Position numbers and translations under genes: made by a program
Origin: a virus
Strand: one strand, 5' to 3'
Virus record (IMG/VR): IMGVR_UViG_3300027541_000009
Location: 124,001-188,000 of that record
Length of the DNA stretch: 64,000 nucleotides
The notes under the pieces: model-generated
What the model was told of the DNA's origin: nothing
What the model saw: the letters and a program-made list of their open reading frames with translations, nothing else
Database searches by the model: none
Part shown: positions 1 to 64,000 of the stretch, in pieces
Layout of the letters: each line of letters begins with the position of its first letter
Position numbering within the stretch: position 1 is the stretch's first letter

Positions 1-582
1 CCAAATTGTGGACAAAGATATATTGATATTCCTCTCCCCTATCAAAGGGATATGTATGCAAGAAATTATACTGCAGTCTCGATTGAAAAAGCAGGAGTGA
101 CTGATGATGATATTGTTATAACAAGTGATGCTGATGAAATTGTAAATCCATTAATTTTAGAAAATCTAAATTGGTTTAATCCTAATAATTTATATGTTGC
201 AATGCAGAGAGCATTTTATTATAATCTTAATACTCATTATCATGATAATTGGAGAGGTTCAAGAATTTGTACTTGGAAAAAAATAAAAAATCTTTCTATA
301 GACAAACTGAGAGATAGTATGTGGAATGAATCTTATCGAATTCAAGATGGTGGATGGCATTGGAGTTATTTTGGTGGTGTGGAAAGATATAAACAAAAAA
401 TGGTCGCAGGTGCCGATGCTCAACCTTCAATAATAGTGAATGCCGAAGATATAGTCAGTGAAAAGAAAGACCCTTTGGGTAGAGGTGTAAATTATTTTCC
501 TGTTCCTATAGATGAATCATTTCCACAGTACATTGTAGATAATCAAGAAAAATATTCAGAATTTATTACGCCATGGAATTGA
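1..582 (+). CDS. GT17-like glycosyltransferase, 5' truncated by window edge
   Basis: The reading frame is open from base 1 and encodes the last 193 residues of a protein whose start lies outside the window. The segment DDDIVITSDADEI looks like the acidic, metal-binding stretch of GT17 enzymes (beta-1,4-N-acetylglucosaminyltransferase family). The following part, rich in Trp, Tyr and His with a WHWSYFGG motif, also fits that family. A sugar-nucleotide-dependent transferase acting on an envelope or virion glycan is inferred. It overlaps the next gene by 10 bases, so both belong to one transcription unit. The acceptor cannot be read from sequence. Confidence 0.7.
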   Translation, partial: PNCGQRYIDIPLPYQRDMYARNYTAVSIEKAGVTDDDIVITSDADEIVNPLILENLNWFNPNNLYVAMQRAFYYNLNTHYHDNWRGSRICTWKKIKNLSIDKLRDSMWNESYRIQDGGWHWSYFGGVERYKQKMVAGADAQPSIIVNAEDIVSEKKDPLGRGVNYFPVPIDESFPQYIVDNQEKYSEFITPWN

Positions 583-1505
583 TTGAAGGTGTAGCACTTT
601 CAAAACTATGTGATTATTCTTTCGGAGACCAGTCTGGTCAATGGGGGAATATTTTTACATCATTTATGAAAGATGCTAATTTATTGAATCTTGAATTCGT
701 TAATAGATTATTTGAGATTAAAAAAAGCAGAGATTATATGACTCTGTTTATTGATAATATTCGTTTATATAAAAGACATATTGTTGAGGTTAGTGATTCT
801 GATAGACCATATGTCAATTCATTAATGGAAAGGAGTGATTTATTAAATCTTTGCTCAAATTTTCCTGAAATGAATTTTATTATTTTCACAAATCTTGAGG
901 ATACTCCCATTGATGATTATATCTTTGACTTGATACCCAATAATGTTTTGTGCATTTCTGCAGTAAATGCTATTGCTAATGGTGGAAAAGTTATCCCAGC
1001 TCCTTATGGACTGCAGAGAGCAATGAATCCTAATGATATGAGAGTATCTGAAATTAAAGGCGCTTCAAAAAATCTTCCAAATAATCCTCCCGGACTTTTA
1101 TATGTGAGTCACAACGAATCTTCCAATGAAGAAAGGAAGGGAATAAAAGAAATGTTCAGGAATAAATCTTGGGCAGTGGTACATGAAAATAGAGTTTCTT
1201 TTTCTGTGTTTCTTTATAATCTTAGTCAATCAAAATTTATGATATGCCCAAGAGGAAATGCTATTGATTGTCATCGTAATTGGGAAGTTCTTTATATGAG
1301 AAGAGTTCCAATTATGAAGAGGCATCTTTATTTGGAAACTTTATTTGCAGATTACCCTGTTCTTTTTGTGGATAAATACTCCGAAGTAAATGAAAATCTA
1401 TTAATAGAAAACGATCATTTATTCCAAAAAGCTCAAAAAATGGATTTGTCTGGATTGACACTTCCAAAATTTTTTGATAATATCGTAAATAAGTACACGA
1501 ATTAA
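573..1505 (+). CDS. Exostosin/GT47-like glycosyltransferase
   Basis: This 310-residue protein has no signal peptide. Around residues 220-245 it carries ICPRGNAIDCHRNWEVLY followed by RRVPI. This resembles the exostosin-type nucleotide-sugar site (S/C-P-R-G, then D..R.WE and a vPi strand). The upstream segment LLYVSHNESSNEERKGI fits the strand-loop before that motif. A transferase role in glycan assembly is inferred from this motif and from the glycosyltransferase neighbours. The start ATG at 573 overlaps the preceding gene by 10 bases; the next gene begins directly after the stop. The exact family is moderately certain, the sugar unknown. Confidence 0.6.
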   Translation: MELIEGVALSKLCDYSFGDQSGQWGNIFTSFMKDANLLNLEFVNRLFEIKKSRDYMTLFIDNIRLYKRHIVEVSDSDRPYVNSLMERSDLLNLCSNFPEMNFIIFTNLEDTPIDDYIFDLIPNNVLCISAVNAIANGGKVIPAPYGLQRAMNPNDMRVSEIKGASKNLPNNPPGLLYVSHNESSNEERKGIKEMFRNKSWAVVHENRVSFSVFLYNLSQSKFMICPRGNAIDCHRNWEVLYMRRVPIMKRHLYLETLFADYPVLFVDKYSEVNENLLIENDHLFQKAQKMDLSGLTLPKFFDNIVNKYTN

Positions 1506-2102
1506 ATGAAGTATCTAACTGATTTTTGTAATAAAGCTTTAAACGGAAACCTAGATTCTGATAGGCATATTATTACAATTTTTTCAATCGCTTTGGCATC
1601 TAAAGGTTCTACATATGTTGAACTTGGTGTTAGGGAAGGACATACCACAGAACCTTTATATGAAGCAGCAAAGTTAAATAACGGACATCTGTGGTCTGTT
1701 GATCTTAATCCACCGTCAGAATTTAAACCAAATAATGGCAACTATACATTTCATCAAGGAGATAGTATCAAGTTCCTTGAAGATTGGCCTAAGGATAAAA
1801 AAATAGATGTTGTTTATGTCGATGACTGGCATTCATATCCTCATGTTAAAAAGCAGTTAGAACTTCTTGATGAATTAGTTGGTCCAACAAGTGTTATTCT
1901 TTTGCACGATTTGATGTATGGAAGCACTGACCCATTCTACCATTCTGATCTTACACTTAAAGATGGTCAATGGGCTGGTGGTGGTCCATATAGAGCAGTA
2001 GCAGAACTTGACCCACAATTCTGGGAATGGTCAACACTTCCTTGGAATAATGGTCTTACTATTTTGAGAAAAAAATACAGTAACAAATATCATCGGAGAT
2101 AA
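1506..2102 (+). CDS. Class I SAM-dependent methyltransferase (Methyltransf_24-like)
   Basis: A 198-residue protein with a glycine motif at residues 37-45 (YVELGVREG), an acidic end of the second strand (LWSVDL) and a VVYVDDWHSY segment near residue 105, followed by LLHDL. This arrangement matches small Rossmann-fold methyltransferases found in O-antigen and glycan clusters. It probably methylates a sugar or sugar-linked group, but the substrate is not visible. The ATG abuts the stop codon of the upstream gene, which implies translational coupling within the glycan island. Confidence 0.7.
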   Translation: MKYLTDFCNKALNGNLDSDRHIITIFSIALASKGSTYVELGVREGHTTEPLYEAAKLNNGHLWSVDLNPPSEFKPNNGNYTFHQGDSIKFLEDWPKDKKIDVVYVDDWHSYPHVKKQLELLDELVGPTSVILLHDLMYGSTDPFYHSDLTLKDGQWAGGGPYRAVAELDPQFWEWSTLPWNNGLTILRKKYSNKYHRR

Positions 2103-2104
2103 TT

Positions 2105-3049
2105 ATGTTAGCAGTAAGTATTCATGAACACGCGGGTTTGGGAAACCAAATCTGGAGAGCGGTTTGTTGTCGTGTCTTTGCTGATCGTTTGGGTTATGAT
2201 TATGCGATTAGTTCACCCGGTTGGAGAGGTCCATTTTTAAATTTTGATTTTGGAAAAGATATCTCTCTTAATGTAGAACAAGCATCTGATTTTTATGACT
2301 GTAGAGAACTTCCCGATGGTATCTTACATTATTATGAAGAAGAAAGCATCCATCATAAAACTGCTCCTGGAGAAATTGGAGCAGCAGATAAAAATTTCTT
2401 TACAGTAAAGGATAATACTTATATTAATGGTAACTTCCAGAGGATGTCTTATATTGAAGATTATCGAGATAAAATATGTGACTGGTTATCTTATGACGAC
2501 AAATATAAAGTCCGGGACTATTCTTCGGAAAATATCTGTGTAATTCAAATTAGGGGTGGTGACTACAAAACTGGGCATTCGGTACTACCTGCTGAGTATT
2601 ATCGATTTGCTATGAAGCATATGAAAGAAAATAATCCAGATATTGAGTTTGTAATCATTACTGATGACCCAGAGTTTGCTGGTCAATTAGTTCCTGGTGT
2701 TAAGATTGTTGGATCTGCAATTTCTGAAGAAAAGGATCCTTACCAAAAGAATATCAGTTGGTATATTTATCCTGGTGGTCCAGTATCTATTGATTATAGT
2801 ATTTTGAATACTGCTAAGTATGCTATTATTTCAGCATCTACTTTTGCATTTTGGCCAGTTTGGACTAATAATGAACTTATTAATGTAATTGCACCTAAGT
2901 ATTGGTTTGATTGGTCTCGCTCTAATGGTTGGTGGAGACCTGAAGATGGAATCGTAAATGATGAAAGATGGTTATGGTTGGATACTGATGGAGATTTATA
3001 TCCGGGTAGTGTGTGTAAGGAAGAGCGGGATAATTATTACGTGAAATAA
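2105..3049 (+). CDS. GT11-like (alpha-1,2-fucosyltransferase family) glycosyltransferase
   Basis: A 314-residue protein beginning with the family signature GLGNQIW at residues 11-17. It has IQIRGGDY near residue 150, the basic GDP-sugar-binding motif of GT11, and ASTFAFWPVW in the C-terminal third, the equivalent of the usual S-tfs-WWgaWL motif. The Shine-Dalgarno-like GGAGAT lies just before the ATG. It is more diverged than the two GT11 genes at 5387 and 7734. Transfer of fucose or a related GDP-sugar onto a glycan is inferred from the family. Confidence 0.75.
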   Translation: MLAVSIHEHAGLGNQIWRAVCCRVFADRLGYDYAISSPGWRGPFLNFDFGKDISLNVEQASDFYDCRELPDGILHYYEEESIHHKTAPGEIGAADKNFFTVKDNTYINGNFQRMSYIEDYRDKICDWLSYDDKYKVRDYSSENICVIQIRGGDYKTGHSVLPAEYYRFAMKHMKENNPDIEFVIITDDPEFAGQLVPGVKIVGSAISEEKDPYQKNISWYIYPGGPVSIDYSILNTAKYAIISASTFAFWPVWTNNELINVIAPKYWFDWSRSNGWWRPEDGIVNDERWLWLDTDGDLYPGSVCKEERDNYYVK

Positions 3050-3052
3050 TCT

Positions 3053-4126
3053 ATGAAAATCATTAAAGAAAAAGTATTAAGCGAGAAAGAGAAGCACTAT
3101 TCATATCCAATCAAGGTTGATAGTGATGAAGATGTAGTTTCTCTTAGTGATGCTAAGAGTACGGGAATGATTTTCTTGGGCGAGAGGGAAATAAACTATC
3201 CCAAGTTGTGGGATGGTGAAGAGTTTAAACTACCATTTAATGAATTTTTATTGAAAGAATATGATAATTCCTACTTTAGAATGATAGGTATTGAAAACTT
3301 TACTTATTATTGTGAGGGAAGTAGGGTAGAAGCTTTAAATATAGAACCATCATATGTTGACTTAGAGTTTGACCGAGTATTCTCTGCTCTAAATTATGGT
3401 GGTTATATATGGCAACACTTTGTTCAAGATGCTCTACCCATTATCGCATTTGCAAGAGAATTTCTTGAACAGAATCCTGATGTAACAATTTTATTATATG
3501 AAGGTGTTAATAAGAAATCTATATCTGACTTTTTTCTCAATAAATTAAATTTAAAAAACCCAGTATATTATGTTCCAAATTATACTCCATTTAGGTATGC
3601 TGAAATTTTAGCAAGAGCAAACAAGTTATATCTACTTGATTGTAATAATCATATGCCTTGTTATTGGTGGAATAACTTTTTCTATCAAGAGGCTAATGAG
3701 TTTATATTGAGAGATGAGAAATTTGAAAATAAAAATTTAATTTATCTGAACAGAAACAAAACAGCAACCTCAAGAATTTTTATTAATGAAGAAGAAACTG
3801 TTGATTACTTGAAACAATATGCAGAGAAAAACGATTTGAATTTTATAGATTATATTGACACAAATTATACGATTGAAGAAACATTTGATATTTTTAAAAA
3901 TGCACATACTGTAGTTGGGTGCCATGGCGGAGCAAATTATAATATAATATTCTGCCCTAAAGGTACAAAATTTATAGAGTATGTGTTTACAGATTGCATG
4001 TATACATTGTATAATATTGCTAGCTCTATAGAATTGGATTACTTTATAGTTCCTAATCGCGGAACTAATATGTCCGAAGGTGCTTTAGTAAAAATAAATA
4101 AACTGCAAAGATTATTGGAGAAATAG
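3053..4126 (+). CDS. GT61-like glycosyltransferase (DUF563 type)
   Basis: A 357-residue protein. The region from residue about 225 (NLIYLNRNKTATSRIFINEE) through the motif GCHGGANYNIIFCPKGTKFIE near residue 289 follows the GT61 pattern: R...R.i.NE, then an ivg.hGa.l.N loop and an iE strand. GT61 members transfer pentose or hexose units to glycans in plants and bacteria. Three bases separate it from the preceding gene and one from the next. The donor and acceptor are not determinable from sequence alone. Confidence 0.72.
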   Translation: MKIIKEKVLSEKEKHYSYPIKVDSDEDVVSLSDAKSTGMIFLGEREINYPKLWDGEEFKLPFNEFLLKEYDNSYFRMIGIENFTYYCEGSRVEALNIEPSYVDLEFDRVFSALNYGGYIWQHFVQDALPIIAFAREFLEQNPDVTILLYEGVNKKSISDFFLNKLNLKNPVYYVPNYTPFRYAEILARANKLYLLDCNNHMPCYWWNNFFYQEANEFILRDEKFENKNLIYLNRNKTATSRIFINEEETVDYLKQYAEKNDLNFIDYIDTNYTIEETFDIFKNAHTVVGCHGGANYNIIFCPKGTKFIEYVFTDCMYTLYNIASSIELDYFIVPNRGTNMSEGALVKINKLQRLLEK

Positions 4127-4127
4127 A

Positions 4128-4667
4128 ATGGATTTTTATTTGGATGGAATGCGTGAAGAGTATTCCAGAGAGTTGACTAATAGTGTGAAGCAAAATACTA
4201 ATGTTTATACTGTTGGATGGAGACCAGATTCTCATATGTGGCAGTATGATTTCTTTAAAGAGAGGAATTGTAATATAACTCTTATTGAAATTTTTGAACC
4301 TAATGCTAATGCATTTCCGAAGGAAGAATATAATGCTACTGTAGTATGTGATTCTGTTGAAAATTTCGCTCAGTATGTAAACAAAGAAGAGAAAGATAAA
4401 AATATTTTATATTGGTCTGATGGTCCAGAGCATCTGGAGATGGATGCTTCTAAAAAACTTTTGGAAGAAGCAAAAGAATATTTTTCTCTTATTATAATCC
4501 AAACTCCAAATGGTGTTTATGAGCAAGGTGAGATGTATGGTAATATTCATGAATCTCATCTGAGTTCTTGGTACGAATCTGATTATGAAGAACTTGGATT
4601 TAAGTTGGATAAAACCCATGGACCTGCTCATAATTTTGATGCTCTGATTGGTTTCTGGATTGGTTGA
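4128..4667 (+). CDS. Probable SAM methyltransferase of glycan-cluster type
   Basis: A 179-residue protein that lacks a textbook glycine-rich motif I but has YTVGWRPDSHMWQYDF near residue 28 and LIEIFEPNANAF near residue 54. It then has YWSDGPEHLEMDASKKLLEEA, a D.pEHl pattern, and IIIQTPNGVYEQ followed by H.SSWYESDYEELGF. The second half is typical of small class I methyltransferases in O-antigen loci. Function is therefore inferred with moderate confidence, and a non-catalytic role is possible. An 18-base gap follows before the next start. Confidence 0.5.
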   Translation: MDFYLDGMREEYSRELTNSVKQNTNVYTVGWRPDSHMWQYDFFKERNCNITLIEIFEPNANAFPKEEYNATVVCDSVENFAQYVNKEEKDKNILYWSDGPEHLEMDASKKLLEEAKEYFSLIIIQTPNGVYEQGEMYGNIHESHLSSWYESDYEELGFKLDKTHGPAHNFDALIGFWIG

Positions 4668-4685
4668 GAATAATAAAAATAATAT

Positions 4686-5390
4686 ATGATTAATCTTCCT
4701 GATGTAACTCTGTTTACTATAGACACTACTGGAGAAATTGATAAAACCCTTCGTGCTTTATATACAAGTATGAGTGGTATTAATTATGGTGCTGTTAAAT
4801 TAGTAACAACAAAAGAGCAAATAGAAAAACATAAAGATCAACTTGAAAATGATGGAATTATCTTAGAAGAACCTACAATAGAAGTTAATAATTACAACGA
4901 TTATAATTATTATGTAATTTATAAAATTTGTGAACATATAGAAACATCTCACTGTTTGTTAGTTCAACCAGATGGATTTGTTTTGTTCCCCGAAAAGTGG
5001 GATGATAGTTGGTTGGAATATGATTACATAGGCGCTCCTTGGGAATATGTTGAGGATTCTTATATTGATCCTTTTGGAAATCATCATCGAGTTGGTAATG
5101 GTGGATTTTCTTTGAGAAGTAAAAAACTTCTAAATGTTCCAAATAAAGTTGAAGTTCCTTGGGAGGTAAACAATAGTGATTTCTATTGGATGCCCCCTGG
5201 AGTTGTTAACTATCATGAGGACGGAAACATATGTGTACACAACAGACACATATTTGTTGAGCAAGGATGTAAGTTTGCTCCGGTTGAAGTTGCTGTTAAA
5301 TTTTCTCAGGAAGCAAGAGTTCCTGAGTGTGAAGGGATCACTCCCTTCGGATTTCATTATAGATTGCCTCCAGGAGTTGTATTAGAATGA
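4686..5390 (+). CDS. DUF5672-like glycan-cluster protein, putative glycosyltransferase
   Basis: A 234-residue protein with the ordered motifs HCLLVQPDGFVL (residue about 89), YDYIGAPWEY (about 112) and VGNGGFSLRSKKLL (about 136). These are the hallmarks of DUF5672 proteins, which sit in glycosyltransferase loci and resemble GT-A enzymes. No biochemical role can be assigned with certainty. Its stop overlaps the ATG of the next gene in an ATGA arrangement, so the two are likely translationally coupled. Confidence 0.65.
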   Translation: MINLPDVTLFTIDTTGEIDKTLRALYTSMSGINYGAVKLVTTKEQIEKHKDQLENDGIILEEPTIEVNNYNDYNYYVIYKICEHIETSHCLLVQPDGFVLFPEKWDDSWLEYDYIGAPWEYVEDSYIDPFGNHHRVGNGGFSLRSKKLLNVPNKVEVPWEVNNSDFYWMPPGVVNYHEDGNICVHNRHIFVEQGCKFAPVEVAVKFSQEARVPECEGITPFGFHYRLPPGVVLE

Positions 5391-6187
5391 TAGGACATAA
5401 TCACTTAGGTAAAAATGGGAGATTTGGGAATCAAATGTTCCAATATGCATCAACGAGGGGTATCGCTGCTGCTCGTGGATATGATTTTATTATTCCTGAT
5501 GGACCAAGAACCGATGAAGAGTTTTATGATGAAGAAAACCAACATAAACTTTTCATGGCATTTAAAATGTCGGGACTTAAAAATGTTGGATTATTGAAAG
5601 CACCATACAAACAAGAAAGTTCTTTCGGATATGATAAAGAACTTGTGAAAAGATGTCCTGATGATATTAATCTCTATGGATATTTTCAATCCGAAAGATA
5701 TTTCTGGCACATTGAAAATGAAATTCGCCAAGACTTTACTTGGAGAGATGATGTTTGGAATACCTGCAAAGAAATATTCGATCAAGTAGTTCCCGAAGGT
5801 AAAGCAATTTCTTTGCATGTAAGAAGAACCGATCAAGTGGAGAAAAAAGATTATCATTATCTTCAGACAGATGAATATTTTGCTGAAGCACTTTCTAAAC
5901 TTCCGCAAGATATTCCTGTAATTGTATTTTCCGATGAACCAAAGTGGTGTCAGAATAGTAATTTGTTTGAGGATGATAGATTTTTAATTTCGGAATCAAG
6001 TGATAATATTCATGATATGTGCCTCATGTCCATGTGCCAATATCATATCATTGCTGCAAGTACTTTTAGTTGGTGGGGTGCTTGGCTTGCTAAAAGTGAA
6101 AAAGTTATTTGTCCCAAGAATTGGTTTGGACCAAGTTCGGATGTTGATGATAAAGATTTAGTTCCTGATGGTTGGGAGAGAATCTGA
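5387..6187 (+). CDS. GT11 alpha-1,2-fucosyltransferase-like enzyme
   Basis: A 266-residue protein with all the common GT11 signatures: GRFGNQMFQYA at residues 11-21, LHVRRTD near 143 and AASTFSWWGAWL near 224, followed by a CPKNWFGPS tail. GT11 enzymes use GDP-fucose and make alpha-1,2 linkages on surface glycans; cytoplasmic location is expected. It is clearly paralogous to the gene at 7734. The start overlaps the upstream stop (ATGA) and the stop overlaps the next ATG. Confidence 0.85.
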   Translation: MIGHNHLGKNGRFGNQMFQYASTRGIAAARGYDFIIPDGPRTDEEFYDEENQHKLFMAFKMSGLKNVGLLKAPYKQESSFGYDKELVKRCPDDINLYGYFQSERYFWHIENEIRQDFTWRDDVWNTCKEIFDQVVPEGKAISLHVRRTDQVEKKDYHYLQTDEYFAEALSKLPQDIPVIVFSDEPKWCQNSNLFEDDRFLISESSDNIHDMCLMSMCQYHIIAASTFSWWGAWLAKSEKVICPKNWFGPSSDVDDKDLVPDGWERI

Positions 6188-6942
6188 TGAGATTTTCTAT
6201 TGCTATTCCTGCCCATGACCGTGGAGAAAATGGTTCAATATGGATGAGAGAACTGCTTGATTCCATTAAGAGGCAAACTCTTCTTGATTTGGAAATTGTT
6301 GTTTCTGACCAGAGTAAAAATGATAATATCTTGAATGTCTGTCAAGAATACTCTGATGACTTTGAGTTTAAGTATGTGAGGTATGAAGGAAAAGTTCCCT
6401 GCGAAAATATTAATATTGCTTTAGATGAGTGTGAGGGAGAGATAATTAAGATTATGTTCTCTGATGATATTTTTGTGAACGATTCTGCTCTTGAAATAAT
6501 AGACCAAGAATATAAACAAACTAATTGTAAGTGGGCATTTAGTGGATTCTGTGGAACTAAAGATGGCAAACAATTTTATGATTACAAAACTCCAAAGTGG
6601 TCTGACTATATGTTGGAGGGAAGAAATCTTTTAAGTAGTCCAACAGTTGTCTCTTTTTTGAATACTTCTAAACAACACTTTGATGAAAATTTGAAACTAT
6701 TTTTAGACACAGAATTTTATCATCGCATGAGGTGGGAAAATGGTATGCCTCATATTATTGAAGATACATTAGTTGCAAATAGAGATCATGATGATAGAAT
6801 TAGTAGTCAACAAACCTCTCAATATGATGCTGCAATTGAACATCCGGAAGGTGGGTGGTTAATCAATACCAAAGAATATCATTATATACAGGATAAGCAT
6901 AGAGATTTTTGCATGAACAGGAAGTATCCAGATGAAAATTGA
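6187..6942 (+). CDS. GT2 family glycosyltransferase
   Basis: A 251-residue GT-A fold protein that opens with FSIAIPAHDRGENGS and continues with ELLDSIKRQTLLDLEIVVSDQS, the N-terminal nucleotide-binding half of GT2 enzymes. A FSDDIF motif near residue 95 is the expected acidic metal site. I chose the ATG at 6187, overlapping the stop of the preceding gene by one base (TGATG), over an in-frame start 15 bases earlier. It adds a sugar from a nucleotide donor; the sugar is unknown. Confidence 0.85.
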   Translation: MRFSIAIPAHDRGENGSIWMRELLDSIKRQTLLDLEIVVSDQSKNDNILNVCQEYSDDFEFKYVRYEGKVPCENINIALDECEGEIIKIMFSDDIFVNDSALEIIDQEYKQTNCKWAFSGFCGTKDGKQFYDYKTPKWSDYMLEGRNLLSSPTVVSFLNTSKQHFDENLKLFLDTEFYHRMRWENGMPHIIEDTLVANRDHDDRISSQQTSQYDAAIEHPEGGWLINTKEYHYIQDKHRDFCMNRKYPDEN

Positions 6943-7747
6943 TTTAAAGGAAGCAACATTTATTATTCCTATTCGGATTGAATCTCAAGATAGGTTGCGT
7001 AATGTTATTACAACAACGGCGTTTCTTCTGGAAAATTTTGATACTAATATCACCATCAAAGAAGTAGATTCAGAATCAGTTTTTCAAAAGGATGCTCTTC
7101 CCATTCTCAAGGATATTTTGGATGTTGAAATAAATGTGAACCATATCTTTGAGAAGAGTGATGATCCTCTATTTCATCGTCAAAGAGTTCTGAATGAAAT
7201 GATTGCCGAATCCAAAACAGAAATCGTTGTAAATTATGACTGTGATGTTTTGCTTCCTTTAGATTCATATCATGAAGCATATCAATCTATTCTTCATCAT
7301 ACTCACGATGTAATCTATCCTTATGGACAAGGAATGCATCAGTATCAGGTTAGAGCAACTGATGAGATTGTCTCTGAATTTTTAGAAACAAAAGATTATC
7401 AAGTGCTCGATAAGAATTCTAATCTTCATACTTCTGACTTTGGTTGGGTTCAGTTCTTTAATCGTAAAGTCTACATTGATGGTGGGATGGAAAATGAAAA
7501 TTTCAAAGCATATGCACCAGAAGATAAAGAAAGATTTTACAGGTTTACTACTTTAGATTATAATGTAGGTAGGATTACTGATTATGTTTATCACTTAGAA
7601 CATAGTCGAGGGGAAAATTCTTGGTTTAGTAATCCACATATGCAATCAAATATGCAAGAGTGGGAAAAAATTCAAACTATGAATAAAGAGCAATTAAAAG
7701 AATATTATTCTAAGCAAAATTATCTTAAAAAATATGTTAGCATTTAA
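6932..7747 (+). CDS. GT-A glycosyltransferase with GT7C-like C-terminal motif
   Basis: A 271-residue protein. VVNYDCDVLLPLDSY near residue 98 provides the acidic donor-binding motif. GWVQFFNRKVYIDGG followed by APEDKERFYRF near residues 170-203 mimics the galactosyltransferase C-terminal domain (fnr..f...GG....w..ED...R). A HLEHSRGENSW segment follows. It overlaps the upstream gene by 11 bases and the downstream GT11 gene by 14 bases. A hexosyl or hexosaminyl transfer is inferred. Confidence 0.7.
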   Translation: MKIDLKEATFIIPIRIESQDRLRNVITTTAFLLENFDTNITIKEVDSESVFQKDALPILKDILDVEINVNHIFEKSDDPLFHRQRVLNEMIAESKTEIVVNYDCDVLLPLDSYHEAYQSILHHTHDVIYPYGQGMHQYQVRATDEIVSEFLETKDYQVLDKNSNLHTSDFGWVQFFNRKVYIDGGMENENFKAYAPEDKERFYRFTTLDYNVGRITDYVYHLEHSRGENSWFSNPHMQSNMQEWEKIQTMNKEQLKEYYSKQNYLKKYVSI

Positions 7748-8591
7748 TCAGATTGGAAATCTTGGTAGACTTGGAAATCAAATGTTCGAATATGCAGCAG
7801 TGAGAGGTATTGCTGCCAAGCATGGATATAATTGGTGTATCCCCCCATTCAACAGAAACGGTATTGAAAATTACAGTCTTCATCAGTGTTTTAAGTTAGA
7901 ATCTGTTAAGGAGGAAAACTTAGCAGTCAGAGATGATTTTGGATATGTTCAGGAAAGGTTCTTTCACTTTGATGATGAACTCTTTGAAAATTGCCCAAAT
8001 GATGTAAGTATTCACGGGTTCTTTCAATCTGAAAAATATTTCAAACATATTTCAGATGAAATTAGAAAAGACTTTACATTTCACGATGAGCATCTTGGAC
8101 CATGTAAAGAAATGATGAGTTCCCTTGAAGGACAAGAACCGATTATGCTTCATGTTCGTAGAGGTGATCCTAATCTTACAGACCCTCGTGGATTTAAGTG
8201 GAGTTATACTCAGTGTTCTTCGCAACATCCTCCACAAACAATTGAATACTATGAAAAAGCATTAGCAGAGTTTGATGATGAGCAACCAGTTGTTATTTTT
8301 TCCGACTCTCCCGAATGGGTAAAGGAACAGGAGTTTTTCTCTGGTGATCGCTTTCTTCATTCTGAACCACAGGAAAAATATGCAGATGGTTCCTATACTC
8401 CATACTCCGATTTGTGCTTGATGTCTCTGTGTTCTCATGCTATTATTGCTAATAGTAGTATGAGTTGGTGGGGTGCTTGGTTAATTTCTAATCCAAATAA
8501 AAAGGTCATTGCACCTAAAAATTGGTTTGGACCTTCTTATGCCGATAAAGATACTAAAGACCTTTATGTAGAAAACTGGATTGTGTTATGA
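7734..8591 (+). CDS. GT11 alpha-1,2-fucosyltransferase-like enzyme, second paralogue
   Basis: A 285-residue protein with GRLGNQMFEYAA near residue 10, MLHVRRGD near 139 and NSSMSWWGAWL near 240, then APKNWFGPSY. It is similar along its whole length to the GT11 at 5387, including the ALYGYFQSE/HGFFQSE segment and the C-terminal NWFGPS tail, but with an extra loop (residues 145-165). Two family members side by side suggest either two linkages in one glycan or divergence after duplication. It ends in an ATGA overlap with nadE. Confidence 0.85.
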   Translation: MLAFNQIGNLGRLGNQMFEYAAVRGIAAKHGYNWCIPPFNRNGIENYSLHQCFKLESVKEENLAVRDDFGYVQERFFHFDDELFENCPNDVSIHGFFQSEKYFKHISDEIRKDFTFHDEHLGPCKEMMSSLEGQEPIMLHVRRGDPNLTDPRGFKWSYTQCSSQHPPQTIEYYEKALAEFDDEQPVVIFSDSPEWVKEQEFFSGDRFLHSEPQEKYADGSYTPYSDLCLMSLCSHAIIANSSMSWWGAWLISNPNKKVIAPKNWFGPSYADKDTKDLYVENWIVL

Positions 8592-9346
8592 ACCGTATTA
8601 ATGATTACTCAGAATTAAAAAATAAAATAGTTTCTTGGATTCAAAATTATGCTTCTGAGAATAATATTAAATCTCTTGTAGTTGGAGTCTCTGGTGGAAT
8701 TGATTCTGCCGTTGTCTCTACTCTCTGTGCCGAGACAGGACTTCCAACATATGTTTTGTCTATGCCTCTTCATTCATCTTTTAAAAATGATGAACTATCT
8801 GATTCTTATTCCAATGTATTGGAAGATAAGTATGATAATGTAACTAAAGTTAGAATTGATTTGACTGGTACATACGATCAACTTATGAAGTCATTTGATT
8901 TCTGGACAGGGGAAGGAGAGTTTACCAAGAATAATCTTGCAAATGCAAATACAAAGTCACGCATTCGTATGGTTACTTTGTATCAAGTTGCTGGATGTGT
9001 TGGTGGTATTGTAGTTGGTACTGGGAACAAGGTTGAAGATTATGGTGTAGGATTCTATACTAAGTATGGTGATGGTGGAGTAGATATTGCTCCTATTGCC
9101 GACCTGTATAAAACTGAGGTTTGGATGTTGGGGGAACATCTTGGTGTTGATGAACGGATTATTTCTGCACCTCCTACTGATGGACTTTGGGAAGATGGTA
9201 GAAGTGATGAATCTCAAATTGGTGCTTCTTACGCAGAACTTGAAGAGGCAATGGAATTTGGGACGGGCAGTGCAGTAAAGATTCTGCAAAGATTTAATAC
9301 TCAAAACAAACATAAAATGATTCCTATTCCAACTTTTACTCTGTAA
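8588..9346 (+). CDS. nadE: NH3-dependent NAD+ synthetase
   Basis: A 252-residue PP-loop ATP pyrophosphatase. It has the ATP loop SGGIDSAVV at residues 35-43, NANTKSRIRMVTLY near 119, GTGNKVEDYGVGFYTKYGDG near 141 and PIADLYKTEVW near 168. PPTDGLWEDGRSDESQ near 196 completes the specific fingerprint of NadE, which amidates deamido-NAD to NAD. No glutaminase domain is present, so ammonia is the expected nitrogen donor. It sits inside the glycan island with ATGA coupling to the upstream GT11, which is unusual company. An amidotransferase role on a sugar cannot be excluded, but the motifs favour true NadE. Confidence 0.85.
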   Translation: MNRINDYSELKNKIVSWIQNYASENNIKSLVVGVSGGIDSAVVSTLCAETGLPTYVLSMPLHSSFKNDELSDSYSNVLEDKYDNVTKVRIDLTGTYDQLMKSFDFWTGEGEFTKNNLANANTKSRIRMVTLYQVAGCVGGIVVGTGNKVEDYGVGFYTKYGDGGVDIAPIADLYKTEVWMLGEHLGVDERIISAPPTDGLWEDGRSDESQIGASYAELEEAMEFGTGSAVKILQRFNTQNKHKMIPIPTFTL

Positions 9347-9353
9347 TTATTAT

Positions 9354-10238
9354 ATGTCTTTACACTTATCGTTGGACATGAACGGAAATAAAACTGAGGG
9401 TGCGGGTGCTATGATGATGTACCCCATTATGCTCAGTTTTGTTTCCAAATTTTTTGGAGTTGAGTTTTCTTTTTCAGGAGTTAAAGACCTGTCTCACTTT
9501 GAGTATACTGATTATACTGGTGACAGTGAATCTTGGTCCAAATCATTTGAAGAGTTTTTTAATTTTCCTAAGTTAAAAAATCCAGATGAAATAATTAGAG
9601 GTTTTTCTTTTGATCAAAATCTTGTAAATTTTATTGCAGAAAATAGAAATACTAACAAAGAAATTTTAATTGAACTTCCTCAGCATGGTGCAACTTGGCC
9701 CATGATGTGTTTCTGTGAGCAGAATTCTGATATAATTTTTACTGAAGAGTTAGTAAAAGAGGCAAAGAATAATTTGCGATTTAGTGGAGAAAAATATTTC
9801 AATAATGATGAGGTAAATATTGCCCTACATATAAGGACGGAAAATCCAAAAGATGTTGATGCCTCTTCAACCGAAAGGGAACTTTATAATTATGAGAGAG
9901 ATTTCTCTAGATATTTGAATCTGATTGACAGGTTGAAACAAAAATATTATAATAAGAAGACAGTTCTTCATATTTACTCTCAGGGATTTACTAATTCATT
10001 TGAAGAATTTGTAAATCTAACAACAGAAATGTTTGAAGTTAAACTTCATATAGATGAACATCCAATCAGTGACTTATATCATATGATATACTCAGATTGC
10101 TTTATTATGGCAAACAGTGCTTTTTCATATATTGCTTCATTTATGAGAACTGATTTGACCTATGTGAGAGATAATTTTTGGTGTTTCACTTATCCGTCAA
10201 CAATTAAAGTAGACTATAATTTCAATATTCCATTATGA
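9354..10238 (+). CDS. Probable GT-B glycosyltransferase distantly related to fucosyltransferases
   Basis: A 294-residue protein. NIALHIRTEN near residue 155 resembles the basic H-x-R donor motif of fucosyltransferase-like GT-B enzymes. HPISDLYHMIYSDCFIMAN followed by SAFSYIASF near 240-262 resembles the C-terminal D/E..dl..m..sd.fimsnSsfS motif. The N-terminal half has no strong match. It lies seven bases after nadE and overlaps the next gene by ATGA. Assignment is by motif only. Confidence 0.55.
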   Translation: MSLHLSLDMNGNKTEGAGAMMMYPIMLSFVSKFFGVEFSFSGVKDLSHFEYTDYTGDSESWSKSFEEFFNFPKLKNPDEIIRGFSFDQNLVNFIAENRNTNKEILIELPQHGATWPMMCFCEQNSDIIFTEELVKEAKNNLRFSGEKYFNNDEVNIALHIRTENPKDVDASSTERELYNYERDFSRYLNLIDRLKQKYYNKKTVLHIYSQGFTNSFEEFVNLTTEMFEVKLHIDEHPISDLYHMIYSDCFIMANSAFSYIASFMRTDLTYVRDNFWCFTYPSTIKVDYNFNIPL

Positions 10239-11008
10239 CTGCAACAATTACCGAAGTAAAAAAGTTTTGGGATGATCGTCCCTGCAATGTCAGACATTCT
10301 TCAAAAGAGGTTGGTACTAAAGAATATTTTAATGAGGTAGAAAGAAAGAAATTTTTTGTTGAACCTCACATCCTTGACTTCACTGAATTTTCCAAATGGG
10401 AAGGTAAAAAAGTTTTAGAGATTGGTTGTGGTCTTGCTACAGTTGGTTTGAACTTTGCTCTTAATGGGGCAGATTATACTGGAGTAGAACTTTCTGAATC
10501 AAGTCTTGAACTTGCTAAACAAAGATTTGAAGTATTTGAGCAGACTGGAAAGTTTTATTCTGGAAACGCTGAAGAACTTTCAACCTTTGTCCCTGCAGAG
10601 ACTTATGATTTGGTTTATTCTTTTGGGGTAATTCATCATAGTCCTCACCCAGAAAAGATTATTTCTGAGATTAAAAAGTATATGAACGAGAATAGTGTTC
10701 TCAAGATTATGCTTTATGCAAAAGACTCTTGGAAAAATTATATGATTGAGTCTGGTCTTGATCAACCAGAAGCACAGTATGGTTGTCCAATCGCTAATAC
10801 ATATACTAAGCAAGATGTGGTAGACTTGTTGGATGGATATGAAGTTCTATCAATTGAACAGGATCATATCTTCCCCTATCAAATAGAACCTTATAAGAAT
10901 GGTGAGTATGTGAGACAACCTTGGTTTGAATCCATGCCTCCGGAAATGTTTAGAGTTCTTGAAAAAAATCTTGGTTGGCATTTACTTATTACAGCAAAAC
11001 TAAAATGA
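10235..11008 (+). CDS. Class I SAM-dependent methyltransferase
   Basis: A 257-residue protein with a clear motif I, VLEIGCGLATVGLNFAL, near residue 58, an acidic GVELSESSLELAKQRF loop, and YDLVYSFGVIHHSPHP near 125 as the post-motif strand. The C-terminal half, with KIMLYAKDSWKNYM and WHLLITAKLK, is of a type seen in cyanophage and glycan-locus methyltransferases. The substrate is unknown. Its stop overlaps the start of the dehydrogenase gene by ATGA. Confidence 0.75.
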   Translation: MTATITEVKKFWDDRPCNVRHSSKEVGTKEYFNEVERKKFFVEPHILDFTEFSKWEGKKVLEIGCGLATVGLNFALNGADYTGVELSESSLELAKQRFEVFEQTGKFYSGNAEELSTFVPAETYDLVYSFGVIHHSPHPEKIISEIKKYMNENSVLKIMLYAKDSWKNYMIESGLDQPEAQYGCPIANTYTKQDVVDLLDGYEVLSIEQDHIFPYQIEPYKNGEYVRQPWFESMPPEMFRVLEKNLGWHLLITAKLK

Positions 11009-12159
11009 AAGTAGGAGTTATTGGGGCAGGTAGACTTGGTATTTGCTTTGCCCTTCTTTTAGAAAAAGCAGGTTATGAGGTTGTAGCCTCTGATGTTAGA
11101 GAAGACTATGTAAATGGTCTTCTACAAAGAACCATTGATACTCACGAACCAGAAGTTCAGCAACTTCTTTCTGAAGCAAAGAATATTACATTTAAAACTG
11201 GAAACTATGATGTTATCCGAGAGTGTGATGTTCTTTATACTCTGGTAGCGACGCCATCTCTTCCTGACGGAAGTTATGATGTTAGTGCTGTTTGGGGTGT
11301 TATCAATGATATTCAAAATGCTCCAGACCTTGGGATTGAAGTTAAAGGTAAATGTTTTGTAGTTGGATGTACAACTAATCCGGGTGATTGTGATAATTTT
11401 CAATCCCAACTCAATGCTTATGGCGTAGATGTTTACTATAATCCTGAGTTTATTGCTCAGGGAAATATTATTAAGGACCTGCAGAATGCAGATATGGTCC
11501 TTGTTGGTGGACCCGAAGGTCAGTATCGCCCATTCATTGAAGAAATTTATAATAGAATTCAAGTAACAGAACCAAGAATTTATTTTATGTCAACGACTGC
11601 TGCAGAGTTAGTTAAACTTGCAGTCAATTGTTTCTTAACTACCAAGATTAGTTATGCAAATATGGTTGGCGAAGTCATGTCTCTTGCTGGTCTTGAAGAA
11701 GAAATTGATCATGTTCTTAAAGCAATCGGTTCTGATACAAGAGTTGGTAGTAAATATCTGAAATATGGATATGGATTTGGTGGTCCGTGCTTACCAAGAG
11801 ACAATCGTTCTTTTGCTGCTTATGCAAAAAAACTTGGTTTAGAATATAACCTTGGAAAAACAACTGATGACTTTAATAATGAACACGCAAAGTTTTTGAA
11901 AACCTACTTTATCAAAAAGAACGAGAATAAAATTCCATTTGCTTTTCATTACATTTCATATAAAGAAGGAACTGATATCCTTACCGAGAGTCAGCAGTAT
12001 CGTCTTTGCTTAGACCTTCTCGATGAGGGTTATAAAGTATATGTACTTGACAATCAAGCAATTCTTGGTCAAGTAAAAGATTTCCTAGAATCAAAATATG
12101 GAGATAGAGTTGTGGTTGATGGAATTCCCAATGAAGAGGTATACTGGATTGATTTGTGA
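11005..12159 (+). CDS. UDP-glucose/GDP-mannose 6-dehydrogenase family protein
   Basis: A 384-residue NAD-dependent dehydrogenase. It has the N-terminal Rossmann motif GVIGAGRLG at residues 4-12, a VATPSLPDGSYD segment near 87, and the catalytic-cysteine motif GFGGPCLPRD near 257. The family oxidises a nucleotide-sugar 6-OH to a uronic acid in two steps and needs two NAD per turn, so the nearby nadE is a suggestive neighbour. I took the ATG at 11005, which overlaps the upstream stop, rather than an in-frame start ten codons earlier. It would supply a charged sugar to the glycan made by this island. Confidence 0.8.
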   Translation: MKVGVIGAGRLGICFALLLEKAGYEVVASDVREDYVNGLLQRTIDTHEPEVQQLLSEAKNITFKTGNYDVIRECDVLYTLVATPSLPDGSYDVSAVWGVINDIQNAPDLGIEVKGKCFVVGCTTNPGDCDNFQSQLNAYGVDVYYNPEFIAQGNIIKDLQNADMVLVGGPEGQYRPFIEEIYNRIQVTEPRIYFMSTTAAELVKLAVNCFLTTKISYANMVGEVMSLAGLEEEIDHVLKAIGSDTRVGSKYLKYGYGFGGPCLPRDNRSFAAYAKKLGLEYNLGKTTDDFNNEHAKFLKTYFIKKNENKIPFAFHYISYKEGTDILTESQQYRLCLDLLDEGYKVYVLDNQAILGQVKDFLESKYGDRVVVDGIPNEEVYWIDL

Positions 12160-12971
12160 TGGATTTTAATAAATTGGATAAGAATAAATCAGCATACAAA
12201 CTAAAAAATATTGGACCCATTTATTATCTTAATCTTGATGGACAGCAAGAAAGGAGAGAATATATGGAGTCCCAATTTAAATATTGGGAAGTTGAAAATT
12301 ATACACGCATCTCTGCATACGATGGTCGTGAAGATGACTTAAGTGATATTATAATAGGTCGCTATCCTGAAAATATGACATCGGGTGAGATTGGATGTAT
12401 TACATCTCACCTTAAGGCAATAAAGCATTGGTATGAAACCTCAGATAGTCCATATGCAATCATCATGGAAGATGATTGTAATCTTGATTTGGTGAAATAC
12501 TGGGATTTTAATTGGTCAGATTTTTATGCACATATTCCATATGATTGGGATGTAGTTCAAATCGCAATCATTTGTACTGGTGATTTGCATGTTAGATTGC
12601 ATAAGAGATTTGTTAATGACTTTTCAACAGCTTGCTATCTTATTAATAGACATCATGCAGAAAAGTTATTGAAGTTCCATGTCCGTGGAGAAAAATATAA
12701 ACTGGATAATGGAGTCAAACCTCGTCCAGTTGCGGATGATTTGATTTATAATTCTGGAAATACATATTCAATTCCTCTTCTCTTTTATAGAATTGAACTT
12801 GGATCATCTATTCATCCGGAACATGTTGATATTTTTCATAAAGGAAATCACACTGCACTCTCCGAATTTTGGGAGCAAAATGGTTCTAAAATTAAAATAG
12901 AAGAATACATGGATTATGATCCATATCTGGGGAGAATAACCGAAAATTCTACTTCTCAGCAAAACACTTGA
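12159..12971 (+). CDS. GT25 family (LPS-type) glycosyltransferase
   Basis: A 270-residue protein starting with the GT25 signature YYLNLDGQQERREYM near residue 21, then SGEIGCITSHLKAIKHW near 80 and the acidic IIMEDDCNLD near 103. GT25 contains lipo-oligosaccharide galactosyltransferases. The ATG at 12159 shares one base with the preceding stop (TGATG). It is the last gene of the glycan island: its 3' end overlaps the porin promoter and the following genes look unlike it in base composition. Confidence 0.8.
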   Translation: MDFNKLDKNKSAYKLKNIGPIYYLNLDGQQERREYMESQFKYWEVENYTRISAYDGREDDLSDIIIGRYPENMTSGEIGCITSHLKAIKHWYETSDSPYAIIMEDDCNLDLVKYWDFNWSDFYAHIPYDWDVVQIAIICTGDLHVRLHKRFVNDFSTACYLINRHHAEKLLKFHVRGEKYKLDNGVKPRPVADDLIYNSGNTYSIPLLFYRIELGSSIHPEHVDIFHKGNHTALSEFWEQNGSKIKIEEYMDYDPYLGRITENSTSQQNT

Positions 12972-12996
12972 CAAAATTTAAGAATCTCTCTATACT
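12968..12996 (+). promoter_or_regulatory. Sigma-70-type promoter for the porin gene, with a late-like box
   Basis: TTGACA at 12968-12973 and TATACT at 12991-12996 are separated by 17 bases. The -35 overlaps the stop of the GT25 gene. CTAAATA at 12995-13001 overlaps the -10 and resembles the T4-type late box, so the gene might be read both early and late. Confidence 0.7.
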
Positions 12997-13006
12997 AAAT
13001 AAGTAC

Positions 13007-13031
13007 TTAAGAATTCAGTTGTAATTCTTAA
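13007..13031 (+). repeat. Perfect inverted repeat between promoter and porin gene
   Basis: TTAAGAATT at 13007-13015 and its exact complement AATTCTTAA at 13023-13031 flank a 7-base spacer. It lies just after the predicted transcription start, so it could be an operator or a 5' UTR hairpin. No T-run follows, which argues against a terminator. Confidence 0.45.
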
Positions 13032-13063
13032 CATTTGTCCTATAGTACATAAAAAATAATTTT

Positions 13064-14560
13064 ATGAAACTCAAACAACTGATGCTTGCACCTGTTGCTC
13101 TGGGAATGGTTGCTCCTGTTGCTGCGAATGCGGCAGACCTTAACATGGCAGCAGTCAACCAATATGCAACCTCTGAGCAGGTCACAAGCGTCTCACAACT
13201 GTCTGATGTTCAACCTACGGATTGGGCATATCAGGCACTCAGCAACCTTGTAGAGCGTTATGGTTGCGTTGCTGGTTATCCAAATGGCACCTTCAGTGGT
13301 GGCAAAGCAATGACTCGCTATGAGGCAGCAGCACTTCTGAATGCTTGCTTGGATCGCGTAACAGAAAATACTGATGAACTCAAGCGTCTTGCTAATGAGT
13401 TCCGTGATGAACTCACTGTTATTCAAGGTAAGGTTGCAAGTTTGGAAACCAAAGTAGGTGCTCTTGAAGCAACTCAGTTCTCTACCACCACAAAACTTCG
13501 CGGTGAAGCAAACTTTGTTCTTGGTGGTGTAGATAATGCTTGGACTCCCGGTTCAACTGCAAGTACGAATGTTGGTAATACTGCATTCAACTATGATCTT
13601 CGCCTGAACTTTGACACATCGTTCACTGGTAAAGATCTGCTCCGCACTCGTCTGCGTTCTGGCAACTTCTCCAGTCAACCCTTCGGTTCTTCTTCTTCTC
13701 TGTTCAAACTGGATAAGGCAGAGAGTACCGCAAATGCAGTTACTCTCGACCGTCTCTACTATCAGTTCCCTGCACTTGCTAAGGGTGTAACTCTGACTGC
13801 TGGTGCTCTGGTTCGTAACACTGAAATGACCTGGATTCCTACTGCATATAAGTCGGAAGTTCTTGACTTCTTCCAACTTGCTGGTGCTCCTGGCGTCTAT
13901 AACAAGGCAACTGGTGCTGGTTTTGGTGCCCAGTGGTCACAAGGTAAGAAAGGTTTTGTTGCTGGTCTGAACTATGTTGCTCAAAATGGTGGCGATTCCA
14001 CCAAAGGTGAGTTCAACGAAAAGGGTGCCCTGAACACTCTGGCACAGATTGGTTATCGTGCTCCTAACTACGGTATTGCATTCGGTTATCGTTATGGTAC
14101 TGAAGGCACTCGTGTTCGCACCTTTAATGGTGTTGCTGGTGCTTCTGGTGCTCTTGCTCCAGGTCAAACCTCCAACGGTTATGCTCTGAGTGCTTACTGG
14201 CAACCCTCTAAGTCTGGCATTGTTCCCTCGGTATCTGCTGGTTATGGTTGGAACACTGTAAGTCTGAATGCTGAAGGTGCAGCAACTCCTGCTGGTGCTA
14301 CCGATTCTCAAACTTGGTATGCTGGTCTTCAGTGGAGTGATGTACTTGCCAAGGGTAATTCTGCAGGTTTTGCTGTGGGTCAACCTGGTAATGCAGAAGG
14401 ACTGGATGAGGATGCAACGATGTGGGAAGTATTCTACAAGTATCGTGTAAGCGATAACATTACTATTACTCCTGCAGTGTTCTATGCTTCTAACAACCAA
14501 GCATTCACTGATGCTTCTTCCAACTTTGGTGGTGTAATCCAAACCAAATTTACTTTCTGA
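13064..14560 (+). CDS. Cyanobacterial-type outer-membrane porin (SLH + beta-barrel)
   Basis: A 498-residue protein with a signal peptide (MKLKQLMLAPVALGMVAPVA, cleavage near NAADL) and an SLH domain at about residues 43-100 (SDVQPTDWAYQALSNLVERY, GYPNGTF, MTRYEAAALLN). A short coiled coil follows at about 105-132, then a long Gly/aromatic barrel ending in phenylalanine, as outer-membrane barrels do. This is the architecture of the cyanobacterial Som/OprB porins. It would insert in the outer membrane, with the SLH domain bound to peptidoglycan. It has its own promoter and terminator and a more GC-rich composition than the island before it, which suggests acquisition from a host. Confidence 0.88.
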   Translation: MKLKQLMLAPVALGMVAPVAANAADLNMAAVNQYATSEQVTSVSQLSDVQPTDWAYQALSNLVERYGCVAGYPNGTFSGGKAMTRYEAAALLNACLDRVTENTDELKRLANEFRDELTVIQGKVASLETKVGALEATQFSTTTKLRGEANFVLGGVDNAWTPGSTASTNVGNTAFNYDLRLNFDTSFTGKDLLRTRLRSGNFSSQPFGSSSSLFKLDKAESTANAVTLDRLYYQFPALAKGVTLTAGALVRNTEMTWIPTAYKSEVLDFFQLAGAPGVYNKATGAGFGAQWSQGKKGFVAGLNYVAQNGGDSTKGEFNEKGALNTLAQIGYRAPNYGIAFGYRYGTEGTRVRTFNGVAGASGALAPGQTSNGYALSAYWQPSKSGIVPSVSAGYGWNTVSLNAEGAATPAGATDSQTWYAGLQWSDVLAKGNSAGFAVGQPGNAEGLDEDATMWEVFYKYRVSDNITITPAVFYASNNQAFTDASSNFGGVIQTKFTF

Positions 14561-14579
14561 TAAACTGAAAGTGTGATAA

Positions 14580-15872
<1,293 letters not shown>

Positions 15873-15874
15873 AC

Positions 15875-15915
15875 CTTAACCTTCTCTTAGTGGACTTTAA
15901 TTTTCATTTCCTTTA
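15875..15915 (+). promoter_or_regulatory. Pho-box-like tandem repeats upstream of pstS
   Basis: Four 8-base units spaced by exactly 3 bases: CTTAACCT (15875), CTTAGTGG (15886), TTAATTTT (15897) and TTCCTTTA (15908). Cyanobacterial PhoB sites are tandem CTTAACCT-like octamers with 3-base spacers, and the first unit matches exactly. Placement directly before pstS supports host PhoR/PhoB control. Confidence 0.65.
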
Positions 15916-15942
15916 GAATTTCTTTGTAGTTATTCACTTTTT

Positions 15943-16905
15943 ATGAAACTCAAAAACTTTATTTCTATTAGTCTTGCTCTTGCTCCTGCTGCTGCATTTG
16001 CTGGGACTACTTTGAACGGTGCAGGTGCCACCTTCCCAGCACCTCTTTATCAACGATGGTTCCAAGATTATGCACGAACTTCTGGGAGTAGGGTTAATTA
16101 TCAGTCCGTTGGTTCTGGTGCTGGTGTTCGTCAATTCCTTGCGGGAACGGTTGATTTCGCAGCAAGTGACGAACCCATCAAACCCGCAGAAGCGGCAAAA
16201 GTGAAGCGTGGTGTTGTCCAGATCCCTATGATTGGTGGAACGATTGCTGTTGCTTACAACAATCCTAGTTGCACTCTGAAACTCACTCAAAAGCAAACTG
16301 TTGATATTTTTGCTGGTCGTATTAAAGACTGGAAGCAAGTCGGATGTGCTGCTGGTCCGATGAAAGTTGTTCATCGTTCTGATGGTTCTGGAACTACTTT
16401 TGCATTCACCAACTCTTTGGAAGCATTTGGTGGTTGGACTTATGGTGTAGGTAAGTCTATTAATTGGCCTACTGGTGTTGGTTCAAAAGGTAACGAAGGT
16501 GTTTCTGGTACTATCAAAAACACTCCTGGTGCTATTGGTTATGTGAATACTGGATTTGTTCGTGCCAACAAACTTAAAGCAGCAGTTATTCAAAACAAGG
16601 CAGGTAAGTTTGTCGGTCCTTCCGCTGTGACTGGTGCTGCTGCTCTGAATAGCATTACTCTGGATGCAAACCTTGCTGGCGAAAATCCCAATCCCTCTGG
16701 AACAAATGCATATCCAATTTCTACTCTGACTTGGATCCTTGCATATAAGAAAGGTAATGGTGCTAAGACTGATGATATCCGTGCTGCTCTGAACTATGCT
16801 TTGAGCACAAAAGCACAGATGATTGCTGATGATTTGGGTTATGTTCCTCTTGCAGGTTCGGTTCTCAACAAATCACGCATTGCTGTTGGGCGTATTGGTC
16901 AGTAA
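15943..16905 (+). CDS. pstS: Phosphate ABC transporter substrate-binding protein PstS
   Basis: A 320-residue periplasmic binding protein with a signal peptide (MKLKNFISISLALAPAAAFAG, cleaved before TTLNGAG). The phosphate-binding loops are recognisable: NGAGATFPAPLY near residue 26, SDEPIKP near 79 and HRSDGSGTTFAFTN near 145. It would feed phosphate to the host Pst permease during infection, because no permease genes are in the window. The start follows the Pho-box-like array, and a terminator follows. Cyanophage pstS genes are known auxiliary metabolic genes. Confidence 0.92.
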   Translation: MKLKNFISISLALAPAAAFAGTTLNGAGATFPAPLYQRWFQDYARTSGSRVNYQSVGSGAGVRQFLAGTVDFAASDEPIKPAEAAKVKRGVVQIPMIGGTIAVAYNNPSCTLKLTQKQTVDIFAGRIKDWKQVGCAAGPMKVVHRSDGSGTTFAFTNSLEAFGGWTYGVGKSINWPTGVGSKGNEGVSGTIKNTPGAIGYVNTGFVRANKLKAAVIQNKAGKFVGPSAVTGAAALNSITLDANLAGENPNPSGTNAYPISTLTWILAYKKGNGAKTDDIRAALNYALSTKAQMIADDLGYVPLAGSVLNKSRIAVGRIGQ

Positions 16906-16935
16906 TTCCTAACAAAACTAGGTATAAATGACTAC

Positions 16936-16962
16936 GAGGGGTGCTTGACACCCCTTTATTTT
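16936..16962 (+). terminator. Terminator after pstS
   Basis: AGGGGTG (16937-16943) pairs with CACCCCT (16949-16955), and a T-rich tract follows. The hairpin loop and 3' arm overlap the -35 of the next promoter. Confidence 0.75.
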
Positions 16963-16973
16963 TGCTATATAAT
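16945..16973 (+). promoter_or_regulatory. Consensus sigma-70 promoter for the hli gene
   Basis: TTGACA at 16945-16950, a 17-base spacer and TATAAT at 16968-16973: a perfect consensus. It is nested inside the pstS terminator hairpin. Confidence 0.85.
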
Positions 16974-17001
16974 TGTGTAACAATTCGTAATAAAACGAAA
17001 A

Positions 17002-17211
17002 ATGACTGTAACAAAAAACGAGTTTGGGCAAATGAATATGTTTGCCAAAGAACCCGCGATGTATATGACCAAGGAAGACCTTGAGCGTTATGGCATCGAA
17101 CCCTATGCAGAAAAAGCGGAGAAAATGAATGGACGCTGGGCTATGGTCGGCATTGTTGCTGGCGCTATTTCTTATGCTCTCACTGGGCACCTCTTCTTTG
17201 GAGTAGTTTGA
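17002..17211 (+). CDS. hli: High-light-inducible protein (Hli/HLIP)
   Basis: A 69-residue protein with one transmembrane helix carrying the chlorophyll-binding signature of the family, AEKMNGRWAMVGIVAGAISY at about residues 39-58, followed by TG. Hli proteins sit in thylakoid membranes, bind pigment and protect photosystems during stress. The N-terminal 35 residues are soluble and polar. It opens the hli-petF-hli-peroxiredoxin cassette and has a consensus promoter 28 bases upstream. Confidence 0.92.
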   Translation: MTVTKNEFGQMNMFAKEPAMYMTKEDLERYGIEPYAEKAEKMNGRWAMVGIVAGAISYALTGHLFFGVV

Positions 17212-17214
17212 GAC

Positions 17215-17243
17215 TTGACAATGACTTCAACTATCTTTACAAT
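17215..17243 (+). promoter_or_regulatory. Sigma-70-type promoter for petF
   Basis: TTGACA at 17215-17220, 17-base spacer, TACAAT at 17238-17243. It begins just after the hli stop and lies about 60 bases before the petF ATG. Confidence 0.65.
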
Positions 17244-17307
17244 AACATCAGTTGCCTTTTTTGTTTTACTGGCAGCATCCGTTGAAAAAATTTGCGAGAC
17301 TTACTAA
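17221..17307 (+). CDS. Possible 28-residue membrane peptide
   Basis: ATG at 17221 opens a 28-codon frame encoding one hydrophobic helix ([19 protein letters not shown]) and a polar tail ending CETY. Its stop overlaps the petF start as TAATG, which suggests coupling. However, its start lies inside the predicted petF promoter, so only read-through from the hli promoter would translate it. No Shine-Dalgarno is evident. The hydrophobicity might reflect chance in T-rich DNA. It is listed as a candidate only. Confidence 0.35.
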
Positions 17308-17600
17308 TGACCGTTTTTAATGTCACTCTCCAATCCCCTGATGGCACCGAAACTACTATCAAATGTCCTGATGACCAGTACATCCTTGAAGCAGCAGAAG
17401 AGGCAGGTGTTGACCTCCCTTCATCGTGTAAGGCAGGCGCTTGCTCTGCCTGTGCTGGCAAACTCATTTCTGGCACCGTTGACAACGAAGAACAATCGTT
17501 CCTTGATGATGATCAACAAGCAGAAGGTTGGGTTCTCACTTGCGTTGCTTATCCCACAAGTGATTGTGTAATTCTTACTGAACAGGAAGAGAATCTGTGA
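17307..17600 (+). CDS. petF: Plant-type [2Fe-2S] ferredoxin
   Basis: A 97-residue protein with the iron-sulphur ligand set of photosynthetic ferredoxins: [13 protein letters not shown] at about residues 40-52 (three of the cysteines) and the distal [10 protein letters not shown] cysteine near 79. It would accept electrons from photosystem I and pass them to FNR or to ferredoxin-dependent bilin reductases. I chose ATG at 17307 rather than an in-frame TTG five codons earlier, because the ATG overlaps the preceding stop and aligns with the family N-terminus. Its stop overlaps the GTG of the next gene. Confidence 0.92.
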
Positions 17601-17875
17601 GCACTGCTGGTATGCTAGGGCAGTTCGCAATTGCCCTTCAAGAACTTGGGTGGAATGCTGATGATGAAATCTCGGTGGAGATTGGAGGAGTAGCAGTAAC
17701 AGGAACTGCTACCAGTCCAAATGCAAATCCAAAATGGGCAAAACCATTTGGAACTGTATCCTACCAAAACGATGCTTTCATCGTAATTAAAAACAAATCG
17801 AGGAACCCAGTTGTTCCTTCACAACCAAATCCTGAACTTAAACAACACCACCTTTATCAAGGAGAAAACAAATGA
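17597..17875 (+). CDS. Hypothetical 92-residue protein, GTG start
   Basis: The start is GTG at 17597, overlapping the petF stop (GTGA); no ATG is available near the beginning of the frame. The protein begins [20 protein letters not shown], then has short beta-like stretches ([31 protein letters not shown]) and a polar tail. I do not recognise a family. Position between ferredoxin and a second hli gene, with coupling at both ends, suggests a role linked to photosynthesis or redox, but this is inference from context. Confidence 0.6.
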
Positions 17876-17991
17876 AAAATCTTTTTACTGAAAAAGCTGA
17901 GCGTATTAATGGTTGGTTTGCAATGATTGGTTTTGTTGCAGCCGCTGGTTCTTATCTTACTACCGGTCAAATTATCCCCGGTGTGTTTTGA
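17872..17991 (+). CDS. hli: Short high-light-inducible protein
   Basis: A 39-residue protein starting at the ATG that overlaps the preceding stop (ATGA), with GGAGAAAACA as ribosome-binding site. The sequence KAERINGWFAMIGFVAAAGS is the Hli helix (E..NG..AMiGf.aa). It is essentially one chlorophyll-binding transmembrane helix, at the short end of the family, as many cyanophage Hli proteins are. It probably acts in thylakoids. Confidence 0.88.
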   Translation: MKNLFTEKAERINGWFAMIGFVAAAGSYLTTGQIIPGVF

Positions 17992-18002
17992 TAGAGGTCA
18001 AA

Positions 18003-18530
18003 ATGCGTAAAGAGCAATATCAAGTTCCACAAGTACAATTTGTATTCCGTGAGAATAGTGAGTTTGTAAATCGTACATCCGCAGAACTATTCAATGGAAA
18101 GCGTGTGGTCATTTTTAGCCTGCCTGGTGCTTTCACTCCTACTTGCAGTGCCTATCAGCTACCTGGATTCGAAGAGAAATACGACGACTTTATTGGTAGT
18201 GGCATCGACGCTATTTACTGCATCTCTGTTAATGATGGGTTTGTGATGAATGCCTGGGCACAAGACCAGAACATTGAGAAAGTAAAACTCATTCCAGATG
18301 GAAATGCATATTTCACACGCTCTATGGGAATGCTTGTTAGTAAGTCCAACCTTGGTTTCGGTGATCGCTCTTGGCGTTATGCTGCAGTCGTGGATAACGG
18401 AATCATCGAGAAACTGTTTGTTGAACCAGGACAGCGCGATAATGCCCCTGAAGATCCTTATGTTGAGACTACTCCAGAAAATGTTTTTGAATATGTAAAA
18501 TCTACGGTTCGAGAAACTGTTACTGCCTGA
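18003..18530 (+). CDS. Type II (Prx5-like) peroxiredoxin
   Basis: A 175-residue thioredoxin-fold protein with the peroxidatic cysteine motif PGAFTPTCSAYQLPGFEE near residue 40 and the Prx5-type RSMGMLVSKSNLGFG with RSWRYAAVVDNG at 100-135. It reduces hydrogen peroxide or alkyl peroxides using thiol donors such as glutaredoxin; a glutaredoxin gene is encoded at 31864. I took ATG at 18003; a longer in-frame extension overlaps the hli gene and is unlikely. A strong terminator closes the cassette. Confidence 0.85.
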   Translation: MRKEQYQVPQVQFVFRENSEFVNRTSAELFNGKRVVIFSLPGAFTPTCSAYQLPGFEEKYDDFIGSGIDAIYCISVNDGFVMNAWAQDQNIEKVKLIPDGNAYFTRSMGMLVSKSNLGFGDRSWRYAAVVDNGIIEKLFVEPGQRDNAPEDPYVETTPENVFEYVKSTVRETVTA

Positions 18531-18539
18531 AGATAATCA

Positions 18540-18563
18540 AGCGCCCAAAAAGGCGCTTTTTTT
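18540..18563 (+). terminator. Terminator closing the hli-petF-prx cassette
   Basis: AGCGCC (18540-18545) pairs with GGCGCT (18552-18557) and runs into seven T. The T-run merges directly into a TATAAATA box. Confidence 0.85.
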
Positions 18564-18570
18564 ATAAATA
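18563..18570 (+). promoter_or_regulatory. T4-like late promoter box
   Basis: TATAAATA, identical to the T4 late consensus, 26 bases before the ATG at 18596 and directly after a terminator. Confidence 0.6.
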
Positions 18571-18595
18571 TCTTCAGTGTTTATAGAGATAATCC

Positions 18596-19267
18596 ATGAC
18601 CCTAGATCTTCATAACTTTTTTAAGTTTTATGATGATAGCAATTCAAATCATGTTGCAGCGGTTCAGTGGTTAGAAGATAATCTTCCTCCCCAATTTTTA
18701 GACGATGCGGAGACAGATTGGATTGGAATTTTTAGAACCAAACCCCCTACACCAGCGGTTCTAAACGTTCCATATTTCAATCAAGTAGATAACTACAGAG
18801 ATGCACATAGAACTTGCAACTCTTCATCGTGCGCTATGTGTCTTGCGTTCCTCAAGCCAGGAAGCATTAAAGGTGACGATGAATACGTCAAGAAAGTATT
18901 TGCGATTGGTGATACAACGGACCATGCCGTACAGACGAAGGTTCTGGCAGGTTATGGCGTTAAGTCACACTTTAGTTACAATCTATCTTTTGCTGATATT
19001 GATAAAAGTTTGGACGCTGGGAAGCCCGTTGTTATTGGCATACTCCATAGGGGTTCTCTTTCTGCACCTACTGGTGGGCACATGTGCGTTGTAATTGGTA
19101 AGACTCCAGACGGAAAAGGATATTACGTTAATGACCCATATGGATCATTGAATGATAACTATACTGGTCCTGTAACTAACGGTAAGAAAACAATCTATAC
19201 CAAAGCAGTTCTTAAGCACCGTTGGTGTCCAGGAGGCAATGATGGGTGGGGCAGAATCTTCGATTAG
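18596..19267 (+). CDS. C39-like cysteine peptidase with shared N-terminal module
   Basis: A 223-residue protein. Residues 1-45 form a module (LHNFFKFYDD, HVAAVQWLEDNLPP) that recurs in the lysozyme gene at 19366. The rest resembles the Peptidase_C39_2/papain-like fold: NVPYFNQVDNY then CNSSSCAMCLAF with the candidate nucleophile near residue 83, GGHMCVVIGKTPDGKGYYVN supplying His, and a following NDPYG that could be the third residue. Cleavage of peptidoglycan cross-links or of a host protein is plausible, given the adjoining lysozyme. It has no signal peptide. A TATAAATA box precedes it. Confidence 0.6.
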   Translation: MTLDLHNFFKFYDDSNSNHVAAVQWLEDNLPPQFLDDAETDWIGIFRTKPPTPAVLNVPYFNQVDNYRDAHRTCNSSSCAMCLAFLKPGSIKGDDEYVKKVFAIGDTTDHAVQTKVLAGYGVKSHFSYNLSFADIDKSLDAGKPVVIGILHRGSLSAPTGGHMCVVIGKTPDGKGYYVNDPYGSLNDNYTGPVTNGKKTIYTKAVLKHRWCPGGNDGWGRIFD

Positions 19268-19280
19268 ATTTAAGGCAAAA

Positions 19281-19388
19281 ATGCTTAAAGTGATCAAAGA
19301 ACTTACAAATCATGGAAAGCACGTAGAAGCAAACGAACTTTATCAACGGTATTTCGGAGAAAACAATGGCAAGAATCGATTTACATAA
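19281..19388 (+). CDS. Possible 35-residue ORF overlapping the lysozyme start
   Basis: ATG at 19281 encodes a polar, helical peptide (VIKELTNHGKHVEANELYQR) that ends 23 bases inside the lysozyme gene in another frame. It fills the gap between the C39-like gene and the lysozyme gene. The start has no clear ribosome-binding site. It may be a real coupling peptide or a chance frame; the low score reflects this. Confidence 0.3.
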   Translation: MLKVIKELTNHGKHVEANELYQRYFGENNGKNRFT

Positions 19389-20034
19389 CTTCTTCAAGTT
19401 TTATGACGAGAAGAACCCCAACCACGTTAAAGCAGTGCAGTGGTTGGAAGATAACCTCCCAGTCAAATATCTAGAAGATAATATTGATTGGGCGGAGATT
19501 TATAGAGGAAAAAAGACTAGTGCTGCACCAGCAACCACTGCTGCTGCAGCTCCTGTAACAGGTGGTGATGATGTTCCTCAAATGGGCATCAAGTTAATCA
19601 AAGAGTTTGAGGGATGTCATCTGAAGGCATACCCAGACCCCTTGACTGGTGGACTTCCAATCACTATTGGTTGGGGATCTACTCGCAAGAAGGATGGATC
19701 ACCCTTCAAAATGGGTGATACCCTAACACAGGCAGAAGCAGATGAACTTCTTATCGAACAATGTAAGAAAGAGTTCCTTCCTGCTCTGCGTAAAATCCCT
19801 CATTGGAATGAAATGTCAGATGGAAAAAGAGGCGCTCTGCTCAGCTTTGCTTATAATCTTGGTGCCGGTTTTTACGGTGGCGATAACTTTAATACTATTA
19901 CTAAACGCTTGAAAAATAAGGAGTGGGATTTAGTTCCTGATGCTCTTTATCTCTATCGCAATCCTGGTTCTAATGTAGAAGCAGGACTTGCACGTAGAAG
20001 AAAAGCAGAGGGTGAATCCTGGAAGAAGGGATAA
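19366..20034 (+). CDS. GH24 T4-type lysozyme (endolysin) with shared N-terminal module
   Basis: A 222-residue protein. Residues 1-45 (LHNFFKFYDEKNPNHVKAVQ, WLEDNLP) repeat the module of the upstream C39-like protein. A short Ala/Thr-rich linker (about 48-65) leads to a GH24 muramidase domain: IKEFEGCHLKAYPDP with the catalytic Glu, TIGWGST, and ALLSFAYNLGAGF, ending in ARRRKAEGESW. It cuts the MurNAc-GlcNAc bond of peptidoglycan and is the best endolysin candidate here. GGAGAAAACA precedes the ATG. No export signal is seen, so a holin is needed; a candidate is at 22373. Confidence 0.88.
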   Translation: MARIDLHNFFKFYDEKNPNHVKAVQWLEDNLPVKYLEDNIDWAEIYRGKKTSAAPATTAAAAPVTGGDDVPQMGIKLIKEFEGCHLKAYPDPLTGGLPITIGWGSTRKKDGSPFKMGDTLTQAEADELLIEQCKKEFLPALRKIPHWNEMSDGKRGALLSFAYNLGAGFYGGDNFNTITKRLKNKEWDLVPDALYLYRNPGSNVEAGLARRRKAEGESWKKG

Positions 20035-20037
20035 ATA
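20030..20037 (+). promoter_or_regulatory. Late-like box after the lysozyme gene
   Basis: GATAAATA overlapping the lysozyme stop. It may serve the autotransporter-like gene, though at 142 bases it is farther from an ATG than most such boxes. Confidence 0.35.
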
Positions 20038-20087
20038 GTTACAATCATAACTGATTCTTGATCTTAAATGGTCTGAATCTACATAGT

Positions 20088-20107
20088 CCGAATCCTCTGT
20101 GATTCGG
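20088..20107 (+). repeat. Hairpin in the leader of the autotransporter-like gene
   Basis: CCGAATC (20088-20094) and GATTCGG (20101-20107) form a perfect 7-bp stem with a 6-base loop. No T-run follows at once, so it is more likely a leader structure than a terminator. Confidence 0.4.
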
Positions 20108-20179
20108 TGATTACTTTACTTTTAAACATAACTTCGGTTTGTTTTGTTTAGTACACACTGAACTCACAGAGGACTTTCT

Positions 20180-22306
20180 ATGTCTTACGCTACAAGGGCG
20201 CTTGCTGTAGCGTCTGCTCTTTTAATGGGGGCATCAACAGCAGCATTAGCAGAAACAATATCTGGAACAGATTTCGAGACTGGAGATACTTCAGGATGGA
20301 ATACTGGAACTCAAACAGGAACATTAGATGCCACAATCGACGGAGGAGGAACTGGTGTTAGTGTCGTAGATAATCCAGTTATCTTTAATGCCGGTTCTTT
20401 CCCAGCACAAGGAAGTCCAACATTACAAGATGGTTCTCCTAATCCATATTACGCACCCGCAGTAACACCAACCACTTGGGAGTTTGCTCCTTACGGAACC
20501 GCAGGTGCAGCACTACAACCAAATGGACAGCAAACATTCGACCAGGCAACAGAAGCACTTGGTTTAACCGCAGAACAAAATCAAGCAATAAGAGACCTTC
20601 TTATTCAACAGCAACAAGCATCTGGACTTGGAAATCCAAATCCTACTGATGCTGCTTGGATTACAAAATCAGTCACTTTGGAGACTGGAAAAGTTTATAC
20701 AATGTCTTGGAACTACATTGGAACGGACTATGTTCCTTTCAATGATGGTTCTATTACTTCACTTGTTTATCAAGGAACTGGAACTTCTCCATCAGTAACA
20801 GTTAATAACCAACTTCAAAACTATGCATTACTTGGATTTACTAATCCAGGAACTGGTGATTATTCAACAGGTTCTTTTGGTTCTACTGGATGGCAGTATT
20901 CAACTTATCAAGTAGGTGCTAATGGTGATTATCTCTTGGGATTTGCAGTATTCAACCTTGGAGATACCGCACTATCACCAGTTCTTTTAGTTGATAGTCA
21001 ACCTGGAACTACAACAGCAAATGGTGAAGAATTCACTCCTGTTGCTCCAAATAATCCAGATGCTCCATCTGTTGATGAGGTAGCACCAACTCCAACTCCT
21101 ACACCAGAGCCAACTCCTGAACCTACACCAGAGCCAACTCCCGAACCAACTCCTGAACCTACACCAGAGCCAACTCCCGAACCAACTCCTGAACCTACAC
21201 CAGAACCAGAACCAACACCAGAGCCAACTCCTGAACCCACTCCTGCTCCTGCTCCTGAACCTACACCAGAGCCAACTCCTGAACCACAACCACCAACATT
21301 ATTAAACTCTGTGACTGTTCCTGCACCAGGACTTCCAGTTGTTGTTACCACAGAAGTAACTCATAAGGCATCTGAGAAGGATGGAGTTCAAAAGATTAGA
21401 AGAGACTTTGCAACCACAACTCAAACTCCTTTATTAAGACAGGATACTTATAGTGATGGAACCGTTGTAGCATCATTACTTCTTTCTGTTGATATTGAAA
21501 ATAATCATGATGTTCTTTCTGGACGCACTGACCAGCATGAAGTTTTAGATAAGATTGGTGGTGGATTACAAAATCTGTTTATTTACGAACCAACTGAACC
21601 AACCACAGACAGAGTAAGAGTATTCAATAACAACTATTATGCCTGGTCTTCTGGTGATTATGGATACAATGGTAAGACTTTAATCATTGGTGGTGGATTA
21701 GAGATTGATATTAAACCAACCTGGACTATAGGTGGTCAATATAATAATATGAACATTGATTTGGGTGGTGTTGATAGTACTTCTAAACTCCTCAAAAATC
21801 ATTATGGAATATTCAATATGTTCCGTGGAAATACATTCTCACTCTTAACAAATGCTGGATACTCCCAGAACAAATATAATGTATCCAGAAATGTTCAGAG
21901 TGTCTTCAATAATGAAAGTTCAACAGAAGGAAAAGAGTGGTTTGTAAATAACAGACTATTCTGGCATCTCAATAAGAATGTAACTCCATTTGTTGGATAC
22001 ACTGTTGGTAACTATCAGAGAGATGGATTTACTGAGAAAGGTTCTATTCAATCCAGAAGAACTGTTGATGCTATAAACAAAACTTCACATTCTGGTGAGG
22101 TAGGTCTAAATATTTCACACCGTTTTGGTGGAAAGAAAAAGGATTTATTTGGAGTAACTATTGGTGGTTCTTATGAAACCAGTGGAATGATTGAAGCATC
22201 TGCTTCTGTTGATTATAAGGAAATGGTTATTATTGAAGGAATACATCAAATTAATGATGGAGTTTCTAACACAGCAGTATCTGCAAAACTTAAATTTAAG
22301 TTCTGA
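20180..22306 (+). CDS. Autotransporter-like exported protein with PTPEP linker
   Basis: A 708-residue protein with a signal peptide (residues 1-25, ending ALA before ETISG). A beta-rich passenger-like domain spans about 26-300, starting DFETGDTSGWN as in cyanobacterial secreted proteins. A proline/glutamate repeat linker covers about 302-372. A C-terminal domain of about 335 residues has alternating polar and aromatic strands and ends LKFKF, the terminal aromatic of outer-membrane barrels. The layout matches a classical type V autotransporter, with the linker spanning the periplasm or extending the passenger. Phage-directed display on the infected cell is inferred; a virion-attached fibre is the main alternative. 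Confidence 0.6.
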   Translation: MSYATRALAVASALLMGASTAALAETISGTDFETGDTSGWNTGTQTGTLDATIDGGGTGVSVVDNPVIFNAGSFPAQGSPTLQDGSPNPYYAPAVTPTTWEFAPYGTAGAALQPNGQQTFDQATEALGLTAEQNQAIRDLLIQQQQASGLGNPNPTDAAWITKSVTLETGKVYTMSWNYIGTDYVPFNDGSITSLVYQGTGTSPSVTVNNQLQNYALLGFTNPGTGDYSTGSFGSTGWQYSTYQVGANGDYLLGFAVFNLGDTALSPVLLVDSQPGTTTANGEEFTPVAPNNPDAPSVDEVAPTPTPTPEPTPEPTPEPTPEPTPEPTPEPTPEPTPEPTPEPEPTPEPTPEPTPAPAPEPTPEPTPEPQPPTLLNSVTVPAPGLPVVVTTEVTHKASEKDGVQKIRRDFATTTQTPLLRQDTYSDGTVVASLLLSVDIENNHDVLSGRTDQHEVLDKIGGGLQNLFIYEPTEPTTDRVRVFNNNYYAWSSGDYGYNGKTLIIGGGLEIDIKPTWTIGGQYNNMNIDLGGVDSTSKLLKNHYGIFNMFRGNTFSLLTNAGYSQNKYNVSRNVQSVFNNESSTEGKEWFVNNRLFWHLNKNVTPFVGYTVGNYQRDGFTEKGSIQSRRTVDAINKTSHSGEVGLNISHRFGGKKKDLFGVTIGGSYETSGMIEASASVDYKEMVIIEGIHQINDGVSNTAVSAKLKFKF
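21083..21294 (+). repeat. Tandem repeat encoding the (PTPEP)n linker
   Basis: About 210 bases of 12-base repeats alternating synonymous codons (ccaactcctgaa / cctacaccagag), read as PTPE repeats with two PEPE/PAPAPE interruptions. The opposite strand is open as a glycine-rich frame, a by-product of the repeat. Confidence 0.9.
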
Positions 22307-22310
22307 AATC

Positions 22311-22317
22311 CTAAATA
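22311..22317 (+). promoter_or_regulatory. Late-like box
   Basis: CTAAATA, five bases after the autotransporter-like gene and ahead of the small-gene string from 22373 to 24608. Confidence 0.45.
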
Positions 22318-22372
22318 ACAAAGACACTTCATCAAAAGACTGATGGATAATCCAAATAAAAGAGAAAAGTGT

Positions 22373-22687
22373 ATGAGTACTGTTATTCGTATAGCGATTT
22401 TGGGTTGGTCCGCTGCTCTTCTTACTGCCAGTTATGCTGGGGCTCTATCTAAGATGGATCCTACTTTTATTGCTACTGTATTCACAGCATCTGCTGCAAC
22501 TTTCGGTATTAATACAATGAAGAAGGGTGGCGATGAAGATGAGAAGAAAGAAGAACCACGCAGAGAAGTTGTAGTAGAACCTACTCCAGAACCACCAGCA
22601 CCAGAAGTTGCTGCTGAACCAACTCTTGAAGAAAGAGTTGAAGCACTTGAAGAAGGTCAAGTACAACCTCGCACAGGTGGCGCATAA
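22373..22687 (+). CDS. Two-helix membrane protein, holin candidate
   Basis: A 104-residue protein with two hydrophobic segments (IRIAILGWSAALLTASYAGA and PTFIATVFTASAATFGI) within the first 50 residues. A strongly charged tail follows, rich in E, K and P (GGDEDEKKEEPRRE, PTPEPPAPE). Two helices and a charged cytoplasmic tail suit a class II holin, and a lysozyme gene lies 2.3 kb upstream. No holin family motif is recognised, so this is a topological inference. An in-frame ATG at 22343 gives a 10-residue extension and lies closer to the CTAAATA box; both starts are possible. Confidence 0.55.
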   Translation: MSTVIRIAILGWSAALLTASYAGALSKMDPTFIATVFTASAATFGINTMKKGGDEDEKKEEPRREVVVEPTPEPPAPEVAAEPTLEERVEALEEGQVQPRTGGA

Positions 22688-22803
22688 TGGCAAAGTCAGC
22701 AAACAAAGGTAAGAAAGGTTCGGCAGGTTCTGCTAATAACAAAAAGCAGAATTCTGGCAATGCGAACGCCAAAAAGGCAAAGAATGGTGGAAAGAAAAAA
22801 TGA
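22687..22803 (+). CDS. Lys/Asn/Gly-rich 38-residue basic peptide
   Basis: ATG overlaps the preceding stop (TAATG). The product is almost entirely K, N, G, A and S (14 lysines of 38), unstructured and strongly basic, and could bind nucleic acid or anionic polymers. The stop overlaps the next ATG (ATGA). I know no family for it. Confidence 0.5.
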   Translation: MAKSANKGKKGSAGSANNKKQNSGNANAKKAKNGGKKK

Positions 22804-22979
22804 TTGAATTTGTTACTTTGGTGGTTGTTGGTCATGTGTTAGTTGGACCTAACTTATGTCAAACTGATTTTTTAAGTGATAATCAAATTTACACATTTAT
22901 ATACCAATGCCAAGAGAATGGAACACTCCAAAACGAGAGTGTTGGAATGCTCCCATCCACCAAATACTCAAAGCTATAG
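22800..22979 (+). CDS. Small 59-residue protein with hydrophobic N-terminus
   Basis: The start is the ATGA overlap with the basic peptide. The first 17 residues (IEFVTLVVVGHVLVG) are hydrophobic and could be a signal sequence or a membrane anchor, followed by two cysteines (residues 20 and 37) and a polar tail. Its last 73 bases overlap the next gene in another frame, so both frames are under selection if both are real. No family is recognised. Confidence 0.4.
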   Translation: MIEFVTLVVVGHVLVGPNLCQTDFLSDNQIYTFIYQCQENGTLQNESVGMLPSTKYSKL

Positions 22980-23107
22980 ATAATCACACCCGTCTTCATA
23001 TGGAGACGGGTGATTTTTGGCATGAAGAACAGGCCCAGATCTTGAGAAAATATGTCAAAGATTTGAAAATCTGGATTCATAAACAAGAAGGATGGTGGGA
23101 TGAATGA
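22907..23107 (+). CDS. Conserved-type 66-residue cyanophage protein
   Basis: The product (PREWNTPKRECWNAPIHQIL, then a helical DNHTRLHMETGDFWHEEQAQ stretch and ending KQEGWWDE) resembles small proteins that recur in T4-like cyanophages, as I recall them. It is soluble, helical and tryptophan-rich. The function is unknown. Its start lies inside the preceding small frame, and its stop overlaps the start of the metallopeptidase gene (ATGA). Confidence 0.6.
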   Translation: MPREWNTPKRECWNAPIHQILKAIDNHTRLHMETGDFWHEEQAQILRKYVKDLKIWIHKQEGWWDE

Positions 23108-23850
23108 AAAAAATTCTCACAGCAATTAGTTTATCATTAGCATTGATTTCTCCAGTAGCAGCAGAATCAATAATTAAAACACAACCAACTGTAAAACCTT
23201 ATAGTTTATCAGCAATGGGTTGTATGATACTTTTGGAATGTACTGAAGGAGTAGAAAGACTTACAGTAGATTCTGAATTACTAAAAGATCCAGACTTTGA
23301 TCCATTTAGAGAAGAACTAAAAGCAATCATTGCAGGACTTGATAAACTTGGAGTTCCTGTTTATGTTGCACCAGAAAGATATTTCACACCAAGGACAGTA
23401 GGATTATATAAACCAGAATATAATCGTTTCTTTGTAAATGAAACTCTTCTTAAAGATCCTAGAGAGTTTCTAGGAACAATGAGACACGAAGGATGGCATA
23501 CAGTTCAAGACTGTATGGGTGGTGGATTAAAAACATCTTTTATGGCACAGGTTCATCAAGATAGTGAGATCCCTGCCTGGGTTATGAAATCTACAAGATT
23601 GACTTATGAAACGATGGGTCAAGGTCGTGCAGTTCCTTGGGAAGCAGATGCTAACTGGGCAGAAGAACAATCAAATGTCACTGCAGAAAAGTTAGAAATG
23701 TGTGCTAAGGGTCCACTGTGGGAACAGATGAGACCAACTCCAATGACAATGGATTGGCTGATTGGTTGTGGATGGATGAAACCACAAGAGGGTAAGTATC
23801 CATATTATCCAAACAAGAAAGCAGAATATTGTGTAGAAGGTAAGTTTTAA
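23104..23850 (+). CDS. Secreted HEGWH zinc-metallopeptidase-like protein
   Basis: A 248-residue protein with a signal peptide (MKKILTAISLSLALISPVAAE). MRHEGWHTVQDCMGGG at about residues 126-141 contains the HExxH zinc motif. The later WEADANWAEEQ near 179 offers a glutamate as a third ligand, as in gluzincins. Cysteines at several sites suit a periplasmic, disulphide-bonded protein. Proteolysis of host envelope proteins or processing of the exported proteins encoded nearby is a reasonable guess. Stops and starts overlap at both ends. The named peptidase family is not certain. Confidence 0.65.
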   Translation: MKKILTAISLSLALISPVAAESIIKTQPTVKPYSLSAMGCMILLECTEGVERLTVDSELLKDPDFDPFREELKAIIAGLDKLGVPVYVAPERYFTPRTVGLYKPEYNRFFVNETLLKDPREFLGTMRHEGWHTVQDCMGGGLKTSFMAQVHQDSEIPAWVMKSTRLTYETMGQGRAVPWEADANWAEEQSNVTAEKLEMCAKGPLWEQMRPTPMTMDWLIGCGWMKPQEGKYPYYPNKKAEYCVEGKF

Positions 23851-24002
23851 TGAGCGACTTTCCTTGGGGAGTAATTATAATATTGGGGTCTGGTCTTATC
23901 TTTACTTTATATGTAATCTACTACATATTACGATTAGCACACGAGGAAATGAAAAATGAAGAACCTAGCAATCATTCTGTCAACAACAAGTCTTCTCATT
24001 AG
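23850..24002 (+). CDS. Small single-helix membrane protein (50 residues)
   Basis: ATG overlaps the previous stop (TAATG). Residues 5-29 (WGVIIILGSGLIFTLYVIYY) form one transmembrane helix, followed by a polar tail. The last 47 bases overlap the next gene in another frame. No family is recognised. Confidence 0.5.
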   Translation: MSDFPWGVIIILGSGLIFTLYVIYYILRLAHEEMKNEEPSNHSVNNKSSH

Positions 24003-24168
24003 TGGAGCACTTTGCTATGGTGCTTATGTGACTTATAAAAAAGCGGAAGCAATTTTAAACAACCCAGAACAGTTCGTTGGTAAGGTTGTGGAGAATCAAG
24101 TGAATAAAGCATTTGAGAAACTACCAATTCCCAAACTAAATACTGGGAGTATTAAGTTTCCTTTCTAA
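23956..24168 (+). CDS. Small membrane-anchored or exported protein (70 residues)
   Basis: The N-terminus (AIILSTTSLLISGALCYGAY) is a signal-like or transmembrane segment. It is followed by a helical region (YKKAEAILNNPEQFVGKVVE) and a PIPKLNTGSIKFPF end of a type I associate with cyanophage small membrane proteins. The cysteine at residue 20 lacks a proper lipobox because Leu precedes it. The stop overlaps the nuclease ATG (TAATG). The function is unknown. Confidence 0.6.
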   Translation: MKNLAIILSTTSLLISGALCYGAYVTYKKAEAILNNPEQFVGKVVENQVNKAFEKLPIPKLNTGSIKFPF

Positions 24169-24608
24169 TGGCAGACAAAGACCCGTATATCTATAGAATC
24201 AAATCAGTATATAAGGTAGTAGATGGCGACACTATTGATGCTGCTATTGACCTTGGGTTTGATATCTCCCTTACTAAACGAATTCGTCTTGCTGGTGTCG
24301 ATACCCCAGAGAGCAGAACAACTGATGCTAAAGAAAAGGCACTTGGTCTTGAAGTTAAAGAATGGCTCAAGAAAAAGTTAGAAGGTCAAACTGACATTAT
24401 TGTCAAAACAGAACTCCCAGATTCTACCGAAAAGTACGGAAGAATTCTTGGACATTTGTTTATTGGGGATGCTGAAGTATCCGCAGTCAATAAAAAGAAA
24501 TCAGTCAATCAAATGATGATTGATGAAGGATTTGCTTGGGAATATTCTGGTGGCACTAAAAAGAAAGATTTTGCTCTATTAGAATCAAAAAGACAAGCGA
24601 GCAGATAA
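24168..24608 (+). CDS. Staphylococcal-nuclease-like (thermonuclease) protein
   Basis: A 146-residue OB-fold nuclease. The active-site set of the SNase family is visible: VVDGDTID near residue 17, RIRLAGVDTPESR near 38 (Arg and Glu) and EKYGRILGHLFIG near 84 (Arg). The family is calcium-dependent and cuts DNA and RNA. No signal peptide is present, so it would act in the cytoplasm, perhaps on host nucleic acids, or after lysis. Its 3' end overlaps the convergent minus-strand gene by 24 bases. Confidence 0.85.
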   Translation: MADKDPYIYRIKSVYKVVDGDTIDAAIDLGFDISLTKRIRLAGVDTPESRTTDAKEKALGLEVKEWLKKKLEGQTDIIVKTELPDSTEKYGRILGHLFIGDAEVSAVNKKKSVNQMMIDEGFAWEYSGGTKKKDFALLESKRQASR

Positions 24609-25469
24609 TTTCTTAGCAATCTTTTTAGGAGGGGCATAGAGAGACTTAAATCTTTCTTGCCCCTCTTTTGTGAATTTATCTTTTACTGGTTCATCAATAA
24701 TCACTTTATTCTCAATTTCATATAGGGTATTCTTTTCAATCTCATCACGGATATATTGTTCTACATTATCTGTTTGTGCAACAAGTCTTGTTCCCTCTGA
24801 TGAATATTCAAAAATATCAATATGACCTGCTTCTGCCATCACATAATGGAGAACAGGTTTAACTTGTTTGATTTTAATTTTAAACTTATTCTTTGTTGCT
24901 TCTTTGATAAATGGTTCAGCAGCATTCTTCAATACATTTAAAACTGCTGTGGATGCCATTGTAGCAGCAGTTGTGACTACTGCGACAGCACCAGCCGTAG
25001 CAACAAGAGAAGGGTCAGGTAAATTAATATCGACACCATAAACAGAAAATGTTGGTTGTGGTTTATCTGCTGGAACTTCTGCAACTGGAGTAACAACAGG
25101 AGTTTGAGTAGGGGGGGTTTGAGCAACCTGAGGCAGTTGAGGTGGGGGGGTAGTATCAGGCAACCCCCTTGTTTTTTCTTGTTGTTCTGTTGCTTGTTTT
25201 TCACGCTCTGCTTTTACAGCAGCATCAAACTCTGCTTGAGTTGGAACATTAATAACTGGATATTTAATCGTAGTATTTGGGGCATCAATAACAGGAACTT
25301 CAAGACCACGAACAACAGGTGCTTCTACAGAACGAACATTTGGTCTATCTATAGTTGAGATTATAGATGGACCAGATATTCTGTTGATACTTGCACTCGG
25401 TATGTTAATCGGATTATTTCCGATTATTTGCCTTAAGTTTGGATTATCAATAGGTTGTATTGGTTCCAT
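24585..25469 (-). CDS. Proline-rich membrane-associated protein, last gene of minus-strand operon
   Basis: A 294-residue protein. The N-terminal 130 residues are rich in P, I, N and T (PPPQLPQ, PTQTPVVTPV). A hydrophobic stretch (LVATAGAVAVVTTAATMAS, about residues 155-175) is probably membrane-inserted. The C-terminal part is a charged domain (KNKFKIKIKQVKP, EYSSEGTRLVAQTDNVEQYI). I chose ATG at 25469 over one five codons upstream. It overlaps the upstream gene by 23 bases. No family is recognised; the operon context suggests an envelope role. Confidence 0.6.
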   Translation of the reverse strand: MEPIQPIDNPNLRQIIGNNPINIPSASINRISGPSIISTIDRPNVRSVEAPVVRGLEVPVIDAPNTTIKYPVINVPTQAEFDAAVKAEREKQATEQQEKTRGLPDTTPPPQLPQVAQTPPTQTPVVTPVAEVPADKPQPTFSVYGVDINLPDPSLVATAGAVAVVTTAATMASTAVLNVLKNAAEPFIKEATKNKFKIKIKQVKPVLHYVMAEAGHIDIFEYSSEGTRLVAQTDNVEQYIRDEIEKNTLYEIENKVIIDEPVKDKFTKEGQERFKSLYAPPKKIAKKLSARLSF

Positions 25470-26025
25470 TGACCACATCCTCAACTCTTGGGTACTTCAC
25501 AACAATATCTTCACAAACTTTGTAGTAAGGACTATCAGGATGGAACATAATTCCTGCTTTGTATGCTTCACCACATTTTAATAATCTTACAAGTTCAAAA
25601 TCTAATCTTGCTTTATCAGCTTCGGCTTGTTGTCTTGAGATTTCAACTCTTGCTCTTGATTTGCAGAGTTCTTGTAAAGAACCATCTAAGGGAATATTAA
25701 ATCCCATAGATAATCCAGCATTTCCAGAATAAGATGAAAACTGTTCTGGATCTTGACTAGCATTACCATTACCAATAATAAATGGTGCCAGGGAAAATGT
25801 TGGTCCTTGACAAGAAACACCAGCACCAAATGTATTCATAGCATAAGGGCCCTGAAGCACTTGAACTGCCTGGTTTGTTACATTACCAGTAGCAGATGCT
25901 GAAGGTCCTGCGATGTTTGTATTTGATGGAGCTTGCTGAGCAAATGCAGTCCCTGTTGAAATTATTGCGTAAAGACAGAGATTGATGTAGTAGTTGATTG
26001 AGTTTCTGTGGTGCGATCTATCCAT
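25447..26025 (-). CDS. Exported protein of the minus-strand operon
   Basis: A 192-residue protein with a probable signal peptide (INLCLYAIISTGTAFA, cleaved before QQAPSN). A Gly/Asn/Thr-rich part follows (ASATGNVTNQAVQVLQGPYA, FGAGVSCQGPTFS), then a helical C-terminal part (RARVEISRQQAEADKARLDF) with four cysteines across the mature protein. The first 64 bases overlap the preceding gene's end. No enzyme motif is seen. It may be an outer-membrane or surface component made with the neighbouring secreted proteins. Confidence 0.6.
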   Translation of the reverse strand: MDRSHHRNSINYYINLCLYAIISTGTAFAQQAPSNTNIAGPSASATGNVTNQAVQVLQGPYAMNTFGAGVSCQGPTFSLAPFIIGNGNASQDPEQFSSYSGNAGLSMGFNIPLDGSLQELCKSRARVEISRQQAEADKARLDFELVRLLKCGEAYKAGIMFHPDSPYYKVCEDIVVKYPRVEDVVNGTNTTY

Positions 26026-26327
26026 GTTTCTTTTGCCACTCCAGGTCCGAGATAGGTTTCACTGAACTGGAATGGAGCACCAGGAGTTGTAATACTATAA
26101 TTTGTATCCTTAGTAGGATTTCCAGGAATGTTGATGTTCGTACCAGTTACAGTATAAGATTCACCAGTTGTATATTCAACTTGGCGGATTGCTTCTACAA
26201 TTCTTGTTGTAGATTCTGTTGTTGCATTGATTGTGCCTCTAGTAAAATTAGGCACAACGCTCTCAGCATAAACGGGAGTACAAATGACTCCCGTTGCTAA
26301 AAGCAAAACGGGAGTTAAATGTCTCAT
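25962..26327 (-). CDS. Small exported protein, paralogue of the next one upstream
   Basis: A 121-residue protein with a signal peptide (MRHLTPVLLLATGVICTPVYA, cleaved before ESVV). Its mature part contains YTVTGTNINIPG and YSITTPGAPFQFSETY, which align with YSASGTNIQ and YDINTPGQAFTFSESF of the protein encoded at 26324-26785. The pattern (SGTNI, then TPG.pF.FSE) suggests a shared beta-rich fold. The start overlaps the upstream stop (ATGA). The function is unknown. Confidence 0.65.
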   Translation of the reverse strand: MRHLTPVLLLATGVICTPVYAESVVPNFTRGTINATTESTTRIVEAIRQVEYTTGESYTVTGTNINIPGNPTKDTNYSITTPGAPFQFSETYLGPGVAKETWIDRTTETQSTTTSISVFTQ

Positions 26328-26785
26328 TTGAATACACTCAGTTCAATGGACCTTTGAGCAGTAGCACTTGTTCCAGCACCACCAGCAGTAACAGTAGGAA
26401 CACCAGTTGGTGAAAGAGTACCTGCAAGAGTTCCTTTCTCACCACCAACTTGAGTTACACTATCTCCGTAGAGATTTGGTGTTCCAATAACACCGTTAGT
26501 AACTGTTTGAGTATTAACTGGAGTATCAGCAGCATTGAAACTTTCAGAGAAAGTAAATGCTTGACCTGGAGTATTAATGTCATAGGTTCCAGCACCACCA
26601 ACACCTCCAAAGGATGTTGCTTGGATATTGGTTCCTGACGCCGAATAGGAAGCACCAATTCGAGTTGATTGAACTGCGGCACCATCAACTTTCAATTGAA
26701 CGGAATCAGTGATTTTTGATGTAATTTCAGCAGCATTAACTGGGATTGCGAAGAATAACGAAAAGGCTAATAGAAGTCTTTTCAT
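26324..26785 (-). CDS. Small exported protein, first gene of the minus-strand operon
   Basis: A 153-residue protein with a signal peptide (MKRLLLAFSLFFAIPVNA, cleaved before AEITS). The mature part is Gly/Ser/Thr-rich with the SGTNI and TPGQAFTFSE motifs it shares with its downstream paralogue, and ends RSIELSVFK. Low-complexity beta-forming composition without cysteine suggests a surface or extracellular protein; curlin-like assembly is only a speculation. A late-like box lies 30 bases upstream on the minus strand. Confidence 0.65.
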   Translation of the reverse strand: MKRLLLAFSLFFAIPVNAAEITSKITDSVQLKVDGAAVQSTRIGASYSASGTNIQATSFGGVGGAGTYDINTPGQAFTFSESFNAADTPVNTQTVTNGVIGTPNLYGDSVTQVGGEKGTLAGTLSPTGVPTVTAGGAGTSATAQRSIELSVFK

Positions 26786-26814
26786 TTTCTTATTGTTGTG
26801 ATAAACACTATGAG

Positions 26815-26821
26815 TATTTAG
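26815..26821 (-). promoter_or_regulatory. Late-like box for the minus-strand operon
   Basis: CTAAATA on the minus strand, 30 bases before the ATG at 26785. Confidence 0.5.
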
Positions 26822-26848
26822 GAGAGTGTCCCCATTTGGGGAGGGGGG

Positions 26849-26882
26849 TTGACACAGGCGGCAAACCGTAGTATGATAAATA
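26849..26882 (+). promoter_or_regulatory. psbA promoter (sigma-70-type plus late-like box)
   Basis: TTGACA at 26849-26854, 17-base spacer, TATGAT at 26872-26877. GATAAATA at 26875-26882 overlaps the -10, giving the same early/late double arrangement as the porin promoter. Confidence 0.7.
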
Positions 26883-26890
26883 GGTAAACA

Positions 26891-26996
26891 AATGTTACGG
26901 AACGCAACGTTCCCTTAACATTGTTAGACACCCGATAACCGAGACCTATGGGTGTATAAATTACGTCTCTCATATCCCCGCTAAGGGTGCGGGGAG
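26891..26996 (+). promoter_or_regulatory. Structured 5' leader of psbA
   Basis: The leader is about 160 bases. It holds a long hairpin (AATGTT 26891-26896 with AACATT 26917-26922, enclosing GGAACG 26899-26904 with CGTTCC 26908-26913). It also holds a GAGAC/GTCTC pair and a CCCCGC/GCGGGG hairpin near 26978-26996. No T-runs follow, so these are more likely stability or translation elements than terminators. Confidence 0.5.
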
Positions 26997-27045
26997 CATA
27001 GTATCTCCACCATTTCCCTGATGGTCTTACTAACTGCTTAAAACA

Positions 27046-28125
27046 ATGACTGCTACAATTTCACGTCAACGACAATCGAATACTTGGGAACAATTCTGCA
27101 ACTGGGTCACATCAACCGATAATCGTCTTTATGTCGGTTGGTTCGGAGTCCTCATGATTCCTTGCCTGCTTGCTGCTACGACTTGTTTCATCATCGCATT
27201 CATCGGTGCTCCCCCAGTGGACATTGATGGTATCCGTGAACCCGTTGCTGGTTCACTCATGTACGGAAACAACATCATCTCTGGTGCTGTTATTCCTTCG
27301 TCCAACGCGATTGGACTGCACTTTTATCCCATCTGGGAAGCTGCTTCGCTTGATGAGTGGCTTTACAACGGTGGTCCTTTCCAACTTGTAGTGTTCCACT
27401 TCCTTATCGGTATCTACGCTTACATGGGTCGTGAATGGGAACTTTCATACCGTCTTGGTATGCGTCCTTGGATCTGTGTTGCTTACTCTGCACCTGTGGC
27501 TGCTGCTTCTGCTGTGTTCCTGGTGTATCCTTTCGGTCAAGGTTCTTTCTCTGATGCGATGCCTCTGGGTATCTCTGGTACGTTCAACTATATGCTTGTG
27601 TTCCAGGCAGAGCACAACATCCTGATGCACCCCTTCCACATGCTTGGTGTGGCTGGTGTCTTTGGAGGTTCTCTGTTCAGTGCTATGCACGGTTCTCTGG
27701 TTACTTCCTCACTGGTTCGTGAAACCACTGAGAACGAGTCACAGAACTATGGTTACAAGTTTGGTCAAGAAGAAGAGACCTATAACATCGTTGCTGCTCA
27801 CGGTTATTTCGGACGCCTTATTTTCCAATATGCTTCCTTTAATAACTCACGTTCGCTGCACTTCTTCCTTGCTGCATGGCCTGTAGTTGGTATCTGGTTC
27901 ACTGCTCTTGGTGTTAGCACCATGGCATTCAACCTCAACGGTTTCAACTTTAACCAGTCCATCATTGATTCACAGGGTCGTGTCCTCAACACTTGGGCAG
28001 ATGTTCTGAACCGTGCTGGACTCGGGCTCGAGGTGATGCACGAAAGGAATGCACACAATTTCCCTCTGGATCTTGCTGCTGCTAGCAACACTCCTGTTGC
28101 CCTTACTGCACCCGCAATCGGTTGA
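27046..28125 (+). CDS. psbA: Photosystem II D1 protein
   Basis: A 359-residue D1 protein, full length, with five transmembrane helices and the usual ligands: [20 protein letters not shown] around the non-haem iron and quinone site, and the C-terminal [13 protein letters not shown] region for the manganese cluster. The C-terminal extension ([14 protein letters not shown]) would be removed by CtpA. Residue 130 is glutamate (GREWELS), the form linked to high-light D1 in cyanobacteria. It replaces damaged D1 during infection. The reading frame is not interrupted by an intron. Its own promoter and terminator make it a single-gene unit. Confidence 0.98.
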
Positions 28126-28151
28126 GTTTTATAAAAACTGAATAAGAATGA

Positions 28152-28178
28152 AGAGACCTTTACAGGTCTCTTTTTTTA
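28152..28178 (+). terminator. psbA terminator
   Basis: AGAGACC (28152-28158) pairs with GGTCTCT (28165-28171), followed by seven T. Confidence 0.85.
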
Positions 28179-28188
28179 TGGTATTATT

Positions 28189-28196
28189 CATAAATA
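28189..28196 (+). promoter_or_regulatory. Late-like box before the endonuclease gene
   Basis: CATAAATA, 27 bases before the ATG at 28223. Confidence 0.4.
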
Positions 28197-28222
28197 GTTC
28201 CATACCAAACTTCCATACCATA

Positions 28223-28585
28223 ATGAAAACTTGTAGTAGATGTGGAGAAACAAAAGAACTTGATAGTTTCTCTAAAAGAAGTAGTAGACCTTCTGGGGTT
28301 CAATCAAAGTGTAAGGATTGTGAACGGGAAGTTCGTAGGCAATATTATAAGACTCACGAATATGCTAGACGCAGATTTAAACTTACAGAAGACCAATATA
28401 ATGACCTAATGAAGAATGAGAACTGCCAAATATGTGATGTGGAACTAACCAAGAAGTGTATAGACCACTGCCACTCTACAAATAAGGTTCGTGGTGTTCT
28501 CTGTAACAACTGCAACACTGCATTAGGTCTTGTAGGAGACAACATCAGCACTCTTCAAAAGATGATAGAATACCTAAATAACTAA
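28223..28585 (+). CDS. Endonuclease VII-like HNH (His-Me finger) nuclease
   Basis: A 120-residue protein starting at ATG 28223; a longer frame running back into the psbA terminator is unlikely. An N-terminal zinc-ribbon-like part (CSRCGETKEL, CKDCEREVRRQYY) precedes CQICDV, IDHCHSTNKVRGVLCNNCN and ALGLVGDN. This is the pattern of recombination endonuclease VII-type enzymes (D-H-C-H, then CN.CN..LG). Such nucleases act as free-standing homing enzymes in phages. A free-standing homing endonuclease beside psbA is known in Synechococcus phage S-PM2, so this gene may spread the local psbA allele. Confidence 0.8.
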   Translation: MKTCSRCGETKELDSFSKRSSRPSGVQSKCKDCEREVRRQYYKTHEYARRRFKLTEDQYNDLMKNENCQICDVELTKKCIDHCHSTNKVRGVLCNNCNTALGLVGDNISTLQKMIEYLNN

Positions 28586-28600
28586 AAAGTATTCATAAAA

Positions 28601-29335
28601 ATGGACGCACAAGAACTTCGCAATCTTCAAGAAGCATATATGGAAGTTGTTGAAAATCAGCAACTGGATGAAATCTCTGATAGAAAAGTCAAAGGAATGT
28701 TAAGAAAGAGAGATGCACAAGATGTAGATAGTGGTGGTATAAGTGGTGCTTGGATGGCAAGACGCCGCGCTCATCAGGCAGCAGCAAGAAGAAATGTAAG
28801 AACAGGTTCAAATGTTCGTGTCGATTCTGATTTAGCAAAAGAAGAAGTAGATGTTTACGATCTAATTCTTTCACACTTACTTGATGAAGGATATGCTGAT
28901 ACTCAACAAGCAGCAGAAGCAATTATGGTGAATATGAGTGAAGAGTGGAGAGACAATATTATAGAAAGAGAGGATAGTCCTTATGAGAAAGCATCTGATG
29001 CTGCATTAGATAAAAGATATGGATATGGTAGAGCATCTGGTGATAAGCGTTCTTTCGGTAGAGCAGCAAATCGTTCATCTGCTGCCGCTGCCCTTCGTGC
29101 TATTAGAAGAGGTGAAAGAAGTGGTAGTGGAACTTCAAGAGAAGCAGGTGCTGATGCAGTTCATCAGGGTTGGGCAAGAACTGCTAAAACAAGTACAGAC
29201 CAAACACCAGAAAAGAAACAAAGAAGAGCAAAACTTGCTAATACATCATATTCAAATCTTCCCGATGATGAAAAGGAAAAGGATAGAGTATCTTTTGATG
29301 CTGTAAGAGCAACTTATAATAGAAACAAAAGATAA
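28601..29335 (+). CDS. Conserved-type cyanophage protein, basic, unknown function
   Basis: A 244-residue protein with an acidic N-terminal helix, a recognisable middle motif (YDLILSHLLDEGYADTQQAA, then EAIMVNMSEEWRDNII) and a long basic, Ser/Arg/Ala-rich C-terminal half (GRAANRSSAAAALRAIRRGE). The middle motif occurs in several T4-like cyanophage proteins as I recall them, some annotated as virion proteins, but I cannot assign a role. It is separated from the endonuclease by 15 bases and ends at a bidirectional-looking terminator. Confidence 0.6.
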   Translation: MDAQELRNLQEAYMEVVENQQLDEISDRKVKGMLRKRDAQDVDSGGISGAWMARRRAHQAAARRNVRTGSNVRVDSDLAKEEVDVYDLILSHLLDEGYADTQQAAEAIMVNMSEEWRDNIIEREDSPYEKASDAALDKRYGYGRASGDKRSFGRAANRSSAAAALRAIRRGERSGSGTSREAGADAVHQGWARTAKTSTDQTPEKKQRRAKLANTSYSNLPDDEKEKDRVSFDAVRATYNRNKR

Positions 29336-29340
29336 TAAAA

Positions 29341-29365
29341 AAGGAGGGATAAAACCCTCCTTTAA
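29341..29365 (+). terminator. Terminator between convergent genes
   Basis: AAGGAGGG (29341-29348) and CCCTCCTT (29355-29362). A-runs on the left and T-rich bases on the right make it usable from both strands. Confidence 0.75.
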
Positions 29366-29367
29366 CT

Positions 29368-29571
29368 TTATTTGGAACTTACAAAATCATTAATGATTTC
29401 TGCTTGTTCTAGAACTTGATTAAGTGTTGGAAACTCTGGATAATCCATTGCTACTTTTTTGTTCTCATCTTCATTCCAACGAACAGCAGTATCATATTCC
29501 ATGCTAAACTGGTCATTAAGCATATTATATGCTTGCTTAAAGATTTCAAATCGAAGTTCATAAGGTGTCAT
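29368..29571 (-). CDS. Small conserved-type cyanophage protein (67 residues)
   Basis: Read from the ATG at 29571, which has AGGAGA seven bases upstream; an in-frame ATG 12 codons earlier lacks this site. The product is acidic and helical (YELRFEIFKQAYNMLNDQFS, then DENKKVAMDYPEFPTLNQVL). Proteins of this type are common near photosynthesis genes in cyanophages as I recall. The function is unknown. It is convergent with the 244-residue gene. Confidence 0.6.
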   Translation of the reverse strand: MTPYELRFEIFKQAYNMLNDQFSMEYDTAVRWNEDENKKVAMDYPEFPTLNQVLEQAEIINDFVSSK

Positions 29572-29668
29572 AGATATTCTCCTAATGTGTGTGATGTGTG
29601 TTTCCACTAAGAAACTATATCATAAATTATCAAAAAGTCAAGTAATAATAAAAACCTATCCTCAGTTT

Positions 29669-29713
29669 TCTGAAGCAACTCCTGTTGCTCTCACTGCACC
29701 TTCAATTGGTTGA
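29669..29713 (+). pseudogene. psbA: Relic of a second psbA 3' end
   Basis: Bases 29669-29713 translate as [14 protein letters not shown] and stop, nearly the same as the D1 C-terminus of the psbA at 27046 ([13 protein letters not shown]). Over the last 36 bases, 31 are identical to psbA, and the differences fall mostly at third positions. The likeness continues into the 3' flank (ACTGAATAA in both) and is followed by a terminator. No upstream D1 sequence remains in frame. This looks like the leftover end of an earlier psbA next to psbD. Confidence 0.8.
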
Positions 29714-29738
29714 TAACAACTGAATAACTGATATAATT

Positions 29739-29764
29739 AGAGGGTGTAACAACCCTCTTTTTTT
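29739..29764 (+). terminator. Terminator after the psbA relic
   Basis: AGAGGGT (29739-29745) pairs with ACCCTCT (29752-29758) and continues into seven T. It probably served the lost psbA copy. Confidence 0.8.
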
Positions 29765-29887
29765 ATGTCTCATAATAATCAACATCATCCTATGGAACCC
29801 TGGATCATCTGGGCAGGTGTAGGTATGATGGTATTTACAGTTCTTGTATTTGTCTTATTCACTCTCGGTCAGATGTATTGGGGATAA
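29765..29887 (+). CDS. Small single-helix membrane protein (40 residues)
   Basis: The ATG begins directly at the end of the terminator T-run. The product has a polar, His-rich N-terminus (SHNNQHHPMEPW) and one transmembrane helix (WAGVGMMVFTVLVFVLFTLG). It lies between the psbA relic and psbD. No photosystem subunit is recognised with confidence, although a thylakoid peptide would suit the place. There is no obvious ribosome-binding site. Confidence 0.45.
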   Translation: MSHNNQHHPMEPWIIWAGVGMMVFTVLVFVLFTLGQMYWG

Positions 29888-29926
29888 GCACAAACACTCA
29901 TTGACTACTTTGTTAAGGAATGTTAA

Positions 29927-29934
29927 GATAAATA
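29927..29934 (+). promoter_or_regulatory. Late-like box for psbD
   Basis: GATAAATA, 22 bases before the psbD ATG, which has a strong AAGGAGGT ribosome-binding site. Confidence 0.55.
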
Positions 29935-29955
29935 TGAGAAATAACTAAGGAGGTT

Positions 29956-31017
29956 ATGACTTCTTCTACACTTTCACAACCTATTCAACAACGAGGATGG
30001 TTTGATGTACTCGATGACTGGCTTAAAAGAGACCGTTTCGTTTTTGTTGGCTGGTCTGGACTTCTTCTTTTTCCCACTGCTTATCTTGCTCTTGGTGGTT
30101 GGATTACTGGGACAACTTTCGTCACGAGTTGGTATACTCACGGGCTTGCGAGTTCCTATCTTGAGGGTGCAAACTTTCTTACTGCAGCAGTTAGTACTCC
30201 AGCAGATTCTATGGGTCATTCTCTTCTTCTGCTCTGGGGTCCTGAGGCTCAAGGGGATATCGTCAGGTGGTTCCAACTTGGGGGACTATGGACTTTTGTG
30301 GCGCTCCACGGGGCCTTTAGTCTGATCGGATTTATGCTTCGCCAGTTTGAGATCTCACGACTGGTAGGCATCCGTCCTTACAACGCAATTGCATTCTCTG
30401 GTCCCATCGCAGTGTTTGTGAGCGTCTTCCTGATGTACCCTCTGGGTCAATCCAGTTGGTTCTTTGCACCTTCCTTTGGTGTTGCTGCTATCTTCAGGTT
30501 CCTTCTGTTCCTTCAGGGTTTTCACAACTGGACTCTTAACCCATTTCATATGATGGGTGTTGCTGGTATACTGGGTGGAGCACTGCTCTGTGCTATTCAC
30601 GGAGCAACTGTAGAAAACACACTATTTGAAGATAGTGATCAAGCAAATACATTCAAGGCATTCGAACCAACACAAGAGGAAGAAACCTATTCAATGGTTA
30701 CTGCTAACCGTTTCTGGTCGCAAATCTTTGGAATTGCTTTTAGTAACAAGCGTTGGTTACATTTCTTTATGCTCTTTGTTCCCGTCATGGGTCTCTGGAC
30801 ATCTTCTATCGGGATTATCGGTCTTGCTCTCAATCTTCGTGCTTACGACTTTGTTAGTCAGGAGATTGAAGCAGCCGTCAATCCGGAATACGAAACTTTC
30901 TACACGAAGAATATACTTCTTAACGAAGGGCTTCGTGCTTGGATGGCTCCCGTAGACCAACCACATGAAAATTTTGTTTTTCCAGAGGAAGTTTTGCCTC
31001 GGGGCAACGCACTTTGA
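29956..31017 (+). CDS. psbD: Photosystem II D2 protein
   Basis: A 353-residue full-length D2 protein with five transmembrane helices. Visible family segments are [20 protein letters not shown], the [20 protein letters not shown] iron/quinone segment and the C-terminal [16 protein letters not shown]. It pairs with D1 in the photosystem II core and is usually carried by broad-range cyanomyoviruses. The ribosome-binding site is AAGGAGG. It has its own terminator. A gap of 1.8 kb with the nuclease and relic sequence separates it from psbA. Confidence 0.98.
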
Positions 31018-31021
31018 TTTT

Positions 31022-31048
31022 AAAGACCTCATTGTTGGGGTCTTTTTT
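31022..31048 (+). terminator. psbD terminator
   Basis: AAAGACC (31022-31028) pairs with GGTCTTT (31039-31045), extended by G-U and G-C pairs, then T-rich sequence. Confidence 0.8.
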
Positions 31049-31077
31049 ATTTACATAAGACCCAAAGTATGATAAAA

Positions 31078-31085
31078 TATAAATA
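31078..31085 (+). promoter_or_regulatory. T4-like late promoter box
   Basis: TATAAATA, 26 bases before the homing-endonuclease-like gene at 31111. Confidence 0.5.
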
Positions 31086-31110
31086 ATAATAGATATTCAA
31101 AGTTAGGATA

Positions 31111-31680
31111 ATGCCCTTAAATAATAAATCAAAACCTTGTGGTGCTTTGATTGGTAAAAAATTTGGAAAACTTACTGTCCTGAAAGAAGAAGTAGTCTTT
31201 AAGAGTGGGAAGAATAGAGTTTATTCAACTTGTAAATGTGAATGTGGTGGAGAAAAAACTTGCGAGAGATATGGTCTTATGAATGGTTCAACTACTAGTT
31301 GTGGGTGTGTTAGGAGAGAAACTACTATTGCTTTTAATAAAACTAAAAAGAAACCAGAAGGTGAATTAAAAAAAGACGATAGAAGATATAGTATGTTTCA
31401 TAATGCTCAACATAGGGCAAAAAGAAAGGGTATTCCATTTAGTATAACTATAGATGATATTATTATTCCAGAAACTTGTCCTTTACTTGGAATACCTCTT
31501 GTATCTACTAATGATAAAAGAGATCCAAGAAATCCTAGTTTAGATCAAAAGGTTCCTGGTAAAGGATATACCCCCGATAATATTTGGGTTATATCTTCAA
31601 GAGCGAATGCCCTAAAATGGGACGCATCCCTACAAGAATTAGAACTCCTAGTAGAAAACCTCAAATGCTTCTCATCTTAG
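31111..31680 (+). CDS. HNH-type homing-endonuclease-like protein
   Basis: A 189-residue protein. The N-terminal third has a zinc-binding look (CKCECGGEKTCERYGLMNG, SCGCVRRE). The C-terminal part has CPLLGIPL and SLDQKVPGKGYTPDNIWVIS with RANALKWDAS, the common pattern of phage His-Me finger endonucleases (lDr..p.kGYt..Nv..is.raN..K). It lies just after psbD, so both photosystem genes have a nuclease gene immediately downstream. It may be a selfish element or help recombination at this locus. Its end overlaps a tiny membrane frame. Confidence 0.75.
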   Translation: MPLNNKSKPCGALIGKKFGKLTVLKEEVVFKSGKNRVYSTCKCECGGEKTCERYGLMNGSTTSCGCVRRETTIAFNKTKKKPEGELKKDDRRYSMFHNAQHRAKRKGIPFSITIDDIIIPETCPLLGIPLVSTNDKRDPRNPSLDQKVPGKGYTPDNIWVISSRANALKWDASLQELELLVENLKCFSS

Positions 31681-31739
31681 TTCTCTTCCAACTTTTTGGA
31701 ATCCTAATGTTTATATTATCTGTTATGCAGGACTTATGA
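31665..31739 (+). CDS. Possible 24-residue membrane peptide
   Basis: ATG at 31665 inside the end of the nuclease gene opens a wholly hydrophobic frame (LLILVLFQLFGILMFILS). Its stop overlaps the following ATG (ATGA). Tight coupling supports it, small size argues against it. Confidence 0.35.
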   Translation: MLLILVLFQLFGILMFILSVMQDL

Positions 31740-31867
31740 TAACTTCTACAACACCATACAAACTCGCAGAAATTATTCGTGATACATGGCCTGGACTTTA
31801 CAGACCACCAGTAAAGACTTATAATAAATCTTCTATAAATATTCCACAAAATTGCAGAAAAAAATGA
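31736..31867 (+). CDS. Small 43-residue protein
   Basis: ATG overlaps the stop of the membrane peptide, and its own stop overlaps the glutaredoxin start (ATGA). The product (TPYKLAEIIRDTWPGLYRPP, then a basic end) is soluble. I know no function. The unbroken chain of overlaps through this stretch supports a real gene. Confidence 0.45.
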   Translation: MITSTTPYKLAEIIRDTWPGLYRPPVKTYNKSSINIPQNCRKK

Positions 31868-32100
31868 AGTTCACAGTTTATTCAAAAGATGGTTGCCCAT
31901 ATTGCACAAAAGTTCAACAGGTGCTAGAGTTGGCACAACTGCAACATGTAGTCTACAAATTGAATAGTGATTTTAGTAGAGAAGAATTTTATTCAGAATT
32001 CGGAGAGGGATCTACCTTTCCTCAAGTGATTGTAAATGACCAACACATTGGTGGATGCACCGATACTGTTCAATATCTAAAGGAGCAAAATCTAGTTTAA
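31864..32100 (+). CDS. Glutaredoxin
   Basis: A 78-residue thioredoxin-fold protein with the active-site CxxC in KDGCPYCTK near residues 9-17, TFPQVIVND (cis-proline) near 53 and GGCTD near 66, the standard glutaredoxin set. I took ATG at 31864, which overlaps the preceding stop, over a TTG four codons earlier. It can reduce disulphides, including those of ribonucleotide reductase and the type II peroxiredoxin encoded at 18003. Confidence 0.88.
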   Translation: MKFTVYSKDGCPYCTKVQQVLELAQLQHVVYKLNSDFSREEFYSEFGEGSTFPQVIVNDQHIGGCTDTVQYLKEQNLV

Positions 32101-32459
32101 TGGAAAACACCATTCACGAAGTTTGTAACGATGTAGAAAAAGCAATTGATTATGCTTTCAATGGTCAATTTGTTTTGAGTTTTTATGATTATCTAAAAGT
32201 TCGTGGAACTAAAAAAGTAGAGGTTGAACAATTTATTGAAAGTAATACAGCACACGAGCTGAGTAATCTTGTAATGGATTTGGATGATTATCTTGAGGGT
32301 GGATCAGATGAGATTCATAAACAACTTCGTGAAGGATATGGACATATTCCAAAACCACAAGCAAGAAAAATAAGAAATTACCTTTACGGTATTCTTGAAG
32401 ATGCCTGGAGATATAATCATGACAAAAGACCAGGAAGGAGAAAGAAGCAAACTAAATAA
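32100..32459 (+). CDS. Hypothetical 119-residue protein
   Basis: The start at 32100 overlaps the glutaredoxin stop (TAATG). The product is acidic and helical (EVCNDVEKAIDYAFNGQFVL, DLDDYLEGGSDEIHKQL) with a basic tail (KRPGRRKKQTK). No motif is recognised. It overlaps the next gene by 41 bases. Confidence 0.55.
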   Translation: MENTIHEVCNDVEKAIDYAFNGQFVLSFYDYLKVRGTKKVEVEQFIESNTAHELSNLVMDLDDYLEGGSDEIHKQLREGYGHIPKPQARKIRNYLYGILEDAWRYNHDKRPGRRKKQTK

Positions 32460-32625
32460 GTCAGAACCTCAAATTAATAGGGGTGTTGAATTATTACTAC
32501 GCAATAGGAGGAGAAAATCATCAACGCCAAAGACTTTTCAAGTGAAGTTTGGTAAAATGATTTCTCTCTTCCGTAGAGAGTTTCATTTCTTTATAGAATT
32601 TCATTTTGATATTAGGAAAAAATAA
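32419..32625 (+). CDS. Small basic protein (68 residues)
   Basis: I chose ATG at 32419 (MTKDQEGERSK); an earlier in-frame start lies deep in the upstream gene. The protein is rich in Arg, Lys and Phe (ELLLRNRRRK, MISLFRREFHFFIEFHFDIR), which suggests nucleic-acid or membrane-surface binding. The 41-base overlap with the preceding gene means both frames are constrained there. The family is unknown. Confidence 0.5.
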   Translation: MTKDQEGERSKLNKSEPQINRGVELLLRNRRRKSSTPKTFQVKFGKMISLFRREFHFFIEFHFDIRKK

Positions 32626-32643
32626 ACTCTCTGGAGAAGAAAA

Positions 32644-32877
32644 ATGGAAACAGCATATGTAATAACATTCGTTACAATGTTCACATTGCTCTTTTTTATG
32701 GTAGGAGGTATAATAGGTTGGTTAACTTATAGGCATTTGTTGGAGTCAAAACCTCCATATTTACATCCAGAGTTCTTTGATGAAAATGGGCAGGTGATTC
32801 CTGACGAAATAGTATCTGTACGATTTGAAAACGATTACGATTATGACTACGACGAAGACGAAGAAAGCGACGACTGA
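32644..32877 (+). CDS. Single-helix membrane protein with acidic tail
   Basis: A 77-residue protein with an N-terminal transmembrane helix (VITFVTMFTLLFFMVGGIIG), a HPEFFDENGQVIPDEI segment and a very acidic end (DYDYDYDEDEESDD). GGAGAAGAAAA precedes the ATG. The end overlaps the next gene by 35 bases. The function is unknown. Confidence 0.6.
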   Translation: METAYVITFVTMFTLLFFMVGGIIGWLTYRHLLESKPPYLHPEFFDENGQVIPDEIVSVRFENDYDYDYDEDEESDD

Positions 32878-33418
32878 AAAACCGATTGAAACTCTTCCCA
32901 CAAATCCTTTTATATTTGAGATTTTAGAGCTTACATCAAAGCAAAGAAGTAATGCAAAGAAAGTGGAAGTTCTTAAAACTTATGAACATGATTCCCTAAA
33001 AGCAATTTTTATTTGGAATTTTGATGATACTGTGATTTCACTGCTTCCTGAAGGTGATGTTCCATATGCAAGCACTGGAGAACAAACCTCTTACAGTGGA
33101 ACTCTAAGTGGAAAAATTAATGATGCAGTTTCTAAAATGGATGAGTTAGACTCCAATTCTCTTGGATCTATGGACCAAGGGAAGTCTTCTATCCGAAGAG
33201 AGTATCATATGTTCTATAACTTTGTAAAAGGTGGCAATGATACACTAAGTTCTCTTCGTAGAGAAACCATGTTCATTAATATTTTGGAGGGACTTCATCC
33301 TAAAGAAGCGGAAGTTTTAGTTCTAACAAAAGATAAAAGACTTGAAACTAAATATAAAATAACTAAAGAAATTGTTTCCGAAGCCTACTCCGATATTCAA
33401 TGGGGGGGTCGTTCATGA
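32843..33418 (+). CDS. DUF6433-like cyanophage protein
   Basis: A 191-residue protein taken from ATG at 32843. The motifs PFIFEILELTSKQRSNAKKV, HDSLKAIFIWNFDD and LLPEGDVPY, then ETMFINILEGLHPKEAEVLV, match my memory of DUF6433, a family largely restricted to T4-like phages. The role is unknown; a DNA- or particle-related function is possible. It overlaps its neighbours at both ends. Confidence 0.6.
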   Translation: MTTTKTKKATTEKPIETLPTNPFIFEILELTSKQRSNAKKVEVLKTYEHDSLKAIFIWNFDDTVISLLPEGDVPYASTGEQTSYSGTLSGKINDAVSKMDELDSNSLGSMDQGKSSIRREYHMFYNFVKGGNDTLSSLRRETMFINILEGLHPKEAEVLVLTKDKRLETKYKITKEIVSEAYSDIQWGGRS

Positions 33419-33753
33419 GTACAGCGGTAGGAGAAAAAAGTAAAATGGCAGAAAATAAGACTAAGATTAATAAAGTTCTGCCATATGAATATGGATGCGA
33501 AATTATTTTAGAAAAAACTACTGTAGAAAAAGCAAAAGATTCTTCTCTACCCAATGATGCATATTTAATTTGGTATCTTGTTGATGGTGAAGAATATATT
33601 GATTTGACTCGTTGCCCTAAACGAGTAAATCTTTTTGATATGTACTATGACAAGTATGGTCCAGGTGCTGTTAAAAAGATTGATTTTGGATATGGTAGAA
33701 CCAATCCAAAACTTTGGGGATACAAACAACCTGAGAAAAAGAAGAAAAAATGA
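33415..33753 (+). CDS. Hypothetical 112-residue protein
   Basis: ATG at 33415 overlaps the preceding stop (ATGA). The sequence has an acidic to neutral body (YEYGCEIILEKTTVEKAKDS, WYLVDGEEYIDLTRCPKRVN) and a lysine-rich tail. Domains are not recognised. It belongs to a run of coupled small genes ending in speD. Confidence 0.55.
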   Translation: MSTAVGEKSKMAENKTKINKVLPYEYGCEIILEKTTVEKAKDSSLPNDAYLIWYLVDGEEYIDLTRCPKRVNLFDMYYDKYGPGAVKKIDFGYGRTNPKLWGYKQPEKKKKK

Positions 33754-33962
33754 GCGCAGGATTTGGTGGTCAAGGAAAAGAAAATAGAATTGGTAAAGAT
33801 GCCAAAATTACTATTGACTTAGATAATATAGACATAGTTTTAAAACAATATAAGAAAATTAAAAAATATAAGAAATCATCTCTGTATGCTATCAAAACAA
33901 TGGATGGCACAGAAGATATTGTGAGTTCATTAATTAAAGAAGCAGAGGAGAATCCGTTGTAA
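33750..33962 (+). CDS. Hypothetical 70-residue protein
   Basis: The start overlaps the previous stop (ATGA) and the stop shares a base with the speD start (TAATG). It is Lys/Ile-rich with a helical pattern (NIDIVLKQYKKIKKYKKSS). No family is recognised. Confidence 0.55.
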   Translation: MSAGFGGQGKENRIGKDAKITIDLDNIDIVLKQYKKIKKYKKSSLYAIKTMDGTEDIVSSLIKEAEENPL

Positions 33963-34288
33963 TGGGGAAGCATTACCTACTTAATTTGTATGGATGCTCG
34001 TTTGTCCTTTTGGACGACGAGCGTTGTCTTATAGACTTATTGGAAAACGCGGCAGCAGCGAGCGGCGCTACTGTGGTTCAAACAATTTCAAAAAAGTTTG
34101 AACCACAAGGAGTTACTGTAATATGCTTGTTGTCCGAAAGTCACATCAGCATTCATACATGGCCAGAAGAAGGTAAGGCAGCAGTTGATGTTTATACTTG
34201 TGGTGATTGTAATCCAAAGATTGGATGTGATATTATTATCCAACAACTTTATGCTACCAATCATACATTAAGTTATATTGAGAGATAG
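33962..34288 (+). CDS. speD: S-adenosylmethionine decarboxylase
   Basis: A 108-residue class 1B enzyme. The self-cleavage site is seen as SESHISIHTWPE near residues 57-68 (Glu-Ser bond, pyruvoyl formed on Ser), and a conserved VDVYTCGD follows near 75. It makes decarboxylated SAM, the aminopropyl donor for spermidine, which may help condense DNA or support photosystem II. speD is a known cyanophage auxiliary gene. Its start overlaps the preceding stop. Confidence 0.9.
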   Translation: MGKHYLLNLYGCSFVLLDDERCLIDLLENAAAASGATVVQTISKKFEPQGVTVICLLSESHISIHTWPEEGKAAVDVYTCGDCNPKIGCDIIIQQLYATNHTLSYIER

Positions 34289-34366
34289 AAAACTGTATCA
34301 GGAAATACACACAAAACTTCCTATATAAGTTGAATAGAGGTATAATAATCCTCTACCGTTCATCCT

Positions 34367-34570
34367 ATGACTAAAGCACTCTTGCTTTTAGCATGGGTTC
34401 CTTTCCTCTTCGTTTCAGCGCCACAAGCATCTAGCATCCAACAGGTTGCAGTTTCTTGCGACACCGCGATGGAACTAATGGACATCGTTAAAAACGACGA
34501 TGTAGTAATTCAAAAGATAGAGGACCGATTGTTATTAGAACTCCGAAAGGATTTCATAGTAAAGTGCTAA
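34367..34570 (+). CDS. Small exported protein (67 residues)
   Basis: An N-terminal hydrophobic segment (ALLLLAWVPFLFVSAPQAS) resembles a signal peptide, and a polar domain with two cysteines (VSCDTAMELMDIVKND ... VKC) follows. The cysteine pair could form a disulphide outside the cytoplasm. Upstream, GTATAATAATCC could serve as a -10 but no clear -35 was found. The family is unknown. Confidence 0.55.
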   Translation: MTKALLLLAWVPFLFVSAPQASSIQQVAVSCDTAMELMDIVKNDDVVIQKIEDRLLLELRKDFIVKC

Positions 34571-34581
34571 AACCTAATAGG

Positions 34582-34664
34582 ACGGAAGTAAGCCGACGCG
34601 GAACGCAATTCGTTCATTCGCTATTCGCAAATAGCGAACGGAAACGCCGACTGAAGGAACGCTC
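34582..34664 (+). ncRNA. Glutamine-riboswitch-like (glnA / downstream-peptide) element
   Basis: CGTTC (34611-34615) can pair with GAACG (34657-34661) to close a junction. Inside are a 9-bp hairpin (TTCGCTATT/AATAGCGAA, 34617-34638), ACGGAAA and CTGAAGGAACGC. These resemble the CGUUCA-hairpin-ACGGAAGUAGG-CUGAAGGAACGC pattern of glnA/downstream-peptide aptamers, which bind glutamine. The full ACGGAAGTAAG appears upstream at 34582-34592, followed by GGAACGC, so the element looks partly duplicated or rearranged. A short peptide gene follows, as the class predicts. Confidence 0.55.
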
Positions 34665-34693
34665 TTTAACCTAAAAACTAAGGAGAAAACCTA

Positions 34694-34831
34694 ATGTCAA
34701 AAGTAGTTTATCGCGGTGTTGAATACGACAAGCAAAAGCGTCTTGAGTATCAACAGCAAATGATGCAACAACCCCAACAGTATAACGAAAACTATCGTGG
34801 TGTTAAGTTTGTAAAGGAGGGGCATAAGTGA
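34694..34831 (+). CDS. DUF4278-like short peptide downstream of the riboswitch-like element
   Basis: A 45-residue peptide with a strong AAGGAG ribosome-binding site. The start SKVVYRGVEYD carries the YRG.xY signature of DUF4278-type cyanobacterial peptides, and a second NYRGVKFV appears near the end, with a Gln-rich centre (QQQMMQQPQQ). A glutamine-rich peptide behind a glutamine-type aptamer is notable. The function is unknown; peptides in this position in marine cyanobacteria may regulate nitrogen metabolism. Confidence 0.6.
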   Translation: MSKVVYRGVEYDKQKRLEYQQQMMQQPQQYNENYRGVKFVKEGHK

Positions 34832-34929
34832 TGAAAAAACTAAACTTTCTTCAACTCATTAAAGAACAAAAACAAAAAGAAGAGAGGCGTCAAAAAGCAT
34901 CTCTTGCTACTCTGGTAGCAGCAAAATGA
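34831..34929 (+). CDS. Short basic peptide (32 residues) coupled to the DUF4278-like peptide
   Basis: ATG shares a base with the preceding stop (TGATG), with AAAGGAGG 15 bases upstream. The product is amphipathic and charged (FLQLIKEQKQKEERRQKAS). A terminator follows, so the two peptides form one short transcript under the riboswitch-like leader. Confidence 0.5.
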   Translation: MKKLNFLQLIKEQKQKEERRQKASLATLVAAK

Positions 34930-34933
34930 CTTA

Positions 34934-34964
34934 AGAGGTGGACTTGACTCCACCTCTTTTTTTG
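34934..34964 (+). terminator. Terminator after the peptide pair
   Basis: AGAGGTGGA (34934-34942) pairs with TCCACCTCT (34949-34957), with a run of eight T. Confidence 0.85.
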
Positions 34965-34995
34965 TCTATAATACCTTTGTCGAGGTTTATAAAAA

Positions 34996-35175
34996 ATGGA
35001 TAGAGAAAAACTTAAACTTATTGTCAGAAACCTTGAGTCTCTGGTAGATTGTTTAAAAGCAGAGATTGAACCTGAGACTGAGGTTAAAGATCCTGTCTAT
35101 GAAGAAATTAAAAATTTTTTAAGTGACTACGACGAAGTATTTTATGACGAGGAAGATGAATACGATGTACGATGA
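34996..35175 (+). CDS. Small acidic protein (59 residues) upstream of thyX
   Basis: ATG at 34996 opens a frame with a helical N-terminus (DREKLKLIVRNLESLVDCLK) and a highly acidic end (DEVFYDEEDEYDV). It overlaps the thyX start by 11 bases. The start has no strong Shine-Dalgarno site. No function is known. Confidence 0.5.
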   Translation: MDREKLKLIVRNLESLVDCLKAEIEPETEVKDPVYEEIKNFLSDYDEVFYDEEDEYDVR

Positions 35176-35875
35176 TTTTGAGTTTATGAAACCAGAAGTA
35201 AAACTCATTAGTGTTACTCCCGATGCAGAAAAGCATATGGCATATTGTGCTCGGGTAAGTAATCCTGCTAATCAGGATAATGATAAGTTTTCTGGTCTTC
35301 TCAAGTATTGCATCCAACATCAACACTGGAGTATCTTTGAACAAGCTTCAATGACTGTTGAAATCAATACTACTCGTGGACTAGCAGCTCAGATTCTTCG
35401 CCATCGTTCATTTACATATCAAGAATTTTCGCAACGATATGCTGATACAAATCTTCTGAATAGCACTATTCCTCTGCCTGAACTGCGCCGCCAAGATACA
35501 AAGAACCGTCAGAACTCTATTGATGATATTCCCGACTATCTGAAACTGACACTGACAGAAGATATCCGCGTTCATTTTGAGCAGTCTCTACGCCTTTATA
35601 ACCGCCTTTTAGAGAAGGGTGTGGCAAAGGAGTGTGCAAGGTTTGTACTGCCCTTAGCGACGCCTACAAGACTCTATATGACCGGTTCTGTAAGGTCATG
35701 GATTCATTATATTGATCTTCGTTCTGCTCATGGTACACAGAAGGAACACATGGAAATTGCAGAACTTGTTCGTTGCATCTTTACTTGCCAGTTTCCTGCA
35801 GTGTCTGAAGCACTTGGTTGGTCTCGTGAAGGGTGTTCTGAGTGTGTTGATGCACCTTCCATCACTATTGAATAA
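35165..35875 (+). CDS. thyX: Flavin-dependent thymidylate synthase
   Basis: A 236-residue protein from ATG 35165. RHRSFTYQEFSQRY near residue 79 is the ThyX motif (RHR...S..SqRY), and SWIHYIDLRSAHGTQKEHME near 178 supplies the C-terminal FAD/dUMP residues. It methylates dUMP to dTMP using methylenetetrahydrofolate and FAD, feeding phage DNA synthesis. An in-frame GTG further upstream at 35123 lies within the acidic gene and is less likely. thyX is common in T4-like cyanophages. Confidence 0.93.
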   Translation: MYDDFEFMKPEVKLISVTPDAEKHMAYCARVSNPANQDNDKFSGLLKYCIQHQHWSIFEQASMTVEINTTRGLAAQILRHRSFTYQEFSQRYADTNLLNSTIPLPELRRQDTKNRQNSIDDIPDYLKLTLTEDIRVHFEQSLRLYNRLLEKGVAKECARFVLPLATPTRLYMTGSVRSWIHYIDLRSAHGTQKEHMEIAELVRCIFTCQFPAVSEALGWSREGCSECVDAPSITIE

Positions 35876-35878
35876 ATA
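35871..35878 (+). promoter_or_regulatory. Late-like box
   Basis: AATAAATA at the thyX stop, 26 bases before the TTG start at 35905. Confidence 0.35.
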
Positions 35879-35904
35879 TCCTTACATACAATGGAGGTGT
35901 AACA

Positions 35905-36153
35905 TTGGCAACATATCCAGTGATTAATAAACAAACTGGTGAACAAAAAGAAGTTGTTCTCAGTGTTCATGATTGGGATCAATGGAAAAAAGATAATCCC
36001 GAGTGGGATAGAGATTGGTCTGACCCAAGTACTTGCCCATCATCTGGTGATATTGGGGAAGTGTATGATAGACTTAAAAAATCTCATCCCGGATGGAATG
36101 ATGTTCTTAAAAAAGCATCACAAGTTCCAGGCTCTAAAGTAAAACCCGTTTAA
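35905..36153 (+). CDS. Conserved-type 82-residue cyanophage protein, TTG start
   Basis: The start appears to be TTG at 35905, served by GGAGGTGTAACA; the upstream ATG at 35891 is stopped after three codons. The sequence ATYPVINKQTGEQKEVVLSV then WDQWKKDNPEWDRDW is of a type found in many T4-like cyanophages as I recall. It is acidic and tryptophan-rich. The function is unknown. It precedes phoH by 13 bases. Confidence 0.65.
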   Translation: MATYPVINKQTGEQKEVVLSVHDWDQWKKDNPEWDRDWSDPSTCPSSGDIGEVYDRLKKSHPGWNDVLKKASQVPGSKVKPV

Positions 36154-36166
36154 ATCTTAAAATCTT

Positions 36167-36919
36167 ATGGCAAGAAGAAGAAGAGAGGATCAACCAATTG
36201 GTGTTGGGATGACTGCAAAACAAATGAAACGCAAGAAACCAATTGGTCTTGATTTGATGAGAGATATTGAACCTCTTACTGATAATCAAAAACTTTTATA
36301 TGGAGCATATGAGAAGGGACAAAATATTGTTGCTTATGGATGTGCAGGAACTGGTAAAACTTTTATCACTCTTTACAATGCACTTCAAGATGTTCTCGAT
36401 GAAAGAAGTCCTTACGAAAAAATTTATATTGTAAGGTCTCTTGTTGCTACTCGTGAGATTGGTTTTCTTCCCGGAGACCATGAAGACAAGTCAAGTCTTT
36501 ATCAGATTCCATATAAGAATATGGTAAAGTATATGTTCCAAATGCCAGACGACGCATCATTTGAGATGCTTTATGGCAATCTTAAAACTCAGGGAACGAT
36601 CAGTTTTTGGAGCACCTCTTTTATTCGCGGAACCACTTTAGATAATGCCATTGTGATTGTTGATGAATTCCAAAACTTGAATTTTCATGAACTTGATAGT
36701 ATAATTACTCGTGTAGGTGAAAACAGTAAGATTATGTTCTGTGGCGATGCTACTCAATCTGATCTTATTAAGACGAATGAGAAGAATGGAATCATTGACT
36801 TCATGAAAGTTCTTCGTGTGATGCCTTCAATTGATATTATTGAATTTGGAGTTGATGATATTGTTCGCTCTGGATTTGTGAAGGAATATATTCTTGCTAA
36901 AATGGAAGTTGGTGTATGA
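36167..36919 (+). CDS. phoH: PhoH-like ATPase
   Basis: A 250-residue P-loop protein. Walker A is AYGCAGTGKTF near residue 57 and Walker B is AIVIVDEFQNL near 162; FCGDATQSD near 193 acts as sensor. Its fold is that of an SF1-like ATPase. PhoH is widespread in marine phages but its role is unresolved (RNA- or phosphate-related). No Pho-box-like array is seen upstream. The stop overlaps the nuclease start (ATGA). Confidence 0.92.
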   Translation: MARRRREDQPIGVGMTAKQMKRKKPIGLDLMRDIEPLTDNQKLLYGAYEKGQNIVAYGCAGTGKTFITLYNALQDVLDERSPYEKIYIVRSLVATREIGFLPGDHEDKSSLYQIPYKNMVKYMFQMPDDASFEMLYGNLKTQGTISFWSTSFIRGTTLDNAIVIVDEFQNLNFHELDSIITRVGENSKIMFCGDATQSDLIKTNEKNGIIDFMKVLRVMPSIDIIEFGVDDIVRSGFVKEYILAKMEVGV

Positions 36920-37596
36920 GTTTTGTTCATTGTAATTACCTAGGTGATTTGGAATTAGAAAAGAAAGAAACAAATGGCATCCGTCTGTACAATCTTCCTG
37001 ATGGTCAGTGGGTGCCTTCAATTACTTCAGTTACTTCATTCTATAATCGTCAAATCTTTATTGATTGGCGAAAGCGTGTAGGACTTGAAGAGGCAAATCG
37101 TATTACTAAAAAGGCAACAGCAAGAGGAACTGACTTTCACCAAGTCTGTCAGGATTACCTTGAAAATAAATCACTTGTCTGGGATGATTATCAACTCCTG
37201 ACAAAGCATATGTTTCATCATGCGAAACCTTATCTTGATAAGATAAATAATATTCATGCAATTGAGAGAACTCTTTATTCAGAATACCTTGGACTTGCTG
37301 GACGAGTTGACTGTATTGCTGAATATGAAGGAGAGTTAGCAGTTATTGACTTTAAGACTTCAGAAAAAATTAAACCAGAAGAATGGATTGAAAACTATTT
37401 TGTTCAAGAAACATTCTACGCTGCAGCATACTACGAACTTACTGGTAAGGTTGTCAAAAAACTTATTACTTTAATGGTTACTCCTGGCGGTGAAGTCAAA
37501 GTATTTGACAAAAGAAACAAAGGGGATTATATTAAACTATTAGTTCGTTATATTAAAGAATTTGTACATCACAATACTGGGTCAGATGGAGAATGA
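36916..37596 (+). CDS. PD-(D/E)XK family nuclease
   Basis: A 226-residue protein with the ordered motifs of RecB/AddB-like nucleases: ARGTDFHQVCQDYL (motif I, G..H), GLAGRVDCIAEYEGELAVID (catalytic Asp in GRVD) then FKTS (Lys), and a Q..fYAAAYYEL segment. It probably acts as a single-strand exonuclease in phage recombination or host DNA breakdown. It is coupled to phoH (ATGA) and overlaps gp33 by 11 bases, a placement typical of cyanomyoviruses. Confidence 0.8.
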   Translation: MSFVHCNYLGDLELEKKETNGIRLYNLPDGQWVPSITSVTSFYNRQIFIDWRKRVGLEEANRITKKATARGTDFHQVCQDYLENKSLVWDDYQLLTKHMFHHAKPYLDKINNIHAIERTLYSEYLGLAGRVDCIAEYEGELAVIDFKTSEKIKPEEWIENYFVQETFYAAAYYELTGKVVKKLITLMVTPGGEVKVFDKRNKGDYIKLLVRYIKEFVHHNTGSDGE

Positions 37597-37843
37597 ATTA
37601 GAAAAAGCATTAGAAAACAAGTTCTTTTGTCCATCACGATTTGCACAAGAAATTGAAAATCTTGTGCAAGTTAATGTTGAAATGAATTATATTGATGCTA
37701 TTGTTCATTTCTGTGAGCAAAACAATATTGATTTAGAATCAGTTCCTAAACTCATTTCAAAACCTTTGAAGGAAAAGATTAAGTATGAAGCAATGGAACT
37801 AAACTTTCTTAAAAAAACTTCCCGTGCAAAATTGGTTTTTTAA
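37586..37843 (+). CDS. 33: gp33-like late transcription coactivator
   Basis: An 85-residue protein from ATG 37586. The part MNYIDAIVHFCEQNNIDLES, VPKLISKPLKEKIKYEA and MELNFLKK follows T4 gp33 (mSYlEA..aFleeNsI...., fip..i.eKIq.EAi..NlL). T4 gp33 bridges RNA polymerase and the sliding clamp and, with gp55, allows late transcription from TATAAATA promoters. Many such boxes are seen in the window, so the system appears complete if gp55 is elsewhere. Confidence 0.8.
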   Translation: MENELEKALENKFFCPSRFAQEIENLVQVNVEMNYIDAIVHFCEQNNIDLESVPKLISKPLKEKIKYEAMELNFLKKTSRAKLVF

Positions 37844-37901
37844 TCCATTTTTGGGCGGAAAAAATCCCGGCAAAAAAATCCCTATATTACTTTTTTGAAT
37901 G

Positions 37902-38495
37902 ATGCCTTTTGATGCCTATAAGTGCTATTTGTCGTTGAAAAATCATTTTACCAAAGACAGTTATGATTATTTTAAGTACTGTGGTAAAAGTAGAGCGACA
38001 GTTCAGTCTTTTTATAAACGGAAGGACAGAATGTGGTTTGAAAAAATATCAAGGCAAAAATCTGATCAAGAAGTTATAGACTTTTTTGTTGCAAACTTTG
38101 TCTCTTGTCCAGATCCAGAAACTTTGTGGATTGGTGAAATGATGAAAGAGGGTGAAGGAAGATATCAAAATTGGCAAAAGAAAATTCAGTCTCTTTCTTA
38201 TGTTTTTAGAGAAGAGAGTCAATCTTTGTTTGAAGATAATAACTTTGAAGATGTTTTTAAGTGCTCAAAGGGACATCCACCTCTTCTAAAAAAGTTCCTG
38301 AGCGGGAAGATTAGTATAGAAACTATGGTGATCTATGACAAAATATTCCTGTTCGGGAACAAGTTTGATAAGAAACTTCAAGACCCAGTGTGGGAAACCG
38401 TCAGTCGTCGGATTAAAAAATATAATCCATTTCTAAATATTGATGTATTTCGTTTTAGGCGAATTTTAAAAGAAATTATTTTGGAGGGTCAATGA
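37902..38495 (+). CDS. 59: gp59-like helicase loader
   Basis: A 197-residue helical, basic protein. The N-terminus (PFDAYKCYLSLKNHFTKDSY, DYFKYCGK) and the RKDRMWFEKIS.. segment match T4 gp59 (k.Y.myl.iK.H......DviKYn....v....f.kR.dk.fF.Kls). gp59 loads the gp41 helicase on forked DNA coated with gp32. An alternative ATG directly before (37899) adds one Met. The stop overlaps the next gene by ATGA. Position next to gp32 agrees. Confidence 0.82.
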   Translation: MPFDAYKCYLSLKNHFTKDSYDYFKYCGKSRATVQSFYKRKDRMWFEKISRQKSDQEVIDFFVANFVSCPDPETLWIGEMMKEGEGRYQNWQKKIQSLSYVFREESQSLFEDNNFEDVFKCSKGHPPLLKKFLSGKISIETMVIYDKIFLFGNKFDKKLQDPVWETVSRRIKKYNPFLNIDVFRFRRILKEIILEGQ

Positions 38496-38836
38496 GTTTC
38501 TTTAACTCCGAAGTCGTCCGCTCAGAGATGACTGAAATTGCAGAACTTCAAGAACAAATCTATGGAAATATTTTTAAATTTCCTACGATGAGTAAAGAAG
38601 AAAAACTTGAACATGTTGAAGTTCTTGAAACTCTATTAGATAAACAAAAAGTTCTTTATACAAGAATGAGTTTATCCGATGATCCCGAAGCAGTCGAAAT
38701 GAAAGAAAAAATTGTTAATTCTGCAATTATGATGGGAATGCCTCCGGGAACGGACATGAATATCATTCTCAATAATATGTCCAAAATGCTTGATATCATG
38801 AAGCAGCAGATTGACAAAACAGGTTCTGACCTGTAG
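38492..38836 (+). CDS. DUF1825-like protein
   Basis: A 114-residue helical protein starting SFFNSEVVRSEMTEIAELQE, the FF.SE.V..E signature of DUF1825, a family otherwise confined to cyanobacteria. It lies between gp59 and gp32, a usual place in T4-like cyanophages as I recall. A host origin is likely, with an unknown role in replication or regulation. Confidence 0.7.
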   Translation: MSFFNSEVVRSEMTEIAELQEQIYGNIFKFPTMSKEEKLEHVEVLETLLDKQKVLYTRMSLSDDPEAVEMKEKIVNSAIMMGMPPGTDMNIILNNMSKMLDIMKQQIDKTGSDL

Positions 38837-38884
38837 AATAACGAAGTACACAAAAGCCAAATCCTACTAATACGGAGAAATCTA

Positions 38885-39829
38885 ATGTCTTTTTCTGATC
38901 TTAAAAAGCAATCCAAACTTGGTTCTCTTACTTCTAAACTGGTAAAAGAAGTTGAGAAAATGAGTACAACTTCAGGTGGTGCAGATGAGCGTCTCTGGAA
39001 ACCCGAAGTTGATAAAGCAGGTAACGGTTTTGCAGTTATCCGTTTCCTTCCTGCCCCCGAAGGTGAAGAACTTCCTTGGGCAAAAATGTATTCACATGCC
39101 TTCCAAGGTAATGGTGGATGGTATATTGAAAACTCTCTGACTACTATTGGTCAGAAAGATCCTCTGGGAGAATATAACCGCGAACTGTGGAATAGTGGTA
39201 TTGAGTCTAACAAAGAAACTGTTCGCAAACAAAAGCGTAAACTGTCTTACTACAGCAACATCTATGTTGTAAAAGATCCTGCAAATCCTGCAAACGAAGG
39301 TAAGGTCTTTCTCTTTAAGTATGGTAAGAAGATCTTTGATAAACTTATGGAAGCAATGCAACCTGAGTTTGAGGATGAAACTCCTATCAATCCTTTTGAC
39401 TTCTGGCAAGGTGCAAACTTCAAACTGAAGATTGTGAAGAAAGATGGTTACTGGAACTATGATAAGTCTGAGTTTGGTTCGGTTGAACCTCTGCTGGATG
39501 ATGATGATGCTCTCGAAGCACTCTGGAAGAAAGAGTATTCTCTTACTGCCATCACTGCCCCAGACCAGTTCAAGTCTTATGAAGAACTTGAGCGTCGTAT
39601 GAATATGGTACTGGGTCTCAAGAACTCTTCTCCTGCTCGTTCCCGTGCAGTGGTTGAGCAAGAAGATGAACTCCAAGAGTTCACTCAAACTCCTACTGCT
39701 CAAGAGCGTGTAGTAGAAGAACTAGAACAGTCTTATGCTCGTTCTAAGTCTCCTTCACTTCCTCAAATCTCTCAAGATGATGATGAAGATGATGCTCTTT
39801 CTTATTTCCAGCGTCTTGCTGAAGATTGA
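38885..39829 (+). CDS. 32: gp32-like single-stranded DNA-binding protein
   Basis: A 314-residue protein with a short basic N-terminus for cooperativity (SFSDLKKQSKLGSLTSKL), an OB-fold core (GNGFAVIRFLPAPEGEELPW, NSLTTIGQKDPLGEYNRELW) and an acidic tail (QDDDEDDALSYFQRLAED) for partner binding. It coats single-stranded DNA in replication and repair. The zinc-ligand cluster of T4 gp32 is not visible. Its stop is immediately adjacent to the end of convergent gp53. Confidence 0.9.
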   Translation: MSFSDLKKQSKLGSLTSKLVKEVEKMSTTSGGADERLWKPEVDKAGNGFAVIRFLPAPEGEELPWAKMYSHAFQGNGGWYIENSLTTIGQKDPLGEYNRELWNSGIESNKETVRKQKRKLSYYSNIYVVKDPANPANEGKVFLFKYGKKIFDKLMEAMQPEFEDETPINPFDFWQGANFKLKIVKKDGYWNYDKSEFGSVEPLLDDDDALEALWKKEYSLTAITAPDQFKSYEELERRMNMVLGLKNSSPARSRAVVEQEDELQEFTQTPTAQERVVEELEQSYARSKSPSLPQISQDDDEDDALSYFQRLAED

Positions 39830-40534
39830 TTATTGATATAGTCTGATATTATCAGCTCTCTTCAAGGTGTCGCTCACATACTGAGTGGCACCTTTTTTAT
39901 ATTCCATCATATCTTCCATATCATTGATTACAACACTAATATATTCTGGTTTTAGGACAAAAATATTTCTTTTTTCATTTTCAATTTTTTCTTCATACTC
40001 ATAATTTGTTACCACTCTCACTGCCTCATAAATTGTTTCTATAGTATCCGTAGTTTCTTCATAATATTGCATACCTAATGCATAGTTAAATGGAACTTCA
40101 AGACCGGCGGGAATAATTACAACTCCTTGACTATTTTTAATTTCTATAGTTTCGTAGTGATGTACTCCATTATAGATGTTGTTGTAAATATCTTCTTCCG
40201 AACTTAAACCAGCATCAAATCCATATTTTTGTCTTAAATGGGAATCAAAAACATCTTGAGGTAATGGCCATTCTGTTTGTATGTTGGTAATATTATTTGA
40301 AAGAAGAATTATCCAATCTAAACTTGAGTCTTCATAAACTTTAAATGCTACATTATCTGGGCGGTCATCACCAATTATTTTATATTTTTCGAAAAAAGTT
40401 AAATTGTCTAAAATATCACTTCGTATTACTCCTCTCTTAAATAAATTTTTAACTAAAGAGTAGTCAGATATACCAGCATTTGGTAGTCTGCTAACATATT
40501 CAAAGTTTGGTAGTTTGCTGAAATATGAAGACAT
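39830..40534 (-). CDS. 53: gp53-like baseplate wedge protein
   Basis: A 234-residue protein beginning SSYFSKLPNFEYVSR, with VKNLFKRGVIRSDILDNLTF, DRPDNVAFKVYEDSSLDWII and LLSNNITNIQTEWPLPQDVF. These features match the T4 gp53 family, which completes the wedge and joins it to the hub. It has a T4-gp53-like N-terminus but is somewhat longer than T4's 196 residues. It is the last gene of a minus-strand run of four, convergent with gp32. Confidence 0.82.
   Translation of the reverse strand: MSSYFSKLPNFEYVSRLPNAGISDYSLVKNLFKRGVIRSDILDNLTFFEKYKIIGDDRPDNVAFKVYEDSSLDWIILLSNNITNIQTEWPLPQDVFDSHLRQKYGFDAGLSSEEDIYNNIYNGVHHYETIEIKNSQGVVIIPAGLEVPFNYALGMQYYEETTDTIETIYEAVRVVTNYEYEEKIENEKRNIFVLKPEYISVVINDMEDMMEYKKGATQYVSDTLKRADNIRLYQ
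39865..39898 (+). terminator. gp32 terminator embedded in the gp53 coding sequence
   Basis: AGGTGTCGCTCA (39865-39876) pairs with TGAGTGGCACCT (39882-39893) over 12 positions including G-U pairs, loop CATAC, then six T. It lies inside the 3' end of the opposite-strand gp53 gene. Confidence 0.8.
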
Positions 40535-40535
40535 T

Positions 40536-41882
40536 TTAGTAACCTATGTTTGTAATTACTTGCTCATTACCATATTCATCATCAAATACTGGCTCAAGTT
40601 CTTGGAAAGATAATGTTAGATTATATGATATCATTGATCTTTCATTTATATTTGAGCTCATATATGTCATGTATTGACCATCTGGCGTATAATCAACATT
40701 CATTGATGTCAATGCACACTCCTTAAATTTATTTAAGTATGGATGTTGTTGATTAGATGACATATATGATATTGCAAATGTTCTTGGTGTTTTAAGTAAA
40801 ATAGAAGATTTGCTTCTTTTTACAGACATTGCTTGCTTAAAGTAACGAATAATTTTCATTACTTCTTTTGCTTCTGATGGACTTCTTGGGGATAATTTAA
40901 ATCCAAAAGAAAAAGTTCTAAGACCGGGCCCATTAAACAGCAGTTCTAGGTTATTATTGAACATAGTTCCATATACTCTCTGCTGCAGCTTATCTGTTTG
41001 GGCTGCATATCCCGCTAATGTGGCAGAGAGGGATCTTTGCAAATCTCCAGAATCTACTGAAGATTTCAGTGTGTCTGTCGCAGATCCTACTGCCGGTGTT
41101 GCAGCTTCCGTACCACCTATGATATATTTTTGAGTGATATTGCCGAGAGCTTCTTGAAAGTTATTAATAGGATCTTCTTGCCAACTCACCGAATTACTAT
41201 CAGAAATTCCTGCCGGAATTGGTAGAGTTATGGTTCCAAGTCTTTCTTTACCTATGGTTGGATTTCCTTTATCAATCGTGACAATTCTACTAACTTCTCC
41301 GGTGCTTCCTTGTCCACCTTTTCCCCCAGCTAAAGATGGTCTATAATTTAAAATTGTAAACTTTATACAATCCTGAAATTCTATTGATAAATCTAATGGA
41401 TATCTAGCATCTCCATAATTTAATCTTGTCTTCTCTCTGAAACTTTCGGATTCTCCAAATAGTGCTTCCTTTGCTTCATCACTCGGAAGAGATTCTGGGG
41501 ATTTATTCTGCTCTGGATTTATTGCTTGATTTCCAGATCCAAGACCACCTGCCTTATTATATGCTGCTTTTGCTGTTGGATCAGTGACTCCCAAAGGTGC
41601 TTCAAGTCCACTTTTTTGATTTCTTACTTCTTTTATTAATTGACTATTTGTATTGCTAATGTCTAATTTTTCTTGAGATGATGCATTTGCTGTTGGCTTT
41701 AACTTTCCTGAGGAATCTGTTGCCGCAATAACAGTTCCAGTTGCACTTGGGTTAGTTGCGCTATTTCTTACAACTTGTATGGAAAAATTATTATTTCCAT
41801 TGTCAGTGACAACAGTTTTTACTGCTACTTGTTGATTTCCTACAGTTACTAAACTTGGTTTGCTTGTTTTTGTATTTGCCAC
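40536..41882 (-). CDS. 48: gp48-like baseplate tail-tube cap protein
   Basis: A 448-residue protein. A low-complexity N-terminal half (N, T, S, A-rich) is followed by a conserved C-terminal half with TFSFGFKLSPRSPSEAKEVM, IIRYFKQAMSV, and CALTSMNVDYTPDGQYMTYM. The last two fit the tail-tube cap/initiator family (gp48/gp54: sF.l.PRs..Ea....i..fk and m..nytp.G....). It would crown the baseplate hub. CTAAATA appears on the minus strand at 41953-41959. Confidence 0.75.
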   Translation of the reverse strand: MANTKTSKPSLVTVGNQQVAVKTVVTDNGNNNFSIQVVRNSATNPSATGTVIAATDSSGKLKPTANASSQEKLDISNTNSQLIKEVRNQKSGLEAPLGVTDPTAKAAYNKAGGLGSGNQAINPEQNKSPESLPSDEAKEALFGESESFREKTRLNYGDARYPLDLSIEFQDCIKFTILNYRPSLAGGKGGQGSTGEVSRIVTIDKGNPTIGKERLGTITLPIPAGISDSNSVSWQEDPINNFQEALGNITQKYIIGGTEAATPAVGSATDTLKSSVDSGDLQRSLSATLAGYAAQTDKLQQRVYGTMFNNNLELLFNGPGLRTFSFGFKLSPRSPSEAKEVMKIIRYFKQAMSVKRSKSSILLKTPRTFAISYMSSNQQHPYLNKFKECALTSMNVDYTPDGQYMTYMSSNINERSMISYNLTLSFQELEPVFDDEYGNEQVITNIGY

Positions 41883-41946
41883 TACTTTACTTTTGAGGGT
41901 GGAATTTCTCTAATCAAATATATTTTTACTTCGTAAATTGTGGGTT

Positions 41947-42333
41947 TTATTTATTTAGACGGAATTTTGCATAAGGTATAGATAACATTTCATCAAGTTC
42001 ATCATACTTTATTACATGAAGTTTGCCAGCAACTTCTTCCCAAGTATATTGCCTACCTTCTCTCCAATGAAAATTGATTGCTTTGAATCCCCATCTCTCT
42101 AATGAAGTACAAGCAATCAATGGATGTTGGTCATATTCAATTTCCGGTGTTTTGGGGTTGTATATAAAAGTATAAAATTTTCCTGGCTCTGGATATAATA
42201 CTTCTTCTTTTAAAGAATCCATAATAATTAACATCAAATCTTCTGGGTCATTAGTTCCAGCCTCAGCAATTTTCTTTTTGAGCTCTCTCATTCTTGGGGG
42301 AACACTTGCATATTGCCCGAAACCTTCTGCCAT
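41947..42333 (-). CDS. Conserved-type cyanophage protein between gp48 and gp4
   Basis: A 128-residue protein (LKKKIAEAGTNDPEDLMLII, YPEPGKFYTFIYNPKTPEIE, then PLIACTSLERWGFKAINFHW) with a cis-acting look of a small alpha/beta domain. It is fixed between gp4 and gp48 in many cyanophages as I recall, so a structural or assembly role is likely. No T4 homologue is recognised. It shares one base with gp4 (TAATG). Confidence 0.6.
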   Translation of the reverse strand: MAEGFGQYASVPPRMRELKKKIAEAGTNDPEDLMLIIMDSLKEEVLYPEPGKFYTFIYNPKTPEIEYDQHPLIACTSLERWGFKAINFHWREGRQYTWEEVAGKLHVIKYDELDEMLSIPYAKFRLNK

Positions 42334-42776
42334 TACCCTATACCCAGTTCGTTTTCTGTGATGATCTTGAATCCAATCATATTATCCTTACAGAATTCTT
42401 CTGCTGCTTTCCATTTTGCTTGGTTTGTAGCATAAGTATAGGCTTCGTAGATATATGATTTTGTTACTCTGGATTTCTGCTGTGGAGGAACTGTTTGTTT
42501 TTTCGGTTTAATCTCTACAATATACTTCTTAATTTCTCCAGACTGTTCTCTTACCTTAATAATAAAATCTGGAAAATAATTTCTTACTTTTTGCTTCACT
42601 GGGTCATAATACTTGATGCGAATTTCTTCTGAGCCCCAAGCAATTATATTTTCATTTAAATCACACCAACGGCAGAATTTTCTTTCCCAACTACTTCTAC
42701 AAATAATGTTATTTGGGTCTCCTATGTACTTTTTTGGATATGATGGTTTATATTTACTCTTAATACTTTCTGCCAT
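42333..42776 (-). CDS. 4: gp4-like head completion protein (nuclease-fold)
   Basis: A 147-residue protein. ICRSSWERKFCRWCDLNENI with WGSEEIRIKYYDP, NYFPDFIIK and YIVEIKPKKQ give the E...PD...E.K pattern of PD-(D/E)XK enzymes as in T4 gp4 (gp50/65), which finishes filled heads before tail joining. It is the first gene of the minus-strand run. A TATAAATA box on the minus strand precedes it. Confidence 0.85.
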   Translation of the reverse strand: MAESIKSKYKPSYPKKYIGDPNNIICRSSWERKFCRWCDLNENIIAWGSEEIRIKYYDPVKQKVRNYFPDFIIKVREQSGEIKKYIVEIKPKKQTVPPQQKSRVTKSYIYEAYTYATNQAKWKAAEEFCKDNMIGFKIITENELGIG

Positions 42777-42809
42777 TATCCTTACTACATAATATATACG
42801 GTCAAAAAA

Positions 42810-42817
42810 TATTTATA
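42810..42817 (-). promoter_or_regulatory. T4-like late promoter box for gp4
   Basis: TATAAATA on the minus strand, 33 bases before the gp4 ATG in the divergent intergenic region. Confidence 0.55.
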
Positions 42818-42818
42818 A

Positions 42819-43730
42819 ATGGTATTCGACCCAGTTAGAAGAACAGTAAGGTCAGTGTCGGACATTAAGTCCAAACTACTGAACCCAGCACTAACATCTC
42901 ATTTTGAGGTATCAATTCCCATTCCCCCTGGACTCTCTGGGACTAATGGCAGAAAGTATTTCGAAGCGAATGGAATATATCAATTTGAGGGAATTAAGCA
43001 AGATACTTTGAATTTGCTTTGTTGCGAAACAGTGCTTCCTGGATCTAATATTGCGACCATTGATATTAACAGCGATTATCACGGAACTACTCATAGACAC
43101 GCTTCAAGAAGAATTTATGATGATAGAATTGATATGACATTTTATGTCAACGCTGGCGAATATCTTCCAATTAGATTTTTTGAAGTATGGATGAAATATA
43201 TCGTTGGAGAAAGTGTAGCTCAAGGTCCAGAGAAAACTGAAGGTGTACGCAGACCTGGTTCTTTAGCTACAAATTATTTTTATAGAATAAATTATCCAAC
43301 CAATTATGTTTCTAAATCGGGATTATCTATCACAAAATTCGAAAGAACTGGTTCTAAAGATTTTTATTCTGGAGGAACATTGAGTTATCAATTTGTTAAC
43401 GCATTTCCTATTTCTATATCTTCAATGCCAGTTTCTTATGATACTTCATCTCTACTAAAATGTACCGTGTCTTTTTCTTATGTTAGGTATGTTCTTTACC
43501 CAACTGGAAGTAAAGAACCTCTTCATTCGGACGCCCAATCTTCTTTTGGCGATTTTGTGGACCCAGAAACTCAAGCAATATACAATAATGCACAATTTAG
43601 CATTGGTGATATGGCACTTCCTGGTCTTGATGGTGCTGGAGCTTTGGCAACTTCTTCTCCATCATCCTTTACAGTTGGTGGAGTATCTCAACAAGCAGCA
43701 AATTCTTCTGGAAATTCAGTCAGAGCATAA
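42819..43730 (+). CDS. 54: Tail-tube/gp54-like baseplate initiator protein
   Basis: A 303-residue protein. LNPALTSHFEVSIPIPPGL, LNLLCCETVLPGSNIATIDI and DRIDMTFYVNAGEYLPIRFF are of the tail-tube fold; FPISISSMPVSYDTSSLLKC then TVSFSYVRY matches the C-terminal f...i..p.lsYd.....t.dvtFaYr of T4 gp54. It would start tube polymerisation on the hub. The C-terminal 50 residues are Ala/Ser-rich. The ATG lies beside an AT-rich divergent promoter region with almost no leader on this side. Confidence 0.72.
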   Translation: MVFDPVRRTVRSVSDIKSKLLNPALTSHFEVSIPIPPGLSGTNGRKYFEANGIYQFEGIKQDTLNLLCCETVLPGSNIATIDINSDYHGTTHRHASRRIYDDRIDMTFYVNAGEYLPIRFFEVWMKYIVGESVAQGPEKTEGVRRPGSLATNYFYRINYPTNYVSKSGLSITKFERTGSKDFYSGGTLSYQFVNAFPISISSMPVSYDTSSLLKCTVSFSYVRYVLYPTGSKEPLHSDAQSSFGDFVDPETQAIYNNAQFSIGDMALPGLDGAGALATSSPSSFTVGGVSQQAANSSGNSVRA

Positions 43731-43734
43731 GCAT

Positions 43735-43741
43735 CTAAATA
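43735..43741 (+). promoter_or_regulatory. Late-like box for gp26
   Basis: CTAAATA, 30 bases before the gp26 ATG. Confidence 0.5.
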
Positions 43742-43770
43742 ATCACATCTGATTTTCTCTATAGGTCATT

Positions 43771-44490
43771 ATGCCATTACCTAAGATTTCTACACCGACT
43801 TATGAACTTGAATTGCCTTCAAGTGGAAAAACAATTCTTTACCGACCATTTCTTGTTAAGGAAGAAAAGTTATTAGTAATTGCTTTAGAAAGCGAAGACA
43901 ATAAGCAAATTACTAATGCAATTAAGAATGTCATCAAAAGTTGTATTTTGACTAAAGACATTAAAGTAGAAAATTTACCAACTTTTGACATTGAGTTTTT
44001 ATTTCTCAATATTCGCGGCAAATCTGTCGGAGAAGATGTTGAGGTTAATATTATCTGCCCTGATGATAATGAAACTAATGTTTCTGTGAGTATTAACTTG
44101 GATGATATTAAAGTACAAAAAAATCCAGAACATACCAATAAAATTAAGGTAGATAGTAGTATTATGATGGAAATGAAATATCCATCACTTGACCAATTCA
44201 TCAAAACTAACTTCGATTTTAAAAATGAAAATGCAATGGAACAATCTTTTGATTTGATTGCATCTTGCATTGATAAAATCTATACTGAAGAAGAAGTATG
44301 GTCTACGGCAGATGTAACTAAAAAAGAGGTTACTGAATTTTTAGATCAAATGAATTCCTCACAGTTCAAAGAAATTGAAAAGTTCTTTGAAACAATGCCA
44401 AAACTTTCTCATAAAATCACTGTCAAGAACCCAACTACTGGTGTTGAAAGTGAAGTAGTTCTTGAAGGGTTAGCGTCTTTTTTCGCGTAG
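43771..44490 (+). CDS. 26: gp26-like baseplate hub protein
   Basis: A 239-residue protein that starts PLPKISTPTYELELPSSGKT and continues ILYRPFLVKEEKLLVIALES, the T4 baseplate (gp26) family pattern; NIICPDDNETNVSV and the FKEIEKFFETMPKLSHKI stretch also agree. T4 gp26 takes part in hub assembly. It is followed by gp51, as in T4-like phages. Confidence 0.85.
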   Translation: MPLPKISTPTYELELPSSGKTILYRPFLVKEEKLLVIALESEDNKQITNAIKNVIKSCILTKDIKVENLPTFDIEFLFLNIRGKSVGEDVEVNIICPDDNETNVSVSINLDDIKVQKNPEHTNKIKVDSSIMMEMKYPSLDQFIKTNFDFKNENAMEQSFDLIASCIDKIYTEEEVWSTADVTKKEVTEFLDQMNSSQFKEIEKFFETMPKLSHKITVKNPTTGVESEVVLEGLASFFA

Positions 44491-44492
44491 CC

Positions 44493-44675
44493 ATGGTCCA
44501 TATGGACCTCGAAAACTACTTCCGACTTAATTTTGCCTTAGTACAGTACCATAAATATTCTTTATGGGAGATTGAAAATATGATCCCGTGGGAAAGAGAT
44601 GTTTATGTTGGTCTTTTGGAGCAACATCTTGAAGAAGAGAGGATGAAGCAACAACAGCAAAGCTCACAACTGTAA
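44493..44675 (+). CDS. 51: gp51-like hub assembly protein
   Basis: A 60-residue protein (YHKYSLWEIENMIPWERDVY then LLEQHLEEE) with the y.leeiE.mp.wEr..y..ll...leEE pattern of the small proteins that follow gp26 and act in hub assembly. An internal ATG at 44502 is an alternative start. The start is two bases after the gp26 stop. Confidence 0.65.
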   Translation: MVHMDLENYFRLNFALVQYHKYSLWEIENMIPWERDVYVGLLEQHLEEERMKQQQQSSQL

Positions 44676-44681
44676 GGCATC

Positions 44682-47030
44682 ATGGCAACAGTAAATGCAC
44701 AAAAAATGATGGGTAGAACGACAACGGTTCGTTCTTCTGCTTTTGCTGCTCAACCTCAACAACAATTAATATCATCCCCTGCAGACACTGCCATCCTGCA
44801 GGACATATCTAAATCATTAACAAATATCATTCAACTTCTCTCTCAACAAAATGTTCAGACAAAGAGAGATGTTGATGAAACAAGAAAAAGTCAGGAAAGA
44901 AGTAGAAGACAGGGTATAGAACTTGGTCTGGAAAGATCTTTTGCAACCGTAAAGAATGTAGCACAATCTGTTGTTGCTCCAGTTAAAAGTATATTAGACC
45001 AGATAATACAATTTTTTGTTACCGTATTTCTTGGTAGAGCACTTATATTATTATTAAATTGGTTTGCGGACGAAAAAAATAGGAGCAAAATTCGCTCCAT
45101 AATGAGATTTTTGAGTGATTGGTGGCCATCTCTGGTTGCTGGTTATATTTTATTTGGTACTGGGTTTGGTAGAGTTGTAAGAAAAGTTGCTGGAGTTGCC
45201 GTTGGGTTAACAACCAGACTTATTGTAATTGCAGCAAGATTAGCAAAAGCAATTGCCACTGGACAAATACTAAAAAGAAAGGGGATTGCCTCCGTATTTG
45301 CTGGTGGTGGAAAAATTGGTGGATTGCGCGGTGGTCTTCTTCAACTTGGAGTTGCCGGTGCAGCTGCTGTTGGAACTGGTCTTGCAATCAATAAATTCAT
45401 GGGTGATGGAGAAGCACCACAAATAGCAGTTCCTGAACCTCAGTCAGTTCCCACAATGGAAGCTGCTGGTGGTGGTCTTGCCGACTTAAAAGGTATTTTA
45501 AAGTCAACTGGAGCAGAAGTATCTTCCCAACTCAATCCATTTACAGCATTTTTAGCTTCTGGTGGTCTTGCTAATATAACTCAAGGACTTGGTGGAAGCA
45601 TTTCTGGTCCAAAGGGAATTGATAAAGTCCCAGCAATGCTTACTGACGGTGAATTTGTTATGTCTCGTGGAGCAGTTCAGAAGTTTGGTGTGAGCACACT
45701 TGAAGCAATGAACTCTGCTGGTGGTGGAACTAATCGCCCCAAAATTGTAAGACATGCAGTTCATGCTGTAGGTGGTGGATTGATTGGAGAAGATCCTAAT
45801 TATAGAGATCCTGTTCTTGAAGATAATAAAAGATTATCTTTAGACCAAAGATTAAAGAGAATAGAAGACCAAGTAGGAGTTCAAAGAGCACTTTCATCCG
45901 GAAAAGGAGTAAAAACACCTCTTGGTGCTGGTTATGGAACAACTTATGGTGGTAGACAATCAATCCTTGTTAAAGGTGGAGTAAAAACCCTTGGTGCAGG
46001 AACGGGTGCCGATAGTATTCCTATTAATGAAATTAATGTCGGTGGAATGAGATATTTTGCTCAAAAAAGAGGAAAGGATATTATATACTCCTCTAATTTT
46101 GCAAAGGGTCTTTCTGGACAAGTTGATAAGTATGGTGCCAGAAATAAAGGATATAGTGGTAAAGGTGGTGGTTTGATGAGTAGTGGTCTTGGAAATGTAG
46201 ATAAAAAGAACCTACCAAAAACTAAAATTATGATGGGACCTGATGGACCTTTTGTTGCTTACTTGTCTTTTAAAGGAGGAGAACCAACTTATCAAAGAGC
46301 AACTGAAAGAAACAAAGGAATGTTGGAGTCTATTGCAGACTTCTTTGATCCAAAAGGTTCTACTGGCAGAGAGGAGACTTTAAACGCAAGAAAAATGCGT
46401 CTCACTGCTATTAGTGATTTGGAAGATATGAGAAGGCGTGGAATGAAAGAAGAAAATATTAAAAAAATGATGAATGAACGCCTTGGACCTAATGGATATT
46501 CAAGAGCAGTAAATGATTCAAATGCAAAGAAAAAGTTATCAATTTCAATTACCCCACAGCAAAGAGAAAGAGAAACTAATGCTAAGGTAAGAACTGCAAA
46601 TCAAGAATTTATGAATAGGGGTGGACTTCTTGGTGGAGTTGGTCGTGGATTAACCAGAATGTTTGGTACATATGACCAAATAGATAAAGCAAATGCTGCC
46701 GACAAAGCATCTGAGGCAAGAATAAAGCAATCTGGTGCTGCGGCAATGGGTAAATACTATTCATCTTCGGATGGAAAATATTATGGAAGTTATGCTGAGG
46801 CGAAGAGAGCAAGAGACTTGAGAATGGCAAAGATAGGTAAAACATCTCCAAACTCAAGACCAATCACCCCAACACCAAAACCAGCACCTAAAGTTGTTTC
46901 ATCTAAGCCAAAAGTTGCTGGAGGTGGAATGGGAGGAGGAAGAGGAAGTGGTTCAAATCCATCAGTTCCATCCTTCAGTGCTTCGTCAAGTTCAAATAGA
47001 AGAAATGCTAATATCTTAGGTATTAGATAA
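44682..47030 (+). CDS. Large tail protein 1 (tape-measure-like)
   Basis: A 782-residue protein. The N-terminal 110 residues are helical, with a hydrophobic stretch (IQFFVTVFLGRALILLLNWF) and a second one near residue 150-200. GPKGIDKVPAMLTDGEFVMS with RGAVQKFG near 310-335 is a motif frequent in tail tape-measure proteins (l..GEfv....av..fG). The rest is basic, Gly/Ser/Lys-rich. Position after gp51 matches the T4 hub/tape-measure gene 29. The GEFV-type motif is shared with the next two genes. It carries no visible enzyme domain. Confidence 0.6.
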   Translation: MATVNAQKMMGRTTTVRSSAFAAQPQQQLISSPADTAILQDISKSLTNIIQLLSQQNVQTKRDVDETRKSQERSRRQGIELGLERSFATVKNVAQSVVAPVKSILDQIIQFFVTVFLGRALILLLNWFADEKNRSKIRSIMRFLSDWWPSLVAGYILFGTGFGRVVRKVAGVAVGLTTRLIVIAARLAKAIATGQILKRKGIASVFAGGGKIGGLRGGLLQLGVAGAAAVGTGLAINKFMGDGEAPQIAVPEPQSVPTMEAAGGGLADLKGILKSTGAEVSSQLNPFTAFLASGGLANITQGLGGSISGPKGIDKVPAMLTDGEFVMSRGAVQKFGVSTLEAMNSAGGGTNRPKIVRHAVHAVGGGLIGEDPNYRDPVLEDNKRLSLDQRLKRIEDQVGVQRALSSGKGVKTPLGAGYGTTYGGRQSILVKGGVKTLGAGTGADSIPINEINVGGMRYFAQKRGKDIIYSSNFAKGLSGQVDKYGARNKGYSGKGGGLMSSGLGNVDKKNLPKTKIMMGPDGPFVAYLSFKGGEPTYQRATERNKGMLESIADFFDPKGSTGREETLNARKMRLTAISDLEDMRRRGMKEENIKKMMNERLGPNGYSRAVNDSNAKKKLSISITPQQRERETNAKVRTANQEFMNRGGLLGGVGRGLTRMFGTYDQIDKANAADKASEARIKQSGAAAMGKYYSSSDGKYYGSYAEAKRARDLRMAKIGKTSPNSRPITPTPKPAPKVVSSKPKVAGGGMGGGRGSGSNPSVPSFSASSSSNRRNANILGIR

Positions 47031-47032
47031 AA

Positions 47033-50000
47033 ATGAAAATAGTTTCTCCATTCACAACAACTCTTAAATCCGTAAAGGGACAATTTGTTGCAAAGGAAAA
47101 ACTTATTAAGTCATCATTAATTACTCAGAAAAAAAGTATTGATGATAAGAGAAAAAATTCTGAAAGAGAAAGATTTATTGATTATGAATCAAGACTTGAA
47201 AAAACATTAAAGTTTATAGGAAAACCAATAAAGAAGATAGGAAAAAAACTTGGTTTCTTAGATTCCTTAAAACAATTTATTGTTAATGTTTTATTAGGAT
47301 TTGTAGCAGTTCGTCTGTTAAAATATCTTCCACAAATGATGGGATTATTGACCACAATGTTTAAGGTCAGTGATTTTATTCTTGATATGAGTGGCAAATT
47401 ATTAAATGGATTAGTCACATTTGTAGATAAAGGATATCAAGCAGCCGAACATGCAAGAAAATTAGTAAAGACTATTGGCGGACAAAAAGCAGTTGATTCT
47501 TTGGATGGATTGAACAATCAAGCGAATTCTTTAATGAATTCTATCATGATTGCCGGAATGATATTCAGTGATTTTGGTGGAGTTGGTAGTGGAATACCTG
47601 CAGCAAGTCAAGCAATAGAATCTGGCACCGATATTATTCAACAAAAGATAAAAGGAGAAGCAGCAGCAAAAGCGGCAGAAGAAGGATCAAAGGTAGCAGC
47701 ACGAGCAGCAATTGGACCTTTGGGTGCTGCTGGAATAGTTCTTGGCGCAGGTCTATTATCCTCGGCTTTAGGTGAAGGAATATATCAAATTAAAAAATAT
47801 TCCAAAGGATTGAACCAATTCGGTGTTCTCTCCGCAATGTTTAAAGTTCCGATAGCATTCTTAAGTAGTGTTGGAACTCTTCTGGATATTATTGGTGCTC
47901 CTTTTAGATACGGTGTTGAGTTGATTCGTGCTGCAGCAATGAAAATTAATAATGATAAAAGAGGACTTGAAGAACAAAATAAAAATTTGGGAAAGTTTGA
48001 TGCAAGAGTGCGAGACAATATAAGAGAGGGTCTATCTGTATTTGCTCCTCTTTTCTCATTCTTCAAAATGGATAGCGTTGCCAATAAACTACAAACTCCT
48101 GGGTCATTTGGAAGTTTGTATGGGCAGAAAGCAGTTAAAGATATGGGATATTATAGTGGTGGGTTAGTAGTTAAAAAATTTGCTGGGGGTGGATATACTC
48201 AAAATAATAAAGGTAAAAAAGTAGAAATACCAAGAACATTCAATCCACAATCGAGTTCATTGCAACCTGGATCTGCAATAGGCGGAACTGGAATGATGAC
48301 ACAGATTTTTCCATATCCAAAAGAAAATGATAGAATGAATCAATATAACTATATGATTTCTTCTTATGAAAGTTTATATGATGGTGGTTCAATTGGACCT
48401 TTAATGGGGTTAACTGTAAAATCCATTCTTGGAGATAGAATTACGAATAGAGATTATTCTAATGCAAGTGGTTCATTGTCCTCTTTATTATTATCCGGAG
48501 TTTATGAAGAAAATAGGCAAGCGTATAATCAAATATACACATCTTTAGGAACTGATGAATTTAAGAATATTATCGAACAAGAAATCTCAAAAAGTTTGCA
48601 GGACAAATTTTCTCAGATACAAAATCAACTTAGAATTCAATTAGGTCTTCTTCCTCCACCGGGTGTTGCTGAAGAAACAAGTGCGGATGCTTGTGCTGCT
48701 GCTTGCGATACTGGTAGCGGGTTTGCTGTTGCTGGAGATGCAATTGATAAAGCAATTTTAGATTTGATTGCTTCAGTCGAATCTGGACCTAAAGAATATG
48801 ATGCATTTAATGTTTCTCGCGGTGCAACTGCAGGAAAACCAACTCAAATGAGTGTTTCTTGGTTGGCATCAAATGCAAATGGTGCTGTTGGTAGATATCA
48901 ACAAATGCCAGAATATCTTTTAGAGCGTGTAGTTGCAGCTGGTGGTAAAGGAAGTGATAAGTTTACGCCAGAATTGCAAGATAGAACAGCATTAAAAATG
49001 TTATATTCTGGACATGGATTTTCAAGGTGGAGAAGTGGTCAGATGAGTGATGAAGAGTTTGGTAATCGTCTTTCTGCGACTTGGAGAGGTCTTCCCCATA
49101 GTAGTGGTGGAACATATCCTGACAGACACGCTGGTGGAAATAGGGCTGGTATGTCAAGATCTAATTTTATGGCACGATTGGCACAAATAAAAAAAGGTGC
49201 AGGTCCGTCAACTGCAAAAATAGCACCAGGTTCCCCTGCCGCAAATGTAGATCCTTGCATTTGTGACCCAGAAACTCCTGATGGTAGTGGATTAAATATG
49301 GGTGCAGAGAGTGTCTCTACTTCAATTTCTGGTGTTGTAAACCCAGTTCCTTCTCAGAATATTGCTTCAAATAAAGGAGGATATGCTGCTGATACTGGTC
49401 TTGATATTTTAACGCCTATAGGTTCAAAAGTTGTTGCATCTGTTAGTGGAATTTTAGAGTATGCAGAGCGTGGACATGTTGCTCAAATGGGTCAAGATGC
49501 AAATCCAAATATGCCCGGTCAACAAGATCAGCATAGTGTAAGAATAAAATTGGATAAACCTTTTTCACACAAAGGCAAAACAGTTAATTTCTTTTATGCA
49601 ACTCACTTGTATGAACTATCGAGTGCTGTTAAGAATAAATCGGGAATCAAAATAAATGCAGGAACTCCGCTTGGATTATCTGGTGTAGCAAATAAAGTTC
49701 CTCATGTTCATGTTGGTTATGTGGGCGACAGAAATCAAACTTCATTCTTGAATTATCTTGAAGTTAAATCTATGTTAAGTTCTTCTCGTCAGAGTGGTGG
49801 ACCTACTTTATCTGGTGGTATTAGACTATTGCACGAAGGTGAATATGTGATTGATAAAGATTCTGTTGATTTGTTTGGTGGAGTCCAATTCTTCAGTATG
49901 ATCAATGGCATTGAGAATGAAAAACAAAGAAATGAAAAATCATCTCAACTGATAAAGCATTTGAGTAAATATACCGGTAGAAAAATAGACCAAAGACCAG

Positions 50001-50131
50001 AAATAATCGTTGATAATAGTGAAGTGGACTTTATAATGTCTCCTTCGATTCTGACCAAACCTCAGTCCTCTACTACAATTATTGATGAAGAAATTAATTG
50101 GGAACAAGACATACTAAGTATGAGAGGATAA
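47033..50131 (+). CDS. Large tail protein 2 with lysozyme-like and M23 peptidase domains
   Basis: A 1032-residue protein. The N-terminal helical region (about 1-400) is similar to the next gene: a FLDSLKQFIVNVLLGFVAVR segment and ALGS-type repeats such as GSFGSLYGQKA. A lysozyme-like (muramidase or transglycosylase) domain follows at about 570-720, with IASVESGPKEYDAF, GRYQQMPEY and SATWRGLPHS. An M23-type peptidase domain lies at about 785-900, with GLDILTPIGSKVVAS and PHVHVGY. A C-terminal GEYVIDKDSVDLFG motif closes it. It would open peptidoglycan during DNA entry. The start is two bases after the preceding stop. Confidence 0.75.
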   Translation: MKIVSPFTTTLKSVKGQFVAKEKLIKSSLITQKKSIDDKRKNSERERFIDYESRLEKTLKFIGKPIKKIGKKLGFLDSLKQFIVNVLLGFVAVRLLKYLPQMMGLLTTMFKVSDFILDMSGKLLNGLVTFVDKGYQAAEHARKLVKTIGGQKAVDSLDGLNNQANSLMNSIMIAGMIFSDFGGVGSGIPAASQAIESGTDIIQQKIKGEAAAKAAEEGSKVAARAAIGPLGAAGIVLGAGLLSSALGEGIYQIKKYSKGLNQFGVLSAMFKVPIAFLSSVGTLLDIIGAPFRYGVELIRAAAMKINNDKRGLEEQNKNLGKFDARVRDNIREGLSVFAPLFSFFKMDSVANKLQTPGSFGSLYGQKAVKDMGYYSGGLVVKKFAGGGYTQNNKGKKVEIPRTFNPQSSSLQPGSAIGGTGMMTQIFPYPKENDRMNQYNYMISSYESLYDGGSIGPLMGLTVKSILGDRITNRDYSNASGSLSSLLLSGVYEENRQAYNQIYTSLGTDEFKNIIEQEISKSLQDKFSQIQNQLRIQLGLLPPPGVAEETSADACAAACDTGSGFAVAGDAIDKAILDLIASVESGPKEYDAFNVSRGATAGKPTQMSVSWLASNANGAVGRYQQMPEYLLERVVAAGGKGSDKFTPELQDRTALKMLYSGHGFSRWRSGQMSDEEFGNRLSATWRGLPHSSGGTYPDRHAGGNRAGMSRSNFMARLAQIKKGAGPSTAKIAPGSPAANVDPCICDPETPDGSGLNMGAESVSTSISGVVNPVPSQNIASNKGGYAADTGLDILTPIGSKVVASVSGILEYAERGHVAQMGQDANPNMPGQQDQHSVRIKLDKPFSHKGKTVNFFYATHLYELSSAVKNKSGIKINAGTPLGLSGVANKVPHVHVGYVGDRNQTSFLNYLEVKSMLSSSRQSGGPTLSGGIRLLHEGEYVIDKDSVDLFGGVQFFSMINGIENEKQRNEKSSQLIKHLSKYTGRKIDQRPEIIVDNSEVDFIMSPSILTKPQSSTTIIDEEINWEQDILSMRG

Positions 50132-50135
50132 GTAA

Positions 50136-53024
50136 ATGGCATACATTACACTCAAGAATCCAACAACTTTCATACTTAAAAAGCAAGTAGTTCGAGTCGA
50201 AAAACTTGTTGGACAAAAAAACAAATTTAAGGATATTGCGTTCAAGCGTCAAAATTTACTGAACGAAAGAAAGAGATTTGAAGAAAAGGAAAGAAAATTA
50301 GAGGATACAACGGATAGTTCTGAAAGACAAGTATCCACTAAGATGCCTGTCAAAAAACTTGGATTTCTTGATGTTGTAAAAAATTTCCTATTCAAAGTTC
50401 TTTTAGGGGCATTTGCAATTAAACTTTTACCCCATGCACCAAAACTAAAAGGTGTTTTGGTGGGTGCAATGAAGTTTAGTGATTTCATTCTTCAGTTTTC
50501 TGGTGCATTACTAAATTCATTTGTCACATTTGTCGATAAAGTTTATCAGATAGTTGATTTTGGTAAAAAACAAGCAAAATTATTAGGTGGCGATAAAGGT
50601 CTACAAAATTATGAGAAAGCATTAGGGACCGCAAAAAATGTAATGAATTCCATGCTTATTGCTGGAATGCTTTTTTCCGATCTGATTGAAATCGATTCTC
50701 AGTCAGGTGTTCAAAGGCAAGCAGTTGATACTATTCAAGAAAAAGTTACTCAAGAGGTTGTTAAAAGGCAAGGATTTAGAGCTTCTATGCAAGCTATTGC
50801 TCAAAGAATAGCAAGCTCCACTGTCGGAGTTGTTGGTCTCGTTGGACTTGCATCATCTCTTGTTGGTGAATTACTTTTTCAACAGAGAAAATTTACTACA
50901 AAACTTGAATCAGATGCTTACAAGAAAGTGGAGGAAGCACAAAAAGATCCAAATCTCATTACGAGGTCAGCCAAACTTGCTTTTTACAATACATTTGCTA
51001 TTCCCGGACTCAGATTTTATAATTTTCTTTCTACCGGTATAGGAACATTGCTTGATATTATTGGTGCTCCCTTTAGATATGCAGTTGAGTTAATAAATTT
51101 TGCGGTGATGTCCTTAATGGGGGATAGTAAAGGAATAAGAACCCAAAGAGAGAATCTTGGAAAACTTGATGCCAGAATTAGAGAGCAACTAAGACAAATG
51201 GTTAATGTTCTTAGTTTTGGACTTCTTGCTAAAAAGAAAGGTTCTTTTGGAAGTTTATATGGTAAAGGTGCCACAGAAGCAATGGGATACGCTGAAGGAG
51301 GAGAGGTTACCAGAGGCGGAATGTATATGGGGGCAGTCACAAGAACAGCAGGTAAAGGAGTTAAGGCAAGAAGAACTGAGGTTATTTCAACTTCTCCGCT
51401 ACAGCCTGGTGTTGATGTTGGAGGTTTATCTCCATATCAAAATTCAACTAATACAAAAATATCAACTTTCTATCAGAATTTTTCTGATGTCAGTATAACA
51501 AATCCATACGAATACTTAGAAAAATCTTATGATATTGTTGGCACTACAAAATTTGTACATCCTTTGCTTGAAATGAGTGTTAAAACTTTAATGGGAGACA
51601 AACCACCAGAGAGTGATTTTAAAGCAGTTGGTGTAGGTCTTAATAATCTTCTGAATGATATTTTAGATACTGCAAAATCTCCAGATGTTAAAGGTGGAGT
51701 AATCAGTGATAAGACAGGACCTATTGATATATCAAATTGGATTAGTTCTATAGTAAAAGATGCTATTACTGATCCAATTAATTCAATTATATCTAATTTA
51801 TCAAATCAATTAACACTGAAGGCAAATAGCACACAAGGTGGGGCAGTAAGTCCTTCCGCACAAAAAGTAGGGGACACCCAAGAAAATCCACTCGCACAAT
51901 TTGGTGGACAAGCACAATTTGTTATTGGTGATAGTATAGCACATGGATTTGCCGGTAGGAGTGGAAAGGGAACTGATAGTGACGACACTCAAGTTGGCAG
52001 GAGTGCGGCAAATGTTTTAAAGATTTTAAAAGCAAAAGGCGATGCCCTTCAGGGGAAATTGATTGACCTTTCAACTGGCATTGCAAATTCTAAGGATGAC
52101 TTTTCTTCTGTTGAATCTCAACTTTCATATTTAAAATCTATAGGAGCAAAAGTTAGAGTTCTTGGAGTTTCTGATACATTCAGTCAGAAAAATGGTGGTA
52201 TTAATGAAAAGTTAAATGAATTGGTTAGAAAGTATGGATTTTACTTTTATGGTGGATTTAGAGGTGGAAAAGACCAAATACATGGAACAGCGGAAGATTA
52301 TTCTAAATTAAAACAAAAAAGAGAAGTCGATACCGCACCAACTTCTGGTGCTGAAGGTATGGGTGGTTTAGACCTCGGAAAAGGATATGGAAGTCTTGGT
52401 AGTAAGATTGCAGGAGAACTTGGAAGATATGTTCAGAAATTGGGTGTTGTTCCGGGAAGTATTCATGAGCATCCAGAATTTGGTGGAGTTCTTGGTAGAC
52501 ACGCTGCAAACTCTTACCATTATCAAGGTAGAGCAATTGATTTAGGTGCGTATGCTTATGAACAAGGTCCGATTCTTGCTGCTATCGCAGAGTTTAATAA
52601 AATGAAAGGTGTTAAACCAGTTCAACTACTACATGCAAGAAATGAACCATCTGAACACAGTGATCATGTGCATGTTGCTTATGAACATGGTGGTTTAATT
52701 AGAAAAACCGATTATGCAGTCACGCACCCAGGAGAATATGTTGTTGATGCTGATTCCGTTAAACTATTTGGAATTCCATTTTATGATTTGATTAATAAGA
52801 CAGAAACTGTTTCTCAAAGAAAAAGAGCATCAGAAAGTTTAATATCCATGTTGAGTCAATATACCGAAGATGGATTTCCAGAAACTGAGGAAGATTATAT
52901 GTATCATGTTCCAGAACAACCAATAACTGCCGTTGTTCCGCCAAGAGTATTGCCTTCACCACCAAAAAATTCCTCTTATATTAGTGGAAGTGAAGATCCA
53001 TCTAAAGACATACTTTTCATGTAG
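50136..53024 (+). CDS. Large tail protein 3 with SGNH-like and M15-like hydrolase domains
   Basis: A 962-residue protein, a paralogue of the preceding gene in its first 400 residues (FLDVVKNFLFKVLLGAFAIK, GSFGSLYGKGA). At about 593-725 a SGNH/GDSL-like domain has VIGDSIAHG and a later DQIHGTAEDY (Asp/His). At about 790-850 an M15-type or similar zinc carboxypeptidase-like motif has SYHYQGRAIDLGAY and SDHVHVAYEHGG. HPGEYVVDADSVKLFG follows near residue 864. It could deacetylate and cleave cell-wall or capsule polymers. The domain calls rest on motifs, not on alignments. Confidence 0.72.
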   Translation: MAYITLKNPTTFILKKQVVRVEKLVGQKNKFKDIAFKRQNLLNERKRFEEKERKLEDTTDSSERQVSTKMPVKKLGFLDVVKNFLFKVLLGAFAIKLLPHAPKLKGVLVGAMKFSDFILQFSGALLNSFVTFVDKVYQIVDFGKKQAKLLGGDKGLQNYEKALGTAKNVMNSMLIAGMLFSDLIEIDSQSGVQRQAVDTIQEKVTQEVVKRQGFRASMQAIAQRIASSTVGVVGLVGLASSLVGELLFQQRKFTTKLESDAYKKVEEAQKDPNLITRSAKLAFYNTFAIPGLRFYNFLSTGIGTLLDIIGAPFRYAVELINFAVMSLMGDSKGIRTQRENLGKLDARIREQLRQMVNVLSFGLLAKKKGSFGSLYGKGATEAMGYAEGGEVTRGGMYMGAVTRTAGKGVKARRTEVISTSPLQPGVDVGGLSPYQNSTNTKISTFYQNFSDVSITNPYEYLEKSYDIVGTTKFVHPLLEMSVKTLMGDKPPESDFKAVGVGLNNLLNDILDTAKSPDVKGGVISDKTGPIDISNWISSIVKDAITDPINSIISNLSNQLTLKANSTQGGAVSPSAQKVGDTQENPLAQFGGQAQFVIGDSIAHGFAGRSGKGTDSDDTQVGRSAANVLKILKAKGDALQGKLIDLSTGIANSKDDFSSVESQLSYLKSIGAKVRVLGVSDTFSQKNGGINEKLNELVRKYGFYFYGGFRGGKDQIHGTAEDYSKLKQKREVDTAPTSGAEGMGGLDLGKGYGSLGSKIAGELGRYVQKLGVVPGSIHEHPEFGGVLGRHAANSYHYQGRAIDLGAYAYEQGPILAAIAEFNKMKGVKPVQLLHARNEPSEHSDHVHVAYEHGGLIRKTDYAVTHPGEYVVDADSVKLFGIPFYDLINKTETVSQRKRASESLISMLSQYTEDGFPETEEDYMYHVPEQPITAVVPPRVLPSPPKNSSYISGSEDPSKDILFM

Positions 53025-53030
53025 TAAATA
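53024..53030 (+). promoter_or_regulatory. Late-like box
   Basis: GTAAATA, 23 bases before the ATG of the gp27-like gene and after the tail protein stop. Confidence 0.35.
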
Positions 53031-53052
53031 CTAATATAGAACATACAGAAGC

Positions 53053-54444
53053 ATGGCAAATACACCAATTACTGTTGCACAATCCAGAGATTATAATATT
53101 AAACAGTTTCTTATTGAATCTAATAATAAGTCTAAGAAAAAGGATATCTCAAAAATAATTACTGACTTATATTATTATGAAAGTATTTTAAATCCAGCTA
53201 TCAAATTGGATTTGATGTATGTTGAAAGTGGTAAGACTGTAGAATCAGAAAATGCGTATAAGACTTTGATTGAGGGTATGCCTTTAGTTGGAACTGAAAA
53301 AGCAACAATTAAGATGACTGATCCAAATGATGTTGAATTAAAATTAGACTTGTATATTGACAATATAAAACCAATTGGTCAAGATACTCAAAGAACTGTA
53401 GTTTCTTTAAATCTTGTTTCTAAGGAATCTATTTTTAACTATAAAACAGTAGTTAACTCTCGGTTTGATGGCAAAATATCTGACCATGTTAGGAAAATAT
53501 TAACGGAATCAAAATATCTTGGAACTCAAAAAAATGTAGATATAGAAGAAACCGAGAATAATTATAATTTTATAGGAAATAATCGCAGACCTTTTTATGT
53601 TTTACTTTGGCTTGCTAAAAAATCAATTCCAAAACTACAAACGGCAATAGGAAATAGTGCAGGTTTCTTTTTCTATGAGACCTCAGATGGATTTAAATTC
53701 AAATCAATAGAAAATCTCTTGTCGGAGAATACTCCTTCTGGTTCTAAAAAAAATTATAAAAGTTTAATATTTAATCAAACACCTGATAGTAGGGGAGCAA
53801 ATGTTCCTTCAGGATATGATGGAAAGATATTAGAACATAATATTGACACCGCTACAGGAAATGTTCAGTCCAAATTTGAGATAGGATCTTACTCAACGAG
53901 GACAATTTTATTCGATCCATTTAATTGTTACTATCAAGTCATAAATGCAAATGCGAATTCAAGTGGAACTCCTGGTTCAGAATCAAATTTGCAAAAAGCT
54001 GGTAAAGAATTTCCAAAGTATAATAGTGAATTTTTTAGAGATGGAAAAAATAAAGATTTTACAAGAACACAGTACATGCTAATTGACAGGGGAACATTGC
54101 CAACTGGTCCAGTTTCTGAGCAAATTAATAAATCAAGAGATCCAAATTTTGATCCAAAAAATATTTTGAATCAATCTGTGATGAGATATAATCAGTTTTT
54201 TTCAACTAAGGTTACAATAACAATTAGTGCAGATTTTAGTTTACATGCGGGCGATTTAATTTTCATTGACTCTCCAGAACTATCAAGCAAGGATACTCAA
54301 GAACTTAATAAACAATTTGGCGGGTTTTATGTTATTGCTGAACTATGCCATTATTTAAGTTTAAAGGATGGTGGTTATACTAAGTTAACTTTAGTTAGAG
54401 ATTCTTTAGGAAAAAGGGGAAGTCCATCTTATAATGCAATATAA
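53053..54444 (+). CDS. 27: gp27-like baseplate hub protein
   Basis: A 463-residue protein. The first 140 residues (KKDISKIITDLYYYESILNP, LMYVESGKTV, TDPNDVELKLDLYIDNIKPI) and the C-terminal FFSTKVTITISADFSLHAGD with LIFIDSPEL match the hub family that includes T4 gp27, which forms a trimer and carries gp5. Position before a gp5-like gene supports this. It is longer than T4 gp27 (391 residues). Confidence 0.72.
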   Translation: MANTPITVAQSRDYNIKQFLIESNNKSKKKDISKIITDLYYYESILNPAIKLDLMYVESGKTVESENAYKTLIEGMPLVGTEKATIKMTDPNDVELKLDLYIDNIKPIGQDTQRTVVSLNLVSKESIFNYKTVVNSRFDGKISDHVRKILTESKYLGTQKNVDIEETENNYNFIGNNRRPFYVLLWLAKKSIPKLQTAIGNSAGFFFYETSDGFKFKSIENLLSENTPSGSKKNYKSLIFNQTPDSRGANVPSGYDGKILEHNIDTATGNVQSKFEIGSYSTRTILFDPFNCYYQVINANANSSGTPGSESNLQKAGKEFPKYNSEFFRDGKNKDFTRTQYMLIDRGTLPTGPVSEQINKSRDPNFDPKNILNQSVMRYNQFFSTKVTITISADFSLHAGDLIFIDSPELSSKDTQELNKQFGGFYVIAELCHYLSLKDGGYTKLTLVRDSLGKRGSPSYNAI

Positions 54445-54449
54445 AGTTG

Positions 54450-54456
54450 TTAAATA
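54450..54456 (+). promoter_or_regulatory. Late-like box for cp12
   Basis: TTAAATA, 31 bases before the cp12 ATG, just after the gp27-like stop. Confidence 0.4.
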
Positions 54457-54480
54457 GTAATAGCATAAAAAAATTCTACT

Positions 54481-54693
54481 ATGGATAATGTAGAACAACA
54501 CATTAAGCATGACAGAAAAATTCTTGACGACCCAACAGTGTCTTCGCAATCAAGAAGACATGCTCAAGATGAATTAGAATCTTTAGAAAGATGGGTTAAA
54601 AACCATCCAGATGATGATCATGACCCTACTGGGTTAGAACTTTATTGTAATGATAACCCAAATGCTCTGGAATGTAGAATTTACGAGGATTGA
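54481..54693 (+). CDS. cp12: CP12-like Calvin-cycle inhibitor
   Basis: A 70-residue acidic protein. The C-terminal part LELYCNDNPNALECRIYED holds the CP12 signature (yC.dnP.a.ECR.Yed) with its two cysteines near residues 55 and 64. The N-terminal cysteine pair of many plant and cyanobacterial CP12 proteins is missing, as expected for phage forms. CP12 binds GAPDH and phosphoribulokinase, so the phage version would restrict carbon fixation. It sits between the gp27-like and gp5-like hub genes. Its stop shares a base with the next ATG. Confidence 0.85.
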   Translation: MDNVEQHIKHDRKILDDPTVSSQSRRHAQDELESLERWVKNHPDDDHDPTGLELYCNDNPNALECRIYED

Positions 54694-56423
54694 TGTCTGA
54701 AGGAACCTTATTTAATCCAGGATTTCTTGGAGCACATTTCAATTGGTGGATAGGGCAAATTGCCAGCGATTCCACTTGGAGAGATAATATGCTCTCAAGC
54801 AAATTTGAGTCTAAAGAGCAAATATCTGGACAATCTCGCAGATATAAAGTTAGAATTATAGGTCTTCATGATCAAGGTGAAGAAGAAATAAGTTCTCAAG
54901 ACCTTCCTTGGGCACAGGTAATGTATCCCGTGACTGGTGGTGGAGGACAAGCAAATGCAGGAGCAACCTCTGCATTAAGGCAGGGGATGTTTGTTTTTGG
55001 ATTTTTCCTTGATGGACAGGATCAGCAAGTTCCTGTTATCATGGGAGTTCTTGGTAATAATGCACAAACGCAACTTGCAACATCAATTGGCGGTAGCAAG
55101 GTAACAAACACTCAACCAGGAAGTCTTGCTGTAAGCGGATATGCAAATCCTGCTGATGGTAATAAAGATCCATATATTAAAGTTCCGGATGAAGGTCTTG
55201 TAATTACCAAACCAAAAGACCAAGATACATCTCAAGAATGTGCTGATATTCCACCGGGAGTTCAAGTAGACCAATATGGATTAAGAAGAGATAGGCAACC
55301 AACTTCTTTCCAATTAAGAGATATTCAAAGTGCTTCTGCTGAAGCAGAGGCAAGAAATCTAACTCGCGGAACTCCAGAGTTTATTAATTTTGTAAAAACA
55401 GCAGTTCAAAATGGAATTAAGGCAAGATGTGAAGCAGCAAATTCTCCAACATCTCCCACAAAACCTGGAGCAACAAAGGAAAATGTAGATGCTGTTCATG
55501 AGCAGTCAAAAGCGGATATTGTTAGAAATGACTATTATCACAGAAAGACTGCTATTCTTTCACCATGCGATAAAGTCAAATCTGCATTAAAAGCAATTCA
55601 AGTTGCTTTAGAAAACCTAACGAAGGATATTGATAAGATTTTGAATGCTGTCCAAAGTTATGTTGATGCAGTTTCTTTAATTTTTAGCCAGATACAAGAA
55701 TTGATTAACAATTTTGCATGTGAAATTGCAAAATACATGAAAATAATCTTTGATAAGATTATGGAATATATAATGAAACAGATTAATAAATCTTTAGCAA
55801 AAACTGTAAATTTGATACCACCAAATCAAAGGAATAAGTATTTTGATGTAAAAAAAAGAATAACCGAATTAATTACTTGTTTATTCAGTAAAATAACCAA
55901 TAATTTGTGTGATCAAATAAGAGGATTTTTGAACGGTCAATTAAAAAAAGAATTGCCGATAAAAACAAAACCATCGACCCCAACAACTCCAATTTGCTCC
56001 GTAGAAGGATTAACTGGAAATATAATATCCGGACAGATGCCAGAAATAAATAAGACAGTTACTAAAATATTAGACAATGTGAATAATTTTCTTTATGATA
56101 TATTGTCTGGAATTGGAGAAATTACCAAGTTTGTAAAAGATAAGAAAAATTTAATAGGAGATGTAACTGGAAGTATTACTTCAGCTTTAAGTTTCAGAAA
56201 TATATCTTTAAATATTTTTGGATGTGAGTTAACTCCAAGTTGTCCTGCATCAGATTATTTTATCATCCAAAATGGAAGTGGTGCAGCAGCAAACTCTCAA
56301 CAACCAAGAGTTGGTGAAGTTGACTCTAAGGCACAAAACCCAACCACAAAAATAACTCCAGAACCAGCTAAACCATTTGCTTCTCCTGGACAAAATCAAG
56401 AAGATTTAAAATCGGATTCATAG
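54693..56423 (+). CDS. 5: gp5-like baseplate hub protein without lysozyme domain
   Basis: A 576-residue protein from ATG 54693. The N-terminal OB-fold (RRYKVRIIGLHDQGEEEISS, LPWAQVMYPVTGGGG, MFVFGFFLDGQDQQVPVIMG) is the gp5/VgrG-like hub domain. The middle part is helical (ALKAIQVALENLTKDIDKIL) and Cys-containing. No catalytic Glu-lysozyme motif as in T4 gp5 is seen. The muramidase role is probably taken by the large tail proteins upstream. It would carry the spike. Confidence 0.75.
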   Translation: MSEGTLFNPGFLGAHFNWWIGQIASDSTWRDNMLSSKFESKEQISGQSRRYKVRIIGLHDQGEEEISSQDLPWAQVMYPVTGGGGQANAGATSALRQGMFVFGFFLDGQDQQVPVIMGVLGNNAQTQLATSIGGSKVTNTQPGSLAVSGYANPADGNKDPYIKVPDEGLVITKPKDQDTSQECADIPPGVQVDQYGLRRDRQPTSFQLRDIQSASAEAEARNLTRGTPEFINFVKTAVQNGIKARCEAANSPTSPTKPGATKENVDAVHEQSKADIVRNDYYHRKTAILSPCDKVKSALKAIQVALENLTKDIDKILNAVQSYVDAVSLIFSQIQELINNFACEIAKYMKIIFDKIMEYIMKQINKSLAKTVNLIPPNQRNKYFDVKKRITELITCLFSKITNNLCDQIRGFLNGQLKKELPIKTKPSTPTTPICSVEGLTGNIISGQMPEINKTVTKILDNVNNFLYDILSGIGEITKFVKDKKNLIGDVTGSITSALSFRNISLNIFGCELTPSCPASDYFIIQNGSGAAANSQQPRVGEVDSKAQNPTTKITPEPAKPFASPGQNQEDLKSDS

Positions 56424-56427
56424 AATA

Positions 56428-59400
56428 ATGACTTTTAATTTATTTTCTAATCCAACAAAAGATGATATTAAAGTCGGATATGTAGACCCAAACTTTGGAT
56501 ATATTACGGAAATAACTATTTGTGAAGCAAATAATTACGCTAAAGATAATCCAGGAACAACTTTTATTTTTACTGATGGCAATAATAACATTAGATATCT
56601 GAATATCAATGAAGTTAATGATTTAACTCCTAACGACTTACTCAATGCAACTGGAGAATGTGACGGAATTCAATCTTACCGTGAGTGTGGACCCCCAAAA
56701 ATTATATTTTTTGGTGGAGATGGTGTAGGTGCTGCAGCAAATCCTATTATTGGTAGAGACGGTTCTTTACTTGCTGTTGATGTTGTTAGAGGTGGTCATG
56801 GATATAAGTATCCACCAATCACTATTGCAAAGGATGATTGTTTATTTGGCAACGGAACTGTTTTAAGATCTATTCTTGGAGAAACTCCAGACCAAATAGA
56901 AGTATTTGAGGGAGAAGAAGATTTTGAGGAATATGAATTATGCGAAGATACTGATGTTGGATATGGAGAATCTTTTGGAGTAAATGGCGAAAATCTTGGT
57001 AGATGGGATCCATCTGGATACACATCAATAACCGAAGACCCCATTAGAAGAGAGATTGATTTATACCAAAGCGTATTAAAAAATCCTTACTGGACTTCGA
57101 GACAAACTAATCCAAGGTCAATTACAGACTCTAATGGAGAAATTTACGAAGTAAATCAAGTTACCTTCCCGAGATGGGGAGAGCATATGAACAAATATGC
57201 AGTTTCTCCAGTTCCTCCATCCGATTTAAAGGGAAGTGATTATAGTGGTCTTGTTTTTAATTTAGAATGGGAAGAGTATTTTCCGATTACTGGAGAATAT
57301 ATCTTTAGAGGCAATTGTGATAATATTGCAACTCTTTTTATTGACGATAATCAAGTTGGCAAGTTAAATGGATTTGCAGAAAATCCAAAACCAATCCAAA
57401 AAACAGTTCAAGAAGGAAGTCATATAATAAGAGTTGAATTGCGTAATCAGGAAATATATGAATCTACAACTACCACTAAACCAAATTTTGTTGAGGTAGA
57501 TTTCACAGTATATGGTCAGGGTGCCTTTAGAGATTTATCTTTTTCATTCACATCCGAAGACGGCAAAGATTCATTTACTATCTTAGGGGCTCAGAGCAAC
57601 AGACAAACAAGAATAGAGAAGATAAAGGTAAGACCTGGAGTAAAATACAAAGTAAAGGCAAAAGAGGACTCTACAAAATTTAAAGGAGTTGAGCAGGGAT
57701 TAGTTAGAAATGGGGTAAAAAGTAAGGAACTTCCTGCGGGTAATGGTAACAAAATTTTTGCGGATTATACTTCAACTAGAAATGACAATGATGATATTCA
57801 GGTTACCACTTCTTTAGGAACTTTTACATCTTCGAATAGAAGAAAGACACCTTACGGAAGAAACACTTATGATCTTACCTTTGAAGTTCCAGGATCCGCA
57901 GTAACTTCCCAGACAGAAACTACAATTTCTCCAAAATCTTGGAATGAAAATCCAATGGGAGTTTCTTTATCTATGGTTGCTCCAATGCCAAACATCCCTC
58001 AAGAGCAACCACCAATACAAACTGGAAGATGTCCACCTAATCCAATTTGGTCTACCAGATTTCCGGGTTCTTCTCAAAAATGGTATCCAGTGAGATTTAC
58101 CAGAGGAAATGCTTGGAGTCCATTCATGAATAGATATGCAATATCTCCGGTTCTTCCTCTCAATACTCCGGGAAGCGATACTGCAGGAGTTACTTTCAGT
58201 AATTCTTGGGAAGTTGATCTTCCTTATGCTGGATTTTATGGTGTTAAAGGAACCAGAGATAATACTGGAAGATTATTAATCGATGGGCAAGAAGTATCGA
58301 CTTTAGATGGATTTAATGTAACCAATCCAAAATTAGCAAAGAAATATCTAACTAAAGGTAGACATACAATTACAGTTGAGGTTAACAATAAACCACAAGA
58401 AATAAAAAAATATGTAGATACTAAAGTTTTTAGTACACAAGATTGGGCATCTCCACCAACTGCCGCTCAGAGCACAGAAGTCTCTTTCAATGTATATGGA
58501 GAAGGGGCAATAAGAGATTTATCCTTTTCATTTACATCTGAAGACGGTAAAGATTCATTTACCATCTTGGGTGCCCAAAAGGTTAAAGAAACAAGAACGG
58601 AAAAAATAAAAGTAAGACCTGGTATTAATTATAGAGTAGTTGCAAAAGAAAATTCTGCAAAATTTAAAAGTGTTGAGCAAGGATTAATTAAAAACGGAAC
58701 TAAGGCAAAAGAAGCCGGTGAAGGTGAAAGTAATAAAATTTTTGCAGACTACATTGCAACCAACAATGATAATGACGACATTCAAATTACAGCTTCATCG
58801 GGTATTTTTAAATCTTCAAATAGAAGAAGAACTCCTTTGGGAAGAAATACTTATGATCTTATTTTTAGAGTTGAAGCGGGAGCTCCAGCAGGAGGTTCTA
58901 CTACAAAAAATGGAGTAACCTACAGCGGTCCAACACTTTTTAAATATCAGGATAGTCGTTGGAGTACATACATGAACGACTTCTCTATTTCTCCAAAAGT
59001 TTTTAAATCTATAAGTCAAGAAGATGAAGCAATTATTGGAGATTTTACATTAAAATGGACTAATGTTAATTTCCCTCAGGGTGGAGTTTATAAATTCAAT
59101 TTTCAAGCAGATAATGCTGCCATATTTAAAGTTGATGGTGTAGAAGTTTATAGCACATCCGATTTTGTTGGGCAAAAAGTTCAATATACATTTAATGCAA
59201 CAGCTGGAAACCATACTATTGAGATAATATTGCAGAATACTAAGTCTGAGGCAAAAATTCGCGATGAGTTTATTTTTGAAAAGAATCCGATGGGAGTTGC
59301 ACTATACATCAGTAAAGATATTCAAAGTTCTTCTTCAGATACAATTGCTTGGACAGACAATCCTATGGCAGTTTCTGCAATTCTGATTCCACCACCATGT

Positions 59401-60057
59401 GCGAAAAAAATAAGTGGTAGAGGAGTTATTGAAAGAGTAGAAATTTTAGATCCAGGAAATGGATATACTCCTCCACCACCACAAGGTGGAGAATATACAG
59501 TTCTACTTGTTTTAGATAGAATTATTGTAGAGAATTCGGGAATTAATTATAACTGTGGGGTTGATCAGATAAAAATTACTCCGAGCAATGGTGCAGTGCT
59601 TGATTATAATTGCGATTCTTTTGGTAGAATTGTTGGAGTTTCAGTTGTTACTCCGGGAATTGGATTTGATGTATATCCAGAAATTACTATTGAGTCAGAA
59701 ACTGGTGTTAATGCCACATTTAGACCAGTGTTTCGTGTTGTTAGAGATCCAATATTAGAAGTCCAACAAATTCCAGAAAAATTAATTCAAGTTACAGATT
59801 TGGTTGGTCTCAAGCAAACTGGATATGTAGATGGAAGAGCATACTATGGTGCCGTTTACTACGATAATGGCATTCCATATGCTGGATTCTATAAGACTGT
59901 TGGAACTCAAGTCAGAGTTTACAACACTCTACAAGAAAGCATTACTGCTCAGGTTACTACAGCTCCAAGCGCAATTCAGAGATCTGGTACTGATATTAAT
60001 AGTAACAATCCAAGACTCAATATTCCAGGAACTCCGCAATCGACAACGGAGCAATAA
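56428..60057 (+). CDS. Large modular tail/baseplate protein with duplicated domains
   Basis: A 1209-residue protein made of repeats. A PA14-like beta-sandwich occurs three times (MNKYAVSP, MNRYAISP, MNDFSISP starts at about residues 252, 567 and 849). A second module, YG.GA.RDLSFSFTSEDGKD, occurs twice (about 361-487 and 689-815) with over 80 per cent similar DNA. NPMGVSL-type strands separate them. Short G.GY..PP.ITI segments appear near both ends. It is of the virion fibre or baseplate periphery type and may bind surface glycans. The exact position in the particle is unknown. Confidence 0.6.
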   Translation: MTFNLFSNPTKDDIKVGYVDPNFGYITEITICEANNYAKDNPGTTFIFTDGNNNIRYLNINEVNDLTPNDLLNATGECDGIQSYRECGPPKIIFFGGDGVGAAANPIIGRDGSLLAVDVVRGGHGYKYPPITIAKDDCLFGNGTVLRSILGETPDQIEVFEGEEDFEEYELCEDTDVGYGESFGVNGENLGRWDPSGYTSITEDPIRREIDLYQSVLKNPYWTSRQTNPRSITDSNGEIYEVNQVTFPRWGEHMNKYAVSPVPPSDLKGSDYSGLVFNLEWEEYFPITGEYIFRGNCDNIATLFIDDNQVGKLNGFAENPKPIQKTVQEGSHIIRVELRNQEIYESTTTTKPNFVEVDFTVYGQGAFRDLSFSFTSEDGKDSFTILGAQSNRQTRIEKIKVRPGVKYKVKAKEDSTKFKGVEQGLVRNGVKSKELPAGNGNKIFADYTSTRNDNDDIQVTTSLGTFTSSNRRKTPYGRNTYDLTFEVPGSAVTSQTETTISPKSWNENPMGVSLSMVAPMPNIPQEQPPIQTGRCPPNPIWSTRFPGSSQKWYPVRFTRGNAWSPFMNRYAISPVLPLNTPGSDTAGVTFSNSWEVDLPYAGFYGVKGTRDNTGRLLIDGQEVSTLDGFNVTNPKLAKKYLTKGRHTITVEVNNKPQEIKKYVDTKVFSTQDWASPPTAAQSTEVSFNVYGEGAIRDLSFSFTSEDGKDSFTILGAQKVKETRTEKIKVRPGINYRVVAKENSAKFKSVEQGLIKNGTKAKEAGEGESNKIFADYIATNNDNDDIQITASSGIFKSSNRRRTPLGRNTYDLIFRVEAGAPAGGSTTKNGVTYSGPTLFKYQDSRWSTYMNDFSISPKVFKSISQEDEAIIGDFTLKWTNVNFPQGGVYKFNFQADNAAIFKVDGVEVYSTSDFVGQKVQYTFNATAGNHTIEIILQNTKSEAKIRDEFIFEKNPMGVALYISKDIQSSSSDTIAWTDNPMAVSAILIPPPCAKKISGRGVIERVEILDPGNGYTPPPPQGGEYTVLLVLDRIIVENSGINYNCGVDQIKITPSNGAVLDYNCDSFGRIVGVSVVTPGIGFDVYPEITIESETGVNATFRPVFRVVRDPILEVQQIPEKLIQVTDLVGLKQTGYVDGRAYYGAVYYDNGIPYAGFYKTVGTQVRVYNTLQESITAQVTTAPSAIQRSGTDINSNNPRLNIPGTPQSTTEQ
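57511..58872 (+). repeat. Two direct copies of a coding module
   Basis: Copies at about 57511-57890 and 58495-58872 encode the same fold (RDLSFSFTSEDGKDSFTILG to RNTYDL). DNA similarity is high, so the duplication is fairly recent or homogenised. Confidence 0.75.
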
Positions 60058-60065
60058 TAACCCTA

Positions 60066-60072
60066 TTAAATA
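60066..60072 (+). promoter_or_regulatory. Late-like box
   Basis: TTAAATA, 32 bases before the ATG at 60098. Confidence 0.4.
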
Positions 60073-60097
60073 ATAGTATATTGAATTTTTACTACTA

Positions 60098-60763
60098 ATG
60101 GCAACAGCCCAAAATACTTTTAATACAAAGGTTGCAACACCGCCTAGAGCAGGTAGAGAGGAACTTCTTGCAGATAATATCTCAAGAAATAATACTGCTA
60201 AGCAGAATTATACTGCAATGAGGTATGGTAATGATCATGGGTCGATTAGTTTCGGTCACATTCACAAAAATGCTGATGTAACTGCCGGTGTTATGGTTCA
60301 GGCATTTGATGCCAGACATTCTGTCATTTTGGATAATGATGGTCCAAGAAAAGGTTGTAGTCAAATTACGGCACCAGGAAGAGTTGTTATTGAGTCTGGA
60401 CAAGATTTAACAGAATCTGAAGAGACTCTTTTTATTCATTCTTGGAATGGTAGTATTGCTATCATTGCTTCTAACGGAAAACTCAGACTTCAAGGAACTG
60501 ATATCGAATTAGTCGCTGTTGGTGAAGGTGGTAGCAAAGGAAACATTCGCATCAATGCAAGCGAAAATATCGAATTAGATGCGAAAAAAGTTTTAGTTAA
60601 TGCCAAATCTTTATATAAATTGGCGACACCGGGAACAGCAGAAATTGTTGCAAATACTGTCATGGAAATTTATGCTCCAATAATTAGAGGGGTAAGCGAT
60701 TCTGTTGCCAACAAAGATTCTAAAGTTGGCGGAAGATCTGTACAATCAAGAAACAACAAATAA
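60098..60763 (+). CDS. Spike-like virion protein
   Basis: A 221-residue protein. The second half has short alternating beta repeats (NGKLRLQGTDIELVAVGEGG, GNIRINASENIELDAKKVLV) of the type found in intertwined beta-helical spikes such as the C-terminal part of T4 gp5. A separate spike gene would suit the gp5-like hub without that domain. It may pierce the outer membrane. The assignment is inference from repeat pattern and position. Confidence 0.5.
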   Translation: MATAQNTFNTKVATPPRAGREELLADNISRNNTAKQNYTAMRYGNDHGSISFGHIHKNADVTAGVMVQAFDARHSVILDNDGPRKGCSQITAPGRVVIESGQDLTESEETLFIHSWNGSIAIIASNGKLRLQGTDIELVAVGEGGSKGNIRINASENIELDAKKVLVNAKSLYKLATPGTAEIVANTVMEIYAPIIRGVSDSVANKDSKVGGRSVQSRNNK

Positions 60764-60773
60764 GGAGAAAATT

Positions 60774-61436
60774 ATGGCATTTTTAATGGATGATAATGCA
60801 GTTGGTGGACAATTGATGGTTGGGTCAGGTTTCCCCAAAGCACTTGGGGTTGCTGATGAAAAAATAAGAGGGTCTGGATTTTGTGAAGGACCATTTCAAG
60901 TTGGTGCAGCAGGAGAACATAGCACAGCAAAGGCATCTTTAATGATTGGGCAATTAAAAAATCCCGACGCAAAAACGCAACCACTTTATTCATTGTGGTC
61001 AAGATTATATTCAAGATTTCAAAGCTTTGTAAGAGTTGATTTACTCTTAAAAGCAAAATATGTTGAAGCTGAAGTTGTAAGGACAAAAGTTCTTCAAGCA
61101 TCAATTAAAAACTTTGTAATTGACCACCCATCTAAAGCAGGTAAAAAATTAGTTCATACTTGCCTTGAAGGACCAGAAAATGGTGTTTATGTTCGTGGTA
61201 GAGCATTAAATCAAACAGTAATTGAGTTGCCAGAATACTGGACAGAACTTGTAGATAGTGATACAATTACAGTATCATTAACTCCCGTTGGATCACATCA
61301 GGATATTATAGTAAAAAGAATACAAGACAACAAAATTTATCTTCAAGCAAAAGCAGGAATTCCTATAAATTGTTTTTATCATGTTTTTGCTACAAGAAAG
61401 GATGTTCCAAGATTGATAGTGGAAATTGATTCTTGA
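60774..61436 (+). CDS. Tail-fibre-like protein with conserved C-terminal domain
   Basis: A 220-residue protein from ATG 60774, served by AAGGAGAAAATT; an earlier in-frame start lies in the previous gene. The C-terminal 110 residues contain FVIDHPSKAGKKLVHTCLEG and ENGVYVRGRA, ELPEYWTELVDSDTITVSLT and CFYHVFATRKDVP. The same domain ends the protein at 62824. This domain recurs in phage fibres. It likely has receptor-binding or trimerisation duties. Confidence 0.65.
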   Translation: MAFLMDDNAVGGQLMVGSGFPKALGVADEKIRGSGFCEGPFQVGAAGEHSTAKASLMIGQLKNPDAKTQPLYSLWSRLYSRFQSFVRVDLLLKAKYVEAEVVRTKVLQASIKNFVIDHPSKAGKKLVHTCLEGPENGVYVRGRALNQTVIELPEYWTELVDSDTITVSLTPVGSHQDIIVKRIQDNKIYLQAKAGIPINCFYHVFATRKDVPRLIVEIDS

Positions 61437-61464
61437 TTGTGAAAATTTGATTTGGATTTTAATA

Positions 61465-61471
61465 CTAAATA
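61465..61471 (+). promoter_or_regulatory. Late-like box for the adhesin gene
   Basis: CTAAATA, 32 bases before the ATG, with a second partial copy (CTAAATC) 10 bases on. Confidence 0.5.
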
Positions 61472-61502
61472 ACTACTAAATCAGCATAAAAGTAAAAATA
61501 AA

Positions 61503-62423
61503 ATGAGTAGATTAAGTCAATTTGGATTTGGGGGAACAATACCATTTAAAGTAGATCCTAGAGCCATTCCTGTTGAAATTTTGGTAGTAGGTGGTGGAGG
61601 TGGGGGTGGAGTATCATTAGGTGGTGGTGGTGGTGCAGGTAGAGTTGTCTATACCTCAGATACTTTGGTTATTCCTGCAACAGATTATTCAGTAGTTATT
61701 GGTGCAGGTGGAGCTGGAGGAAATTGGTCTGGTTCTCGATATGATGGACTTACTGGATCGGATTCATATTTTTCCAAATTAATAGCTCAAGGTGGTGGTG
61801 GAGGTGGTAGTGGTTCCGGTGGAGCATCCATAACTACTGGTGGGAAATCGGGCGGATCTGGAGGAGGTGCTTCTAATAATAATTCTAGTAGTGTTGGAGG
61901 AACTCTTTACCAATCAATTGCAAGTTATAATTTCGTTTCTTCTGTAGACACTGCGGCTTTCTTAATTAGTTCTGGAAATAATGGAGGACAAGGAAATAGT
62001 GGCGGTGGTGGTGGTGGCGGAGCTGGCGCTGATGGAGGAAGTCAAACCTATGGTGGAAGTGGTGGAAATGGACTCCAATATTCAATTACAGGAACACAAA
62101 CTTATTATGGTGGTGGAGGAGGTGGTGGAGCATATCATCCATACCAATCACAAACTTCTGGTGGATTAGGTGGTGGTGGTAATGGTAATTGGTATACTGT
62201 TGCTGGCGGTAATGGAACTGTTAACACCGGAGGTGGTGGTGGAGGAAATGATAGATATAGTAATGGAGAACCTGCTGGTAATGGTGGATCTGGCATTGTA
62301 ATTATTGCATACAAAGACAGTTATCCAGCTGCCACTGTAGTAAGTGGAACTGTAACCAATCCAACTCGTTCCGGATATAGGGTTTATAGATTTACAACTT
62401 CTGGTTCTATTCGTTTTAATTAA
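61503..62423 (+). CDS. Glycine-rich adhesin-like protein
   Basis: A 306-residue protein with at least six runs of glycine (GGGGGGGVSL, GGGGGAGRVV, GGGGGGSGSGGAS, GGGGGGGAGADGGS, GGGGGGGAYHPYQ), linked by short polar loops. Polyglycine-rich repeats of this kind form sandwich-like stacks in T-even fibre-tip adhesins (gp38-type). It sits between two fibre genes, so it probably binds the host receptor. The C-terminus (GYRVYRFTTSGSIRFN) is a conserved ending for such proteins. Confidence 0.65.
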   Translation: MSRLSQFGFGGTIPFKVDPRAIPVEILVVGGGGGGGVSLGGGGGAGRVVYTSDTLVIPATDYSVVIGAGGAGGNWSGSRYDGLTGSDSYFSKLIAQGGGGGGSGSGGASITTGGKSGGSGGGASNNNSSSVGGTLYQSIASYNFVSSVDTAAFLISSGNNGGQGNSGGGGGGGAGADGGSQTYGGSGGNGLQYSITGTQTYYGGGGGGGAYHPYQSQTSGGLGGGGNGNWYTVAGGNGTVNTGGGGGGNDRYSNGEPAGNGGSGIVIIAYKDSYPAATVVSGTVTNPTRSGYRVYRFTTSGSIRFN

Positions 62424-62437
62424 TTAAGGAGAAAAAT

Positions 62438-62824
62438 ATGGCACATTTTGCAGAAATTAATCACGAAAATCAAGTTCTTCGTGTAGTCGTTGTCGGAAAC
62501 GATGATTGTAGAGACCAATATGGTCAAGAATCTGAAGAAGTAGGAATTGCATTTTGCAAGTCTCTCTTTGGAGATTATACAAACTGGAGACAAGCAAGCT
62601 ATAATGGCAGTCTAAGGAAAAATTATCCATCAGTTGGATACACTTATGATGATATGAGAAATGCTTTTATTCCACCAAAACCTTATGAAAGTTGGAGATT
62701 AAATGAGGCAACTTGTTTATGGGAATCTCCAGTGCCCATGCCAGAGCGAGATCCAGAAAATCCAGCAATCTATAACTGGGATGAGCAAAATCAAGAATGG
62801 AAGAAGGTGGAGATTAGTCAATAA
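62438..62824 (+). CDS. Conserved-type tail-fibre-associated protein
   Basis: A 128-residue acidic protein starting AHFAEINHENQVLRVVVVGN, with WRQASYNGSLRKNYPSVGYT and FIPPKPYESWRLNEATCLWE, an arrangement found in many cyanophage fibre clusters as I recall. It is tryptophan- and proline-rich. It may assist fibre attachment or folding. AAGGAGAAAAAT precedes the ATG. The stop shares a base with the next ATG (TAATG). Confidence 0.65.
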   Translation: MAHFAEINHENQVLRVVVVGNDDCRDQYGQESEEVGIAFCKSLFGDYTNWRQASYNGSLRKNYPSVGYTYDDMRNAFIPPKPYESWRLNEATCLWESPVPMPERDPENPAIYNWDEQNQEWKKVEISQ

Positions 62825-63597
62825 TGGCATATACTTTTGAAAAATATGGGACCTTTACTGGTCCCGGAACAAATGTTGAATTTAGAGATAATGACGATTT
62901 TTCATTAGACCCATTTGATGGTTACTTTAACCTAAGCGATGTTTCAATGCTTTTGGTTAACACTACAGCATCTCCATCAGATTATGTTACTCTGCATTTG
63001 GATGGAAGTAGTACTTCCAATGTAACTCTAGAGAGAAACAGTGGTCCTATTCCAACTTTTAACATTGAGGCAGATCTAACTAACTTTAGTAAAGATGTTT
63101 ATATTGATCGCAATCTTGAAGTACAAAAAACTCTAACAGCAGAGAATTTAATATGGGGAGGAAGATCATTAAATTCTGCAGCTAGTAGCTGGGATGGAAA
63201 AAAAGGATTTGATATTCCCCATCCAACAAAACAAGACCACAGGCTAAGATATATTTGCGTAGAAGGTCCATCTGCAGAAGTTTATTTGAGGGGAAAACTT
63301 AAAGATTCAAATACAATTGAACTTCCAGAATACTGGAGAAATCTTGTAGATTTTGAAACACTTGGAGTAACATTAACTCCTGTTGGACATTATCAAGAAT
63401 TGTTTGTTGATAAAATTGAATGGGGTACAAAGATTATTGTAAAAAATAATTCTGGTGCCACAATCAATTGCGATTACACTGTCTTTGCTGAAAGAAAAGA
63501 TACAACTAAAAATATACCAGAATATGAAGGCTTGACACCTGAAGACTATCCAGGAGATAATAGAGAGTATGTTATTAATGGAAAAAGATATACTTGA
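62824..63597 (+). CDS. Tail-fibre-like protein with shared C-terminal domain
   Basis: A 257-residue protein. The first 110 residues are a beta-rich domain (DDFSLDPFDGYFNLSDVSML). The last 130 residues repeat the fibre domain of the gene at 60774: FDIPHPTKQDHRLRYICVEG, AEVYLRGKLKDSN, ELPEYWRNLVDFETLGVTLT and CDYTVFAERKDT. It ends with an extra tail EYEGLTPEDYPGDNREYVIN. The start overlaps the preceding stop and the stop overlaps the next TTG. Confidence 0.65.
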   Translation: MAYTFEKYGTFTGPGTNVEFRDNDDFSLDPFDGYFNLSDVSMLLVNTTASPSDYVTLHLDGSSTSNVTLERNSGPIPTFNIEADLTNFSKDVYIDRNLEVQKTLTAENLIWGGRSLNSAASSWDGKKGFDIPHPTKQDHRLRYICVEGPSAEVYLRGKLKDSNTIELPEYWRNLVDFETLGVTLTPVGHYQELFVDKIEWGTKIIVKNNSGATINCDYTVFAERKDTTKNIPEYEGLTPEDYPGDNREYVINGKRYT

Positions 63598-64000
63598 GTA
63601 AAATACACGAATTATTTCCTTTGATAATTTATCAAGGTGATGTCCAATGTCATGAAGAATTTAAAAAAAATAATTTAGATCGTCTTCGTGATTATTGGTT
63701 TAATGGATATGAGAACGAAAGTCCTGAGTACTCTGGAAAAATATTTGTCCATTCAAAAGAAGAATATAAGTCTTTTTTTAAAGAACTTCGTACTCACATA
63801 GACAATTACTTCAAAATTCTCAATGTAGATTATAGTAAACTGAGTTATCACAACATCAAATCGTGGGTTGGATGCCATTTTAGTGATGAAGAACCACCAT
63901 TAAAACCACATACGCACAATGAATCTAATTTAAGTTATGTTTATTATCTAAAGACTGACGAAACTTCTGATAGATTGTGTATTGTTCAGGATAAAAATAA
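63594..64000 (+). CDS. 2OG-Fe(II) oxygenase-like protein, 3' truncated by window edge
   Basis: The frame stays open to the last base, giving 135 residues. The start is probably TTG at 63594, overlapping the preceding stop (TTGA); no in-frame ATG is found nearby. LSYHNIKSWVGCHFSDEEPP then KPHTHNESNLSYVYYL has the H.H/N-type metal site of phage 2OG-Fe(II) oxygenases. The second ligand set lies outside the window. These enzymes hydroxylate proteins or small molecules; the substrate here is unknown. Confidence 0.6.
   Translation, partial: MSKIHELFPLIIYQGDVQCHEEFKKNNLDRLRDYWFNGYENESPEYSGKIFVHSKEEYKSFFKELRTHIDNYFKILNVDYSKLSYHNIKSWVGCHFSDEEPPLKPHTHNESNLSYVYYLKTDETSDRLCIVQDKN

Follow-up and report, generated by a model that had tools for sequence, protein, structure and literature searches.

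A displaced psbA 3' end before o40 and psbD in a cyanobacterial virus and its probable link to endonuclease-driven exchange of psbA ends

The photosynthesis gene psbA, much studied in viruses, serves as a marker of exchange between phages and their hosts. A 64,000-nt stretch of DNA from a cyanobacterial virus (positions 124,001-188,000 of IMG/VR record IMGVR_UViG_3300027541_000009; hereafter the window, to which all coordinates refer unless another locus is named) contains an intact, intronless psbA for D1 (27046-28125, plus strand, 359 aa, a single open frame) and, further downstream, a short psbA end that stands without a gene body upstream of psbD. The questions raised by this locus are which psbA the end belonged to and how it was separated from the rest of its gene.

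Identity of the relic and its former position

Positions 29678-29713 (ACT CCT ... GGT TGA) represent the last 11 psbA codons and the stop, and 31 of the 36 bases, counted by eye, are equal to the end of the intact psbA. A search of the whole 284,050-base record with positions 29640-29764 as the query produced matches at E <= 0.001 only for the query itself and for the psbA 3' end (E = 5.9e-8), so that a chance match was ruled out as the origin of the relic, and the psbA-like end named in the initial annotation was confirmed. The psbA-derived part begins at 29670 (CTGAAG) and not at 29678; as delimited by sequence comparison, the displaced tail contains 13 codons and the TGA stop (29670-29713, plus strand) and reads CT GAA GCA ACT CCT GTT GCT CTC ACT GCA CCT TCA ATT GGT TGA.

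Behind the tail come the 3' flank and terminator that originally belonged to the displaced psbA (29714-29764, plus strand, assigned by comparison with relatives), then o40, a gene of 40 aa whose place in relatives is between psbA and psbD (29765-29887, plus strand, PHROG 7358), and then psbD for D2 (29956-31017, plus strand, 353 aa, identified as an ORF and by its match). Results showed that 15 related loci, among which two pairs are alike, have an intact psbA followed by a flank of the same kind and by o40, upstream of psbD; the flank in most of them reads TGATAA.AACTGAATAACTGATATAATTA, then GAGGGTRTAAYAACCCTC and a T-run. The relic tail and flank demonstrated 84-95% identity to the intact psbA ends of psbA-o40-psbD loci, with L037 the closest (94.6% over 93 bases) and L032 the lowest. 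Since the relic has the flank and terminator of these loci, it represents the 3' end of a former psbA located before o40 and psbD, and since o40 sits between the tail and psbD, the old order was psbA-o40-psbD. Its identity as a displaced end of a psbA before o40-psbD is considered nearly certain. The initial annotation had placed a former psbA directly before psbD, which holds for the order of the two genes and fails on their direct contact, as o40 lies in between. The relic had also been credited with a terminator of its own; this is present (29740-29764), and it is of the type found after psbA in psbA-o40-psbD phages, so that it was not copied from the terminator behind the intact psbA. The latter gene has a different flank (28126-28219, plus strand) with a GAGACC..GGTCTC terminator, of the type seen in carriers of an HNH endonuclease (91-95% to L029, L089, L094, and L107). 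Tails in phages without psbA, mentioned beforehand as a case that would point to another origin, did not appear, and all contigs with the relic-specific pattern (6/6) carry psbA upstream of the pattern.

Two further features were observed around psbD. A second endonuclease-like gene is located directly behind psbD in the window (31111-31680, PHROG 3322, E 1.8e-31). In the cultured phage S-PM2 (L419), the gene behind the endonuclease gene F-CphI runs into a remnant of the o40 3' end (4001-4030, TATTGGGGATGA), followed by psbD; this o40 remnant is the same sort of relic.

One origin that had been proposed for the relic is a tandem psbA duplication of which the second copy was then largely lost. 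Such a loss would leave an intact gene with a truncated copy next to it, but the two 3' flanks are of different types, foreign genes lie between them, and other displaced ends described below end at the HNH end. Furthermore, two psbA genes were found in none of the loci with an unsplit full-length psbA (0/160, a count in which several loci come from one contig). A lost tandem copy is thus not borne out and is regarded as highly improbable.

The left junction and its occurrence in a second lineage

Directly left of the tail the sequence is no longer psbA; it consists of the 5' stub of a foreign gene and, beyond this stub, of the promoter side of o79. The o79 gene (29368-29571, minus strand) is an ORF for a hypothetical protein that is also present in other phages without the psbA tail; its ATG start was chosen by eye, and the mechanical ORF extends to a GTG at 29607. 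A sigma70-like promoter for o79 (TTGACT / TATAGT-like, 29612-29641, minus strand) was placed by eye, with similar ones in L169, L172, and L180. The gene from which the stub derives is intact in these other phages, beside o79 and divergent from it; the L172 form (ATGAAAACCTACCAGCAGTTCTCTGAAGAC.., protein MKTYQQFSED..) has 65 aa, and a homologue of the same length is present in L170. In the window, the comparison with other phages left only a 5' stub of this gene (29648-29675, plus strand) with ATA as its start codon. The stub and the psbA tail share CTGAAG (29670-29675, plus strand), a 6-base microhomology deduced from relatives of both parents, and CTGAAG is also present in psbA ends of the type GCTGCTGAAGCAACT. 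Judged from these sequences, the relic is a microhomology junction of two truncated genes.

Six of the 80 loci fetched with o79 carried the psbA tail, and these were the phage of the window itself (L163-L166) and a second lineage (L168, L171). The identical relic junction was present on two contigs, one seen as L034, L168, L243, and L285 and the other as L171 and L248. In the left part of the comparison between L248 and the window, identity was 88.3% for psbA, 59% for the psbA-HNH spacer, and 50% for the HNH gene (37% in protein). It was 96.1% for the N-part and 99.1% for the C-part of the gene o244, 94.2% for o79, and 95.2% for promoter and stub, while the right part showed 39 of 44 bases in the tail, 51 of 51 from the tail to o40, 95.9% in o40, and 84.5% in psbD. 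The start codon of the stub is lost in both lineages alike. The relic block descended as a unit, with psbA and the endonuclease to its left exchanged. Because the same junction occurs with an endonuclease that is 37% identical in protein, at least one of the two lineages acquired its present endonuclease after the relic had formed.

A side observation concerns the tail itself, where five differences fall within 16 bases (29692-29707, compared with L248 4341-4356), four of them synonymous, and the neighbouring bases on both sides are unchanged; this cluster is perhaps a small gene-conversion patch from an intact psbA.

The conservation of the block also bears on whether the tail was kept for a function, either as a terminator that insulates psbD or as the end of a 42-aa ORF that is made. 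The flank and terminator unchanged between the two lineages (51/51 bases) and the synonymous nature of 4/5 tail differences are in line with such a function, but no ribosome-binding site was seen by eye before the 42-aa ORF, the other lineage has a P-to-S change, and the start codon of the stub is lost in both. A functional reason for the tail is judged very unlikely.

Endonuclease genes and displaced psbA ends in related phages

The flank of the intact psbA leads into a gene for an Endo VII-type HNH endonuclease of the F-CphI kind (28220-28585, plus strand; PF02945; 36% to F-CphI of S-PM2). The Endo VII domain PF02945 was found at residues 50-121 (E 5.9e-18), and the protein matches PHROG 2633 (E 3.6e-37). 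Its residues C68, D81, H82, R90, and N98 correspond to C84, D101, H102, R110, and N118 of F-CphI and are invariant in 8/8 aligned sequences; in the available portion of the F-CphI report, these are given as important residues for catalysis or binding (PMC6083498). Solved relatives by sequence were Hpy99I (E 3.5e-6) and T4 endonuclease VII (E 0.0044). Site-specific cutting of psbA is a putative activity of the window protein. In L060 and L080, a relative of this endonuclease gene lies directly behind psbA on the opposite strand.

Several observations were made on the surrounding genes. The hypothetical protein gene o244 (28601-29335, plus strand) equals an in-frame join of two L248 paralogues: compared with L248 2716-3984, it has the N-part of one neighbouring paralogue and the C-part of the other, and the join lies within a stretch common to both (LLDEGYA..QAAEAIMVNMSEEW). 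A full-length o244 homologue is present in L035. A PhotoRC-II RNA motif precedes psbA (26916-27009, Rfam RF01717, 84.1 bits) and was the only Rfam match above gathering score over 26500-32500. In L010, L036, L112, L118, and L120, psbA was matched in three to six pieces, which suggests introns near codons 61, 107, 185, 231, 298, and 334-337.

In a tree of 104 psbA bodies, the body of the window psbA was sister to that of L079 (support 0.936), which has the psbA-o40-psbD arrangement with the old flank and no endonuclease in between. Identity of psbA bodies to the window was 92.8% for L006, 92.5% for L023, 92.2% for L017, and 91.8% for L079; L006 and L023 carry the old flank, and L017 is an HNH carrier that is nearly as close. 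The 3' flank of the window psbA is 94-95% identical to that of the endonuclease carriers L107, L029, and L094, while its last 48 coding bases showed 65-88% to HNH carriers and no clear match. When parts of the window psbA were compared with HNH carriers, no sharp switch of identity like that in L259 and L339 (below) was seen. Clear likeness to the carriers is confined to the 3' flank, and a foreign origin of the last codons is at most putative. With a body that is sister to the psbA of L079, which has no HNH gene, and a 3' flank of the carrier type, the window psbA fits an exchanged 3' end better than a replaced gene, and it seems that mostly its 3' end was exchanged.

A scan of 327 loci for psbA tails detached from a psbA body showed L115 and L259 besides the relic, and further fetching with the L259 fusion as the query yielded L339 and L340. 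Eight weak motif matches (L068, L094, L135, L149, L253, L269, L288, and L319) were discarded by eye as not psbA-like. The endonuclease frame of L259 (6 contigs) ends in ..AIEYL and 15 further residues, followed by a terminator resembling the psbA-o40 kind; that of L339/L340 ends in ..AIQYL and 16 residues, that of L115 in ..MIEYL, AATDATPVALPAPTK, and a stop, and that of L117 in ..MIEYL, G, and a stop, after which a psbA flank follows. A psbA flank also follows the HNH gene in L108/L109. In L035, L014/L015/L128, L130/L131, and L268, what is left behind another gene is the old stop with its flank or no more than the flank. At about 6129-6166 of L259, a 3'-end relic of another endonuclease gene (..ISTLQKMIEYLK and a stop) was observed just before the present one; endonucleases too seem to leave tails on replacement.

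A displaced-end search with a trimmed panel of psbA ends and two controls showed that the pattern recurs. At E < 1e-5, a displaced psbA end was present behind the HNH gene in 9 of 48 distinct psbA-HNH regions, which is no unbiased frequency, as these are one region per distinct arrangement as fetched and no random sample, with L339 retrieved by means of the L259 fusion and one event counted twice, in the window and in L285. Five of the nine ends lie directly behind the HNH gene and four after other genes; the other 39 regions had no displaced end at this threshold, and the other strand (0/48) and reversed decoys (0/48) produced none. At E < 1e-3, there were displaced ends in 13/48 regions as against 2 on the other strand and 1 with reversed decoys. 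A search with longer flanks, in which 53/65 entries matched on the plus strand and 43/65 on the minus strand, was discarded because the panel flanks held other genes and generic terminators.

Comparison of L259 with L339 showed that their psbA bodies are about 75% identical (37-50/60 per block), while from codon ~344 onward the two agree at 59/60 across the last psbA codons, the stop, and the flank, and at 54-59/60 in the inner blocks of the HNH gene. Past the last codons of the endonuclease they split again, into different old psbA tails and unrelated downstream DNA. L317 has the L339 context without the insert (51-59/60 in ten blocks before the junction region and 53-59/60 downstream), and its psbA end is unlike the displaced tail of L339. 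From these three loci it follows that the mobile unit consists of a replacement psbA 3' end, its flank, and the endonuclease, and that an old end is displaced. The codons replaced in these hybrid psbA genes (345-359) follow ..LDLA, which we take to be the site after which D1 is trimmed. The C-terminal extension of D1 is cut off during maturation; as codons 345-359 encode this extension, their swap would be nearly neutral.

The preferred reading, with a probability of about 0.7 for the statement as a whole, is an endonuclease-driven replacement of psbA 3' ends in which the old end is displaced. An F-CphI-like endonuclease would cut the psbA of a co-infecting phage close to the 3' end, and repair with a one-sided illegitimate join would bring in a cassette made up of a replacement psbA 3' end (last codons, stop, and new terminator), the endonuclease, and passengers such as o244 and o79. 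The left side of the cassette would be joined through homology inside psbA and the right side via a few matching bases, for which reason the old psbA end would be kept and pushed behind the cassette; psbA would remain functional thanks to the new end it acquired. Two features count against the 3'-swap explanation for the particular junction in the window: the tail borders on the o79-side stub and not on the HNH gene, and the HNH gene differs from that of the second lineage with this junction. For this lineage, the junction may have been made by a segment ending in the o79-side stub, with the endonuclease exchanged since, either here or in the sister lineage.

Replacement of the whole gene, with donor psbA, endonuclease, and passengers joined through homologous recombination on the upstream side and illegitimately at the last codons so that the old tail stayed behind, would give the same end product, and the 12% difference in psbA between the two relic lineages indicates that psbA bodies do get exchanged. 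It is set against the sister position of the window psbA body to that of a psbA-o40 phage without HNH and against the switch at codon ~344 in L259 and L339, where the bodies remain different, and is considered distinctly unlikely. The same tree position and the shared junction beside so divergent an endonuclease leave the initial proposal, that the present psbA with its endonuclease replaced the old one, unsupported as worded. The trace of recombination that had been noted is supported, and related phages show its link with endonuclease genes.

The junction in the window might also have arisen by accretion without endonuclease action, in which an o244-o79-stub segment came in via microhomology, a template switch duplicated the psbA end, and the HNH gene is incidental. 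The actual junction, stub and tail with a 6-base match, is of this form, and L035 has o244 and the old flank with no HNH match; however, the displaced ends in L259, L339, L115, and L117 are fused directly to HNH frames, and no o79 was found there. Accretion of this kind is rather unlikely.

Outside psbA, the endonuclease behind gp44 (clamp loader) in the cultured phage S-8S53 ends in ..EKYL, MECEFK, and a stop, a gp44-type end, and gp44 in three phages without the endonuclease ends in ..MVECEFK or ..MVECNFK and a stop. In L342/L343, a relative of the L259 endonuclease (89%) lies behind gp44, and an out-of-frame repeat, GGAGTGTGAATTCAA, is present on either side of it. S-8S53 has a tail in front that equals that of the relative S-CAM9 and a differing one behind, so displaced tails can travel as passengers and need not be native; the L339 tail, unlike the psbA end of L317, points the same way. 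A set of 62 distinct endonuclease ends, defined as those fitting one regular expression and leaving out L259 and L339, showed 40 different sequences beyond the domain's ..YL, some of which equal the site sequence by eye (NVS and a stop from the o40 start region). A general direct-repeat scan around HNH genes (118 items) served as a source of leads only (L342/L343 at gp44): its best observed value of 22.0 was below the null 99th percentile of 23.5, and it has no clean statistic because psbA was paired with psbA in part of the null. Several of the top rows (L345, L347, L355, L358, and L363) resemble tRNA genes by eye.

As a wider proposal, held at somewhat less than even odds, the Endo VII-type endonuclease genes of cyanophages may be mobile swappers of 3' ends that themselves lack a fixed end. 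Such a unit would stop at the last helix (..YL), borrow codons and a stop from the landing site, and give the invaded gene a new 3' end; psbA would be favoured since the swapped codons are those of the trimmed D1 extension, and the stranded tails would be a record of past invasions.

Comparison with known systems

The available portion of the S-PM2 study describes F-CphI as a free-standing Endo VII-type homing endonuclease beside psbA, with an intron shielding psbA from the phage's own enzyme (PMC6083498). Gene order in S-PM2 is psbA-endonuclease-gene-psbD. The window likewise has an Endo VII-type endonuclease directly behind psbA, with conserved catalytic residues; unlike in S-PM2, no intron interrupts its psbA, and further downstream there is a displaced psbA end. 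Collaborative homing with a psbA group I intron does not apply to the window, where psbA is unsplit.

The SegF and MobA cassettes of T4 are known examples of intronless homing or endonuclease-bounded exchange in phages. In intronless homing, according to the accessible part of one source, a free-standing endonuclease spreads between co-infecting phages and marks the boundaries of exchange (PMC10448857); displaced ends of target genes are not described in that part, unlike what was found here. The literature searched, which held few subscription papers and included the accessible parts of PMC6083498, PMC10448857, and PMC2984593, yielded no description of target-gene ends displaced behind endonucleases of phages.

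A further likeness is to the fungal mitochondrial mORF elements, which, in the portion of the source available, supply their target gene with a replacement C-terminus, the native one being displaced (Glomus atp6, atp9, cox2, and nad3; Allomyces atp6) (PMC3630166). As described there, the order of gene body, new 3' end, endonuclease, and displaced old 3' end is the one seen in L259 and L339, and a displaced target 3' end lies behind the insert in the window and in 8 others of the 48 regions, among these eight the second lineage with the same junction. The elements differ in enzyme and setting, which are LAGLIDADG or GIY-YIG in mitochondria according to that portion and Endo VII-type in phage psbA here, and in the window other genes also lie between the enzyme and the displaced end. 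As the enzyme is of the Endo VII type and not LAGLIDADG or GIY-YIG, the phage elements are not members of the fungal mORF type and only work alike. If endonuclease elements keep swapping psbA 3' ends, the ends and bodies of psbA would differ in history, and stranded tails would allow past invasions to be counted and ordered; a mechanism known from fungal mitochondria would then extend to phages with another enzyme family.
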